Assembly (NCBI GenBank): GCA_907165275.2
Contig: OU015669.1
Coordinates: 2,192,501 to 2,256,500 of the forward strand
Direction: 5' to 3'
DNA from: Zygaena filipendulae
Taxonomy: Eukaryota; Arthropoda; Insecta; Lepidoptera; Zygaenidae
DNA length: 64,000 nucleotides
Shown: positions 1 to 64,000 of the stretch, piece after piece
Numbering within the stretch: the stretch's first letter is position 1
Layout: the number at the start of each line of letters is the position of its first letter
Made by a program: the position numbers and the translations under genes
Notes under the pieces: model-generated
Databases searched by the model: none
What the model was told of the DNA's origin: nothing
What the model saw: only the letters and a program-made list of their open reading frames with translations

Positions 1-3000
1 AGAACATACCATGCGAATTTTGAAAGAATGTGCCCATTATGCAACACAAATCATATTTTAGTTGAATGCAAAGTATTTCAAAACATGACACCAGGTGCGA
101 AAATGAGGTCACTAAATCAAAACAACATATGCAAAAACTGCATGTATTCGCACAATGGAAAAGAATGTCGGTCAATTAAAAGATGCAAGATATGCAACGA
201 CGCACATCACACTACATTGCATGACCTACAAGGCGATATCGAGGCGATGACGTCGTCGAGTCAACAACCTTGGGTGAATAAATCGACACCTAACAACAAA
301 CCAATGACCTCAAATCGAAAAGTAAATCACGCGGTCGCCAACCATAATGAAGTGTTACTCGCTACGGTACAACTAAAGGTTAGAGCAATTGATGGCTCGT
401 ATATGCTATTAAGATGCTTATTAGATCAGGGATCGCAAATCAATCTAATAACGGAAGCGGCCGCTCAACGGCTGGGGTTGCAAAGACGGAACCAAAACGC
501 AACCGTGTGCGGAATTGGGATATCAGCTAACCATAGCAAGGGGGCAGTACAACTCAACTGCGAATCAATCTACGGAGACTATCAGTTCTCAACAGACGCC
601 TTGGTGATGACTAAGGTACTAAACAGCCTGCCAAATTATTCATTCGAAAAACAGAATTGGGCACACATACAAAACATTCAACTAGCGGATCCCGACTACA
701 ATGTTTCAAGACCGGTCGATATACTTCTAGACGCAGCAGTGTATGCAAACATAGCAATGAGCGGTATACTAAGGGGCCCCACGCACGCACCCATGGCGCA
801 ACAAACGAAAGTGGGGTGGGTTCTCTTGGGTAACGTAACCACATTCAACTGTCACGCACTCATGAACAACCTAGATGATATCTCGCAACTTTGGGAGATG
901 GAGGAAATAACAGAACCGGTCAACAACATAACATCAGAACAAGAATATTGCGAAACACTATACGTTAACACGACTAAAAGACTAAAAGATGGTCGGTACG
1001 AAGTTAGAATCCCGATGAAACCAAACTTTCAGCAAAGCATCGGGTTCTCCAAGCCGCAGGCAGTAGCGCAATTCAAACAGTTAGAAAAGCGCCTAGCTAG
1101 TAACCAAGACTTCGCTGAAAGCTACAAACAATTCATTAAGGAGTACCTCATTCTCGGGCACATGAAACGATGCACAGTAAAGCGAGAGCCCAGCTGCTTC
1201 CTACCGCATCATGGCGTCATTCGGCCTGAATCAACTACTACCAAATTACGGGTAGTGTTCAATGCGTCGGCAAAAACAACGTCAGGCCAAAGTTTAAATC
1301 AACTAATGGAATGCGGCCCTAATCTACAACAAGACATTCAAGCTATGATTCTGCGATGGAGAGCTTTTCAATATGTATATACAGCGGATATAGAAAAATT
1401 CTATAGACAAATAGTCATACAGGAAGAGGATCAGCAGTTGCAAAAAATTGTGTGGCGAGACACAATCACAGACGAATTAAAAGAATATCAGCTGTGCACG
1501 GTTACCTACGGCACCAAGGCAGCACCATTTTTAGCAATGCGCACCATCAAACAACTGATCCTGGACGATGGCAATCAATATCCGTTAGCTGCAGAGATAT
1601 TAAACAAACAACTATACGTGGATGATCTGCTAGGAGGTCATAATGACTTAACAACGGCGCGAGAGGCACAAACACAGCTGATTCAAATGCTAAGGGGCGG
1701 TGGTTTCAACTTGCGCAAATGGGCAAGCAACAACTCTACGCTTCTCCAACACCTGCCTGAGGAACTAATCAACAAGAACATGCTAGACTTCAAGCAGGCA
1801 GAGTCAAACAAAACACTTGGGATTACCTGGAACCCCCGCACAGATCACTTTACATTCAATCAGGCAACGATACTCGATAAGCGCAAAAACATTACAAAGA
1901 GAATATTACTATCCGAACTATCAAAACTATATGACCCACTCGGTTGGCTAGCACCAATAACAGTGAAGGCCAAGCTCATTTTTCAAGAAGCTTGGAATTC
2001 AACAACCAACTGGGACGACCCACTTCCCAAAGGTGTACAACAGGAATGGGATAAATTTCAACAAGAATTTACCCACATACAATCCATAACAATACCACGC
2101 TGGATGGGCAACACCGAACAAGCAATAGAATTACATGGCTTCAGCGATGCCTCCGAGAAAGCCTACGGCTGCGTAATTTACTGTAAATCGATGAACGATG
2201 AAGGTCAGCCGGTCGTCAAACTGGTAGCAGGAAAAACAAAACTAGCGCCTTTGAGAAAACCCACATCGTTACCACGCCTGGAACTATGTGGAGCGTTATT
2301 GCTATCTCGACTAATGAAAAAGATTGTGGAATCATTCAATATTCAAAGGGTCACCACCCACGGATGGACAGACTCAATGGTGGTACTGGGGTGGCTTCAA
2401 GGGGAACCCACTCGATGGAAAACGTTCATAGCAAACAGAGTAGCACAAATAACAGCCGTCATGCCCGCAACCTGCTGGAGGCACGTCAAGTCCGAAGACA
2501 ATGCAGCGGATTGTGCCAGCAGGGGTCTCAACCCATCACAACTAGCCCCACACACTCTGTGGTGGGAAGGACCCTCATGGTTAAAGAACAGCAACAAATC
2601 CGACAAACAAACATTCACCACCAATGAAGAAGTAAAAAAGCAAACGAAATCATGTGCAACAACAACAGCGTCGCCAGTCATAGAGACGCTTCTACAACAA
2701 CATAGCTCTATAACAAGAGCAACTCGAATTCTCGGCTGGATCCTTCGATTTATCGAAAACACCCGCAGCAAAAATAACGCCACTCTACAGTTGCATCTAA
2801 CGAAAACAGAAAGAGATCGCGCAGAGAACGCAATCATAAGAACAGTTCAACAAAACAGTATGGCAGATGACATGTCACGATTACAACAAAAAAAATGCGT
2901 AAAATCTTCAAGTAAGATTTCAAACTTAAATCCATTTATCGACAAACAAGGCATAATACGAGTGGGCGGGAGATTACACAATTCAAATCTGACCCAACCA

Positions 3001-4251
3001 CAAAAACACCCAATCATTCTGCCAAGCAAGAGTAAACTAACGGAGTTACTAATCGATCAAGCCCACACAACCACCCTTCATGGAGGCGCCCGAGTAACCT
3101 TAAATTATCTTCGTAACAAATACTGGCCACTCAGCGGGATGCAAACGGTGAAGAGTCACATACGAAGGTGCATCAGATGTCACCGCTACAAAATACAACA
3201 CAACAACCAACTGATGGCAGACCTTCCCACTCCGCGAATAACGCCATCCCGTCCATTCACTCACACAGGCGTTGAGTTCACGGGACAAGTGGAAGTCAAA
3301 GCTAACAAAGGCAGAGGAATCAAGACTTGCAAAGCATATATCGCAATTTTTATCTGCCTATGCACGAAAGCCACACATCTAGAATTAGTTTCAGATTTAA
3401 GCACCACGGCCTTTCTTGCCGCTTTCCAACGATTCAGCAGTCGCAGAGGGACGCCACTACACATGTATAGTGATAACGGCACCAACTTCGTGGGAGCCGC
3501 TAGGCGGTTTATAAAGGAACGCAAGGAAGCACACGATCATTACATCAACCATCTCGACAGCAGCAGCAAGGATGAGGCACCGTATCTCACTATAATCACC
3601 CAACTGCGTCATACACTACAGGAACTAAAACACTACAATGGCGTGTTACGATCAGAACATGGACACCGACAAAAAAGAGGATTAATAAACGGAATCGGAT
3701 ACATTGCGAACTCGCTATTCGGCGTTTTGGACGAACGGTTCGCCGAAAAATACAGCAAGGACATACAACGAATTCAAGCCAATGAAGAACACGTTCTAAC
3801 TCTCTACAAGCGACACACGTCGATCATTGAAGGCGAATACAATCTGCTCAAAAGAAATGAAAGGATAATGAACACACAGATGGCGATCTTCAGCCAACAA
3901 CTCAAACAAACGGAAACGGAGATAAGATCGGAAAACGAACATGCCATCTACCTCATTACTACTGCACTCGCCGCAAACATGTTCATAGCAAATTTACGGC
4001 ATGTACAGCAAACACTTTTAGATCTTGCCACTGACGTCCGCAACGGCCACGTCGACACGAACTTGATCAAACCAGATGAATTCGAACGACAGCTAAACAT
4101 AATATCCGGTCAGATTCCCAAAGGATACTCATTACCGTGCAAAAACAGCCGTGAATGCACTCGAAAAAATGTACAAGCTTTCACGAGTAAACGTACGACT
4201 AACAGACGAATTCTTCATATTCGAAGTCAAAATACCACTAATTACGAGTGA
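1..4251 (+). CDS. BEL/Pao Gag-Pol polyprotein fused in frame to an Env-like N-terminal half
   Basis: The frame is open from base 1, so the ATG at 28 need not be the start. Counting residues from 28: cysteine-histidine knuckles at 2-70; aspartic protease around 115-250 with a D-Q-G-S active-site loop near residue 131; reverse transcriptase with TADIEKFY near 451 and the YVDD catalytic box near 530; RNase H from about 703 (GFSDAS) with later TDS and AADCASRG blocks; integrase H-H-C-C zinc module near 1012-1060; integrase core from about 1081 with SDNGTNF near 1147. The first core aspartate, usually in a G-V-D motif, reads G-V-E here. About 15 residues after SDNGTNF the integrase ends and an Env-like segment begins: a furin-type RQKR site near residue 1214 followed by a hydrophobic fusion-peptide-like stretch, then helical sequence. 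The integrase glutamate, its C-terminus and the surface half of Env are missing, so an internal deletion joined the two genes. The protein ends about 35 residues after env shifts frame. Confidence 0.85.
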   Translation, partial: RTYHANFERMCPLCNTNHILVECKVFQNMTPGAKMRSLNQNNICKNCMYSHNGKECRSIKRCKICNDAHHTTLHDLQGDIEAMTSSSQQPWVNKSTPNNKPMTSNRKVNHAVANHNEVLLATVQLKVRAIDGSYMLLRCLLDQGSQINLITEAAAQRLGLQRRNQNATVCGIGISANHSKGAVQLNCESIYGDYQFSTDALVMTKVLNSLPNYSFEKQNWAHIQNIQLADPDYNVSRPVDILLDAAVYANIAMSGILRGPTHAPMAQQTKVGWVLLGNVTTFNCHALMNNLDDISQLWEMEEITEPVNNITSEQEYCETLYVNTTKRLKDGRYEVRIPMKPNFQQSIGFSKPQAVAQFKQLEKRLASNQDFAESYKQFIKEYLILGHMKRCTVKREPSCFLPHHGVIRPESTTTKLRVVFNASAKTTSGQSLNQLMECGPNLQQDIQAMILRWRAFQYVYTADIEKFYRQIVIQEEDQQLQKIVWRDTITDELKEYQLCTVTYGTKAAPFLAMRTIKQLILDDGNQYPLAAEILNKQLYVDDLLGGHNDLTTAREAQTQLIQMLRGGGFNLRKWASNNSTLLQHLPEELINKNMLDFKQAESNKTLGITWNPRTDHFTFNQATILDKRKNITKRILLSELSKLYDPLGWLAPITVKAKLIFQEAWNSTTNWDDPLPKGVQQEWDKFQQEFTHIQSITIPRWMGNTEQAIELHGFSDASEKAYGCVIYCKSMNDEGQPVVKLVAGKTKLAPLRKPTSLPRLELCGALLLSRLMKKIVESFNIQRVTTHGWTDSMVVLGWLQGEPTRWKTFIANRVAQITAVMPATCWRHVKSEDNAADCASRGLNPSQLAPHTLWWEGPSWLKNSNKSDKQTFTTNEEVKKQTKSCATTTASPVIETLLQQHSSITRATRILGWILRFIENTRSKNNATLQLHLTKTERDRAENAIIRTVQQNSMADDMSRLQQKKCVKSSSKISNLNPFIDKQGIIRVGGRLHNSNLTQPQKHPIILPSKSKLTELLIDQAHTTTLHGGARVTLNYLRNKYWPLSGMQTVKSHIRRCIRCHRYKIQHNNQLMADLPTPRITPSRPFTHTGVEFTGQVEVKANKGRGIKTCKAYIAIFICLCTKATHLELVSDLSTTAFLAAFQRFSSRRGTPLHMYSDNGTNFVGAARRFIKERKEAHDHYINHLDSSSKDEAPYLTIITQLRHTLQELKHYNGVLRSEHGHRQKRGLINGIGYIANSLFGVLDERFAEKYSKDIQRIQANEEHVLTLYKRHTSIIEGEYNLLKRNERIMNTQMAIFSQQLKQTETEIRSENEHAIYLITTALAANMFIANLRHVQQTLLDLATDVRNGHVDTNLIKPDEFERQLNIISGQIPKGYSLPCKNSRECTRKNVQAFTSKRTTNRRILHIRSQNTTNYE

Positions 4252-5203
4252 ACAATACGAACTCACGCATGCAATACCGCTGCACAACATCAAGGGGCAA
4301 CAAATGGTAACCATCGTGTCAACCGCTAAATATTGGGCAGTCAACCTTCAAAGAGATCTCCTAATATTACTAGAACAAAAAGATATCGAAGCATGCACTC
4401 AGACAAGTAAACATGCAGTATTATGCAACCTAAACCTACCGATCTACGACATCAAAACATCGCACACGCTATGCGAAGCACAAATTATAAACAACAAGGC
4501 AACGGCGTCAAGTTGCAAAACAGAGGTGGCAAATTGCAAGGAAGAATGGATCGCGTTACAAGGTCAGTCCTCTTGGGTGTTTACGTGCTGCGAGGAATGC
4601 CACACACGCATTTTTTGTCCAAACAACGTAATTTCACAAACACTACGCAATATAGGGGTCATAAACCTCTCAGAAGGATGCACTCTCCGAGGAGACCATC
4701 AGGTGATCCAATCGCACAGCAACTTCCACAGCGAAATCACCATGAATGAAGATGAGTGGTATATACCAGACGCAGGCATCAATCACTTCATCAACATTTC
4801 GTCCAACATCACCTTCCATCCAGAAACGCATGAAGACCAACTAAGGGACCTAAGGGACCGGATAGAGGAGGTGAAGGATCAACAGGAGACGCTCAACCTG
4901 CGCACAAACAATTCCGACGTGCACCATCATCTAACGTATAGCTTGCTGGGAATCGCAGTGATAGCAGTCATAGTATGGGGAGGCCACCGAATAAGATACA
5001 GAAACCGAAGACAGCCCGAAGTTCAACTAGAAGCGGAATCCAGGCAAACATCCCCAATAACAACAACAGGAACCAACAACACTGGGTTCATCACCACGCG
5101 AGAGCAATCCGAAGAGAACCCTAGACAACCTGCAAGACAAGAAGATGGGACATCCTCAAACCACGCCGTGAGCAGAGGAACGTCACCTGATAGATTAAGA
5201 TAA
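4151..5203 (+). pseudogene. Distal part of the BEL env-like gene, in a different frame from the upstream part
   Basis: This frame overlaps the end of the upstream polyprotein and continues the same envelope-like protein, so a small insertion or deletion near 4150 has split the gene. The part seen here has many cysteines, a coiled segment with repeated RDLRDRIEE-like residues, one strong transmembrane stretch (SLLGIAVIAVIVWGG) and a basic cytoplasmic tail ending at 5203. This arrangement matches class I fusion proteins of insect errantiviruses and some BEL elements. With its N-terminal half deleted and the frame broken, this copy cannot make a whole envelope protein. Confidence 0.75.
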
Positions 5204-5301
5204 TCATAAGTTTCACGTTAGTTAAGTCAATCACAATGTCTTCCCGAACCCCTGTTCTTTTCTTAAATTTGGCAGCATGTACGAGCTAGCTCGACACTAT
5301 T

Positions 5302-5375
5302 TTTGGCCCAGATTAAACTTAGCTGATCGCGCTACTAATTTGGCCCAGATTAAACTTAGCTGATCGCGCTACTCG
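5302..5375 (+). repeat. Two-copy 37-bp tandem repeat inside the LTR
   Basis: A unit beginning TTTGGCCCAGATTAAAC and ending GATCGCGCTACT occurs at 5302 and again at 5339, a period of 37 bp. It lies just upstream of the TATA box, where LTR enhancers usually lie, so it may be a duplicated enhancer. Confidence 0.8.
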
Positions 5376-5400
5376 TGCATGCCCCCGCCACCAACAAAAA

Positions 5401-5432
5401 TGTGTATAAAAGGCCACAACTCAGAAATAAAA
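5401..5432 (+). promoter_or_regulatory. LTR TATA-like box and polyadenylation signal
   Basis: TGTATAAAAGG at about 5403 is a close TATA match, and GAAATAAAAGG about 20 bases further holds AATAAA. The order TATA then AATAAA within an LTR is typical of the U3-R boundary. Confidence 0.5.
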
Positions 5433-5688
5433 GGCGTGTTCCACGGTGACAACAACAAGAAGTACTCGTTTACTTTCGGCCACCCTTCCCGTGGGCATCA
5501 ACCAGTGACCACAGCCACAAGTCACTGAATCTATGCAGGAGCAAACAGCCCCTACAAAAATATTTAATTGTATGTAACTCAATTCATATATTACCTATTT
5601 TTAAATATAATATTAGTCATTTTTATAATATTAGTAAGATTTGAAAATATATTCAAAATATTTGTATAAATATTGTTTCAGGTAAATT

Positions 5689-6521
5689 CACAATCATCTG
5701 AGTCGGGGATGGACAGTTCCGTTGACAGTGAAGGTACTCGTAAAAGGCGCTAAAAGAGGTTTTTTTTTTTTTTTTTTTTTTTATGTCATAGGGGGCAAAC
5801 GGGCAAGTGGTACACCTGATGGTAAGTGATTACCGCCGCCCATGGACATCTGCAACACCAGAAGGCTTGCAGGTGCGTTGCCGACCTGGAAATGGGGATG
5901 GGAACTGGCTTTCAAGTGGGGCTGCCGGAACACACCGTCAGGCGCTTGGCGACAGATTTGCAACTTGAAGGTGGTAGCTAGCCAGCCGGGCACTAGAGAG
6001 CGCCCTACCACCATGCTATGGTTTCCTCACGATGTTTTCCTTCACCGACAGCTCAAGCTCATTGTTAGGGTTTGAACCTACGCCTTGCGGCGTTTGATCC
6101 GAACGCACCAACCACTGAGCTATCATCGCTGTGAGGTGATGATGCCGCAGTAGAAAAAACGTTGGAGATGGTTGATTCTTTGATTCGCAATCGAAAAGAA
6201 GTTGATGAGTATACATTGTTTGGAGAGCAAATAGCAATTAAATTGAGGTCACTAAAAACTGATTACGCGCGGATTACCGTACAGCATCATATAAATAACC
6301 TAATTTACGAAGCTCAAGTTGGTAAATATGACTATCCAGAAACTCAAAATCGAGGCTACTACACCACGCTGTATTCTACAAATGCACAATCTTCAAATCA
6401 ATCCAGCCTTCCATCTGATTCTCAATACTCAAGAGGTTCAAATAACTTTTCGCCTGATAATACAATACTCCAGTCATTGGATAATTTGGGAGATCTCTCA
6501 TCTGAATTGCAAGAAGATTAA
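5689..6521 (+). pseudogene. MADF/BESS-type DNA-binding protein, C-terminal exon, split by a SINE
   Basis: An intron-like T-rich tract ending in TTTCAG at 5681 is followed by a short serine/acid-rich open stretch to a stop at about 5752. After the SINE the frame resumes at about 6139 and runs to 6521. The second part has the block FGEQIAIKLRSL...QHHINNLIYEAQVG, which resembles the C-terminal helices of insect MADF/BESS proteins, then a serine/asparagine-rich tail. PIF/Harbinger transposons often carry such a protein beside the transposase, and a Harbinger transposase fragment lies convergently at 7425-7835. A host MADF gene is the alternative. The SINE and the upstream stop make it non-functional. 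Confidence 0.5.
5760..6130 (-). mobile_element. tRNA-derived SINE (family A), reverse orientation
   Basis: On the minus strand the element starts AGCGATGATAGCTCAGTGG, with a pol III A box (TAGCTCAGTGGTTGG) and a B box (GGTTCAAACCC) about 45 bases later, then a tRNA-unrelated body, and ends in a run of about 23 A residues (the T run at 5760-5782). A second copy lies at 41075-41438 in the same orientation with about 90 percent identity by eye. It interrupts the MADF/BESS-like frame. Confidence 0.85.
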
Positions 6522-6928
6522 ACAATGTTTTTATATGGTCACTGATTCTCCGAAAGTTTTTAATAAACCTGAAATACTACTATGTATATTTTTTATTTTA
6601 TATGTTGTATATTTTTTTTGTGAATTTACAGGAATTCTAAACTTCAATCAAATCAAATCAAATATATCATTGCCCCAAAACAGATACTAAAACTAAGACA
6701 AATACAAAGTGAAGACAGAGCAAAAGACGGCCTTATTGCTAGAGGCAATCTTTTCAAGGCAACCTTAAGGTGATAGAGAGCTGTAGAAAGAAATTAGAAG
6801 CGGGTGCTGGGTGCACAACGTAATACATAACTATATACTATAAGGATAATATAACACTGATACATAGATTTCTTAGATATGATACAACTTAATTATACAC
6901 ATACATATTATACCATAGGTACATATAC
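6522..6928. other. Gene-free AT-rich stretch
   Basis: No coding frame or RNA gene can be supported. A segment near 6715-6800 (GCCTTATTGCTAGAGGCAATC) looks like a fragment of a dispersed repeat. If the Harbinger element was once whole, its missing transposase exons should have lain here. Confidence 0.4.
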
Positions 6929-7309
6929 CGATTCTGAAAATTCTTTCACTCATAGGAAGCTAAAGTGATCCTGAGTGATATTAGATACTTTTTATATCGG
7001 AATTCCCGCGGGAACTCCGGAGTTTGTGAGGTTGTAGGGGGTAATCTCTGGAACTACTGAGCCGATTCTGAAAATTCTTTCACTCTCAGGAAGCTACAGT
7101 GATCCTGAGTGACATAGAGCACTTTTTATACCGGAATCTCTGCGGGAACTCCCGGAGTTTGTGAGGTTGTAGGGGTTATTCTCGGGATCTACAGAACTAA
7201 TTTTGAAAATTCTTTTACTTATGATTCTGAGTGACATAGGGTACCTTTTATCACGAACTCCCGCGGGAACTCCGAAATTACCGCGGATGAAACCGCGCGG
7301 GTCAGCTAG
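6929..7309 (+). mobile_element. Non-autonomous Helitron-like element with internal tandem units
   Basis: The right end has the palindrome CCGCGG-ATGAAA-CCGCGC followed by CAGCTAG|T, matching the Helitron rule of a short hairpin some ten bases before CTRR with insertion next to T. The body contains about three tandem copies of a roughly 130-bp unit (CCGATTCTGAAAATTC ... CCCGCGGGAACTCCGGAG), beginning near 6929, 7061 and 7199. The left end is not clear. Confidence 0.6.
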
Positions 7310-7424
7310 TTACATTTATAAACATTGCTAATTGTGGTAAGGTCTATTTGGTTTTAGTTTAATAAATGAATGAATAAATTAATATTATTATATAACTTAC
7401 AATTATAAGTTCAAGAATACTTAC

Positions 7425-7835
7425 TTGTATGTACTCTCTCAGAGAACATATAAGCGCGTTGCATACATCTGGAACTATACGAGAAATACTTTGTTATGAA
7501 ACTTTAAACGTTAGAACAAGACTCTGATATGAATCACCACTGGCTAGAAATCGAAGCGTTATAAGTAAACGATTTTTAGGTGGAATTGATTGTATGTAAT
7601 TGGTATCCAATTTTGCAATTGAAGGAGCCACTATATTCAATAAATTTTCAACATCACTAGCACTCATTCGAAAAGCATCCAAAAAACCGCTATTTAAAAT
7701 GTAATTTGGATAAGATAAGCGATCTTTGGCTTTAAAAAACGGTCGCATCCAAAGTCTTCTGCGTTTGCGTCTTCGTAATACTAGCACGAGCAACAGCGCA
7801 CTGGCCACCAACAAAGCGTCCTCTTCTGAATCCAT
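7425..7835 (-). pseudogene. PIF/Harbinger transposase, N-terminal exon with a stop codon
   Basis: Reading from the ATG at 7835 the protein starts MDSEEDALLVASALLLVLV, followed by an arginine-rich block and WMRPFF, then SDVENLLNIVAPSIAK and a helix-turn-helix-like LLITLRFLASGDSYQSL, a layout I recognise from Harbinger transposase N-termini. The frame hits TAA at 7494-7496 in a position where the family has a polar residue; beyond it the typical SISRIVPDVCNAL block continues in frame to a good splice donor (CAA|GTAAGT at 7424/7425). The DDE exons are not found downstream, so the gene is dead by a nonsense change and by loss of the catalytic part. The upstream extension to 8015 is low-complexity and unlikely to be coding. 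Confidence 0.7.
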
Positions 7836-8447
7836 TTCGAAAGAAACTGAGATGGAATACAGTGTGAGTCTGGATAAAGTGTACAAATCAAAATGAGGGA
7901 TACTATGTTCAATTTTATCGACGAAAAAAATAATAAAAAAATTAAAAAAATTTTTTTGAATTTTTGACGATTTTTTTAAAATTTTGGTTCGCGTTAGGGT
8001 TCCCCTCGTAAACAAAACACTATAACTTTTAAAATAAACGGTAGATTGTCAAGATAAAAACTGAATTATGATCAGAGCTTATGGGGCGTCTTAATAAAAT
8101 CAAAAATTTTAATCAAAATTATTTACAATTCAAAATAATGGCGTTTATTTAACAAACAAAAGTATTTTTTTGCACAGTTTTTTCAGTAATTTTAAAATTG
8201 CTTAATAAAATGTGGTATTAACATACATTTTTTAAGGCTTACAATTATTCTACATCATACTAGCTTTCAAATGGTAAAAATTTTACGTTTATAACTTAAT
8301 CACAACATTTTTTATGAAGTGTCAAAGAAGGCCTTCAAAGTATGGTATTTAATGAACAAAGGCGCGGTGAATGTTTAGGGTACATTTTATTGCATTTCAG
8401 GTAAAAAAGTTTTGTAACTGCACGTGGGCTTAAGTTTAGGGGTACGG
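7836..8447. other. Gene-free A/T-rich sequence
   Basis: Homopolymer-rich sequence without supported features, probably the outer part of the broken Harbinger element and then ordinary intergenic DNA. Confidence 0.4.
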
Positions 8448-8455
8448 GAAGAGAC

Positions 8456-8665
8456 CAGTGTTGCCGTTTTAGCTACTTTGTAGCTAGATCTAGCGGATTT
8501 TGAACGTATTTAGCTACTTGAATTGATCATGGTTTCATACATTTTAGCTACTTATTATTACTTAATGCTCCATACATTTAGCTTCATTTCAGCACAAAAT
8601 TACATAAACTGGCAACTTTTACGACAGATTTAGCTACTTTAATACCAACTGAGACGGCAACACTG
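8456..8665. mobile_element. hAT-type MITE, 210 bp, with perfect 8-bp target duplications
   Basis: The ends are CAGTGTTGCCG and its exact inverse CGGCAACACTG. Flanking copies of GAAGAGAC at 8448-8455 and 8666-8673 are identical, the 8-bp duplication expected for hAT transposons. CAGTGTTGCC is a common hAT terminus in insects. The inside has further inverted pieces containing TTTAGCTACTT and no coding capacity. Confidence 0.9.
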
Positions 8666-8774
8666 GAAGAGACAAACAAAGACAGTCGCTCCGAATTACT
8701 CGCCGCTGCTACACGTTTCGTCATTACTCTCGTTAACCAACTTCTCTAGTTCATTCTCTAGTGTTTTGGAGATA

Positions 8775-9872
8775 ATGCCGCGTTTAACTGAATTCCCGCC
8801 GGCACACATCGCTGATATTGAGTTTTATTATGGAATGGCACGAGGTAGAGCCAGAGCCGCTCACACTGCTTACGTAGCTGCGTTTCCTAACAGGCGACCG
8901 GTGCCATCTGCTCGGAACTTCCAAGAAGTCCACCGAAGATTATGTATTGTTGGACTTGGATCAAATGCCAGAGACCGCCGCGAGTCTGAAGTGATTATTG
9001 ATGTGTCTGTCGAACAAGCAGTACTGAGGGATTTGTTTGCTGATCCAACCATTAGCACCAGACGTCTAGCTTTGAGACATGGAATATCGCAAAAATCAGC
9101 GTGGCGTATTTTAAAAAAAGAAGGTCTGCATCCTTATCATTATCAGAGGGTGCAGCACTTACATGAAGAGGTAGACTGCCGTCCAAGATGCGTTATGTCA
9201 ACATGGATTCTGTCAAAAACTAGACAAAACCCAAACTTTCCAAAAAAAATTTTATGGATGGACGAGTCAACATTTACAAGGGATGGTATAACCAACTGCA
9301 GAAATTTGCATAAGTGGTGCCCTAAAGGTGAAAACCCAAAGTTGAAAAGATCTTCAACGTTCCAAGTGAGATATTCAGTAAATGTTTGGGCTGGTCTCAT
9401 TGACGACATTTTGCTTGGACCAATAATACTGCCGGGAACATTAACTGGTGAAAGGTTTTTAACGCTTTTACGCGAAGAACTACCTGAATTGCTGGCAGAT
9501 GTCCCACTGGCTTTGCGCCGAAGAATGTACCTACAAATGGATGGATGTCCTGCTCATTATGCAAGTAATGTAAGATCATTTTTAAATGAAATTTATCCGA
9601 ACCATTGGATTGGCCGGCAAGGACCTGTGGGGTGGCCTGCGCGTTCACCTGATATGACGCCCCTCGACTACTTTTTATGGGGTACAATGAAACAACGCGT
9701 CTACAATTCCCCAATCAACAGTGAAGCCGATTTACAAGATCGCATAATTAATTGTGCACATGATTTAAAAAATGATCGCGAGATGATAAGAAGAGCGACA
9801 CAACAAATCGTTCTTCGCGCTACTATGTGTCTGCAAACAAGAGGTGGACATTTTGAGCATTTAATGCAATAA
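8775..9872 (+). CDS. Intact Tc1/mariner-superfamily transposase, DD41D type
   Basis: The ATG at 8775 gives a 365-residue protein, the usual length for IS630-Tc1-mariner transposases. The N-terminal third is a helix-turn-helix region (TRRLALRHGISQKSAWRILKK). The catalytic domain shows D in ILWMDESTF, D in YLQMDGCPAHY (codon at 9540-9542) and D in TPLDYFLWG (codon at 9666-9668). The last two are separated by 41 residues, giving DD41D rather than DD34D (mariner) or DD34E (Tc1). Proteins of this shape are often labelled DUF4817 or Tc3-like in insects, and DD41D groups with the rosa-type lineage as far as I recall. No stops or frameshifts are seen. Clear terminal inverted repeats were not found by eye, so whether the element can still move is open. 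A degenerate relative is at 21545-22075. Confidence 0.85.
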   Translation: MPRLTEFPPAHIADIEFYYGMARGRARAAHTAYVAAFPNRRPVPSARNFQEVHRRLCIVGLGSNARDRRESEVIIDVSVEQAVLRDLFADPTISTRRLALRHGISQKSAWRILKKEGLHPYHYQRVQHLHEEVDCRPRCVMSTWILSKTRQNPNFPKKILWMDESTFTRDGITNCRNLHKWCPKGENPKLKRSSTFQVRYSVNVWAGLIDDILLGPIILPGTLTGERFLTLLREELPELLADVPLALRRRMYLQMDGCPAHYASNVRSFLNEIYPNHWIGRQGPVGWPARSPDMTPLDYFLWGTMKQRVYNSPINSEADLQDRIINCAHDLKNDREMIRRATQQIVLRATMCLQTRGGHFEHLMQ

Positions 9873-10019
9873 CTAACCAATAAGTAACCAATTGATTATT
9901 AAAAATAAATAATAAAAGTATAATATAATATAATATAAGGGAAAACTAAATTATAAACTGTAAAATTTTAAAACTTAAAAAAATATTTCTCATTTGTTAA
10001 TGAAATTATCATTTTGTAG

Positions 10020-11142
10020 GTGAAACCCGCTCTGAAGGTGACCAGCCGACTGGTGATCCTGTGGATGATCAGTCAGTAGTGAAGAGAAGGCTGTACACCT
10101 CCGAGGTTGTGTCCATGTGGAATTTAACGAGAATAATTAGAAAGTTGGGAACTCGTGAGCAAGGTGTTGCATTTGCTGAGCAGCATGGGTTAGTGGAAGC
10201 AAATAAAAACTGCAGAATTCATCGAGTTCCTATGAGCGTGGACTACAATGCAAACAGTACTGTAGGCATGTTTTACTGTTCAAAAAAAACCTGCAAAAAT
10301 AAGACGAGAAAATCCAGAACAGCTGGAACATGGTTTGAAAATGTTAAGATAGATTTACTCCATGTTTATTACTTAATGTATTGTTATGCCCATTTATGGT
10401 CACATGATAAAGTAATTTTGGAAGATCCGTTGAAGGATGAAAAAGAACAATGTTTGAGTCGGGCCACCATATCCGATTGGTACAGTTATTGTAGAGAGGC
10501 AGTTGTAATATACCAACTTGATAATCAAGAAGTCTTAGGAAAGATTGGTGGCCCAGGGAAAAAAGTGCAGATTGACGAGAGTAAATTTGGAAAGCGAAAA
10601 TATAATAAAGGTAATTAATTATTGTTTTACATTCATTTTAAGTTTTTGTGTTCTATATATTATGTAAGTATTGTAGCTAATGCAATTTAATTTTTATTTT
10701 CAAAGGACGCAGAGTTGAAGGGCATTGGGTCCTTGGTATGATTGAAGATGGGAGCGAGGACCTGCGGCTGGAGGTGTGCCCCGACAATGTCCGCTCTGCC
10801 GACGTGTTAGTGCCGCTGATTCAAAAACATGTTGAGGCTGGCACCACCATCTGCACAGATTTTTGGAGGGCCTATGATTGTCTGGATCAGTATGGTTACA
10901 TCCATAAAAAGGTTAACCATAGTGATCCAGATAATCCATTTGTGGCTGAGGACGGGACTCATACACAGCGCATTGAGTCCCAATGGCGGGTAGTCAAGAG
11001 ATTTTTCTATAAAGAAAATTATAATCATCCTCAAGAATTTGCGGATGTGATAGTAGAATTTATGTGGCGTCGCAATGTAATAAAAACAAAAAAAGATCCT
11101 TTTATGGAATTAATAAAGGTAATCAAACATGTCTATAAATAA
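10020..11142 (+). CDS. Merlin-superfamily (ISXO2-like) transposase, copy 1, two exons, 5' incomplete
   Basis: Exon 10020-10610 follows a TTTTGTAG acceptor and joins exon 10706-11142 across a 95-bp intron (donor GGTAATTA, acceptor TTTTCAAAG); both junctions are phase 1 and the frame stays open to TAA at 11142. The protein shows a cysteine-rich N-terminal module (C..H, then CSKKTC), then the ISXO2/IS1595-like DDE fold: D in QIDESKFGKRKYNKG, D in TDFWRAY and E in HTQRIESQWR. Merlin transposons are the eukaryotic relatives of IS1016/IS1595. The phase-1 acceptor at 10019 requires an upstream exon, but only about 150 bp of AT-rich sequence separate it from the DD41D gene, so the 5' end is probably lost. 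No stops are seen in the part present. Confidence 0.8.
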
Positions 11143-11444
11143 GATCTGTAGTTATTATGTAATAAATATTATTCATAAATTAAGTTGTTGGTTTTTGTCT
11201 GTGGGGGGTGATTGGGCAATGACTCCCCTCCCCCCTCCCCCCTCTAAATTCATAAATATCAGTAGAAAACACTAGCGTTGTATTCAAATTTCAAAAATTC
11301 GTATAAAAAAAACTATTGACTTCCGCGCGCGGGGGGTTGTTGGGGGTGACTCCCCTCCCCCCCTCCCCCCTAAATTCGGGATGCGTATTTCTAATGCATT
11401 CCCGGTTCCGCAACTTTTCCTTCACAGGGGGGGTATATGTAAAC
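11143..11444. repeat. C-rich/G-rich low-complexity block, unit repeated twice
   Basis: Two similar segments, each with GGGGGGTGATTGGG or GGGGGTTGTTGGGGG followed by ACTCCCCTCCCCCC and CTAAATTC, lie at about 11200-11250 and 11330-11378. Similar C/G runs occur at 17742-17763 and 19318-19482. They may form G-quadruplexes. No gene. Confidence 0.6.
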
Positions 11445-11738
11445 TATTTACTTAAAAAACGCAATTACCTCAAAATTATAAGTGTGTTTGGTCAGCGGCA
11501 CCGAACAAATAATGTTCTAGAATCATTTCATTTGAAATTAAATAAAGTTTTCAACAAGAACGTGACTTTGTTACGTTTGCTTAATTTCGTATCAAGAAAT
11601 GAAAAGTTTAATAAATTACAAACACCCATAAAAAGGAACAGAAAATATGCGAACAGAGATGGAGTTATTCGTCATATAATGATGCAGTTTTTAAACAATA
11701 ATATCAGTCTTGGGAATGCAATGGAAAAATTAAGATAA
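11445..11738 (+). pseudogene. C-terminal fragment of a MULE-like transposase (tentative)
   Basis: The frame from about 11445 to TAA at 11738 encodes HRTNNVLESFHLKLNKVF, which resembles the R-T-N-N-x-x-E-x-x-H block near the C-terminus of Mutator-like transposases, and ends SLGNAMEKLR, also usual there. Nothing before it is recognisable: the upstream sequence is low-complexity C-rich DNA. A tail fragment of another DDE family is possible. Confidence 0.4.
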
Positions 11739-12130
11739 AAAAAAATAATTAAAAAATATATAATAAATATAAAATGTAGTCCAAAAATAATAAGAAAAAA
11801 AGGAATACTCTTTATGTTTTTTGTGTTTAAGGAAAATTTGTTCGTTTAAGTTTTTTACCAATAAAAAAGTTTTTTTTAGTATAATTATTTCATTTGAGAC
11901 TAGCGAAATTTTATGTCACGTGATCTTTCATTTGCTACTGTCATTCCACATATTTTTCATTCTATTCGATAGAGTATAGGTAATCATTGTAAGTTGATTC
12001 GTTAAGACCATATATTTAACAGATCATATTAGTTGGTCTGATTAGGAAGAAAGTGTCTTGGAGGGTATCAAACGGATCAACTAGTTGATTCGTTTAGTTG
12101 AACGGAATGGAAAAAGGGAAACTGTGTACA
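11739..12130. other. Gene-free AT-rich stretch
   Basis: AT-rich with no supported coding region. Short repeated pieces near 11995-12090 (AGTTGATTCGTT...) are imperfect. Confidence 0.4.
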
Positions 12131-12501
12131 AAAATGCAATCAGTAAATTTTTTGTCTGTCTGTATGTGCACGCATGGGTCAAAAACTACTGAAGGGATTT
12201 TAACCAAACTTGGTACGATTGTAGTCCATACTCCTGGGCAGGTTATAGGCTATATAACATAACGCTAAGACACATAGCAGCAGAGCAGTGACGATAAATT
12301 TGAAGAAAGTCGGATGAAAATGCGCTTTCAAGCTCTTATCCTTGCATACGTTTACTCAATCACGCAAAAACGGCTGAACCGATTTGGATGAAATTTAGCA
12401 TGCACGTTGTCAGGGGTACAGAGGATATAGGGTACTTTTTACCCCGGAATTCCCGCGGGAACTCGGAAATTACCGCGGGTGAAACCGCGGGGCACAGCTA
12501 G
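12131..12501 (+). mobile_element. Non-autonomous Helitron-like element (family H1)
   Basis: It shares GTCTGTCTGTATGTGCACG, TTGGTACG(A/G)TTGTAGTCCA, AACGCTAAGACACATAG and the terminal ACCGCGGGTGAAACCGCGG hairpin followed by CACAGCTAG|T with the copies at 39309-39828 (same strand) and 43351-43826 (opposite strand). The left end of this copy is truncated or diverged. Confidence 0.7.
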
Positions 12502-13929
12502 TTTCGCAATAATATCAATGAGCGCGCACGCCGTCCGGGACGCGGCGGGGTTGCAGCAGGGGTGAACGACCTTGATCAGCTGTGGATTCATTGTAACGCA
12601 CGTAAATACCTACCTACGCCCTGCACGAAAAACAAACAAGCGCTTCGCCACGCTCCGGCGAATATACATATATATATAATAGCCATACAATCAATTTCAA
12701 AGTATACATCTTACGTTCACGATACGGCTTTTCGGGAGTTTCCTACCCCTACGAACCGGAAAATCGACGGTGAAGTATCAACACCTCCTAACTTCGATTT
12801 TGGTCATTTTAACTTTATTACATCAATCGCCTCCTAATAGACAGCTCTAGGCACCTATTTAAAGATAGAAGCTAAATTCTTAATTATTCGGCGGGAAAAG
12901 ATTAGTGACAATACCTTTTATTCTACCCTTCATCAATTTTGTTTGTAATATCTACTATATTACAATGGCATTACCTCCTAACTTTATTTATTTACGAAAT
13001 AAATAACTTGCAATATCTCCTATCTATGCTAAAAAGCATGTACTCTATGATTTCCTTAGCCAAAGTGAAGACGGAAGCTATGCTGCAACTAGAATTTGGA
13101 AATCATTCGGGCGCAATCGTTTGTTTCTGCCGCGCTGCCGCTGCCGCCGCAACTGCGCCGCCCACCTAAAGTGATAAAAGTTTTCTTTTCTTTTTTTTTT
13201 TTGGTACAAATATATTATAAAATAGTTAGTTTAGTTAGTTAGTTCTTGATATAAAACGATGCACACTATTTAAAAACTATAAAAAGCTGCTGCCGTTTTA
13301 ACTCCGGATGAAACGTGTAGAATGGAATGGATACGGCTTTCGAATAAGATTTTACTGGCAACATTTTCATCATAACATAACATAATCATATGTCCTAAAA
13401 TTTGTTCTACTTATATTTCTAATAACTTTTTAGACGCCAAAATGTTATTTTCGCAGTTTTATAAAGGTCTTAAACTGGTCGCTATCTATCGTCAACTACG
13501 AACAATAATTAACATAAATCTAAAAAAAGACAGGGCCGTAATTAGAATCCAATTATTTTAAAGAGTGACTTACGGCTACGCTTCATCAATGGAAAGTAAT
13601 AAATAACCTTTTTACGTATTTGTAGTTTTGTTTGGAGAACCCTTGCAGAACTATTTTTTGGAGTGATAAGGGCACACGGAAGGGCAAATAATAATCCAAC
13701 ATCACATCAGTTCAAAGCAGCATACAAAAACCTCTGATAAATACAGAACTGAAATAGGGTTTCAGAGGAAATTCTATTCCTTTAGAGGATATTTCCATTT
13801 TGAATGTATCCTCTGTAAACAAAATAAATATTACCTCAGAACGGTATCGAACATTCCAAAATGGCTCGAGTGAGAAGTCATTAGATGACGAACCCATGCC
13901 TGATGGTTTGTTGTAAGAATTTGATGAGC
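12502..13929. other. Gene-free sequence
   Basis: About 1.4 kb without a supportable gene. It opens with a short GC-rich piece (GCGCGCACGCCGTCCGGGACG), has CCGCTGCCGCCGCAACTGC near 13130 and a TTAG-rich microsatellite near 13225. Open frames here are short and unlike any known protein. Confidence 0.4.
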
Positions 13930-14085
13930 TATTAAATACAACCGGGTTGTGACGTCACGCGAAATTTCAACTCAATATATCGCCGTTATTTTTTGATTAC
14001 GTAAAAAAAGAAAAAATACGTGTCCAATATTTTTTACTTATCTACACGACGGACTAAAAAAAAATTTTGTCAAGTGGCCAATTTC
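13930..14085. repeat. Half copy of the CRE-containing MITE family
   Basis: GTTGTGACGTCACGCGAAATTTC, AAAATACGTGTCCAATATTTTTT and GACGGACTAAA match the inner and right parts of the MITE at 16739-17062; the other arm is missing. Confidence 0.65.
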
Positions 14086-14322
14086 CGTAAACATATAATT
14101 GTATCAAAAACCCTTAAGTCTCTCGTTGGGCAAGATTATTTCAAACAATCGTTAAATCATATGTTTGACCAATCACCGACTGATAATCATATTATTCTTC
14201 TAACTAAATCTATGGCTGAAAAATATATGGATATTCGTTTCAAGCATTTTGCAACCATTGAAAACGATAGGGCAACCAACCGACAACAACTAACCAAAAC
14301 AGTTATTTTTGCAGGAAATTGA
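14086..14322 (+). pseudogene. Possible C-terminal fragment of a transposase
   Basis: The frame encodes KSLVGQDYFKQSLNHMFDQ, then ILLTKSMAEKYMDIRFKHF, and ends RQQLTKTVIFAGN before TGA at 14322. The ending (K-T-h-h-F) resembles the C-termini of several insect transposon-encoded proteins, including P-element/THAP types, but I cannot name the family. Its start merges into the MITE fragment, so the 5' part is lost. Confidence 0.3.
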
Positions 14323-14919
14323 ACTTTGTACATAAAATTAGTTCCTTATAATTTGTGTATCATTTTTCTGCCTTTGAAATTAGTACTTAACTTTTTTATT
14401 TGACATTAATCGAGATGGTCATGTGAACGAGAGTAGGTAAAATCTGTTTTCTTTTACTAAAAAGACTAACATTGTAAACAATCTTGATAAATCTTTTTAT
14501 CAAAACATGTCAAAAAAAGACAATAATAATCTTTATTCGTCATTCACCATCAATTTTTAAATTAAAACATTTCTTTCATAATAATAATAATATCACTATT
14601 TCAATAAAAAAAACGTATCAAGATGGTTCACAAAATTATTTTAGAAAAAAAAAAATAGAATACCTACTCCCTGCTACGACAATTCTGAGTACGTCCCTGT
14701 CTCTTTATCTGCTCCGTGAACCCTGCTACATCCAACACCATCTAGTGTGAGGTAGTTAAAGTTAGTAAGTATCATCGATACAGAATGAAGTGAGCAGTTT
14801 TACTATTAATCAGTAGATGGAAAATAAAAAAGTGGGCGGGATCTAACTCACCCCTCACCCCGCAAAATGTAACGTAGTTTCATAGGGAAATTTAATTACA
14901 ACACCTCTTTGTATCTGCT
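14323..14919. other. Gene-free AT-rich stretch
   Basis: A/T-rich with short homopolymers. The phrase TTTATCTGCTCCGTG near 14706 recurs as TGTATCTGCTCCGTG at 14911, an imperfect repeat of unknown meaning. Confidence 0.4.
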
Positions 14920-15268
14920 CCGTGGGTCTGTCCCTCGGGCCGGGCGCGCCGGCGGTCGCGCCCCGGAGCGGGATGCGATCGCATCCGCCTGCGCACCTGC
15001 GCCGCCGGGTGCGGGCGCCGCCGCCTCCGACTGCGGTAGCGCCGCCTCCGAGATCGGGGGCATTCGCTTCCGGCTGCGGATGCGGACGCATCCCGGGTCC
15101 ATATCTCTTTAATGTTCGATTTTTATTTAGTGGCGACAGTGGCCGCCCCTGTTCGCGGGGCCTTATCCCCCGACCGGGTGCGGTGGCGGCGCATCTGCGC
15201 CACTGGGTGCGGGCGCCGCCGCCCCCGGTTGCGGTTGCACCGCATCCCGCACCCAGATATTTCAACAT
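14920..15268. repeat. GC-rich island with an internal imperfect repeat
   Basis: Roughly 350 bp of very GC-rich, CpG-dense sequence stand out from the AT-rich surroundings. A unit around GGTGCGGGCGCCGCCGCC occurs near 15009 and near 15208. Frames are open on both strands because the GC-rich repeat lacks stops, so I do not call a gene. It ends about 100 bp before the viral polymerase-like sequence. Confidence 0.7.
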
Positions 15269-15376
15269 GTGTACCTATTTGTAACGATAGTCCTATTTGA
15301 TATAATTGTAACTATAGTCCTAAGCGAAAGGGCCGCTCGTATACCGTTAGCGAGGACCCGACGAATGTAACACTTT

Positions 15377-15990
15377 GATCAAGAATATACTCCCCCAGAG
15401 GCAGATATAACTTCTGGCGGAAACTTCAAAAAAACCCAAGAGGATCCGATAATCGGTTTAAAGGGCAAGGAACGAGAAATCAAAATTGGAGGAAGATTCT
15501 TTTCACTTATGTCTTGGAGACTTCGTGGTCACTGAGTACTTAATCAAAAAACATTTTGTTCCATTGTTCCAGGGTCTCACAATGGCAGATGATCTGAACA
15601 CTGTGATCAAAAAACTAATCGATAATACTCCAGGCCAAGGTAACAAGTATTATGACCATGTATGTATTGCAAATCATATTGATTACACTCGATGGAATAA
15701 TCACCAAAGACATTTAGCAAACAAATATGTATTTCGAGTGATGGGACAGTTCCTCGGTTATGAAAGACTGATTGAACGAATTTATGAATTCTTTGAAAAG
15801 AGTCTCATCTATTACAATGGTAGACTTGACCTAATGCAAATTTCAGGAAATACACTTATAAACAAGACCAAAGGTATAGTAACATGGGATGGTCAGAAGG
15901 TGGCCTAGAAGGATTGAGACAGAAAGGCTGGAAGTGTATTAACTCTTTCACGCTCAAAGGAAATATTTTTCCCTTCTACAAAAATCGTTA
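15377..15990 (+). pseudogene. Endogenous viral element: polymerase (L) core of a mononegavirus-like RNA virus
   Basis: Three overlapping frames carry consecutive parts of one protein. The first (to TGA at 15533) has [19 protein letters not shown], matching the K-x-R-E...GRFF block upstream of motif A in L proteins of negative-strand RNA viruses. The second (15486-15908) has [16 protein letters not shown] and TMADDL, then motif A as [11 protein letters not shown], and a following YYNGRLDL block. The third frame, from about 15899, has the motif B block [11 protein letters not shown]. Motif C is absent, so the piece ends soon after motif B. Two frameshifts, near 15525 and near 15900, show it is an old non-functional copy. 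Other parts of an L-like protein lie at 19500-20160 and 21222-21428. Confidence 0.82.
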
Positions 15991-16738
15991 TCGATTGTTT
16001 AATTATTATTGAATCGATATTATTTTTACTGAATGTCAAAATAAAACGTATTTCCAAGGCAGCAAATGTGTTTCTGAACGAATAAAAAAAAAAGAACTGT
16101 CAAACTTTATTGCGCCAAAATCAAAAAATTAGCGGGATGAACTAAATAATACCTATCTTGAAAGTGTTTTGGACTTGAGAAAATAAAATAATTGTATTTT
16201 CTCACGTGTTTTATATTATTGGGTAAGTATAATTTTATATAATAATACAGTTAACTGCGGAATATCAGCACAAGTACCTAAAAATTGCAAATCATCTAAA
16301 GGGAAATATTTTTCCCTCTGGTCCATATCTGGTGTATTCTTTGTAGTATTATTATATGTAGTGCTATGTGATAATGTATGGTTTTCTTGTATTTTTATAT
16401 AATTTACCTTCATGTTTTTTTTTCAGAAATGGCTAAAAGAGGGTGCAGAGAATTTCATATTAAAGATGAAAAAATATTGCAGTAGTGATGCGGGATAAAC
16501 TGTACTTTACGGGACGCTGGTCTGGCGTTTCATATTTATTTGTTAGAAACTACACAATGCAAGAAGTCTTTCCGTGAAGTCGGTTTTTGAAGCAACCTAG
16601 TAGTTTTCGAGAAATAAATTATTAAAAATCGCAAAATTAGATCAACATTTTTGATTAATTTACGTCACTACTTTGACTGACTACCAACCTTATAAAACTA
16701 CGATCTGCCATTTGCGTTTCCTTACGTGAAAGCTAATA
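15991..16738. other. Gene-free stretch
   Basis: AT-rich; AAATATTTTTCCC occurs near 15960 and again near 16305 as a small repeat. No coding evidence. Confidence 0.4.
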
Positions 16739-17062
16739 GGCTAGTTTCCTAAATTTTCTTTTTTAGTCCGTTTTGTAGATTATTAAAAAATATTGGACAC
16801 GTATTTTTTTATTTTTTATGTAATCAAAAAATAACGGAGATATATCAAGTCGAAATTTCACATGACGTCACGCCTCGCTACAGTTTGTTCGCACGTTATA
16901 GCGAGCTGTGACATCACGAGTCCCCCACCCTAAACTTTAATGCGCTTTATCTATGCATATTTCCATTATTTTAAAAAAGCAAAAAATACGTGTCTTTTAT
17001 TTTTTTATTATCTAACTGACGGACTAAATAGAATTTTGATTTTTTTACCCAGGAAACTAGCC
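16739..17062. mobile_element. MITE with TA target duplication and paired CRE palindromes
   Basis: The ends GGCTAGTTTCCT and AGGAAACTAGCC are exact inverses, flanked by TA on both sides. Inner inverted blocks hold AGTCCGT, AAAAAATATTGGACACGTA and their complements. The centre carries TGACGTCA near 16864. Related copies or halves are at 13930-14085, 21490-21540, 33020-33315, 43158-43275, 48536-48845, 62873-63172 and 63640-63700. The TA duplication fits the Tc1/mariner superfamily. Confidence 0.85.
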
Positions 17063-17339
17063 TATTCTATGCAGTCAATGTAGACAAAATTTTGGGGTCT
17101 TTTTGGGGTATTTATGTTGTAAATACATTTGAAATGTAAAATTTTATGTATTTACGTGTAATTTATTGAAAAGAATAATAATTTAATTGTAAAATATGAA
17201 ATATCGTGTTTCTACTGTGCAACAACGAAACGCAACGACGCCATTTTGTTTTATGCGTCGTGTGTCTGGAAATGTCAGTCATCGTTTGTTGCTCTTGCAG
17301 TCGAGATCGTTTTACGTACTCCTGTCTGACTACATTTGT

Positions 17340-18929
17340 ATGACTACCATGGCGTCTCCGAAGCCCCAGTCTTCGAGTTCCGCTGAATCGCCTGAAAAGT
17401 TGAGTGAAGTGCAAGTGTTGGACTCTGTTGAGCCGCTTGTTACGGCCTCCTTTTCAGTGCCTTTGTGTAGTGCGCAAGTGATGGACTCTAGTGAGCTGCT
17501 TGTGCCTACTTCGCCTGCTGGTCCTAGTGGGATGGCTGGTCTTAGTGGGATCGCTGGTCCTAGTGGGATGGCAGATCTCGTCATGCCAGTTTCCACATCA
17601 TCTGAAGACTTGCATGAGCCAGCAACCCCTTCTGGTTCATCGGGAAGGCGAGTCCATTATTACCCGGAAGAGTTGAGGTTAGTAGGCTAAAGTTTAGAAT
17701 CATGCCCAACAATTTTAACTACTTAGCCACAGATACCAAAGCGGGGGGGCGGGGGGGGGGGGCGCAGCCTCCCGCCAAAACAAAAACAAACACAATCCAG
17801 AAAGTCCAAAAGTAGGTTAGGTTAGGTTGGAACGTAGACCACAACACCCAGAAATAGGAGCCCCGCGTAGCGGGGCTCCGTCAACTGATAATTGAAGCTA
17901 GTTGTGCCATATTGAGGGTCATTGGTCTCTAGGTATGGGACGGATGGTATGAGGTAGCTTTCTCTTTCAACTTGTCATTCAACTTGCTTTGTTTTTGTTT
18001 TAGGTCGATGTGGAACTGGAAAAAAATCTTCACAAGACTTGGGACGGTACAGCAGTGTATCCAGTTTGCTGAGGAGAGAGGATTTATTCCTAAGCAGAAA
18101 ATGTGTTATATACACCACAGGCCAATGACGCTGTCTACCGAAACCCAGTTTGGCAGATTCCGCTGCAGAAAGAGCAACTGCAGGAACAGGAGTGTGAGCC
18201 GGGTACAAGGTACCTGGTTTGAAAATGTGAGGTTATGCATCACATTAGTATTTCAAATAATGTATGCTTTTAGCGAGGGCTTGTCTTATATGCAAGTACA
18301 AAAACAACTTGCTTCCGAAGATGAGCCTGTGATTTCCATGAAAACCGTGGCAGACTGGTACAGCTATTGCCGAGAAACAATTGTTATTTATGAGCTGGAA
18401 AATAACCAAGCAAGTGAGAAAATAGGAGGACCCGGAAAAATAGTACAAATAGATGAATCCAAATTCGGCAAAAGAAAATATAATCGTGGTCGACAGATCG
18501 AAGGTCATTGGGTGATAGGGATGATCCAAGATGGGATCGATGATCTTCGGCTGGAAGTGTGTCCTGACAATGAGAGGTCTGCGGAAATATTGGTGCCACT
18601 CATCAAGAAGCATGTTCAGGAAGGTTCTATCATCCATACTGATTATTGGAGAGCTTACTTGAGCCTTCCTGAGCATGGATATACACATAAGAGGGTGAAT
18701 CAGTGATCCCACAAACAAATTTGTGGCACCAGATGGGACACACACGCAGCGCATTGAGAGCCAGTGGAGGGGATTGAAAAAACAATTCAGGCAGGAATAA
18801 AATAAAGCAGATTTCACGGATTGGCTGTGCGAATACCTATGGCGGCGAAAAATAAGGGTCAACCATACCGATCCATTCGAAGAACTATTAAAGGCAATTA
18901 AATATGTGTATGTGGACAATACAAATTAA
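17340..18929 (+). pseudogene. Merlin-superfamily (ISXO2-like) transposase, copy 2, spliced and broken
   Basis: Exon 1 runs from an ATG at 17340 (or the better-context ATG at 17349) to 17677, encoding a low-complexity serine/proline/glycine-rich N-terminus with a repeated G-P-S-G-M-A unit. A donor (GAG|GTTAGT) at 17678 and an acceptor (TTTTAG) at 18003 define a 326-bp intron; joining is phase 2 and gives R-S-M-W. Exon 2 has the cysteine module, then D in QIDESKFGKRKYNRG, D in TDYWRAY, and, after a two-base loss near 18705 that creates a stop, E in HTQRIESQWR. A further TAA interrupts near 18800. The part matching copy 1 is clearly homologous (IGGPGK, QIDESKFGKRKYN, LRLEVCPDN). There is no intron at the KYNKG position where copy 1 has one. 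Confidence 0.8.
17678..18003 (+). other. Intron of Merlin copy 2 with a G run and a GC hairpin
   Basis: The intron contains GCGGGGGGGCGGGGGG near 17742 and a perfect palindrome GGAGCCCCGC-GTA-GCGGGGCTCC at 17857-17879. The phrase ACCCAGAAATAGGAGCCCCGCG before it recurs almost exactly at 19287-19308, so a repeat may have inserted into the intron. Confidence 0.65.
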
Positions 18930-19499
18930 TAAAAATGATTTTCAACTAAATTATTTTGTTTTATTTAGTTTGCCAAAGGCCTGTAGGCTGTAGGTCACGT
19001 GATAGGTTAGAAATTTTGTGGTTATTTTTTTTTTAACAGACAACAGTGATCTCTTTATATTAATATAATATTGAAATGAAAACGAAACGTTTGACATTAA
19101 AAAAAAAAGTGGTCTCTCTGCTGTGGTTGTCTATGGTCGTTACTTGTTTTCTTAGTTAGGGTCCAAGAGCGAGCGAAGCGAGCTCGGGACTATAGGGCGC
19201 CCCGACTCGGATAATTTAGGTGACGAAGAGAATGGCGGGGCCTGCAAGGCCCCGCCATCCTCTGAGTGGTTATTTTCTTTTATGACCACCCAGAAATTAG
19301 GAGCCCCGCGAAGCGAAGGGTTACCTCCCTCCCCCTCCCCTCCCCCCGCTCCCACCCCCCTCCGTAACGGTAGCGTATCTATAGTTGAACCCAGTCATAA
19401 CCTCAAACTTCAATCATGAATATCTCAGAAACCAAGAGCTTGCTTCAAGAGGGGGGGGTTTCAGGGGGTCCCCCCCCCCCCTACACTGCGTCCCTTAAA
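18930..19499. other. Gene-free stretch with GC-rich hairpins
   Basis: Holds a strong inverted repeat at 19231-19261 (GGCGGGGCC-TGCA-AGGCCCCGCC plus flanking ATGG), the palindromic GAGCGAAGCGAGCTCG near 19174 and C/G runs near 19320 and 19450. No gene is supported. Confidence 0.6.
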
Positions 19500-20160
19500 G
19501 TACAGTTTCGGATCGACTTTACATAGATTCTGTTGTTCAAGACAGAGTTCAGCAAGATATGCTGCAATAAGTCCATCCAAATTGACATGGATGTGTTCAA
19601 CAACAGATACACTATCAACATTAAATATAATAAATCACGACTTCATGCACCAAACCTTATTGCTGTATGGTCAAGGCGTTGTTGCCGAGATCATCGTTTT
19701 GGGAGAATTCTAATCACCCACGGATTCATTTTCTATTTAGATGAAATGATCATTATGGATATTCAAACATTGTTTTCAATGGTAAATAGATTTGATGAAA
19801 AGTTCAGGAGAGATAATTGGCTAACCTTGCTGGGGTCATCCTTATTTAGAATATTTGGAAGGATTAAAAAGGTACATGAACAAGTAACAACGAAAAAGAC
19901 AGTAGACGAAGAATATGCTTCAGCACTAGGCAGCGATTTATCCTTTGTAGTTCTTGAAAATAAATTTAAAGAAGAGAAGTGGTATGTTAGGATTGAGTCT
20001 GTGCCAACGGATCATCCACTGAAAAAACACATCGAATCTAATACATGACCCACCCCTAAGCAGATCAAGGATTTTGGGGATCGATGGAACAGTTTAAATT
20101 TACTTCCATGCTTCGAGATTCCAGACTGCTAATGGTCAGAAATAGTTCAAAGGCAGGAGA
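19500..20160 (+). pseudogene. Endogenous viral element: probable L-protein N-terminal segment
   Basis: An open frame (19533-20048) encodes about 170 residues including WSRRCCRDHRFGRILITHG, FYLDEMIIMD and KFRRDNWLTLLG; a second frame continues with IKDFGDRWNSLNLLPCFEI after a break near 20046. The layout (a D-x-x-h-h-h-D hydrophobic block followed by a helical region) resembles the N-terminal part of polymerases of negative-strand RNA viruses, and the neighbourhood holds two better-supported L pieces on the same strand. The match is by general pattern only, so a different viral or host origin is possible. A stop at 20046-20048 and the frame change mark it as non-functional. Confidence 0.45.
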
Positions 20161-20184
20161 CGTCAAGATTCCTCGCTCGGGAAT

Positions 20185-21215
20185 ACTCTATTTCTGGCAT
20201 TCATTAACGATCTTGCCCACTTCATCATAGACGGTTTAGCTGTCTTGTTTGCTGATGATACCACGATTGTGGTATGTGCCCACACTTATGAGCAGTTAAA
20301 CTACAAAATAAATTTTACATACACCCGGCTGCAAGAGTGGTTGTCTTCAAATGGACTTATACTCAACTCAACAAAGTCCACCTTAATGGTATTCTCGACT
20401 AAAGCAGTTGAACTATATGTTTGCATAGATAGTCCTGTTCCGGTCAGTCACACGTGCAGGTTTCTTGGTTACACACTGGACTCACATATTAACTGAAAAA
20501 ATCCATATACAATCACTTTGTGACAAACTTAGTAGCGCAGCTTACGCTCTGCGAAAATTGCGCCCACTCATCTCCAGTGTCGTACTAAGAAAGACGTACT
20601 TTGCACATTTCCACTCACTGATGCGACGGTATATTGTTGTGGGGAAACTCGACCGAATCCAACCGCGTTTTTGTTCTACAAAAGCGCGCGCTTCGCATTA
20701 TGGCAGGTATAAAACCCCGGCAAACCTGTAGGGCACTCTTTGCTAAACACCGCATAATGACAGTGAAAAGTCTTTACCTGTTCGAGATCATTTCATACTT
20801 CCGAAAAAATATTGAAAACTTCAGTCGTCGAGAGTGCGGAGGGCGACCCCCACCGGACCCAACTGGCCACTAAAAACCCGCGAGTGATTGGCCCAGTTCT
20901 TTACAAGAAACTACCCACTAGTTTAAAAAATGAATCTGACGAAACGTTCTACCGCCTGCTGAAGAATATTTTGTTAGATAACGAATTTTATTGTCTAAAA
21001 GATTATTATTTGCATAATTTCGATTGAATTGATTTCCATTTTTATTTTGTTTTCTTCTTTTGACATGTTTATTTTATTTTTATTTTAAATGACATTTCTA
21101 TTACTTTTATTATTACTATTCTTTAAGTGACGATCATAATATTATCCTAAGACATTTTTATTAGTAATGTAACTATGGCATTGATAATATGTGATAAATG
21201 ATTCTATTCTATTCA
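20185..21215 (+). pseudogene. Non-LTR (LINE) retrotransposon, RT fragment to 3' end
   Basis: The sequence encodes FLAFINDLAHF, then the catalytic FADDTTIVV, LNSTKS and CRFLGYTLDSHI, and after frame changes LRKLRPLISSVVLRKTYF and RVFVLQKRALRIMAGI, the usual order from the RT palm to the C-terminal end in Jockey/CR1-like elements. A last frame ends at TGA 21027 with PRVIGPVLY, LPTSLKN and ETFYRLLKN. The untranslated tail ends in ATTCTATTCTATTC near 21203. At least three frameshifts or stops and the absence of the 5' part show a dead 5'-truncated insertion. It sits between two viral polymerase-like segments and may have split them. Confidence 0.8.
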
Positions 21216-21221
21216 TGATTG

Positions 21222-21428
21222 ATCCATCAGTAATATATGCAGACAAAAGCCACTCTATGAATAGATCAGAAGTTATCAATCATATTCGTAAGAATCCCCC
21301 CAGTTCCATCGAAGAAAGTTTTTGAATCCTTTTTAGGGAAGCCAGCGACAAATTGGCCGAAATTTCTCAGTGAGACTAATAAGAAGGGTGTTAGATCCTT
21401 CTCATTAAAGAGGAACGAATTCATTAAT
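21222..21428 (+). pseudogene. Endogenous viral element: L segment normally found just before motif A
   Basis: The first frame reads [18 protein letters not shown] and meets a stop at about 21328; a second frame, overlapping it, carries ATNWPKFLSETNKKGV. Mononegavirus L proteins have an A-D-K-x-x-S block followed by an N-W-x-x-F-L block shortly upstream of the K-x-R-E...GR block present in the 15377-15990 piece. The assignment rests on this order. One frameshift is seen near 21320. Confidence 0.55.
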
Positions 21429-21544
21429 TCGTTAATAAAATAAAAAAAAATAAAAAAATAAAAAAATTCGTTAATAAAATTAACGAATTAAAGAACGAAT
21501 TAGGCTAGTTTCCTAAATTTTAGTTTTGAGTCCGTCTTAGTCCC

Positions 21545-22075
21545 TCACGCGTCAGCTGAATCAAACTTCCAATATCAGTGGCGCATTAACGTGTGGGCTG
21601 GAATATTTCACAATTTTGTCATCGGTCTAGTGATTTTGCCACCAAATTTAAATGGACAAAACTATCGAATTTTTTAAAGTGTGAAATGGAAGATGCCCTT
21701 ATCGATTTACCGGTAACATCGTATGTTAACTTAGTGATGGAAAACCGCGTAGTATTCTAACATGACGGGGCGCCAGCGCATTTTGCGCGGGACTATTTGG
21801 ATGTCTTATTCCCACATTGGATAGGATGAGGTAGACCGGTTGCCTGGCCGGCGCGCTCACTAGACCTCACGCCATTGGACGTTTTTCTTTGAGGCTACAT
21901 TAAAAATTCGGTTTATGCGGTAAACTGTTCTACGCGGGAGGAAATGGTGGATCGCATACAAGCCGCGTTCCGGATGGTGACACCCGAGATGCTGCAAAAC
22001 GTGCGAATTTCTACATACCGGCGGACCGGATTGTTGATTGCAAATGACGGACGGCATTTTGAGCCATATTTGTAA
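21545..22075 (+). pseudogene. Degenerate DD41D-type Tc1/mariner transposase, C-terminal half
   Basis: Frames encode WRINVWAGIFHNFVIGLVIL, then HDGAPAHFARDYL, WPARSLDLTPLDVFL and GRHFEPYL before TAA at 22073-22075. The motif order and the wide spacing between the second and third catalytic aspartates match the intact gene at 8775-9872, but the two differ at many residues and are not recent copies of one element. Several stops and frame changes are present. The N-terminal half is missing and a MITE fragment abuts the left side. Confidence 0.75.
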
Positions 22076-22894
22076 TAGGTACATTTTGGCAAAGAACAGA
22101 TAGAAGGGACATCAACTCAGTTTAGCATGGAAACGAATAAAAACCGGTGTCGCCGGCTGTGACTGTCGTATATAAACATTGCGATTGCAGCCATAGTCTC
22201 AGGACTTAGGCTTGTTGCAAATTTTTGGGTGGGTAATTCACTAATGTCCTGCGGTATGTTGTTATCTTTATACACATTGCATTACAATTAGGTACAATGC
22301 AATTTTTGCTGAGGCTCGATAAATACATGTGTCCGTCAGCAGAGGTCCATAGTGGACGTTACGTTCACTTCCCCTGCGATCGGACACAGACAGATCGGAG
22401 ACTGTCGGATCATCTTTATATAAGATTCGACCTCTCCGCCCCCGCCAGCACACCCCGTCCCCCCCGAGATGGGCGTAGAAATAAGCGTTGATGTAAGCGA
22501 CTGCATCCATTGATAGCACTAGGACTAGAAATTTTTGGTAAAACGCCTCAATTTCATGTTATTTATATAGATCTTGTTCATCATTATCAGTTACTGAGTC
22601 AAAGCAAGGACTGGAAACTTTTCATTGTACAAATATATTTTCTCAAAAATAGCAACTTCTCTAACTCATGGTTGCAAACTCTCTAATTCAGTGCATATAA
22701 ACCTACTTTTTCCCTGCCAATTGTAAGAGTAGAAAAACGAGCCAGGTGAGATAACTCAAGTAGCAGTGCGTCTTGTCTAAAAAGTATGGTAGTGAGTGGT
22801 AGATTTCCCAAAATTGGAAGTAAGTATTACATTTTAATTATTAATTATTGATTTATAAAATATCTCCATAATAATATGTAATTTATTGTTTTAG
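22076..22894. other. Gene-free stretch with repeat fragments
   Basis: The segment AGAAGGGACATCAACT...AAACCGGTGTCGCCGG at 22102-22158 recurs at 50701-50757, so it belongs to a dispersed repeat. No gene is supported. Confidence 0.45.
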
Positions 22895-23370
22895 GTTTTT
22901 GCAGCTGAGAAGAGTATTTATGTTCTTAGTAACATAAAATTAGTTGAACCATCTACATCGGAACATTCGGAACCACCTGAGAAAAAACAGAAAATACAAG
23001 AAGAATTGGATAAATCAATCCAAACTGAAAATCTAATCGCTCCTCGAAAAAAAAATATTAAATTGAGATATTAAAAATTCTATCTCAAGGCTTGAAAAGT
23101 CGTAAAAATACTACAATTAAGAACTTGAAATCAATACTTTCATTGATAAAAAAGAAATGCAATAGCTGCTCGGGAGGTAAAAGACATGATTGAACTGAAT
23201 TTTCAAAATATCCACGAAAAAATGAATGAAACAAAATCTAGCCGAGGAATTAGGTACAGCGATAGCTTGAAGTTCTTTGCTTTGACTTTGTACTACACTT
23301 CTGGACACATCTATTGGCCCACCTTGCATTTTCAGTTTCGTTTGGTCCTAGCTAAAAATTTAAATTAGGT
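22895..23370 (+). pseudogene. P-element/THAP9-like transposase fragment
   Basis: After an intron-like T-rich tract ending TTTTAG at 22894 a frame encodes an acidic/basic linker (VEPSTSEHSE, EKKQKIQEEL) to a stop near 23072. Another frame has REVKDMIELNF and then RGIRYSDSLKFFALTLYYTS, which matches the R-G-x-R-Y-s-x-x-L-k-x-F-A-L-T-L-y block of P-element-like transposases. The THAP domain and the catalytic residues further downstream are missing. At least one frameshift is present. Confidence 0.55.
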
Positions 23371-23744
23371 CAAGCAAAAAGTTTTTATGCAGTTTTGAAC
23401 CTGGTACATTCATAATTTAATTCAATAGTCTTTTTTTCAATTTCAAACACAGAATTTAAAGAAACAAAAGACAATTTGGAGCCTATTCGTTGATATCAAA
23501 CAATCGAATACTAAGAAAAAGTGATTTTATTGGTTTACTTGGATTTAATTCTTGAAAGTGTGATTTTTCTCCTTGGTTTTACAACAAAAATTACTTATTC
23601 TTAATATTAAGGTGAGGTTCTATCAATAATCTATGGATACTTCGCCTGAAGTCGCCGCCCAAGCTGTGGCACTTATCCAGGCCGGCCACGGTAAGCAAAA
23701 AGCATCTCCCTCTGCTATGGAGACTGATGATGATTCAGTAACTA
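23371..23744. other. Short unexplained open frame before the mariner end
   Basis: Mostly AT-rich. From 23633 a 38-codon frame (MDTSPEVAAQAVALIQAGHG...) has a base composition unlike its surroundings and a possible donor (CACG|GTAAGC). The mariner TIR begins inside its stop codon region at 23745. It could be a cut-off exon or a gag fragment; I cannot tell. Confidence 0.3.
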
Positions 23745-23959
23745 CATAGGGCGCACTGTAAGTTTCCGGAACTGGCCACTTACATAAACAATATTTAAAA
23801 ATGTGTGCGCACCTCGCACATGAGTACAGAAATACTTACGAAAATACTTACATACTTCACAGCGGTTTACCTCCATGTACCTATCATTACCAAACCGTGT
23901 ACGTAACATACCTTTACCGGGGAATGGGATTAAGGATCAGGAAGGTTGAAGGAGCAAGA

Positions 23960-24545
23960 GAGAAATAACATACACAGTGGTGACCCTCCGACAACAAAGA
24001 AGAAAAAAAAAGGAATCAACAAAAGGCTGAAGCTATGGCCGAGCAAGAACAGAAAATCGTCGAGGCAACCAAAATCGCTGACCTGGCTGCGATCTCCGTG
24101 CGCACAACGTAACAAGACGTCGGAAAACTAACGTCGACACCGACCGCGGCGGATGTCGGTGTCCCCAAGATCAGCAACCGCCTTTGTGTTCATGATCGCG
24201 ACTCACACGAACGTTTCCTCGTGGACACTGGCGCAGATATATCTGTTTGGGCTGCAACATCGAAAACTAAGAAAAAGGCCGCACATACCTACAAACTTTA
24301 CGCGGCAAACAACACACCGATAAATACCCACGGCGAGAAAACAATCAAGCTCCACCTGGGACTACGGCGCAGTTTCACCTGGACATTTATTGTCGCAGAC
24401 GTGAAGACTTCCATATTGGGTGCAGACTTCTTACGTCACTACAAGCTCCTTGTGGATCTTCACAGAAAAAAATTCAAATCACATAGACCTGGTAAATTAT
24501 ATAAGAAAGTTCTAATTGATAGAGAGCGACTTTACCACACTTATG
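23960..24545 (+). pseudogene. Ty3/gypsy-type element: leader and aspartic protease fragment
   Basis: AGTGGTGACCCTCCGAC near 23979 resembles the end of an insect gypsy LTR followed by its primer binding site. A frame from about 24187 reads RLCVHDRD, the protease active site FLVDTGADISVWA, and ILGADFLRHYKLLVDL, in the order of a retropepsin. RT and RNase H do not follow; an unrelated frame starts near 24516. Confidence 0.65.
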
Positions 24546-25016
24546 TCACAGAAGTCAGACGCGGTTAAAAGGCCTTCTTCACCTGCATCCAGGGCAAGCA
24601 CTAAGTCTCCAGTAATCTTTGGTAGAAGTTACAAGATGGCCACTGATGAGACTTACATGAATGTAAAAGCTTCCCAGCCACCAACAATCCCACCAAAAAC
24701 AGGGGTTGCTGAAGAATGGGATATACTTACTGGATTCCTAAAGATGTCCATTAAGGATAGAGACTCTATAGCCTCTGACCAACTAAATATGGTGAACCCA
24801 AGTGATGCATCCATGGTTAGAGCAGCCATAGTGGGAAGAACATCCAAATCAAACTTTGAAGCTACTAAAGCTCTCATACGTCTAATGGCATATGAGGGGT
24901 TCAACCCAGTAATACGACTACTACTTCCAAAATTCCATTTCTACAGCAAATGTGAGTTTAATACCTACCTGCTCGTAATACCTCCGCCACAAATGTATTG
25001 CAACATTTGTAAATAG
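24516..25016 (+). pseudogene. Unidentified open frame, possibly virus-derived
   Basis: About 165 codons without a stop encode a plausible globular protein: a serine/proline/lysine-rich start, then VAEEWDILTGFLKMSIKDRD, SMVRAAIVGRT and KALIRLMAYEGFNPVIRLLL. I recognise no family. It lies between a gypsy protease and a mariner transposase. Another unfamiliar segment just past the mariner (26268-26585) could be its continuation, split by the insertion. A nucleocapsid-like origin from a negative-strand RNA virus is a guess only. Confidence 0.3.
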
Positions 25017-25109
25017 AACTCTTTGGCTGTAGAATGCAGTTTGTTTCATCTGACTGTCTTTTGTTTTTACCTTGTGGCGCCATTTAAAAAATTGTGTGTC
25101 TGCATCAAC

Positions 25110-26162
25110 ATGGATTTAACTCGGGAAAATTTTCGTAGTATGATTTTCTACGATTTTAAGTGTAATTTGACAGCTCAACAGAGCATCGCTCGGCTTGAAA
25201 CAGCTTTTGGCAATGAAGCACCATGCAAGACAACTGTTTATAGCTGGTTTGCAGAATTCAAGCGTGGTCGTATCAATCTCAGTGACGAATCTCGCGATGG
25301 TCGGCCGTCCACCGCTGTGACCAATAAAAACATCGATGCTGTGCGCCGTATGATTGAAACAGACAGGCATGTGACCTACCATGAAATTCGCGCATCCTTA
25401 GAAATAGGCATGAGTCAAATACAATTAATCCTACACAAACATTTGGGTGTGAGAAAGCTGTGCTCGCGGTGGATCCCACACAACTTGACTGAGGCTCAAA
25501 AAACGGACCGCGTCACTTGGTGCAGTGCCATGCTTACCAGATTCAACGAAGGTGCGTCAAATTTGGTGTGGGACATAGTAACAGGTGACGAAACATGGAT
25601 TTATTGCTACGATCCCAAAACAAAGCAGCAATCGAGCGTATGGGTCTTTCAAGATGAGCCGAAACCAACCAAAGTGGCGCGCGTGAAAAGTGCATCTAAG
25701 CGGATGATTGCTTCTTTTTTTAATAAAACTGGACACGTGGCTACTGTTGCTTTAGAGAATCGTCGTACAGTGAATAGTGACTGGTACACGACCATTTGTT
25801 TGCCGGAAGTTATTGACGAACTCCGTAAAAATAACCTTAAACGCCGTATCATCCTGCACCACGACAATGCTAGTTCTCACACGGCCAGACAGACAAACGA
25901 CTTTTTGAAGGCGAAAAATGTAGAACTCATGAGTCATCCTGCATACAGCCCCGACCTGGCACCTTGTGACTTTTTTCTGTTCCCAAAAATTAAGAACCAA
26001 TTACGCGGTCAACGATTTTCATCACCAGAAGAGGCTGTCGAGGAGTATGAGAAACACGTTTCAGAGGTCACCACAGAGGAGTGGCACAAAAGTTTTCAAA
26101 ACTGGTTTCATCGAATGAAAAAGTGTATTTTGAAAAACAATAAATTAATTTTGTACCTTTAA
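25110..26162 (+). CDS. Intact mariner transposase (DD34D)
   Basis: The ATG at 25110 starts a 350-residue protein close to the 345 residues of classic mariner transposases. It has the paired helix-turn-helix N-terminus (SIARLETAFGNEAPCKTTVY, then a second in VTYHEIRASLEIGMSQIQLI), the linker WIPHNLTEAQ (family WVPHEL), the first catalytic D in VTGDETWIY, the second in LHHDNASSHTA and the third in YSPDLAPCDFFLF. The second and third are 34 residues apart, giving DD34D. No stop or frameshift is seen. Upstream ATGs exist in frame but add non-family sequence. With both terminal repeats present, the unit could have been mobile fairly recently. Confidence 0.93.
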   Translation: MDLTRENFRSMIFYDFKCNLTAQQSIARLETAFGNEAPCKTTVYSWFAEFKRGRINLSDESRDGRPSTAVTNKNIDAVRRMIETDRHVTYHEIRASLEIGMSQIQLILHKHLGVRKLCSRWIPHNLTEAQKTDRVTWCSAMLTRFNEGASNLVWDIVTGDETWIYCYDPKTKQQSSVWVFQDEPKPTKVARVKSASKRMIASFFNKTGHVATVALENRRTVNSDWYTTICLPEVIDELRKNNLKRRIILHHDNASSHTARQTNDFLKAKNVELMSHPAYSPDLAPCDFFLFPKIKNQLRGQRFSSPEEAVEEYEKHVSEVTTEEWHKSFQNWFHRMKKCILKNNKLILYL

Positions 26163-26267
26163 TAGTATTTTTTCATATTCATTCCGGAAACTTATAGTGC
26201 GCCCCACGTATAAGAGATGCTATGCCTTTGTACAACATCACAGTAGGTATAATGAGTATAATATACA

Positions 26268-26840
26268 TTGCACAATACATGCAGACAGGAGGTTAAACAA
26301 AATCTTACAAATATGATAAAGAAAACAGAGAGCACCTCTTTTAAAATACACTATCGTGGTCAAGATTATGCAATGGAAAATAAGGAGCTCAAGGCCAAAT
26401 GGTTGGAAATATTAAATAAAAACGGTTTAGAATACCACGATTTTTCTCAAACTGATAACACAAACTGGTATGGTACAATGGGGGCCTATTTGGACATGTT
26501 CTCTGCATATTCATTGAGAACCAACGAATTACGATTGGGCCACAACAATATGTCTATTACCAAAGTAGATGGAGTTCACAAAAGTTTTCCTGTTAGGTCC
26601 CTATACAATGGTGCCGTAGAACAATTTCACTCTACTATTTTAGGACATATCCGCCTGTTACAAACAAAGAATAAACAATCCCCCATTAATGAGCTTATGT
26701 TGTATGCCGTATTAGCTTATAACAACTCTATCCACTCCACCACCGATAGGAGACCGGTCGAAATAATAAATAGACACTTAGATAATCGTGATCAATTTGA
26801 TTTACTAATAAAAAAAAACATTTCTAAAAACTTATATTAA
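26268..26840 (+). pseudogene. Unidentified segment joined to a gypsy/errantivirus integrase C-terminus
   Basis: The frame is open for 190 codons. The first 105 or so residues (KIHYRGQDYAMENKELKAKW, NWYGTMGAYLDMFSAYS, NELRLGHNN) are not integrase and are unidentified. From about 26600 the sequence YNGAVEQFHSTILGHIRLL, LAYNNSIHSTTDRRP follows the integrase core end of insect gypsy/errantivirus elements (N-G-x-x-E-x-F-H-S-T and Y-N-x-S-I-H-S). No DDE aspartates precede it, so the integrase is truncated. Confidence 0.6.
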
Positions 26841-27254
26841 TAAAGAAATAACTACAAATTTATATTTCAAAATAATCGAAATCTTAAACAGAAGACGGAT
26901 GGCAATAACAAATAAACTTAACTCGACAAAAAATAAAAATCTAGGTATAAAGGATCAGGAATATAATAAAAGAAACATATGTAGACCATTAAAATTACAA
27001 CGCTCCTTGTTACAGGGCAACGATCTTCAACCTAGCACTAGCCGACGAAGCGACATTGACACCAATGACGAATAGCCCCGGTATTTTACCCTTCAGAATA
27101 GGCATATTATGTAGGATCAAACAATCCGATCACACATTCCTACACTACATAAACCTCGGTCATCGGACATCGGTACCCAAATTCAAGTACTTGAAAACCA
27201 GATCCAAAGCCTGGAAGCATTGAACGCCGATGTCACCAAAGTTTTTAAACTTAG
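26841..27254 (+). pseudogene. Probable remainder of the gypsy/errantivirus element
   Basis: Following the integrase tail, short frames resemble the start of an errantivirus-type downstream gene (CRIKQSDHTFLHYINLG near 27113-27165), interrupted by stops. The element is cut by the DUF7869 transposon at 27259. Low confidence on detail. Confidence 0.35.
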
Positions 27255-27612
27255 ATTTGAGGCATATAGAATCAAAGGAAGCTAAGCGCCACACTTTCAA
27301 AAAATCAACTAAGTATGGAGCCATCTAGGGAAATTTTGGTTGCAACTCTTTACTTTATTATTGTAAGAAACAAATACAGCTCAAGCCCTTTAAATTTCGT
27401 TCAAAAATGGATTTTGGGATCAAATACAGCTAAGTCACCTTAGGTCACAATCAAAGACAGCTAGATGATAAAACAACCAATCACAACGCTTGAATTCTCG
27501 AAAACAAAATGGCGATTTCTGTACAATTGCGTTAGCCACACCTAATATTTTTTATTGTATTTTTAGTGTTTTTAGTGAGTTCTCGTGCAAAATTTGTTGT
27601 GAAACGATTATT

Positions 27613-30600
27613 ATGGAGGTCCCTGTAGAACCGGCAAGTACTGGCAGAGGTCGAAAACGCACACGAAACCCAGAAAACTGGAAGGCAAACATTGCTAAGA
27701 GAGAAAGGTTAGTGATGTGCCTCGCGTCTACATTCCACACAATGTATAGATAAAGATAAATAATTGCTATCGAATTAAATTAATTTTTCGCAATATTTAT
27801 TTTTGCATGTATTGCTATGTACCATAACGCTAATACTACCTAACTGTAGCTAAAATTGGGCTAAGATAGAGAAGTTTGAGTGTTGAAAATATTTATTGTT
27901 GTTTTTATTTTAATTTTTATCTCCCAATAATGTATTTTATTTATATTACTTATATTTTTTGCTATAAATGCAAACCTACCTACAAGTACCAGTAATATAC
28001 CTTCTAAGAATATGTACTAACTAAGTAGTATGTTTAATAACTACCCTTTTTTTCGTCAGGGGTTAAGTCCTTTACAGGTTCATTGTTCCTAACTAATTTT
28101 TTTTTTTCACAGATACTCCTCAACTGCTTTACCTCAAAGAGTGAACTGTTCACATAAAAACCCAACACTAAAATGTGCAAGCCTGACAATGAACGAACTT
28201 CTAAAATTTTACCAATCATTTTATGCCTCAAGAAAAAAAAGCTTACAAGATGCTTTTCTTCTTAAGTGCTGCCAAATAAAACAAATTAAAAGGAGGCGTC
28301 CTAACCAAAATAAAAGGCTTAGAAGAGATTTTAATATCCAGTACAGGATTTTGAACAGTCAAAATAAATTTGTGACTGTTTGGCAAAAATTTTTTTTAAG
28401 TTCCTTGCAAATAAAAAAGTATAGAGTGGAATTTGTTATGAAGGTGTTTTACTATACGGGACAGTTTGCTAAAGAAAACAGGGGAGGAAACCATAAAATA
28501 AACAAGTATAGAGAGCAAAAAGATATAGTTCGGCAGTTTATTAGTAAGTTAAAATGCATAGAATCACATTACTGTCGATCTGCAACACAAGAGCGAAAAT
28601 ATCTGCACAGCGATTTGAGTATAAACAAACTTTATAAGATGTTCAAAACCGAATATCCTCAATCTGTTGTAAAGAAGTCTTATTTTCGTGCAATATTCAA
28701 CCAATATTTCAATTTAGGATTCGGTAATCCGAGAACAGACGTTTGCTCAAAGTGCATTGAGTTGGATGGGAAAATTAAAATGGAAAACGACCGAGAAAAA
28801 AAGAAACACCTCATGATCGAAAAAAGAGTCCATAAGCTCAGGGCAAAAGCATTCTTTAAATTGCTTCAGGAAAAATCAGAAGATATGATTACTTTCTCAT
28901 TTGACTGTCAAAAAAATAATCCCCTACCCAAAGTACCCGACCAGAGCGCATACTACAGTCGCCAAATATATCTTTACAATTTTACGATTGTTCAGGGTTC
29001 TTCTAAAGATCACCTGAATAAAGACACAACTTATGCATATTTGTGGACAGAGAACGAATTTCCAAAAACATCCAACCAGATAGCCTCTGCAGTGTACGAC
29101 CGTTTAAATAAAACTAATTTTGAAGGGATTAGTACTGTTCGTCTTGTAGCTGACGGATGTGGCGGGCAGAACAAGAATAGCATATTGCTATGTATGCTGT
29201 CAAGATGGCTTCTCGACAACATGTCTCTGAAAACAGTTGAAGTCGTTTTCCCAATTACTGGGCATTCTTTCATGCCGCCAGACCGAGTTTTCGGAAACAT
29301 TGAAAAAGTACTTAAAAAACAAGAAGTAATCATTCGACCTGAAGATTACATAGACATCATTGCAACAAATGCAACGGTTACAAAAATGCGTGACATTCAT
29401 AGTCCATTGAAATGTTACATTTTTTAGGCCTTACCTTGCGTTTTTTAGAGGACGCAATTTTATTTTTTTGATGTGTAGGGGGGGGGTCAGTGTAAAGCTA
29501 AAACCAAGTTTGTGGGGTCGCCACCCTTGTCCCACGGCCGCCATCTTGAAAATAGGGGTTGGAATGGTTTTTACGGTATATCTCTTAAACTATTTATTTG
29601 AGAAAAAAATTTGTTAATATTTTTTGTTGCAAATTAAATTCTCTACAACTTTGGTCCAGTAACTTTTTATCGTAGAACTATAAATAAAAAAGTTATAAGC
29701 GAAAATCTTCAGAAATTCGAGAAAAAAATTTATATTTTTCGATGTAACTTTTTTTTTAATCATTTTACGAAAAAATGATATCTGACCACTTTTGTAGATC
29801 GTTTTTTGAGGAACAACTTTTATTTGCATCATTTTTTCATTAAGTCAATAGCTAAGGTTTCACAGCGCTCCGAAGTGAGTACTATTTTTTAGTACTCTTA
29901 ACTATACCTATATTATACGTGTGTACTAATAATATGTCATCAGTTATTTTTTTTTTTAAATTTTATTTTTACTTTGTTAATATAATTTTTTTGATTATTA
30001 ATTTTGCAACATTATTAAAAATTAATTATTGACTCTTTTTCACTCCATAACAGAATTTAATTTAAATCACCGTGGATTATGCCTATTGGGGATACCACGT
30101 AAAAAAAAACGCGCCTCTAGACTCTACCTCGTAGCTGGTGGGGAAAAGAGTCAATAATTAATTATTAATAATATTGCAAAATTTGTAAAAAAAAAAAAAA
30201 AATGACTTAGACTTCACTTCAGTAGTGCCGCAAAAGATGTTCTAAAACCGACTGCGAGATGGCCTTTTAAAATGGTGAATGCAAAAGATTCATTTTGAAG
30301 AGATCCAAGACTGTTGGAAATGTGCTTATTCGTGGAGAACTGCATTTTAATTCAGATACAGGTAAAAAAGTAAATCTTTGCAAAACTGGAATGAAAACCA
30401 ACATGATTCTCCCATCCACCGTGCCACTAGGAGCACCCATGAATCGTGCAAAAATAACAGATGTCGATGCACTATTAAAAAAGCATTTTGGCGCTGAATG
30501 GGAAACCAATGCAGAATGTCAATTTTATGTAAATATTATAAGATCGCCAGTTATTCAGGAGAGGGAAGAGGAAGATGATAATGAAAACTATTGTGAAAGT

Positions 30601-30630
30601 AGGGTTGATACGGTGGATTTAAAAATTTAA
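27613..30630 (+). CDS. DUF7869-type (possibly Sola-like) putative transposase, three exons, 3' part damaged
   Basis: Exon 1 (27613-27707) encodes RGRKRTRNPENWKANIAKRE, a basic motif I recognise from the N-terminus of insect DUF7869 proteins. A donor AG|GTTAGT and an acceptor TTTCACAG at 28112 join in phase 2 to exon 2 (28113 to about 29400). Exon 2 has a lysine-rich helical region, a zinc-like pair (DVCSKCIEL), MITFSFDCQKNNPLPKVPD, YLWTENEFPKTSNQIASAVY, VRLVADGCGGQNKNSILLC and FPITGHSFMPPDRVFGNIEK. The aspartates in FSFD and VADG and a glutamate near NIEK are candidate DDE residues. The last exon, from about 30222 to TAA at 30630, has WPFKMVNAK and, after a one-base frameshift near 30283, LIRGELHFNSDTGKKV and an acidic tail. 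The donor of the second intron was not found and a MITE lies in that intron, so this copy may be inactive. Confidence 0.7.
30001..30182. mobile_element. MITE, 182 bp, with about 39-bp inverted repeats
   Basis: ATTTTGCAACATTATTAA at the left and its inverse at the right continue through TTAATTATTGACTCTTTT on both sides, with only two differences over 39 bp. The insert sits in the presumed second intron of the DUF7869-type gene. Flanking duplications are hard to read in the A/T-rich context. Confidence 0.75.
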
Positions 30631-30931
30631 CTTTTGTGTTTGTTGACAAAGAAGAAACAACTGATTGAGTAATAAGAAAAGTTTTAAGTTCATAAGAATA
30701 GAATATTGTTCCTAAAAGAAAAGAAAAGTCTGATTAAAATAAGCAAAAGTGTTTTTAATTTGGTTACAATTTTGATTAATTTTTGAAATTTTGTAAAAAA
30801 TTTAAATATCTATATGAAAACGTGTTTTAATTACTGGTCCCTGATATCGACCTCTGTTGGGAACATCACTATCATTGTGATGTCAATATGGCGCCAGTCA
30901 TTATCAAAGACAGCTAGGTTCACTTGAGTAA

Positions 30932-31365
30932 AAATCAAACACAGCTAAGTGTAGCTGTTGGTATCAAAGATAGCTAAGTCGTTTGATTTTTTATTTATTT
31001 TTTGGCTTATTATTTAGTACTCATAGATAAAGGTGGCCAAAACCAATATAAAATCACATAATCTTAAATAATATCTCAGAGAGTATGAAAGCCCCTGACT
31101 CTTAAATTAGAAAAACGTTTTTTTCGGTTCTTGAAAATTTGACATAGAAAATCAAACACAGCTAAGTGTAGCTGTTGGTATCAAAGATAGCTAAGTCGTT
31201 TGATTTTTTATTTATTTTTTGGCTTATTATTTAGTACTCATAGATAAAGGTGGCCAAAACCAATATAAAATCACATAATCTTAAATAATATCTCAGAGAG
31301 TATGAAAACCCCTGACTCTTAAATTAGAAAAACGTTTTTTTCGGTTCTTGAAAATTTGACATAGA
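30932..31365 (+). repeat. Two tandem 217-bp copies at the right subterminal region
   Basis: The segment starting AAAATCAAACACAGCTAAG and ending GAAAATTTGACATAG is present at 30932-31148 and 31149-31365 with almost no differences, each carrying two copies of the subterminal motif. The duplication is recent. Confidence 0.9.
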
Positions 31366-31401
31366 GGCACTTAGCTACCTTTGATTCTATATGCCTCATT
31401 T

Positions 31402-32267
31402 AAGGTTATGTAATAAAAGCAGAAACTGACTGACTGATCGATCAACGCACAGCTGAAACCGCTGGGTCTAGAACCATGAAATTTTGCACAAATATTCCTT
31501 AAGTGACGTACGTGTGCACTAGACAGACATAGACCAATCTTTATTCGGCATCACAAAAAACTAAAAAATATATGACAAAATTACTTACACTAAGAAAGGA
31601 TTTTTGAAAATTCAACCCCTAAGGGGTGAAACGGCGTTGTGAAGTTTTTATGGAACAATTCCGCCTGAACTCCGAAATTATCGCGAGTGAAACCACGCGC
31701 GGGTTGATGTACCTTTTTAGTTATATCAGACGAAAAAAAGGAAGTTTTATTTTGAAACCTATGTATATTGAGGCAAACGTCTTATTATTTTAAAAAGCGA
31801 CACACAGAAATTCGTACTGCTTCAAACAATACGATAACATCGACATGGTGTTTAAAAAATTCAACTCCTCAGAATTTAAAACTGTCCAAACATCGGATAC
31901 TGATAATAATTAAAAGAAAAAAAATGTCTGACCGCTTTGCCAAAAATACACACAGACAATCGATGCTGCCCTGTACGGTATTCAATTGAATCTGCCCGTA
32001 CATGGCAACACAATGATAGAGTGATAGTTGGGAAAAGATCAGATCAGGCCAAACAAAGAACTTCGCAGACTGAGACAACACAAAAAATTAACCTCATTTA
32101 TATTATAATCACTGATTTACTGATCGATCATGAAATCTCGAAAACTATTTGAACTATGAAGCTGAAATATGGCAGATAGATAGACCATGGAGTAGACAAT
32201 AGACATATCCAGGAGTTACTGAGCGAATGCCGAAATTCACGCGGGTAAAACCGCGGGAAACGACTAG
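31402..32267 (+). mobile_element. Degraded Helitron-like sequences
   Basis: CTCCGAAATTATCGCGAGTGAAACCACGCG near 31670 and ATTCACGCGGGTAAAACCGCGGG followed by CGACTAG|T ending at 32267 are diverged copies of the Helitron 3' end. The sequence between them has no supported gene. Confidence 0.45.
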
Positions 32268-33019
32268 TTCATATTAATTTGTTGAGGACCGCCAACTGGT
32301 GAACATTATACAATAATATAAACAATTAATTTAATTTATAATAAGTGATGTGTTTGTGTTAATCTTAATACACATCACATACTATAAATATATATGATGT
32401 ATAATATGTGATATTATAAATTTGTATATATGTATATGTCATAAATATAATATGTCATCACATATTATAAATCCAATGTGCCTGCAGAATCTGAAACTGA
32501 AGATATTTCGTATTACACAAATTAGAAACCTTTTTTTATAATTCATAATTTTTCACATAACTGATTAGAAAGTTGACCTTAACAAGTGATGAATAATTGG
32601 CAGTTGGTTGTTAAAAACAATTAATTTAACATATTATTATAAAAAAGGTTATGTAGGTATAATAGTTAGGTTTATTTATAATGCGATTAATAAATTCGTA
32701 GCAAGCATTTTCAAATTGAAATTTGATTCGATGGCATCATCATCAAGGCATAATGTGAACCTGAAATTGACCTGAAATTTATTTTTAACTAATATTTTAA
32801 TACTTCGGAGAACCGATAAGGACAAGAGTCTTCATTGGTTTGTACTGAAAGTGTTTAACTCTGAATTTCAAATTAAACTCTCTCTCGCCTGAAATAATGG
32901 AATTTAAATGGAAATCAATCTTAAGTTTAAGTAGGGTTGAAAATAGTTAAAAAGTCAACTGGGTTTGATTATTATTATCAGAACAATTTTAATTATGTAC
33001 ATATATAGGTATTGTAATA
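32268..33019. other. Gene-free, AT-rich stretch with small palindromes
   Basis: Contains GTGATGTGTTTGTGTTAATC and its approximate inverse around 32345-32380 and repeated TATAATATGTGAT elements to 32470. No gene is supported. Confidence 0.4.
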
Positions 33020-33315
33020 GACTAGTTCCCCAAATTTGAGTTTTTTATCCGTCATGTGGAATAATAAAAAATATTGGACACGTATTTTTTTTTTTACCTA
33101 ATCAAAAATAACGGAGATACAGTCGCGTGTCGTCACGCCGTGTTAGTTACTAGCACGTTGTGACGTCACCAGCCCCCACTCCTAAACATGCGACGCGCTT
33201 TATCTAAGTAATTTCTTCATTAATTTGAAAAACCAAAATATACGTGTCTACTATTTTTTCATATCTAACTGACAAACTAAATAGAGCTTAGATTTTCATA
33301 TCAAAGAAACTACCC
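33020..33315. mobile_element. Copy of the CRE-containing MITE family
   Basis: Flanked by TA on both sides, with ends GACTAGTTCCCC and AGAAACTACCC. The inside has ATATTGGACACGTATTTTT, TGTGACGTCACC near 33160 and the inverse arm ending in GACAAACTAAATAGAG. More diverged than the 16739 copy. Confidence 0.7.
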
Positions 33316-33362
33316 TATTATACAGGTGTTTCAGCTTGTGCCCGTACCCTGCATGTGACAGA

Positions 33363-33571
33363 TAGTTATAATAATAATAAGAATCCACTTCACAACACAC
33401 AGATCTACTTGATCCCACAGTAAGTGTAGTAAACATGGTATATACTACATATTATTACATATATAGATATATTCACGCCCAGACTGGAAAACGGAACCCT
33501 GTGTTCATCACACAAAGTGCACCGGGAATCGAACCCGGAACCACCTACTGCGCCAATCGGGTCGTCAAGCA
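33363..33571 (-). mobile_element. tRNA-derived SINE (family B), truncated, abutting the MYG1 stop codon
   Basis: On the minus strand it begins with GACGACCCGATTGGCGC (A box region), has the B box GGTTCGATTCCCGGT and continues into the conserved body (GGGTTCCGTTTTCCAGTCTGG) ending in TTATTATTATTA-type sequence. The fuller copy at 47238-47524 shows the same order. It starts about 10 bp past the MYG1 stop codon, so it must form the MYG1 3' untranslated region or its flank. Confidence 0.75.
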
Positions 33572-33581
33572 CAGACGTCAG

Positions 33582-36500
33582 TTAAACAGGTGTTTCAGTC
33601 TGCGCCGGCCCGTCGGCCGCCTCCAAACTGGCGACGGCCATCTTCAAGGCGCCGTCCCGGGACACGTTGCCGCCGATGAAGCCGTTGCTGTGACAGAAGA
33701 TGCACCCCTCTATGCCCGCGGTGTCGCTCAGCGTCTCGTCGCGCACCCCCCACCACAGCTTGTTGATCGGTTTCCTGGAGCCAAATTGGATGTTATTTGA
33801 ACACCAGCCGTACGATTGTGAATTGAGATAAAATTTTGTGACTCAAGACAGTAGAAATTAAAGGGTAAGGCCATCTAAGTGTCTGGCAGGTGTTTTTCGA
33901 CATCTTAGAACAGTAGCGTAAGGGTACGTCACACTAATTTCGTGATTTTTTTTGACCCCTCCCCCTCCTTGTCACAGTTGGTCACATTTGTGAGACACTC
34001 CCCCCCCCTCCCTCCCTAGTGTGACGTCACACATTTTGCAATTTTTACATCTATAAATAACTAGCTGTGCCCCGCGGTTCTCTGTACCCCTGACAATGTG
34101 TATGCCAAATTTCGTGGTAATCGATTCAGCCGTTTAGCCATGAAAACGTAACAAACAAACAAACTCACTTTCACAGTTACCTATAATATTAGTAAGAATA
34201 AGGACAGTAAGGATTGAGTAACTCAACATCCAACCCATCCAACTTACATCTTCACTTACTTTGAGTTCATCTCCCATTAATAAATACGAATTTTTTAGTG
34301 ATGTGTATTAATTAGTAATATGTAAAATGCAAATACATGTGAAGCTAATAAAAGCATGTTATTTAAAAAAAAAAATTACCTCAATATAAAACTGGTAGGA
34401 GACACAGGGACTGCTTGCACTCTCCAAGAGTTAGGTTTATCATTGAACAACACATATTTGATTTTCGGACTTATATCCATGTGCTCCTCCAAATCAAACA
34501 GATGCTCCTTCCACGGCAACCTCTCTGTCAGCTCGACAATTTCACCAGATTTATGAACTTTAAATCTTTCTTCTAAAGAACTCTTCACAAAAACTCGCGC
34601 AGGCAACCAAATGTTCATAAAATAATTCACAGTGTAAATAAACTCTTCGGCAACTAGTTTCATTGCAGCAGGAAATATATCATCGGTATTTATCAATTGT
34701 TTGCTATTCCATTCAGGATTCAATCTGGCGACCCGAGAGCTGAGATGAGTTCGGATTTTGTATCTCGGCTCACCATCTGTCATCGGTACACCATTGTCAA
34801 TAGCATCTAGCTCCTCAACAAAATTTTCGTAAATCTTTTTGTAGATAATTTTCAAGTCATCTGTGTGAAGTGGTTGTTCTTTTGGAGCAAATGTTTGAAT
34901 CACTCGGTCTCCATAAAAGGCATATATAAGACCAGCAGAACTTAATCTGAAATATAACAAAATATTATATTATAACTAGCTGTTAGCAGGAATTCAGGGA
35001 TAGAAAGTACCCTATGTCCCCCTGACATGCATGCAAAATTTCATGGTGATCGGTTCAGCCGTTATAGCATAACAAACGAATTAACAAACTCACTTTCAAA
35101 TTTATAATAGTAATTATCACTATGAAGGTAGTCCTACAAAAGTTGTTTCAATATGGAAAAAAAAATCTCACAGTGATTATGGTCAAAGCAAAGCTTCAGA
35201 GAGGAAGTAGAGTGGATTTCGGGTATAACGTTGTAAAGGGACCAGAAGTTCCAGAGGTTGTTGGTTACAGGCAAAAAAGATACAGACAGGTCATATTGTA
35301 TAGTTTACTAAACAGGGTTACTACTCAGAATATCAATTCAATTTCAATTTCTTGTGTTTATGGTGATGCGTATTTGACATTTCGCCAGGCACCAGTGTTT
35401 CTTTCGTTGGTTTCTTTTTCAGACAGCAAAGTGCTGTTATGGTTTTGGAGCTTTATAATGACTGTGCTAGAATTATTACTTTGTAACATAACCATGAAAA
35501 GGTACAAGCTTACCTACCTACACCTAGTTACTTAGCCAATCTATAAACAAAAGATAAAGGTCTCCACTGTTGACCATGGGTGTGATTGCAAACAAAAGAT
35601 AAGAAAGCTCTTTGTGTCCTATTTCTTACAAACGATTTATTAAAAACAATGGCCATACTCCAACTGTGCCTTACATCTGAAGTCGCTATAGCCATAGGAA
35701 TTTTGTACTAAAGTAATTCAAGGGACTTAGATTTAACGTCACCATAGCTAAATGGTTGCTACAACCAATGTCCTAATAAAGAAAATCCACTGTACTTTGA
35801 AGCAAAAACTAACAAACTAAGCTTTATATATAACTAGCTATTTGCCATAGCTTTTCCATCATAGATTTCAAAATTTTAGTCAAAAAGATAATCCTCATTA
35901 ATTATACTAAATCAAACTACAAAAAGCTGGACTTCCAACAACTAAACGAAAAAGCAGCTAAAATCTTCAAAAATATTAAATTACTGACTGTGCCCTGCAG
36001 TTTCACTCGCGGTTATTTCGGAGTTCCTAATTCTGGGATAAAAACTACTTGATGTCCTTCTCTGTACCCCTCAAAATGTGCATGCCAAATTTCATCCAAA
36101 TCCATTCAGCCATTTTTGTGTGATTGATTTACAAACATCCACACTTTCACATTTATATTAGTAGGATAATATACCTACTGGTCTAACCGCCACACTCACG
36201 AGTCGACTTTAATGATTACTTAGTTAAGTATAGATTTTTAAAAACAAAACTGCCGCAATCAGACAAGTTTAATAAATTAATGTTAATTGGCATTTAACTA
36301 ATTAAGTTACATCTCATTAAATGCCAATTAACATTAATTTACTGAACGTCTCTGATTGCGACAATTTTGTTTGAAAAATCTATAATTAACCAAGTATGTA
36401 ATCATTAAAGTCAACTCTTGAGTGTGGCCGTAAGAGTTAATTATTACCCATGAAATTTTAAACCTATTAACTTACTTGATTTTATATTTATCTCCGAGCT

Positions 36501-37411
36501 CAGGTTTCAAAGAGGAAAGTGTTTCATTGAATTCTCTCTGGTGATGATCATAGCGTCTCTTGCTGTGGTCGAACACAGCCCCTACATCAACTACTATGTC
36601 ACACTGACTGAGTTTCTCCAAGTTTCTTGTACGAATAATTTCAGCATCTTTGTATTCGGGAAGCCACTTGAGCAGACAACAAGCAAGCACTTCGTCGCAG
36701 TGGAATACACCATCATGTGTGCCAATCTGATGTAAAGGAAATTGATATGTAAATATAATGACCAAAACTACTTGAATCACTAAGAGTAGATATTTGGGTA
36801 GTTAGATATTTGAGTTCAAAATTTTGTCAACTTGACAAAGTTTAGCGCTGAGTGAAATGTGGAAGGGATAGCTGCGCATGGGTACAGCCCCTCTAGCCCC
36901 CCTGTGATACTTAATTTTTGACTTATGCGCAATAACGGTCAGCGCTAGAGTTTCGTGCCGCTAAAGGACATAGAAAAAGGAACGGAATCGATATTAAGTC
37001 CCGTGGTCACGCCAAACCGGACTTTTGGTTGAATGATTTTATTCGGCCACGTGACATTACGATTAATTTCTATCTCAGGAAGTGCAATAATTACAAAGAT
37101 TGAGTGCACTTGGGTGAATTATGTTTCTGAAGGCAGGCAAGTTAGCCATTATGCTAAAATTAAGCCACTGCGTGCAAACGCTGCTCTTATTTAGATGCCA
37201 ATATTCTTGTCGTGACAGTCCATGCATAAATACATGAATTTTTATGGGAAAAAATAGGTGACCGATTAGAAAATAAGCAGGTAGGTACGTTATTTAAAGT
37301 TCTAACCTTCATATCCGTAACCGAACTTCGTTTAGTTTCGCAAAAAACGTTCAGACTACACCTTTTACGCAAAATAATAATAGAACTGATTCTACTATAA
37401 AGTTTAAACAT
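33582..37411 (-). CDS. MYG1: MYG1 exonuclease (UPF0160 family), four exons
   Basis: Exons on the minus strand are 37307-37411, 36476-36726, 34380-34946 and 33582-33774. Donors are AAG|GTTAGA, CAA|GTAAGT and GAG|GTAATT; acceptors are CATCAG, TTTCAG and CTCCAG. Lengths 105+251+567+193 give 1,116 nt, 371 residues plus stop, and every phase closes. The N-terminus ([17 protein letters not shown]) is basic and amphipathic like a mitochondrial presequence. Exon 2 has the signature [27 protein letters not shown] and [10 protein letters not shown]; exon 3 has [12 protein letters not shown] and later [18 protein letters not shown]; exon 4 has [30 protein letters not shown]1 is a DHH-type 3'-5' RNA exonuclease acting in nucleus and mitochondria on pre-rRNA, mRNA and mitochondrial transcripts, as described in yeast and mammals. 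The gene is intact; its introns hold Helitron fragments and a MITE. Confidence 0.93.
34066..34205 (-). repeat. Helitron-like 3' end fragment in the last MYG1 intron
   Basis: CTAGCTGTGCCCCGCGG at 34063-34080 is the inverted Helitron end, followed on the plus strand by CTGACAATGTGTATGCCAAATTTC and CAAACAAACTCACTTTC, the usual internal sequence. Confidence 0.6.
34972..35115 (-). repeat. Helitron-like fragment in MYG1 intron 2
   Basis: ACTAGCTGTTAGCAGGAATTC, then GTACCCTATGTCCCCCTGAC and GCAAAATTTCATGGTGATCG match the repeat family in reverse. The CCGCGG hairpin is lost. A similar fragment with ACTGTGCCCTGCAGTTTCAC lies at 35986-36170. Confidence 0.55.
36187..36430. mobile_element. Long-palindrome MITE with TAA duplication in MYG1 intron 2
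   Basis: Two arms of roughly 115 bp are inverse copies: left CCGCCACACTC...GACTTTAATGATTAC, right GTAATCATTAAAGTC...GAGTGTGGCCG, meeting around AATGTTAATTGGCATTTAA. TAA flanks both ends (36184-36186 and 36431-36433). A three-base TAA duplication is typical of PIF/Harbinger Tourist-like MITEs. Confidence 0.75.
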
Positions 37412-37565
37412 TTATTTCAGTAAAACGAACATTGAACTTACACAAATCCGAAACCAAAATCAGACTTCAGAAATGCTTCCCGAAACGCACCGCACACACG
37501 CAACGCAGTCAGCTTCAAGACGCCATTTTTGATTTTGAATAAAAAATAATTGTTAACTTTGGAGT
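37412..37565 (-). promoter_or_regulatory. Presumed MYG1 promoter and 5' untranslated region
   Basis: The 150 bp before the MYG1 ATG contain a CpG-bearing patch (GAAACGCACCGCACACACGCAACGC) in an AT-rich setting. No TATA box is evident, as usual for a housekeeping gene. Assigned by position. Confidence 0.35.
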
Positions 37566-38549
37566 TAGGGATGCGAATTGCGAACTGCGATTAATCGGTG
37601 AATCGCTTTTTTTCGTGCCTGAATTTTTATTTTTATTTTAAATCGATCCTGGAAATCAATATAATATTTTCACTCTAGAAAATTGACCTTTGATTTTGTT
37701 TGTTATAATAAAGACCATAAAATTATTTACAGATAATATACAGATAATACCTATGATGTGAATTTTAGGCGGGAAACAAAGATGGCGGTTCCGTCATTTA
37801 TTTTCATGTTAATAGAAAGTGGAATTTGTGATGTTTTATGTTGCTATAAAATACTTAAATAAAATAAAAAGCCTTTTAATTATCTGCATTTACAAGTTAA
37901 CTGAATCTTAAATTATTAGCACTATTAGCTTGCTGTGCAAGAACCTCAATTTAGGCGAAGGCCTCCTCCAAAGATGTCCACTCTTTTCTTTGCTTTTCGG
38001 GCCCAGTTTGGGCCAGCTATTCGTTTCGTCTTTCCATCTTGTCAGTGGTCTCCCTCTGCCTGTTTTGCCTTGTGGGCCTCCCCATAGGGTTTTTAAAATC
38101 CATCTCTGGGCTGTAAGCCTTGCTATGTGACCTGCCCATTTCCACCTTAGCTTTTATGTTGCTATATTGACCAATAAGTGGTGGTTTTATGTGCTCAAGA
38201 AGAATTAAATATGACATTTGGAACTGATTTCTTTGGTATCATCCTCCCAGAGCTCCGAGAAAGTTCTTGCAATTTATAGCATGGTTTGCAATTTCATATC
38301 GTACAACGATGCTAAATGCTAGCTACTAGATAGTGTGTAAAAATCGATTTTGATAATTCGATCTTGTAGACCTCGATTTTTTTTTATCAATGGTCGATTT
38401 ATTAGATTGCGATTTGAATCGATTTATAAATCGATCTTTTCCGGAAAGAATGCTCATCCCTAGTTTTACTTTTTCCCTACTATTTCGGCAAAGGTAAAAG
38501 AAACTAAGTTCATACAGCCAAATAATGAATCCCTAGACTATTTCCCTTG
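37566..38549. other. Gene-free region, possibly a diverged hAT-type insertion holding a LINE fragment
   Basis: TAGGGATGCG at 37567 and TGCTCATCCCTA ending at 38462 form short inverted ends of a type seen in hAT elements, with repeated AATCGATTT elements inside, but no matching flanking duplication is visible. Apart from the fragment at 37927-38165 there is no coding evidence. Confidence 0.3.
37927..38165 (-). pseudogene. RTE-like LINE C-terminal fragment
   Basis: The minus strand encodes, in broken frames, KWAGHIARLTAQRW, GRGRPLTRWKDEL and a final LEEAFA-like segment, which resembles the C-terminal end of RTE-type LINE reverse transcriptase proteins (K-W-x-W-A-G-H-h-x-R then G-R-P-x-x-R-W-x-D). 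Only about 80 codons remain. Confidence 0.5.
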
Positions 38550-38819
38550 GTCACGTCACGCGTGAACAGTTGGACCGATTTTGCTAATTCTTTTTTTGTT
38601 ATGTATTTTTTTAATATAAAGATAAGAAGAATAAATGAAATTTGGCGTTCCTGCGGGAATTCCGAAACTCACGCGGGTGAATCTCAGAAACTGTTGGACC
38701 GATTTAGACAAGACATTCACTGCTAATTAATAAATGTAAATTAGTAAATTAGGCTACTTTGGAGTTCCTGCGGGAATTCCGAAACTGACGCGGGTGAAAC
38801 TGCGGGGCACAGCAGCTAG
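38550..38819 (+). mobile_element. Helitron-like element, short form
   Basis: Two successive Helitron-like segments: GCGTTCCTGCGGGAATTCC...GACGCGGGTGAA near 38645, and again near 38763, ending GGGGCACAGCAGCTAG at 38819. Confidence 0.6.
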
Positions 38820-39308
38820 CAATAGTAATAAAATATTTTGTATATTTTGCATGCATGCGCGTCCGAAACTTGCGTTTCCGTGTGCGAAAGTAGGTACCTA
38901 ATCCAAACAAAATACGTTTGATCGTACGTTGACGGAAAAATACCTAGTTGTGAAACATATGATTATACTTAAGAACATACATTATAAGGTTGTGAAACTA
39001 AGTTTAAAGATAATAAATTAGTTTATGGTATCTCACGATAGGGAACGTGCACGAACTATAGGTGGCAGCACTAAATCGACAAAAGAGACACTATGCGGAC
39101 AGTAGAGGAAACTTATTAAACTTGTCGTAGTATCTCTAAATAGTTTGTGAACTTGTCATCGTGCTTTCGGAAGGAAGATAATAATTGAAGAGATAGTTTT
39201 GTTTTCATAATTATGTAAATAAAACTATCTCCTCAATTAGGTATATTATATTTTTGAATAGGTATGATAAAAGTTATAAAATATGGGTTCCGGTCTATCT
39301 ATATCTAG
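38820..39308. other. Gene-free stretch
   Basis: AT-rich; an inverted pair around 39180-39240 (AATTGAAGAGATAGTTTTGTTTT against AAAACTATCTCCTCAATT) suggests a small hairpin repeat. No gene. Confidence 0.4.
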
Positions 39309-39828
39309 GTATATACTTATAAAAAAAAAATAAAACTGTAGAGGTCAATTCTGTACATTGAATACAATATATTCAAAATTAATATTGTAGGATGAATGGT
39401 GATCGATACTGATGCCAAAAAAGCAATCAGTAATTTTTTTGTCTGTCTGTCTGTCTGTCTGTCTGTATGTGCACGCATGGGTCAAAATCAAATACTAGTG
39501 AAGGGATTTTAAGCAAACTTGGTACGGTTGTAGTCCATACAGGCTATATAATAATTATAATATCATTTACAATAATAAATATATAACGCTAAGACACATA
39601 GGAGCTTAGAGGTGACGATAAATTTGAAGCAAGTCGGATGAAAATGCGCTTTCGAGCTCTTATCCTCGTATACGTTTACTCAATCACGCAAAAACGGCTG
39701 AACGGATTTGGATGAAATTTGACGTGCACGTTGTCAGGGGTACAGAGAAGCACATAGGATACTTTTTATCCCGGGATTCATGCGGGAACTCCGAAATTAT
39801 CACGGGTGAAACCCCGAGGCACAGCTAG
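39309..39828 (+). mobile_element. Non-autonomous Helitron-like element (family H1), nearly complete
   Basis: Starts near TATACTTATAAAAAAAAAATAAAACTG, continues GTAGAGGTCAATTCTGTAC, has a (GTCT)6 stretch at 39440-39465 and ends GGGTGAAACCCCGAGGCACAGCTAG|T at 39828. The reverse copy at 43351-43826 has the same beginning and end, which defines the family at roughly 470-520 bp. Confidence 0.75.
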
Positions 39829-41074
39829 TCATCATCAATAATATAATAATTAATGATCGTCAGCGTGGCCAAAATATGTCAAAAGGTTTTTAAGCTTTTG
39901 AGGCCGGCCATGTACCTATTGGAGGTTGAAGAGATGAGGATGAGGAGGATGATCTAATGAAGAACATGAGGCTGTGAAAACTGGTAAAATTGTCGCACAA
40001 ACTAAAATATCCAATGTTTACGATAAGAAAATAATCCTAACTAATATTATAAATGCGAAAGTGAGTTTTTGTTTGTTTACTTGTTTGTTACGCTTTTACG
40101 CCTGAACGGCACAACCGATCATCGTGAAATTTTGCATACAAGTGTTCAGGAGGTTTATTTACTACTAGCTTTTCGGAATTCCTGAACTCCGGACTGTCCG
40201 GAACTTCAAACAGCTAATGGAAAATAAACCCCCTGAAAACTTGAATGCAAAATTTCACGATGATCGGTTGTGCCGTTTTATTTTTTGTTATTTTTGTCGA
40301 TGTATTGATAGTTGATACATCCAGAAATACAACAATGAATTGTGATTAGCTAGAATAATAATTTTCACTAGTAAAATTAATCCTGTTTACTTGTCATAAA
40401 TGTGAATGGCAACTATCAATTGATTCGGATTGGCGACGCCAGTTGGCAGCACCGTCGTTGTGCACGTTCCCTATACTCTTTTTTTGTAATACCTATGTCA
40501 AATCAGGAAGTTCAAACTTTGATCATGGACCAATAAAAATAATAATAATAATATTATACATGAGACATAATACACAATAACAGTTTGACATAAAAATAGA
40601 TCGAGTTTAATTGGTCCATGCTTTGAATCAAAGAAAATAACTCTCAGCTGACGATGACCCTTTGAATGATCGTTTCTTCTACTCGTTCAAAGATGGCGCC
40701 ACAAGTCTGGTTATCGCCGAAAATAATATATGTAATAACTTTTTATGGGTACAGTACAACTACCAGCTAACAGATAGAGCCACGAGTACCTAAAATGCTG
40801 CCGGTGGTGGTGCCTACGTTACGTTACGATTGAATTTTTCTACTACGAAATTGAGTTATTTGCGCTGGTTTATTTAGGTATATCATGTTTACTTGATTTC
40901 CACGCTATATCCTTATTTATGCAGAGTTTGGTGTTGGGTGGAGTTTTGTGTTATTTGATTTCCCTTTGATATCAACGATATACCTAAAAGTAGCATTAAA
41001 ATATTAAAAACAAACATATTGAGTGATTGTACTTAAAAAGTAAAGTATAGTTAAGAATAGAACGTACCTAAATA
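39829..41074. other. Gene-free region with an inverted Helitron-type pair
   Basis: AACGGCACAACCGATCATCG at 40105 and its inverse at about 40259-40279 flank about 100 bp; both arms extend into AAATTTTGCAT and AGGTTTATTT. The rest of the stretch is AT-rich and shows no gene. Confidence 0.5.
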
Positions 41075-41438
41075 GTTTTTTATGTTATAGAGGGCAAACG
41101 GGTAGGTATAGTACACTTGATGGCAAGTGATTACCGCCGCCCATGGACATCTGCAACACCAGAAGGCGTGCAGGTGCGTTGCCGAGCAATGGGGATAGGA
41201 ACTGGCTTTCAAGCGGGGCTGCCGGAACACACCGTTAGGTGCTTGGCGACAGATTACAACTTGAAGGTGGTAGCTAGCCAGCCGGGCACTAGAGAGCGCC
41301 CTACCACCATGCTATGGTTTCCTCACGATGTTTCTCCTTCACCGATAGCTCAAGCTCATTGTCAGGGTTTGAACCTCGCCTTCGCCACAAGGCTGTGGCG
41401 ATTGATCCGAACGCACCAACCATTGAGCTATCATCGCT
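41075..41438 (-). mobile_element. tRNA-derived SINE (family A), second copy
   Basis: Same order as 5760-6130: on the minus strand AGCGATGATAGCTCAATGG, B box GGTTCAAACCC, the body, and a short T-rich end on the plus strand at 41075. Better preserved around AGGCGAAGGCG than the first copy. Its poly(A) tail is nearly gone. Confidence 0.85.
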
Positions 41439-42057
41439 AATAAATTATCTCTGCGTACCCCTAAGTGGGACAGACGGACGAACTAATTAGAATTTTGATT
41501 TTCAAAAATCGACAACATCCCTATTATTTAATAAATCAGGGTATAAGGCTATCTTCATTCCATATTTCAACCAAACCAGTCGCTTTCAGCATGTGGGAGT
41601 TACAAAGGTGCACTCACATACTTTCGCATTTCTAACATTAGTGGGGTAGCGTAAACGTACCCTATGTCCTTCTCTGTATCCCTGACAACAAGTAAACAAA
41701 AATTTCATGACGATCGATTGAGTCGTTAAGGCGTGAAAGCGTAACATACAAACAAACAAACTCACTTTCGCATTTATGATATTAGTAAGGATTATTCATT
41801 GCTATAGTTTATGAACCGATTTGGCTGAAAATTGGTGGGGAGGTAGTTTATAACCAGGTAACGGACATAGGATACTTTTAATCCCGGAATTCCCGCAGGA
41901 ACTCTGAAATTAACGTCGGTGAAATCTCATGAAAGTTTGCATAATTAGGTACACATTGTCAGGGGTACAGAGAAGGACATAGGGTAGGTACTTTGCATTC
42001 CGGAATTCCTGCGGGATCTCCGAAATTTCCGCGGGTGAAACCGCGGAGAACAGCTAG
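41439..42057 (+). mobile_element. MITE fragment followed by nested Helitron-like pieces
   Basis: GACAGACGGACGAACTAATTAG at about 41470 is a MITE right arm. CAAACAAACTCACTTTCGC at about 41755 and the repeated terminal blocks CCGGAATTCCCGCAGGAACTC (41883) and ATTCCGGAATTCCTGCGGGATC (41997), the latter ending CCGCGGAGAACAGCTAG at 42057, are Helitron parts. Confidence 0.55.
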
Positions 42058-42107
42058 CTTTATAATAAATGTAGGTACCTATTTTTTAAGTTCCTTTTAT
42101 CTTAATA

Positions 42108-42301
42108 TCTAATATATAAAATTCTCGTGTCACAATGTTCGTTCCCATACTCCTCCGAAACGGCTTGACCGATTTTTATGAAATTTTGTATGCATATTCA
42201 GTATGTCTGAGAATCGGACAACATCTATTTTTAATCCCCCTAAAGGGAATTCCTGCGGGAATTCCGAAACTCACGCGGGTAAAACCGCGGGGCACAGCTA
42301 G
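42108..42301 (+). mobile_element. Short Helitron-like element, first of a head-to-tail pair
   Basis: Begins TCTAATATATAAAATTCTCG and ends GTAAAACCGCGGGGCACAGCTAG, giving the 5' TC and 3' CTAG ends with a hairpin upstream, in 194 bp. Confidence 0.75.
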
Positions 42302-42488
42302 TCTAATATATAAAATCTTCGTGTCACAATGTTCGTTCCCATACTCCTCCGAAACGGCTTGACCGATTCTCATGAAATTTTTTATGCTTATTCAGTAGGT
42401 CTGAGAATCGGCTACTATCTATTTTTCAACCCGGAATTCCCGCGGGAACTCCGAAACTCACGCGGGTGACACCGCGGGGCACAGCTAG
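42302..42488 (+). mobile_element. Short Helitron-like element, second of a head-to-tail pair
   Basis: Starts TCTAATATATAAAATCTTCG on the very next base after the first copy's CTAG and ends GTGACACCGCGGGGCACAGCTAG (187 bp). The copies differ by a small number of substitutions. Confidence 0.75.
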
Positions 42489-43157
42489 TAATATATAGGT
42501 CTCTGCGTCTGCGACTTACTTGGTTACTTCCGATTAGTACGGAATAATAATAACTAAATCTTCCTTACAACCAAGTCCTCCGCCGCGTCTGTCCGTCTGT
42601 CTAGCTGTCTGTTCGTGATAAACTCAAAAACTAATTGAACGAATTTGTATGCAGTTTTCACCAATAGATATGATACCTATTGATTCCACAGAGGAAGGTT
42701 TATGGTTTATAGGTATAGTTTATACTAGAATTCCAGCGAGAACTCCGAAATTCCCGCAGGTGAAACCGCAGGGAAATACAACTATTCCATGAAAATACAG
42801 TCATTCGAACGGTACAAAGTTAAGTACCTACAAACCTAAAGTATACAAGCTTAAGAAAGATTTTTTAATGGGCAACAAGCCACATCTTCAACCACAGTTC
42901 AGGTTGGACCCTTATTCAATTTGACCAACAACATTCCTTGCCCATAACGCGCGTCCCAAAAACACAATCCCAGACGCTCCAGCGGCCAAAATATTACATA
43001 TGAATATGCTATATGGCGTATGCAATAAGACACGTGGCAATAAATATATGATATTTACTTGAGCAAGTTTTTTTTTATGTTATCGCGACGTGTAGTGTTC
43101 GTAGTAAATAAGGGCATTCATGTCACGTGACAGCGTGATCAAATTTTGTAACACAAT
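42489..43157. other. Gene-free stretch with an older Helitron relic
   Basis: A diverged relic (GTCTGTCTAGCTGTCTG ... CCGCAGGTGAAACCGCAGG) spans about 42575-42780. The rest has no supported feature. Confidence 0.45.
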
Positions 43158-43275
43158 GGGCATGGTAAATAATATTTTTTAGTCCATCTTGTAGATTAAT
43201 AAAAAATATTGGACACGCATTTTTCCTTTTTTCACGTAATCAAAAAGTAACGGCGATACATTGAGTTGAAATATT
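43158..43275. repeat. Left-arm fragment of the CRE-containing MITE family
   Basis: TAGTCCATCTTGTAGATTAA, AAATATTGGACACGCATTTTT and GTAATCAAAAAGTAACGGCG match the left arm of the family; the centre and the right arm are missing. Confidence 0.6.
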
Positions 43276-43350
43276 TCATTTTAGGTACATATTTACTACA
43301 ACTATCAATATAGGTAGGTATTACAGAAAAATATTTATATTCAGTACTAG

Positions 43351-43826
43351 CTGTGCCCCGCGGCTTCACCCGCGGTAATTTCGGAGTTCCCGCGGGAATT
43401 CTGGGATAAAAGTACCCTATGTGCTTTTCTGCTCCCCTGACAACGTGCATGCCAAATTTCATCCAAATCCGTTCAGCCGTTTTTGCGTGATTGAGTAAAC
43501 GTATGCGAGGATAAGTGCTCGAAAGCGCATTTTCGTCCGACTTGCTTCAAATTTATCGTCACTGCTCAGCTCCTATGTATCTTAGCGTTATGTTATATAG
43601 CCTATAACCTGCCCAGGAGTATGGACTACAATCGTACCAAGTTTGGTTAAAATCCCTTCAGTAGTTTTTGATCCATGCGTGCACATACAGACAGACAGAC
43701 AGACATAAAAATTAATGATTGCATTTTTGGCATTAGTATCGATCACCATTCATCCTCCAATATTAATTTCGAATATATATTCAATGTACAGAATTGACCT
43801 CTCTACAGTTTTATTATAAGTATAGA
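43351..43826 (-). mobile_element. Non-autonomous Helitron-like element (family H1), reverse
   Basis: On the plus strand it begins CTAGCTGTGCCCCGCGG, shows the CCGCGGCTTCACCCGCGG hairpin, and ends CAGTTTTATTATAAGTATAGA; inside are AACCTGCCCAGGAGTATGG and (GACA)4. All parts match 39309-39828 in the opposite direction. Confidence 0.8.
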
Positions 43827-44046
43827 CAAACCGGACTAATTAGAAAAAAAAAGTGATTGAATTCGTGACGCAAAAAAACAAGTGATTGAAATTAGCGATA
43901 CACAAAAAACAACTGATTAAAATTAGCGATGCAATCGCTCGTTCCCGAACAGCGGTACGGTATAGCTGCAAAAAGATGCCGCGCTACGGGTTCAGTTGCC
44001 AACCCTACAGTTTTAGCTATGGATGTGCATTTATATTTAATGCTTG
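43827..44046. other. Gene-free stretch
   Basis: A short tandem-like phrase (AGTGATTGAA(A)TT(A)GCGA) recurs three times around 43852-43930. No gene. Confidence 0.4.
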
Positions 44047-44239
44047 CACTACATTATCGCCGATGATCGTTGATCGTGTGATCGTGTGATCGGCGATAAT
44101 GTGGACACCTCAACACAACTACAGGCCAGGCCAAAACCGACAATTCACGGGTCGCAGGTGATCGGCGAGTACAGCCGAGTATGCCCTCTACACTATCGTG
44201 CTCGCGCATAATTGTCTGTACTCGGCGATAATGTAGTGG
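44047..44239. mobile_element. MITE with 17-bp perfect inverted ends
   Basis: CACTACATTATCGCCGA at 44047 and its exact inverse ending at 44239. Inside, GATCGTGTGATCGTGTGATCG and further ATTATCG/CGATAAT pieces repeat. A flanking duplication is not obvious. Confidence 0.6.
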
Positions 44240-46154
44240 AGCCATAAAATGGGAGAGGGTACCTAAACGTACTAGCCCTCTCACACCGTAGGTAGTACCT
44301 ACATAGATGCCGTAGCCAATAAGCCCCCTTAGTCAAGTTGACGATCTATTATCGTTAACGCATAGAAAACTAAGGAACGTATGGTCACGTCATGTGGTCA
44401 CGAAAAACTGAACTTTTGATTGGACGATGTGTTAAATGCTTTGAAGTTTGTATCCCCAAATCCTGTGAACCACTCATTAAGCGAGTTCGCGCTTCTATAC
44501 GGATGGTGCAAGTATCTACTAGTAGAATAAAACCTATAGAAAAATAGAATAAAAAACAATAATTTTAAGAATTACAGCTTTATCATTTCACATTACCTAA
44601 AAATCGCGTCACCTAAAACATATTGACTTAACGGAGTTTTAGCACTTAGCGTTCTTGAAGTCTAAAAGCCTATAAGTCGTAAAGCCGTCTTGAATCATGA
44701 CGATTTGAAACTAAGCGGCGAGTAGGCGGGAAAGCGCTAGTTAGTTTTTTTTTGCCTCGATGGAAAAGAGGCGCAAATCAAAAAAATTAAATTTTTAGCA
44801 CCTTTGAAAACTGATACAAAATTATTAGTAATTATTAGAACAAAGTTCTCTATCGCACGGTACGGATGCGAGTAAAAAATCATTTTCCGTCACGGCGTCA
44901 TACGTCATACGGCTGCTCTGCGGAAAAACAAAGCAACTGTCATTATATCCGAAATGAGTCTTTTTGTATTTTTGCCTATTTTTACGCATAACTTACATAA
45001 AGAACTCATTTTAATATGGAAAAAACTGCGTTCTAACCAAGTGTTCCACGACACTCATGCATTATTGTTTATTTTTCTCATACATAACTTGTTACATAAA
45101 TTAAAGTTAAAATGTTACAGTAATTAAAAAAACAACGTTGTGTTAAATACGTCCGTTTAAAACAAATTACTAAACTATTTAATAAATACTGTGTCATTTA
45201 TCGAATAAACAATTCAATTACGCTGCCGCATGTTTTGACAGCGCGGTGTTAGTGTTCATAGTTTTAGGTTATGGCGGGCTTAGACAAAAAAAATATTTTA
45301 AGTGTTTTAGGCATTGAGATTTTTGAAGATTAAAAAAAAACGTATCGGTCGCTCTAGATACAGAGAGAGCCACGTGACGAAGCAGCTCAGTTCAGAATGG
45401 TGGTCCGTGCCAGTATCGCGCGAGAATCCGTTTGGGTCGGTCGTATCATGGTGCTCGGTCGAGTTACGTCAAACGATCGCAAAACACGCACCCGATAAAT
45501 CGTTGTAGGTTATTTCAACGTGTGATTCTAGAATTCTTATATATTTCCATCGACACCGTAGAGTAACAAAAATTATCAGTTCTTTTGAAAAAAAAAAGTT
45601 TTCCTCATCACGTTTGAGGTTAGAATTTTCCGGCACATCGATAAGTTTTTCCGAAATAAAACTTCACTTGGCAAAGACTTTTTTCGATTAGCTCGCTGGT
45701 ACGATCGGGTGTTTCCAATTGCATAACGTCGTTGGCGGGAAAGTCGAGAGGAAAAGTTGCTTTTACAGTTTGCAAATGGTGAAAATTTTTATGTTAACAC
45801 TCCGTTTCCATGCAGCAAGGTGGGCACGTGACGAGTGATTTGGACCGATTTCAGTGCAATGACTTGTGTCCGGAGCTCTCCTGTTACGAAACGCTCCAGG
45901 CAAAAACTTTTGCCAGAAAAAGTTTCTCGGCGTGCCTCTGACGACAGTATTCTGCTAATTGCTCGACAAAACTCTTTTTGGCACTAAAAAATAACAATAA
46001 GTGCCACCGCCGCCAGAAAATAATTTTTCGGGAAAAGATCGCGAGCAAAATTGTCGTAACATCATTTAAAAAAATGAATAGATTCTTAACTTGTTTCAAG
46101 TTTGATGAGAAATCGTGCCATTAAAAAAGATACTTAGTTTTATTTTTATTACTC
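44240..46154. other. Gene-free region, partly MITE, upstream of a possible first exon
   Basis: About 1.9 kb without supported genes. CGGCTGCTCTGCGGAAAAAC at about 44921 is a single end of the MITE family found complete at 47866-48253 and 51064-51321. From 45230 to 45480 the sequence is richer in CpG (GGGTCGGTCGTATCATGG), and 45840-46050 has CGACAGTATTC and CCGCCGCC patches, consistent with promoter-proximal DNA. Confidence 0.35.
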
Positions 46155-46551
46155 TACAGTGTGAAGTTTAATAGCGATAACGTATAAGTTGCTTAGTGAT
46201 TTTCAGCACGTCGGTTTTATTGAATGTTTTAAGAAAGTGTTATTCGAGTACAACTACCTACTTAGTGTGTGATTTTTAATTCGCAGGGCTACGTCGGTAA
46301 GGAGTGTTGGTTGTATTCATTACCCCCGGTGTGTGATGTTGATGCGTAACAACACCGTTCGCTTGTGATGTAGAAGTTAGAGTTACAACGACCGCAAAGT
46401 GAATTCAATACGAGAATGCAACAGTAAGTGACACGGTAATCGAGTAACTACAGCGCGGTTTTGAAAAATACCAATTTCGTACGTTTTGTGTTTCGAAAGT
46501 GTTGGCTCGATTGCCATCGGCCCTAGTGGACCAGTGGAGTGTCTGACCCAG
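46155..46551 (+). other. Possible non-coding first exon of a plus-strand gene
   Basis: The stretch is CpG-bearing and unlike the surrounding repeats, and ends at a near-perfect splice donor, GACCCAG|GTGAGT. A second good donor (GCAACA|GTAAGT) lies at about 46425. No reading frame longer than a few dozen codons is present, so it would be 5' untranslated. The start is set by a CTACAGTGTG initiator-like sequence and is a guess. If real, a very long intron follows, because no coding exon is recognisable downstream on the plus strand. Confidence 0.35.
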
Positions 46552-47237
46552 GTGAGTTTTTACACATAATAACAAATTGTTTATGAAAAAACAAAAAAAA
46601 AAAACACTGTTTAAGTAAACTGAATTAAAAATTAATAATCGTATTTTAAGATCGGATTTGCGTCGTTCAATTGTAGAGTTCCCAAGCCATCATCAGATCA
46701 GCTCCATGTTATAATAATATTGCATTCTCATCCGAACTACAGGTACATATATAACTATAGGTACATAGGTACAAAGTTTCATTTCGATACGACAATTGGA
46801 CGCAGATAAGCAATAACATGTTAACCCACAAAATTAACTTATTGATTCAGAACGACTTATTGAGAGTTAGGGAACGTTTTTTAATTATGTGTTTACCTTA
46901 TTACATTGCTTAAATATGTAACTAAATATTGAACATAAAAAATGTTGATACAAATGGCGCTCCTACTTTTAAAACACGATTTCCTCAAAATTTCTCCAGT
47001 GTGGGTTAACACACTATTGCTTATCTATGTCCAATTGTGAAGTAGGTTAAAATTGACTTCTAAGATTTTACTACATTGTTAGTTACAAGTGAAGCTAATT
47101 ATAGGTGTTATTGAACACGGTTCATTATGACTACCTACTACTAAATAAATTCAAAATGCCATTATATCTTCAGGGTTAGTTTCATACGAATGGCAATAGA
47201 TATATTTTCATACAATACGACTTATTTTTATTAACTG
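46552..47237. other. Gene-free AT-rich stretch
   Basis: AT-rich and possibly intronic. Two similar statements, AATTGGACGCAGATAAGC near 46795 and its approximate inverse GCTTATCTATGTCCAATTG near 47020, with TGTTAACCCACA against GTGGGTTAACAC, form a loose inverted repeat of about 240 bp. Confidence 0.45.
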
Positions 47238-47524
47238 TAGTTTTTTTTTTTTTTTTTATTTTTTTTATCCACATCACAACACACAGATCTACTTGATCCC
47301 ACACTAAGCTATCATTAACTTGTGTCGTGGAAACCAAGCAAACGTGGTATATACTACATAAAATTACTTATATAAGTATTATACTATAGATATATATAAA
47401 CACACCCAGACTGGAAAATGGAACCCTGTGTTCATCACACAAAGTCCACCCCCACCGGGAATCGAACCCGGAACCCTTTGATTAGCGGGTAGGCATGGTG
47501 ACCTCTGCACCAACCGGGTCGTCA
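47238..47524 (-). mobile_element. tRNA-derived SINE (family B), fuller copy
   Basis: On the minus strand: GACGACCCGGTTGGTGCAGAGG (A box), GGTTCGATTCCCGGTGGGGG (B box), GGGTTCCATTTTCCAGTCTGG, and an A-rich tail (T run at 47240-47260 on plus). The truncated copy at 33363-33571 has the same parts. Confidence 0.85.
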
Positions 47525-47865
47525 GTTAATTACTTAAATAGTACCTAATAATATATTTATGTAAGAAACCCGATATCGCCAATACCAAAATCTACGCCGG
47601 AAAAAATATATTTTATAATCATTAAATTTCAGTTTACGCAAGATAAGAAAATATTTTTGAATTTTATTATTCTATTATACTGAAATTCATGTAAAAACTA
47701 TTTTTTAATTTTCGAACTTTTGTTAGGTACCTACGTAGAAAATATAGATTTAATCTAAATACATCTGTATACTTAACATTGCAGCTCGAAGTGCAAAGTG
47801 GTGTAAGTCTTAAAGTTTGATTTTCGATGCTATGATAATTATTTAAACTCTAGCCAAATATCGGC
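47525..47865. other. Gene-free AT-rich stretch
   Basis: No supported feature. Confidence 0.4.
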
Positions 47866-48253
47866 TGCCTTACGGAAAACAAAGTAATCGCAGCGGAACA
47901 AATTTTACAGGAGGAGCAAAAAACCGGAAATCGCTTTATTTAAAACAAACCATTCCATAGCTTGACGATTTTCTTAATTTAAATTTCTCTAACACTAAAT
48001 ACTTTTTGACGGTTATTGCAATTTAATAAATTTAATAAGAAGTGAAAAAGACGGAAATCGCTTTATTTAAAACAAATCTTCCATAGTTTAACGATTTTCT
48101 TAATTTTAATTTTTCTAAGACTAAAAAGCCTTTCTGATAGTTGTGCTTGTGAGTATATAGCAAGGTCCGTTATGCGTGGAAAAAGGCAACAATACAAAAA
48201 AAAACTCATTTCGAAACAAATGTCAGTTGCTTTGTTATTCCGTAGAGCAGCCG
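47866..48253. mobile_element. MITE (family M2), CGGCTGC-ended, with an internal duplication
   Basis: Left end CGGCTGCCTTACGGAAAAC, right end GTTATTCCGTAGAGCAGCCG, approximate inverses. The left part (CGCTTTATTTAAAACAAA...GACGATTTTCTTAATTT) is duplicated at 48060-48110. Another copy is at 51064-51321 and an isolated end at 44921. Confidence 0.65.
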
Positions 48254-48535
48254 CTATGTTTGTGGGCCCGTTTTTTTTCCAAAGTAGGTAACATGCAAAT
48301 ATATTGAAACAGTGGTCTTGACCTTAGGTTCTACATTCATTTATGTCTGTTTTACTTGGTTCTGATCTACACGAATCCACACTGAAAATTAAGACAATAT
48401 GAGGCTTCGATATTTAACTTGAAAAAAAAAAGCAACACTATATAATAAGGGTAATTATTCTATAAGGGTCCCTTTATGGTACGTTGTGTGGTATTATATC
48501 GATGAACGAAAACGAAAATAATAAAACTGAATAGG
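48254..48535. other. Gene-free stretch
   Basis: No supported feature. Confidence 0.4.
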
Positions 48536-48845
48536 CATTTTGACTAATTTTTAATTTTTAGTCCATCTTGTAGATTATAAAAAAATATTGTGCACGTATT
48601 TTTTCTTTTTTTACCTAATCAAAAAATAACGGCGATATATTGAGTAGAAATTTCGCGTGACGTCACTATTCTGACAGTTTGTATGGCGGTTTTAGCGGTT
48701 AGTGACGTCACGACCCCCTCACCCTAAACTTTAATGCGCTTTATCTCTGTATATATTAATTTATTTGAAAAAGCAAAAAATACGTGTTTATTGTTTTTTT
48801 ATTTTCTAACTGACGGACTAATTAGAATTTTGATTTTCAAAAGTA
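48536..48845. mobile_element. Copy of the CRE-containing MITE family
   Basis: Inverse arms (TTTTTAGTCCATCTTGTAG and CTAACTGACGGACTAATT) flank two CRE palindromes: CGTGACGTCACTA near 48656 and AGTGACGTCACGA near 48702. The outer ends are worn. Confidence 0.7.
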
Positions 48846-49284
48846 ATCCACATCTCCATTACAATGCTCTGTTGTAGGTATCACTGACTGCTGCCATACA
48901 AAACGCTCGTTACGCTCGCATGTAGGTAGTCTAGGTACGCTCAGCTCAAAATTAACCTAAGCTCAATCTAAGCTACACTGCAATACTTTCAAATACATAA
49001 GTTCAAGTTAACGTTAAAAATAAAAATAATCGTAATCTTTTTTACGTATAAGCATTTCAATTTTAAACACCCATAAAAGATGGTGTATTATTAAACATGG
49101 CTATAAACGACCGGAATGAATTTCTGCAAACGAGCTGAAGTTTTAGGTCGTCGTAAACGTCTCACGTCAAATTTTGTTTCTCCTCTCTCTTACACCATAA
49201 TACATAACTTAGGTAGTACATTACATATTTTCAGCTTTTCCTAAGTTGTTATGCCAAAACTTATATGTATCTAATTATCACTAC
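48846..49284. other. Gene-free stretch
   Basis: AT-rich with no supported feature. Confidence 0.4.
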
Positions 49285-49497
49285 ATATCACAAAATAAAG
49301 TCCTCCGCTGCGTCTATCTGTCTGTTCGCGATAAACACAAAAACTACTGAACGGATTTTCATGCGGTTTTTACCAATAGAGTGATTCAAGGGGGAGGTAA
49401 ATCACCTACGCAGTCAGGGGTACAGATATAAGGGTACTTTTTATCTCGGAATCGCCGCTGGAAAATGAACGTAGGTGAAACCGCGGGTAACAGCCAG
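49285..49497 (+). repeat. Diverged Helitron-like element
   Basis: TCTATCTGTCTGTTCGCGATAAA, CGCAGTCAGGGGTACAGATA and GTAGGTGAAACCGCGGGTAAC follow the family order; the end reads CAGCCAG instead of CAGCTAG. Confidence 0.5.
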
Positions 49498-50213
49498 TAT
49501 CTAATAACATAAAATCTATTATGAGTTACATTTTGAAAACGTCCTATTCCCGCGAAAAAATCTCAGACCACGGAAACAAAATTGAATAGGTAGCAAGAAC
49601 GAAACCAGACAGTGCGCAGACGCAGCTGGCTGACAACTATCACATACCGAAATGTAACAAGTGCCCGCGCACCCTAAAGTGGGGTTTACACGGATGACTA
49701 AAGCCCCACGATTTTTGCCGCGCGGTGAAAATCGACCGTCTAAATGACAATTCGACTAGGTCTTGTCTAGGCGGCTTGGTGAGGCAATTTGCGAAGCAAC
49801 TAGCCGCACGGAAAAAATCAACCAGTGTAAAACCCTCTTAAGCGACACGTCGTTGCGTCATATCGCAACGACTTGTCGCCGACCCAAGCGACAGCTCTGC
49901 GTCTCAAGTAACGAACGCGCTCCGACTCCCCTAGCTTGTCGTTGCGACTCTGCGACTCTGACGCCAAATGTGCGGGGCTTTGAACAGAATGTGTGAAAAT
50001 TGTCGGCCGCAGCCTGTCCGCTGTCGTCGCGTCCAGTCGTCGAGCTGTCGCTGTCGCGTGTCGGCTGTCGCATAGTGTGCGCTAACTCTAAATGAATTGA
50101 GTAGGTATTGTATAGCAATGTTATCTTTAGTACTGTTACTATTTACACTTACAATTTGGAATCAGGTGGCGTTTTGTGGTAATGTACAAGCATTAATATC
50201 TTATCTTAATATT
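49498..50213. other. Gene-free stretch with a GC-rich patch
   Basis: From 49680 to 50090 the sequence is CpG-rich with many GTCG/CGAC words (CTTGTCGTTGCGACTCTGCG), opening with GTGGGGTTTACACGG and with an approximate inverse AGTGTAAAACCCTC at 49830, which could be a MITE. Open frames in it are a side effect of composition. Confidence 0.4.
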
Positions 50214-50499
50214 CTTAATATATATAAATCACGTGTCACGTTGTTTGTCCGCGATGGACTCCGAAACTACTGAACGGATTTTGATATAATTTTGTAACCA
50301 TTTATAATATGGTCTAACTTTAAAGATAGTATAGTTTTTATCCCGGAACTCCCGCGAGAACTCCGGAATTAATGCGGGGAACTGCTTATCACCGTAAACT
50401 ACTGTCAGGGGCACAAAGAAGGACACAGAGTTCTTTTTTCCCGGAATTCCCGCGGGAACTCCGAAATTACCGCGGATGAAATCGCGGGGGGGCAGCTAG
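50214..50499 (+). mobile_element. Helitron-like element
   Basis: Begins near TATATATAAATCACGTGTCACG, carries two terminal-type blocks (CCGGAACTCCCGCGAGAAC and CCGGAATTCCCGCGGGAAC) and ends GGCAGCTAG|T at 50499. Confidence 0.6.
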
Positions 50500-50564
50500 T
50501 TATATTATAAAATCTATATCTATTAGCATCGTTGTTCGGTTTGAAATTGCAAACCATGGTGCTA

Positions 50565-50650
50565 TAGTTTTTAACCGACTTCCAAAAAGGAGGAGGTTCT
50601 ATGTTTGGCTGTATGTGGCTTGGAGGACACCGAAGAAATCAGCTCGTAAT
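50565..50650 (+). repeat. Fragment of a dispersed repeat (TTTTAACCGACTTCC type)
   Basis: TTTTTAACCGACTTCCAAAAAGG followed by AGGAGGTTCTATG is a phrase I associate with lepidopteran repeat tails, probably a LINE 3' end. Confidence 0.45.
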
Positions 50651-51063
50651 GGCATATATCTTCGAATGTGCGCACATAAGACCACAGAACAGAAAATAAT
50701 AGAAGGGACATCAACTTAGTTCAGTATGAAAACAGATGAAAACCAGTGTCGCCGGGTGATATTCGCACACAAAACTATTCATCACGCACTAAACTGGTTC
50801 ATTAACGTAAAGAAATGTTTTTAACGCTTTTTGGTTATGCTTTTACTTAGTCACTGTTTTCAAAATTCACAGTTTTGGGAGTATGGTGGTAAATATAATG
50901 AGATTGGGATGGCAGCAAAAGAAGTTTTGGGGCAAGTTAGAGCAGATGCTCTAACTTTCTTTGCAACGGTGACGCGCCTGCCCCGCCTACGTGTCCTCTC
51001 TAGTTAATTTATTTGCTCTTTGAAAACCGCCACTGCAAAAATTGTTGGTCCATACAGCCCTCG
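50651..51063. other. Gene-free stretch
   Basis: Includes the second copy of the AGAAGGGACATCAACT repeat at 50701-50757. No gene. Confidence 0.4.
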
Positions 51064-51321
51064 CTAAAATGGCTGCCCTACGGAAAAACAAAGTAATTGC
51101 AGCGGAACAAAGTTAACAGGAGGTGCAAAAAAAAAACGAAAATCGCTTTATTTAAAACAAATCTGCCATAGCTTAATGATTTTCTTAATTTTAATTTCTC
51201 TAAGACTAATGCTTTTTTGATGGTTGGTTGTCCGTTATGCGTGAATAGAGGCAAAAGTACACAAAAAAAACTCATTTCAAAAACAGTCGCTTTGTTGTTT
51301 GGTGCTCTACGGAACAGCCGA
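51064..51321. mobile_element. MITE (family M2), second copy
   Basis: Starts TGGCTGCCCTACGGAAAAAC and ends GCTCTACGGAACAGCCG. The shared inside (GCAGCGGAACAAAGTTAACAGG, AAATCGCTTTATTTAAAAC, AAAAAACTCATTTC) matches 47866-48253 but lacks its internal duplication. Confidence 0.65.
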
Positions 51322-51673
51322 AAAACTATAATAATAATTTGAATAGATAAATTAAATAATTGTTAATCGGCTTGTTGAAAATGTTTCCGTTTGCTTAGAG
51401 AAGCCAGCTGTTCTGCACCGTCTGGGCGAACACAAAACAATGACCTCGCATGAAAATTTTGTTACCTACTAAAAATAATTCGCCGCGCTCCATGTACCAA
51501 GCGCAACCGTCACATACCTATGTATTACGCAGTAATGAACAAACTATGCGATGGATTTTGCATAACTCCGTTTCAGATGTTTCACTGCGATTAGCGTTTC
51601 TCTCTTTCTATTGACGAAGCGAGAGAAGGGAATTAGTTTTATTCGTTAATGGACCGAGTTTCTCTGGGGAAAA
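51322..51673. other. Gene-free stretch
   Basis: No supported feature. Confidence 0.4.
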
Positions 51674-52316
51674 ATACAAACAAGCGGCCAAGTGCGAGTC
51701 GAACTCGCCTATGAAGGGTTCCGTAGCAGTAAGTAACATAATATAAAAGTTCTTGTAGTCCGTTGTAACTTTGATCGATGTTTTAATAATAGTGTATTTT
51801 TTTGTGGTTTACGTTTTATGACGTATTAAAAAAAACTACTTACTAGATCTCGTTCAAACCAATCTTCGGTGGAAGTTTGCAATTTGCGTGGTATAATGTA
51901 CATCATATTTTTTTTTTTAGTTTTATCATTCTCTTATTTTAGAAGTTACAGAGGGGGGGGGGGACGCATTTTACCACTTTGGAAGTGTCTCTCTCTCAAA
52001 CTATTCAATTTAGAAAAAAATTATATTAGAATCCTCACTATCTTTTTTGAAGACCTATCCATAGATAACACGTATAGGATTGATGAAAAAAAAATCAGCT
52101 TCAGTTCTAAGTATTACAATTTATTGTTTTTTTTTCTATTCTTGTGTGAAAATCTTAATGCGGTTCACAGAATACATCTACATACTTACCTAGTTGCAAC
52201 AGTATAGTTCTTATAGTTTCGGAATAAAGTGGCTGTGACATACGGACGGACAGACAGACAGACATGACGAATCTAGGGTTCCGTTTTTTGCCATTTGACT
52301 ACGGAACCCTAAAAAA
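51674..52316. repeat. Dispersed arthropod repeat bounded by AGGGTTCCGT
   Basis: Opens AAGCGGCCAAGTGCGAGTCG...GAAGGGTTCCGTAGC and closes with (GACA/GACG)n, TCTAGGGTTCCGTTTTTTGCC and TACGGAACCCTAAAAAA. This framing is a common arthropod repeat; I cannot name its class. The G run at 51952-51962 is inside it. Confidence 0.6.
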
Positions 52317-55300
52317 TACTTTTCCGATCCCCTCGGGCACCAAAGTCTGTTCAGAATTTTTTTTTTTTTTTCATTATGTAAATTGTTGAGTAGCGATTTT
52401 CACTGTCGTATAAGAACTTTCAACCGACATTCGACAAACAGATAAATATGTAGATGTTCCAAAAACGATCGAAGTGGATTCTTTTGGTTGGCCTCCGCAA
52501 TGTTTTTTTTTATTAAGTAATAGGTATACATATACCTATTATTCATACTCCTTTAGAGATGCACGTTATGTTGACGATCGATAAATAAATAAATAAAATA
52601 TAAATATTCAAATCGGTTAATAAGTTAGTAAGTTTATTTATCTAATAAACGTCCGTAATGGTAGAAAACACGTGAGCAAACAAACAGACGTGACAGAAAT
52701 TCTTTTGAGTGTTTCTAAATAATCAAGGTGCTATCTTGTGTCAATTTCGGTGCCCTATCTCTCACAGATTTTTATTAAAACGCGATAAATTTTAATTTAA
52801 GACGGCATACCTGTACAATGCACGACGGCGCGGCGCTACGATAAGGGATTGCTTATCTGTTGATATTATAACTCCACCGATTATAGCGGAAGTGGTAGTG
52901 TTGTAATATTAAGTTGGTTTTTTTTCAAAGTCTTCTTTAGAATCGTTGACCGATTTTTGGTAGTAGAAGTTTGGTAGTACCTATACTCAAATATGTAGCT
53001 ATAACAGTGCTTATTATGTTTTTTTAATGCTACAATGAATTTCACAATCCAAAAGAAAACTACTGTTATTTCATAGTTTCAAGTTTTTACGTCTGACGAC
53101 AGTTATCATGACTTTCTAGTTGCTAGGTAGGTATATGTTTTTTTCACGCTCAAGTTTTTATGTTTTCAGTTAAGAACAATAGATATTTTCTCGCACTATG
53201 GCTGTTTTTGTTTACTATTATACCTAAAAACGATTTTTTTAGGATATCGTCAATATGGAAATCTCATCAATAAACAAATATTAAATTTTAGTATTCGCGA
53301 CATAAGAAAAATATATTAATATTCAATTAAGTTAAGTAATAATAATAAAAAACCAACCAAATTGCGAGAAAGTGTGTGTTCAAATCTGTAGGAAGCGTTA
53401 TTAATACAAAATTTGCCAAAATGTCGGAATTGCAATTAAAAATAAAAATTTAATCAGCAATAAGAGTAACATCTAAAAATATAGATATAATAAAATAATA
53501 CAACAGATACAATTCATAAAATTATTTATTTGTAGATGACAGAGAAGGTCGCTTTTTATTTTGTCTAAAACACAATCATACCGGATATTAACAATTTCAA
53601 AGCAAGCTATCCCGCTTATCGTCATCATAAATTAAATTTATATAATTTTTATTTTTTTATTTTTTTTTTATTTTTTTTTTAAAGTTAGTGAACTTTAATC
53701 ATATATTTACAAATTTCAGATTAATTTTTTTATAATTTATTTTCTTTTTCGACACTGTGGTTGCCTTAACACTTTTTCGTCAAAATTTGTTTCACAAAGT
53801 TCGTTCTTTATTATACTAGTAGGTATAGATCTCAGGTATAGATGGAGTTTATTTACTTGCCCTAGAGTAGGTAAATGTGAGAATATAATTATATTATTAC
53901 GATGGGAGTTGGGACTCTCTAAATATTCCACTCGGTTATCTGAATAAACAAACATTTCAAAATCAATATGCTTTGATTGAAAGCCAAATTAACCTCTTTT
54001 AATTTAAATTAGAACCTAAAATGTCGCTTCGTAACGAAACTGTTGAGATTTTATTAGAAGTTTTTATTAATGATTTTTGTTTTTTTTTTTACAGTAACTA
54101 TAACAAACGAAAAAGTAAGTATACTAAAAATCTCATACCTAATGAATCTTTAAAGCTGTTTTCATCCTATCAAGATACAGATATCTCTGTTTTACAAAAT
54201 ATACACGCATACCTACTCCTATGTAGTATGTATGTATGTAAAAAAAATATATATCCTCTCCAGAATTTTTTGAGTTTTCTTAAATGTGGTGGAAGCGGAC
54301 ATTCACTCATACACACACTCACATACACAAATACACACTCGCATACACAAACACACACAGTTACACTCACAATCATACTCTCATACTCACACAAACAAGC
54401 TAAGCTCACTGTCATTGGAGGACTGATGGGTTAAGTTAGGAAGAAGGGAAAAACAATAAGGTAAAACAAATAGAAGAGAAAACAATAATATATATACCTA
54501 TTTATATAATTATTTATAAACATCACTATAAGTTTATTATTTATAAGGCTTTTATTATATAACGTCATGGATGGCTATGGAAGAGTGGGATCTACTGGCA
54601 CAAGTATATTATATGCTTAAAAGTAGGTCCCAACAATCCGATTGTAACCACTACTTATATAGTAATAAATACTTTTGAATTTTTGTTTTTTTTTTTTAAT
54701 TTTATGTCATCCTGTACATGTAAATTTAAATTTCTACGTTTCTTTTGTTAATTTATTATAGGAGTTGCAAGTTTCACCGACTGGTAGAATTAGAATAGAA
54801 TAAAAGTTTATCTGGTACTAAAATATTATGTAGGTACAAGTGTATAGTACCTAGTGTCTTTGAGTAGAATAAAATAAGCAAGTTAGTTGCTATCATTAAG
54901 ATACGCCGTGAATCTAGTCCCATACGTTAGTGCAACCGTATAAGGAGTAAAGCTGGTTAATTATAATATTATAAAAAAACTCATAATTTTACTCTCGATA
55001 AAAAAACCGAGAGAAGCACTCAATGTTGCAAAAAGGTATAATTGAGCAATATAATACTTATACTTAAGCTATAAAAATAAATGATTATAAAGATCATGAA
55101 CTACAATTTATTTCAATATAAACTAAAGCGAGTACAAGTAACTGATAAAAGAGTTGAATGAGACGAGAGGCATTTTAGCGACCACACAGTGCGGTGTGCG
55201 TATTCAACTGTTCTAAGACAAACTCGATGGATGGCAATAAAAATAACTTCGTAGGGCCAGTTAGTTGCATTAGGCGGTGAAATCTTATAATTAAATGAAT

Positions 55301-55573
55301 AAAGTATCTAAAAATATTAATATTTATATCGTATCTCCGACTTGTGTTTGGAACAAATATTTGTTTTGAGGAAAATTTTAATATATTCAGACTTAACGGC
55401 CTTACAGACGTGTCGCTTCAATTACTTGCATGAGTTACGGCATTTCCTCGGGAACATCGAGATAGAAGCCTACTGTGTGGCCCACAGATCCAGTTAGGGA
55501 TCCTAGTTATTTGTATTCCTAACATTCAAATCAGTTCAGCCGTTTAAGCACGATACAATCTAAGTACTAATCT
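52317..55573. other. Gene-free 3.2-kb AT-rich stretch with a CA-type microsatellite
   Basis: No gene can be supported. At 54299-54400 there is an imperfect CACA/ACTCAC microsatellite (TACACACACTCACATACAC), which keeps a frame open on both strands. A-T homopolymers are frequent, for example at 53648-53680. Confidence 0.45.
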
Positions 55574-55864
55574 TCTATACTAAGTATAATAAAAGAGTAG
55601 AATCCGCGATTCTGTACATTGAATATTTTTAACAAAAATTGACAGGGGGCGATAAAAGAAGAGTACCACCAAAAAAAAGGTTTATAAAATTCTTTTCAAG
55701 AAATTATCTCCGAATCTAATGAACGGATTGACATGCTGTTTTCACAGGTAGATTAAACTTAGCCTGGAGCTTCATATAGGCTTTATTTAATTTAAATCGG
55801 ATGTCGGGAAAAAAGTTGTCACATGAAAACGTTTCACGCGGGTGAAACCGCGGGGCACATTTAG
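55574..55864 (+). mobile_element. Helitron-like element with a worn end
   Basis: Opens TCTATACTAAGTATAATAAAAG, includes GATTCTGTACATTGAAT shared with family H1, and closes GGGTGAAACCGCGGGGCACATTTAG|T at 55864, keeping the hairpin but with CATTTAG in place of CAGCTAG. Confidence 0.6.
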
Positions 55865-56303
55865 TATTATAATAAGGATTTTCCAAGGAAGTTGTCAAAT
55901 TTGTTCACCGCGAAATAATGTAACGTGTACACTCAGCATCAAAAAGATGTAATCACAATTGGTACTAGTTTAATCTTGTTGCAATAGTACCAAATTTCAT
56001 CGACTGATAAAAGTGTTTACATACATATACGAGTACCTAGGTTTTATTGATACTGACTATACAAATGCTTTGATGAGAATAAGAATTCTAATATTTAAAT
56101 TTGTCCCTCGCCCATTTGGATCCACAACCAGGGTTTAATGGTGGATCTACAGATAACTTTTTTCGTTGAAACCACGGGTGCCTCCATGAGTAACTGTTTC
56201 ATCTCTAATCAACAGGTGGATCCGCGCTAAATATTTCTGCAGTGTCAAGGTCAACTTACAGAATACAGGTTAAGCTAGCGCTCCGCCCTATAAAAAACAT
56301 ATT
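55865..56303. other. Gene-free stretch left of the DIRS element
   Basis: No supported feature. Confidence 0.4.
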
Positions 56304-56866
56304 ATTGGTTGATCAAACGAGCTTCCCTGAAGTGAAGTTCGATCCTAATTATCTTGATTTCGTCGGAGAGATTTATGTTGACAATGTAGTATAGCTCTGC
56401 TATGCTCGAACCAATCGCACATAATGTTTAGCGCCGCAGGGAAAGGGTAAATAAAAAAAAGAACCCCCCTCCCACGACGCTTTCCTTTCCGCTCATGATC
56501 TAGCCAGCCTCATTATTTTCAGAGTAGGAAGCGTTATAAAAAAAGGGAATTCGCCAGAACTGGGTTGGGTGGGGCTATAAATCTCTCCGACGAAATCAAG
56601 ATAATTAGGATCGAACTTCACTTCAGGGAAGCTCGTTTGATCAACCAATTATCTTGCTTTCGTCTTCGAGATTTATGTTGACAATGTAGATGTTCAGAGA
56701 TCATAAGAAAATAAAACTATTCTTATTCATCAGTCACTTAACTTTATAATTTCCTTAAAGATTAAATCACAATTTTGACAACAAAAAAAAAAGGTAATAC
56801 TTAATTTAATCATATGAAAATTGACATAATTGGTGCTAATTATAAATAAATATTTAACAGAGTACA

Positions 56867-57955
56867 TTAACTTGTATCTTGATTTATCAGGCTATAATTG
56901 CAATCAACAATGGGCCGATTATAAAAATTTGCGAAGATTGCCGATTGGTCTGTCCAACCAGCACATCTTCTGATTATATCAACGCTTATGCCAGACTGCC
57001 GAGCTGCCGAAGTAGACGCATGGCGGGTGCTGTGAGCACCAAATATAGTTGTATCAATACCACTAGATTGTAAGGTTTGTTTTATCCAGCGTCCAATAGT
57101 CTGGGCAGAGGCAGCCTAATATGGTTTTTTACAGGTAAGTAGAAGTTTTACTTCTGCTGTCGATCTTCTGGAGGAAGATGCAACTAAATAAGAGTTTAAG
57201 GTAGCTGCTGGGCAAATACTAGGTCTGTGAGTGAAAAAAGGCAAACATAAGGTTGGTTGTGAACGCCCTATGCCAGAAGTTTTTAGCAAGTCTGTTATTA
57301 TTATAACTATCTTGTCACTGTAAAATTTAATGTTGGGGATTTTAATGAATGACAATGTTTGTATTCTTTGCCCAGTTGCTAAGGCTAACAATACAACTAA
57401 TTTCTTACTTAAATTTTCAAAACACAAGGATTCGTTAGGATATAACTTATCTAGATAATCTAAGACATAATTGGGGTTCCATGTAACATTATAGCGAGGA
57501 AATACTGGTTTTATTCTGAAAACTCCCCTAAAGAATCTTTTAATCCTAGTGTCTTGACTAATATTGTTAGATGAGATCAGTGAAATGGCAGATCGGTGAT
57601 TATTCAGTGTCCCATAAGAAGAACCTTCATTTAGACATTTAGTAAGGAAGTCAAGTAAGTAACTAATATCAACATTGAAAAAATCAAGATTTTTAGCATT
57701 GCAATATTCCCACCATTTTTTTAAACTACTTGAATATTGAGATTTTGTGTTTTTGGATACAGAAGACAACATAACGTCTATTGCCGTCGTTGGGATTCCC
57801 TGTTTCAGGAATCCTTCCCTGATAACACAGCCACTGCCAGGGAAAGGTGACGATGTAGTGGGTGAACAGGTCTGAAATGAGATGAAAGGAGAAATTTGTT
57901 TGGGGCTAAAACTAAGATATCGCTTATGCAAAGAGAGATAAAAAGGGGGTACCAT
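56867..57955 (-). pseudogene. DIRS tyrosine recombinase with one in-frame stop
   Basis: From the ATG at 57955 the protein has the SAM-like N-terminal helices (SVSKNTKSQYSSSLKKWWEY), then the catalytic domain with the first arginine in ALATGQRIQTL. The frame stops at TAG 57116-57118, just after TCKKPY; reading on in the same frame gives the H-x-x-R box AHSTRHA, the G-W block CAGWTDQSAIF and the nucleophilic tyrosine in FYNRP, ending at TAA 56867-56869. So a single nonsense change separates this copy from a full-length enzyme of about 362 residues. The 5' end overlaps the RT frame by about 150 bp. Confidence 0.85.
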
Positions 57956-59700
57956 GGCTGCGATGGCCAGTAGGGTACTACAACAATTCCCGTCGCATGA
58001 TCAGTTACAATTTTATTTAAGGTCTTTAATACCATTGCGAAGGGAGGAAAAGCGTAAAAGAAATCACTATGCCAGTTTACTGTGAAAGCATCAATATTGT
58101 AAGCAAATGGGTCTCTTTTCCATGATATGTACTTAGAACATTTTGAATTGGCACGAGAAGCAAAGAGATCAATATCTGGAACACCAAATCGGCTAACGAT
58201 TTTTGAAAATGCGATTGCACTAATCTCCCATTCTGTGTCAACATTAAGCTTTCTAGATTCTTGGTCCGCTTCTATATTTTGTGAGGATTTAATATAGGAA
58301 GCAAAAATAAAGATTTTCCTTTCTTGACACCATTCCCATATAAGCTTAGTTACATAATTTAAGTGGGGGTATTGAATGCCACCCATTCTGTTTATGTAAG
58401 AAATAGCAGTTGTGTTGTCGATTCTTAAAAGTATCTCACAATTGGTTTTTTGTTTCGCGAATGATCTTAATCCAAAGTAGGCTGCCAGCAGTTCCAAATA
58501 GTTTATGTGATGTCCGCGTTCGATTTCAGTCCACAGACCGCCAGTTTTTTGTCCTTGACAAAAAGATCCCCAGCCGGTTGTAGATGCGTCTGTAAATATT
58601 TCGAGTGCATATTCGTTTTGTCGAATAGGGCTGTCACCGAATACGAGGTTGTGTTTCCACCAATTTAACTCATCACAAAAACTGCTTGGAATCTCCATAA
58701 ATTTATTAAAATTACCACTGTGGTTAAGTAATGCTAAGTATTTACTTCTTTCAAAAGATTTAGTGTAAAGCCATCCGTAAGCGATTGCTGGGCAAGCCGC
58801 AGTCAATGCGCCCGTGAAACGAGCAAAATCTCTAATACGTATGTTCTTCTTTTGCTTTATGTGTTCAAGAATTAGTTCTATTCGTTCAGTTATATTCTTT
58901 CTTTTTTTATCGGGTAGTTGCAAAACCATTTTTTCGGAATTTAAAATGAAGCCTAAGAAGGTGCATGACGTATCAGGAACCAAGTTACTCTTTTTGTAGT
59001 TAATTACAAAACCTAAATTTGCGAGACAACTTATAGTCTCGTTAACATTCTCGCAACAACCGTTAAATGATTTATGTATACACAAAAAATCGTCTAAGTA
59101 CTGAACCGATGTGAAACCTCGTGACCTTAAATGTGTCATGACGGGTTGGAGAATTTTAGTAAAAATATAAGGGGCCGAACACAGACCGAAAGGTAAGACG
59201 GTGAACTCATAAAGGATTCCGTCATAATGAAATCGAAGATATTTTCGGTGACTAATATGAATAGGCAACAAAAAATAAGCTTCTTGTAGGTCAATATTGG
59301 CCATATAGCAATTTCTACTAGCAAGACGAGTCGCAGTTCTTATATCTTCCATTTTAAAATGATCACAATAGATATTTTTATTAAGGTTTTTTAGGTTTAA
59401 AATAAAGCGCATGCTACCGTCTTTTTTAGGAATGAGAAAAATATCAGAGATAAACTGCCCCTGAATTGGTTTACATTTAGTTATAGCCCCAATTTGTAAT
59501 AAGTGTGTTAGCTGTTTTTTCAGCTCTATTGTTTCATTAACAGAAAAGATTCGATGAGGATAAAAATTGTCAGGCTGTTTAGGTATTTCAGTAAATGGAA
59601 TCCTATACCCTGTTATTGTGTTCAGTATAAAATTATCGTCTGTAATTGATTTCCAGGCTGGTAAAAAATATTGTAAACGTCCAGCATGTACCTGGGTTTC
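57805..59700 (-). CDS. DIRS reverse transcriptase, RNase H and C-terminal methyltransferase-like domain
   Basis: The first ATG of the open frame is at 59412, but the frame is open and family-like upstream (QFISDIFLIPKKDGSM and earlier) to about 59700, overlapping the end of gag, so expression by frameshift or a downstream start is likely. RT shows RFILNLKNLN, NIDLQEAYFLLPI and the catalytic box QYLDDFL (YLDD). RNase H follows with EIFTDASTTGWG, a catalytic glutamate in INYLELLAAY and RIDNTTAISYINR. The C-terminal part has DIDLFASRANSKCSKYISW, DAFTVNW and FYAFPPF, the conserved region usually called DAM-like methyltransferase in DIRS1-type elements. Intact over its whole length. Confidence 0.87.
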   Translation of the reverse strand, partial: ETQVHAGRLQYFLPAWKSITDDNFILNTITGYRIPFTEIPKQPDNFYPHRIFSVNETIELKKQLTHLLQIGAITKCKPIQGQFISDIFLIPKKDGSMRFILNLKNLNKNIYCDHFKMEDIRTATRLASRNCYMANIDLQEAYFLLPIHISHRKYLRFHYDGILYEFTVLPFGLCSAPYIFTKILQPVMTHLRSRGFTSVQYLDDFLCIHKSFNGCCENVNETISCLANLGFVINYKKSNLVPDTSCTFLGFILNSEKMVLQLPDKKRKNITERIELILEHIKQKKNIRIRDFARFTGALTAACPAIAYGWLYTKSFERSKYLALLNHSGNFNKFMEIPSSFCDELNWWKHNLVFGDSPIRQNEYALEIFTDASTTGWGSFCQGQKTGGLWTEIERGHHINYLELLAAYFGLRSFAKQKTNCEILLRIDNTTAISYINRMGGIQYPHLNYVTKLIWEWCQERKIFIFASYIKSSQNIEADQESRKLNVDTEWEISAIAFSKIVSRFGVPDIDLFASRANSKCSKYISWKRDPFAYNIDAFTVNWHSDFFYAFPPFAMVLKTLNKIVTDHATGIVVVPYWPSQPWYPLFISLCISDILVLAPNKFLLSSHFRPVHPLHRHLSLAVAVLSGKDS

Positions 59701-59714
59701 CTGGGCTTGTAGAT

Positions 59715-61212
59715 TTATGTTTGGTGGCGGCTGTGCGACGATGACCCTCGCGTCGCCTGTGGCGGCGGTTGGCGCCGGGGTGGTGGTGGCGGTGGCCGAG
59801 ACGGTGGCGGTGGCGGCGGTGGCGCTTGACGCCTCGCTTGCTGCTGTGGAGGTCGAAATTTGTTTGCATAGAAAGTTCTCTGCCCACCGCCTCTGAACGA
59901 GTAAGATCGATTGCCCCGCTGGGAGCCGCGAGACGATGGGCCCCTCCAGTTTAAATTTGTTCCAGACGTACCCGTAGATTGCATCATTTGCCCGGTTTTT
60001 TTAATGCTCTTTGTTGATTTAATAGTTTCGCTCAACTTCTCACCAAAGAGAAAGTTATCTCTCTTACTATTTTTTATGGGTTCAGACAAAGACTTGTCTA
60101 AGAGAGGTAATACGATTGTACGCCGTGTGTCCGTTTCGTCATAATGCGAGTGTGCTAGCATTTTTCCGGCGTCATTCAAGAAACGTATAGATTCGGGTAT
60201 ATCCGGATTTTTCTTCACCAAAATTGTTAATGCCTTACCAATGGCAGTCAGAGACTTACCAATAAAGTCTTGTTTTAATAATATTCTTTTATCCCTTAAA
60301 CTATACTTTTCGATAAGGATGGCGTTTATCTCCGGATTCATAATTGGAGCTTTGCAAAAGGGAACGTTTTCGGGAAATAAATATTTTTTCTTAAGAATCT
60401 CCTTATCTTCCTTTTTTAGTCCGTTTTGGAGTATATGTTGGAACCGCTTAGCCAACTCCTCATGGATTTTTTCACCCCATTCTATACTCTCGGTTTCGTA
60501 TTCACCAATAAGTTTTAACATATCGGCGTCAATATCCGTCTCAGAAGTTTCAGTTGCTTCAATCTCCGGTACTAGTACGTCGGAAGCTACCGGTTCGTCA
60601 GGAGCAACAGGTGTTACCTCGCTATCGAGAGTAAAATTTTGATCTTCGAGCGGTATTTCATTTTCCAGAGGAACTGGAAGGTAAAAACAATTGTATCAAA
60701 ACTAGCAAAAATATCTGGCATAATGTGGGTAGTACTGATAAAGAACAGTATTTAACTCAATAACTCACTAGCGTCATAAAATGACGAACTTATTTTTATA
60801 GTTTGTGCCTACCCTCGTATGAGTTAAGGTGCCAAAAGGCAAGGTTGTAAATCAGTAATAATAATCAATTGAAAAAACACTGATAAAAAATACAGAGTGG
60901 CCAAAGTGCCAAGTATTGTGCCAAAAGGCAAGGGTTTGTGCCGAAAGGCAAGTTTGTGCCGAAAGGCAAGGTAGCCGCAGATTAATATCGCGTATCAACT
61001 CTGAGCAAGACTTCTGTCCTATATCTCGTATAGGATCTAGGCAAGTTTATAATAAATTATTGTCACTAACCATTGAGGTGTATTCCTTCTTCGTCGCTTG
61101 AATAAATGATTGCTGCATGATCCTGTTTCTGTCTTTTTTGCAGTTTATGTTCATATTTTCTTAGTTTTCTTCGCCATTTGTCTTCTTTGTCTTCAATTTT
61201 TCTTTTCGGCAT
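59715..61212 (-). CDS. DIRS Gag, two exons
   Basis: Exon 1 (61071-61212) starts MPKRKIEDKEDKWRRKLRKY and ends at a CAATG|GTTAGT donor. Exon 2 (59715-60673) follows a CTTCCAG acceptor. Joining is phase 1 and gives 1,101 nt, 366 residues plus stop. Exon 2 begins with an acidic linker and then shows a conserved helical region (WGEKIHEELAKRFQHILQNG, LLKQDFIGKSLTAIGKAL, HSHYDETDTRRTIVLPLL) seen in DIRS Gag proteins, then an RG/proline-rich C-terminus (RGSQRGNRS, PPPPPPPSRPPPPPP) likely to bind nucleic acid. The 397-bp intron has four copies of GTGCC(A/G)AAAGGCAAG. Confidence 0.82.
60828..60971. repeat. GTGCCRAAAGGCAAG repeats within the DIRS gag intron
   Basis: The 15-bp word GTGCC(A/G)AAAGGCAAG is found near 60831, 60918, 60937 and 60955, the last three nearly in tandem with a 17-19-bp period. 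Each contains the small palindrome GCC-AAAA-GGC or GCC-GAAA-GGC. Confidence 0.75.
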
Positions 61213-61462
61213 GATAGGTAGGTACTAGGTACAGAATTTAATTTATTTTGAAGTTCCGTTACACTATGTGCGTTGGCCGTGCGCGCACGAACAATAATGA
61301 GGCTGGCTAGATCATGAGCGGAAAGGAAAGCGTCGTGGGAGGGGGGTTCTTTTTTTTATTTACCCTTTCCCTGCGGCGCTAAACATTATGTGCGATTGGT
61401 TCGAGCATAGCAGAGCTATACTACATTGTCAACATAAATCTCGAAGACGAAAGCAAGATAAT

Positions 61463-62872
61463 CAAAGATAACTATGTCATATTAAAGTAACTGATAGTAA
61501 TATAGCAAAAGGAAGGATTGCCTCTAGCAAAAAGGCCGCGTTTTGCCGTTTTTCTTTTTTTTTTACTGTTCTTTTGGGGCAATAAAGTATAGATATTTTG
61601 AATATGAAAAATATGTCACTAATTGTCGGTGATAATTCTACTGCAGCATTAAAACTTGATCCAAAAAAAATATTAAAAAACAAAATGCCACTTCTGCTGA
61701 TTAACAAATAAAGTATTTTTATAATATATGTTCATAACTGTAGAATTATTATAAAAAAGGGTTTATTCTTTTGTCAAATATAAAAAATAAAAAGTATTTA
61801 AATAACCATTAAAGTGGCGATCAAAGACATAATTTAATACCTATAGTATACCGTTCGCTGGAAACTTTCACTGAACGCGCTGTAACGGCATTATTAATGA
61901 TATTTGTACATGAGACGTAGTAGGTTGTTTTAAAAGTCGGTTCAAAATACCGACAACTTCGAGAGTTTTAACTTAACCCGGTCTCAGTGTAGTGCAAGTG
62001 AACGCATTTACCGATCGATTCCACAAAATTCCTTGTACTCGAGAGTTCGGATCTCGCGTAAGTACGGTTTGTATTTATTTTGATCTGTAACGTTCGATAA
62101 GTCCGTAATTTTTATACAAATTTTTGGGCTGTGAGTTGCTGCATTTTTGCAGTCACGGCCAGGGTTACCATCTGAAAAAAAAATAAAAAACTCTTAATTT
62201 TCAACAATTAAAAACATTAAGAAATAAATATTTTACGCGAAAAAGGAAAAAAAAACCGTAATTTATTTATAACACAAAACCGTTCACAGTATTACAGTAA
62301 AACTAAGGCACTGTGAAGTTAATAATACATATATGCTAAGACTACTAATAAACTACAACACGATAAAAACTAAAACGCTAAATTTTTGATGCATTCATCC
62401 GCTCCGTAATAAGTCTGCGATGCATTCTACTCTTATATTTTAGTAATGTCACTTTTTTCTCTAATAGGTTCTGAACTCAAAACGTCTGTCTCAAAGAAAT
62501 TTTGCATAAAATAACATAGGTTAAAAATAATATATTTAATTATATGTATATAAACCTAAAACGAAAACGAAACATATTAAGACGAAAAAAATGTAGGTAT
62601 AAAATTTCATTTATGGTCAATTGGTAACCCTAGTTGCGGCCGGCGCGTACGGCGATATTCGTTGCGATTTTTAAAATTGTTTTTAAATACTTTTTTTTAT
62701 TTTACATTATTTTACACTAGCTGTTACCACGCAGTTTCTCAGGGATTCAGGGATGCAATAAGTTTCAATACAATCATACAATAAGTCAAACCTTTTCTCT
62801 GTATACCTATTATTAATAGTTTAGATAATACTTACCTATAATTTTGTGTATTATGTTGTATAATGGGCATGT
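61463..62872. other. Gene-free region with a possible first exon at 61986-62057
   Basis: Mostly AT-rich. Near 61982 the initiator-like TCTCAGTGT is followed by CpG-bearing sequence and, about 70 bases on, a consensus donor (TCTCGC|GTAAGTACG). This could be an untranslated first exon of a plus-strand gene; the evidence is slight. A second piece of unique sequence, GTTGCGGCCGGCGCGTACGGCG, lies at about 62631. Confidence 0.3.
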
Positions 62873-63172
62873 TGACTAATTTTTTTTAGCCCGTCTTGTA
62901 GATTAATAAAAAAATATTGAACACGTATTTTTTCTTTATTTACGTAATCAAAAAATAACGGCGATACATTGAGTTGAAATTTCGCGTGACGTCACTGTCC
63001 GGACAGTTTGTACGGCGGTTTTAGCGGTTAGTGACGTCACGACCCCCTCACCCTAAACTTTAGTGCGCTTTATCTCTGTTTATTTTAATTTATTTGAAAA
63101 ACCAAAAAATACGTGTCTATTGTTTTTTTATTTTCTAACTGACGGACTTATTAGAATTTTGATTTTCACGAG
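62873..63172. mobile_element. Copy of the CRE-containing MITE family
   Basis: Arms TTTAGCCCGTCTTGTAG and CTAACTGACGGACTTATT; centre with CGTGACGTCACTG near 62988 and AGTGACGTCACGA near 63031. Very close to the copy at 48536-48845. Confidence 0.75.
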
Positions 63173-63844
63173 AAATAAACAATAATTTTAAGTATTTAAA
63201 ATTGTGCATAAGTTCACTTCCATGAAAGGATTCCTTATTACGTTTACGTTCCTCGTTTATAATTTCTCTATGGTGTATAAAAATAGTGCAAAAGGAAATT
63301 CTCTTGAGAAATGTTGATTTGCATTACATGTAGTTATTAGTTACTTGTACACGCACATGTTATGTATTTTAGAAGGGGACAATGTGCAGTAAATTTTATC
63401 TATTTACGTACCTAACAACAGATAAACTGCTTCGAGTGTGTTGTCGGTGTGGTACAATGCATACATAGATACTAGCGTGTGTTCGCTGCGTACGCGCAGC
63501 CGTGCCGGTGCAATCCCGCGCCCCTAGTACGAGTTATATCCTCGTCGCAGGGTATTGGTGACGGCCCTAGCCTTTGATCAGGGCAGAGCGATATTGTCTT
63601 GCAGCGGCCTATAGATCACTGTATACAAATGGGCATGATGTCGGGGTAAAAAATCAAAATTACGTGTCCAATATTTTTTTATAATCTACAAACCTACATC
63701 ATTACATAGTCAGCTAGCTACTTTATGCGCACTGCCAAACAGTAAACACCACATGGATGGAGTCGCCAGCAACAGCTAAGATTAAATAAAAAATACCTAC
63801 ATACTGTTTATATGTATTTACAACACCAAAAAGAATAATCCTTG
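63173..63844. other. Gene-free stretch
   Basis: A CpG-rich patch at 63478-63570 (GCTGCGTACGCGCAGCC and CCCGCGCCCCTAG) stands out; AAATTACGTGTCCAATATTTTTT at 63656 is a MITE arm. No coding frame is supported. Confidence 0.4.
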
Positions 63845-64000
63845 CGACAGTTTGTTTGTTTGTTACGCTTTCACGCCTTAACGGCTCAACCGATCATCGT
63901 GAAATTTTGCATGCACGTTTTCAGGGGTACAGAAAAGGACATAGGTTACTTTTTATCCCGAAATTCCCGCGAGATCTCCGAAATTACCGCGGGTGAAACG
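63845..64000 (+). mobile_element. Helitron-like element, cut by the window end
   Basis: GTTTGTTTGTTACGCTTTCACGCC, AACGGCTCAACCGATCATCG, GTTTTCAGGGGTACAGA and CCGAAATTACCGCGGGTGAAA follow the family order; the final hairpin arm and CTAG lie beyond base 64000. Confidence 0.7.

Follow-up and report, generated by a model that had tools for sequence, protein, structure and literature searches.

Sola elements are described as having a DDD transposase, a 4-bp target site duplication (TSD), a length of mostly 2 to 9 kb, and terminal inverted repeats (TIRs) of 11 to 1124 bp (PMC10741241), and AWWT target sites are given for dictyostelid Sola2-type elements (PMC3627910). The TSD is TA in Tc1/mariner and TTAA in piggyBac elements (PMC5199201), and a DDD triad is described for mariner-like elements (PMC4054914). 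Here, we describe an element that occupies positions 27259 to 31397 of a 64,000-nucleotide stretch of the Zygaena filipendulae genome (the window, C20:2192501-2256500; the genome comprises 366 Mb in 56 contigs). With high probability, it is a decayed cut-and-paste DNA transposon whose transposase is a DUF7869 protein; most likely, it is a member or close relative of the Sola superfamily.

The edges of the element are as a sequence-only reading of the window had claimed, with 32-bp TIRs identical at 30 of 32 positions and a perfect 4-bp ATTT duplication on either side (Table 1). Its length of 4139 bp includes a nested piece and a 217-bp duplication. In a scan that scores a TIR plus equal 4-bp flanks (maximum, 24), the element scored 23, and with 3 kb taken on each side, a score of at least 21 was reached by 5 of 13 true left/right pairings, the window among them, versus 1 of 156 unrelated pairings. 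The subterminal ATCAAA..AGCTA repeats are perhaps transposase binding sites, a putative role.

Table 1. Features of the element, in window positions
Feature	Position	Strand	Basis or remark
Left TSD ATTT	27255..27258	.	Equals right flank
Left TIR	27259..27290	+	Starts GAGGCATATAGAATCAAAGG...; 30/32 identical to right end
Left subterminal ATCAAA..CAGCTA motif copies	27414..27464	+	Repeat families D2 and D4; resemble inner TIR
Exon 1 (MEVPVEPASTGRGRKRTRNPENWKANIAKRE...)	27613..27707	+	tblastn, P0005 residues 1-34, 74% identity over 27613-27714
Intron	27708..28112	+	Predicted; GT donor GTTAGT at 27708, CACAG acceptor; P0005 homology resumes at 28111
Exon 2, first part, with DUF7869 match and catalytic core	28113..29398	+	PF25273 match, P0005 homology
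Putative catalytic Asp 1 codon (FSFD)	28903..28905	+	Invariant in alignments A2 and A3
Putative catalytic Asp 2 codon (VADG)	29152..29154	+	Invariant in A2; at least 90% in A3
Probable catalytic Asp 3 codon (GHSFMPPD)	29281..29283	+	Conservation
Alternative third residue, Glu codon	29302..29304	+	Thr in L035 paralogue
Nested right-truncated repeat copy, ~630-bp arms	29399..30196	+	TAGTCCATTGAAA... ends, from 29400; interrupts coding sequence
Remaining coding sequence	30212..30630	+	Frame change near 30277; reading frame stops at 30630
Right subterminal ATCAAA..AGCTA motif copies	30897..30980	+	Repeat families D2 and D4
Perfect tandem duplication, 217 bp	30931..31364 (30931-31147, 31148-31364)	+	Repeat family D1
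Right TIR	31366..31397	-	Pairs with left TIR, 30/32
Right TSD ATTT	31398..31401	.	Equals left flank

The window protein matches the Pfam family DUF7869 (PF25273) with 37.7 bits against a gathering cut-off of 26. Homologue P0005 and nine paralogues from the same genome all match this family as well; none of these matches extends over the whole catalytic domain, and Pfam assigns the family no function. The earlier claim of a single spliced gene stands in part: a spliced first exon is indicated by homology (predicted splice bases, 27707/28113), but the gap in the coding sequence is a nested repeat rather than an intron. A DNA search of the genome found more than 20 other copies of this repeat, and all except four of the 127 genome matches to the whole element fall at query positions of approximately 2122 to 2940, which is about where the repeat lies. 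Other copies have inverted arms of about 630 bp and TAGTCC ends; the seven that were measured are 1.3 to 1.9 kb long, start with TAGTCCATTGAAA, and have 3-bp TSDs in every case. The window copy of the repeat keeps the left arm, but its right arm is cut down to about 62 bp. Downstream, homology to P0005 runs at 30212-30286 in frame 3 and at 30277-30558 in frame 2 (tblastn). With this frame change, the nested repeat in the coding sequence, and the perfect 217-bp repeat, the element is not the complete transposon that had been proposed; it cannot encode a full transposase and could at most be mobilized by the enzyme of a relative. Originally, the single gene would have coded for a transposase of about 600 residues, in which an N-terminal part with conserved Cys/His residues may have bound DNA and preceded a catalytic domain of RNase H-like fold that carries the putative DDD site and is annotated in part as DUF7869.

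The protein blocks named in the sequence-only reading are present as FSFD, VADGCGGQNKN, and GHSFMPPDRVFGNIE. An RNase H-like core, on which that reading depended, appears in the structural prediction: the predicted fold, of the RNase H-like integrase/transposase type, has a central five-strand sheet; one acidic residue lies on strand 1, another behind strand 4, and the third on the next helix. Three aspartates are invariant in 16 aligned proteins (6 listed homologues and 10 own-genome paralogues), and the later glutamate is replaced by threonine in the L035 paralogue. Of the 240 listed homologues, 233 carry a GHSxxPPD-type motif, with the Asp in 231 and the Glu in 226 of the 233; seven homologues lack the motif by the pattern used, and at least one of the two Asp exceptions is a false match of the pattern. 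In the predicted structure, the helix that carries both residues has Asp 422 at its third position and Glu 429 at its tenth. The catalytic residue of known integrases is expected near the helix start. Because the Asp is the better conserved of the two and lies near the helix start, where integrases lead one to expect the catalytic residue, we read the site as DDD, with the Asp of GHSxxPPD more likely to be the third catalytic residue than the later Glu. Thus, of the DDE site claimed previously, the two aspartates are conserved, but for the third position we favour Asp over Glu.

In a Foldseek search with the core model, the top structural neighbours were retroviral integrases, and the list also contained terminases, RuvC, and ribosomal proteins. 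No match at an E value of ≤0.001 was obtained with the full model or in a viral structure library. The A1 profile gave two matches among PDB sequences, both at chance level, and among viral contigs, 29 stretches fit a pattern and none was confirmed. The RNase H-like catalytic core is shared with the Mos1/mariner transposase and with retroviral integrases, whereas identity to these is 8 to 16% in the listed rows, the matches are restricted to the core, and the TSD here is 4 bp, not TA as in Mos1/mariner. The retroviral neighbours would also suit an integrase of a retroelement, or another RNase H-fold nuclease, in place of the transposase of a TIR element; such an identity is highly improbable, as the units end in inverted repeats and are flanked by 4-bp TSDs, and no reverse transcriptase was found by Pfam in the ten proteins scanned (proteins, not whole units).

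The same genome contains 49 matches to the protein, some of which are pieces of a single locus. Ten other families of such proteins have copies that are at least 96.7% identical at two or more places, although one near-identical pair, L045/L046, perhaps reflects the duplication of a longer segment. We examined 19 larger stretches for ends, the remaining short loci having too little flank to judge. Both TIRs and identical 4-bp flanks were seen in nine of them (L029, AAAT; L030, ATAT; L034, TATA; L035, ATCT; L036, TACT; L037, ATAG; L039, ATAT; L040, ACCA; L044, AATT). Three of the 19 (L032, L042, and L047), which are also 3 of the 14 larger elements with both ends, have unequal flanks; three show one end only (L031, L033, and L041), and no end was found in four (L038, L043, L045, and L046). 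For L037, L039, L044, and L047, the assignment to DUF7869 is by protein match, not Pfam. Together with L023 (ATAT) and the window (ATTT), an equal 4-bp TSD is present in 11 of the 14 elements with both ends seen, or in 9 of 12 without L037 and L044, which were found by a scan requiring equal flanks. Other matches in the TSD scan were positions 154-8754 of L042 (22/24, TGCA) and low-complexity pairs in L044. Between L029 and L030, identity is 99.8% as far as the TIRs and is lost beyond them, the mark of recent movement.

These relatives bear on the idea that the gene was domesticated by the host or captured as a passenger, the TIRs being those of an element moved by another enzyme. The named homologues are mostly entered as uncharacterized, hypothetical, or unnamed insect proteins, as a host gene or passenger might be, and the whole-element DNA search gave no further copy of the window gene in the genome, returning for the coding part only a 64% piece. 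Such an origin is nevertheless very improbable, given the ten families with near-identical copies, several of which lie in units with TIRs and TSDs, and the integrase-like predicted fold with its conserved triad. Likewise, the other mobile elements with the same kind of gene contradict the notion of a host exon picked up by chance. Since the fold is RNase H-like by prediction, the triad is conserved, and mobile relatives with TSDs exist, the DUF7869 protein is very probably the transposase of the window element. Moths and butterflies supply the nearest named proteins, among which a partial match to Mythimna loreyi has the highest identity (94% over 57% of the query). According to precomputed annotation, two proteins, P0160 and P0165, combine DUF7869 with an OTU cysteine protease domain (PF02338). 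DUF7869 matches cluster in the Z. filipendulae genome, with several each in C20:1.87-2.22 Mb, C23:2.90-3.26 Mb, and C42:0.39-0.92 Mb, which are perhaps transposon-rich heterochromatin.

A 40-protein tree (the window, 14 frames from its own genome, and 25 of the 240 listed homologues) groups the window with P0001 (support, 100/99) within an 18-row window-type clade (100/100), whose branch is long (1.96; support, 100/100). Its highest-identity relative in the genome is L044 (56% over one part and 40% over another), the ends of which are GAGGGGTGTAAAAGCAAA. Further copies with the window's own ends had been suggested as a check, and the outcome was mixed. Within three mismatches, the genome search gave no second element with the window TIRs on both sides; the TIR pattern finds the two window ends and two single places at three mismatches. 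A related TIR pattern gave 15 matches elsewhere in the genome and none in a reversed control. Five of these places, L048 to L052, were read. Both ends are present in L050 (285 bp), with flanks of ATAT and ATAC, and in L051 (269 bp), with unequal flanks, so that neither of the two places with both ends clear has equal 4-bp flanks; in L048 the second end is degenerate, and in L049 and L052 one end was seen. These places look like old non-autonomous relatives.

With regard to the superfamily, the TA and TTAA duplications of Tc1/mariner and piggyBac differ from the ATTT that flanks the window element. Every testable trait agrees with Sola (Sola1, Sola2, and Sola3): the 4-bp TSD in the window and in the elements counted above, a DDD transposase (here by conservation only), and a length and a TIR within the published ranges. 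We therefore use the label Sola-like, for a comparison of traits rather than of sequence. A literature search for Sola and for new superfamilies with such TSDs found no transposase sequence in the text that it covered. That Sola is the nearest superfamily, as proposed in the sequence-only reading, thus agrees with TSD, size, TIR, and DDD site, these traits alone having been compared, and membership in or closeness to Sola is the most likely placement. ATTT, AAAT, and ATAT fit the AWWT sites of dictyostelid Sola2, whereas only 5 of the 11 matching TSDs do so overall.

Conversely, the same reading had suggested a new or poorly described lineage, which we consider a minority possibility. DUF7869 transposases, or at least the window-type clade, would then form a superfamily distinct from Sola and every other named superfamily, with TIRs starting in GAGG or C and often AT-rich 4-bp TSDs as candidate traits, and would resemble Sola merely in the 4-bp TSD and the DDD site. 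The long branch of the window-type clade points in this direction, as does the scarcity of matches to known models: no Pfam transposase model (ten proteins) and no NCBIfam model of any kind (five proteins) scored above cut-off. Matches to NCBIfam were weak, and one paralogue gave weak transposase-type matches (HTH_Tnp_Mu_2, E = 0.021; IS481, E = 0.023). To our knowledge, no Pfam model for Sola exists, and the lack of a Pfam transposase match therefore says little about Sola. A literature search found DUF7869, PF25273, IPR057191, and the protein motif strings in none of the papers covered. A separate superfamily is nevertheless doubtful, as the Sola traits given in PMC10741241 all agree and AWWT sites are on record for dictyostelid Sola2 (PMC3627910). 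If it were real, the group would be an unnamed superfamily.

In the proposed mechanism, the transposase would recognize the TIRs and possibly the subterminal repeats too. The three aspartates would coordinate the metal ions for excision, insertion would occur at cuts staggered by 4 bp, often at AT-rich sites, and gap repair would then produce the 4-bp duplication.

With this, a family listed without function in Pfam gains a testable one, as it is probably a transposase family. Many insect proteins listed as uncharacterized are probably transposases as well and should be treated as repeats, not as host genes, and the several families with near-identical copies and open frames are candidates for activity tests.

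The window contains other mobile DNA. Upstream of the element, at 25017-26159, a 381-amino-acid open frame with DDE_3 and HTH_48 (Mos1-type) matches encodes a mariner-like transposase. Two more transposase frames lie at 8643-9869 (DDE_3) and 17933-18703 (ISXO2/IS1595-like domain), the latter of which we take to be Merlin. On the minus strand, at 57116-60695, there are adjacent reverse transcriptase, Dam-like (score below the Pfam cut-off), and phage-integrase-like matches, presumably the arrangement of a DIRS-type retroelement.
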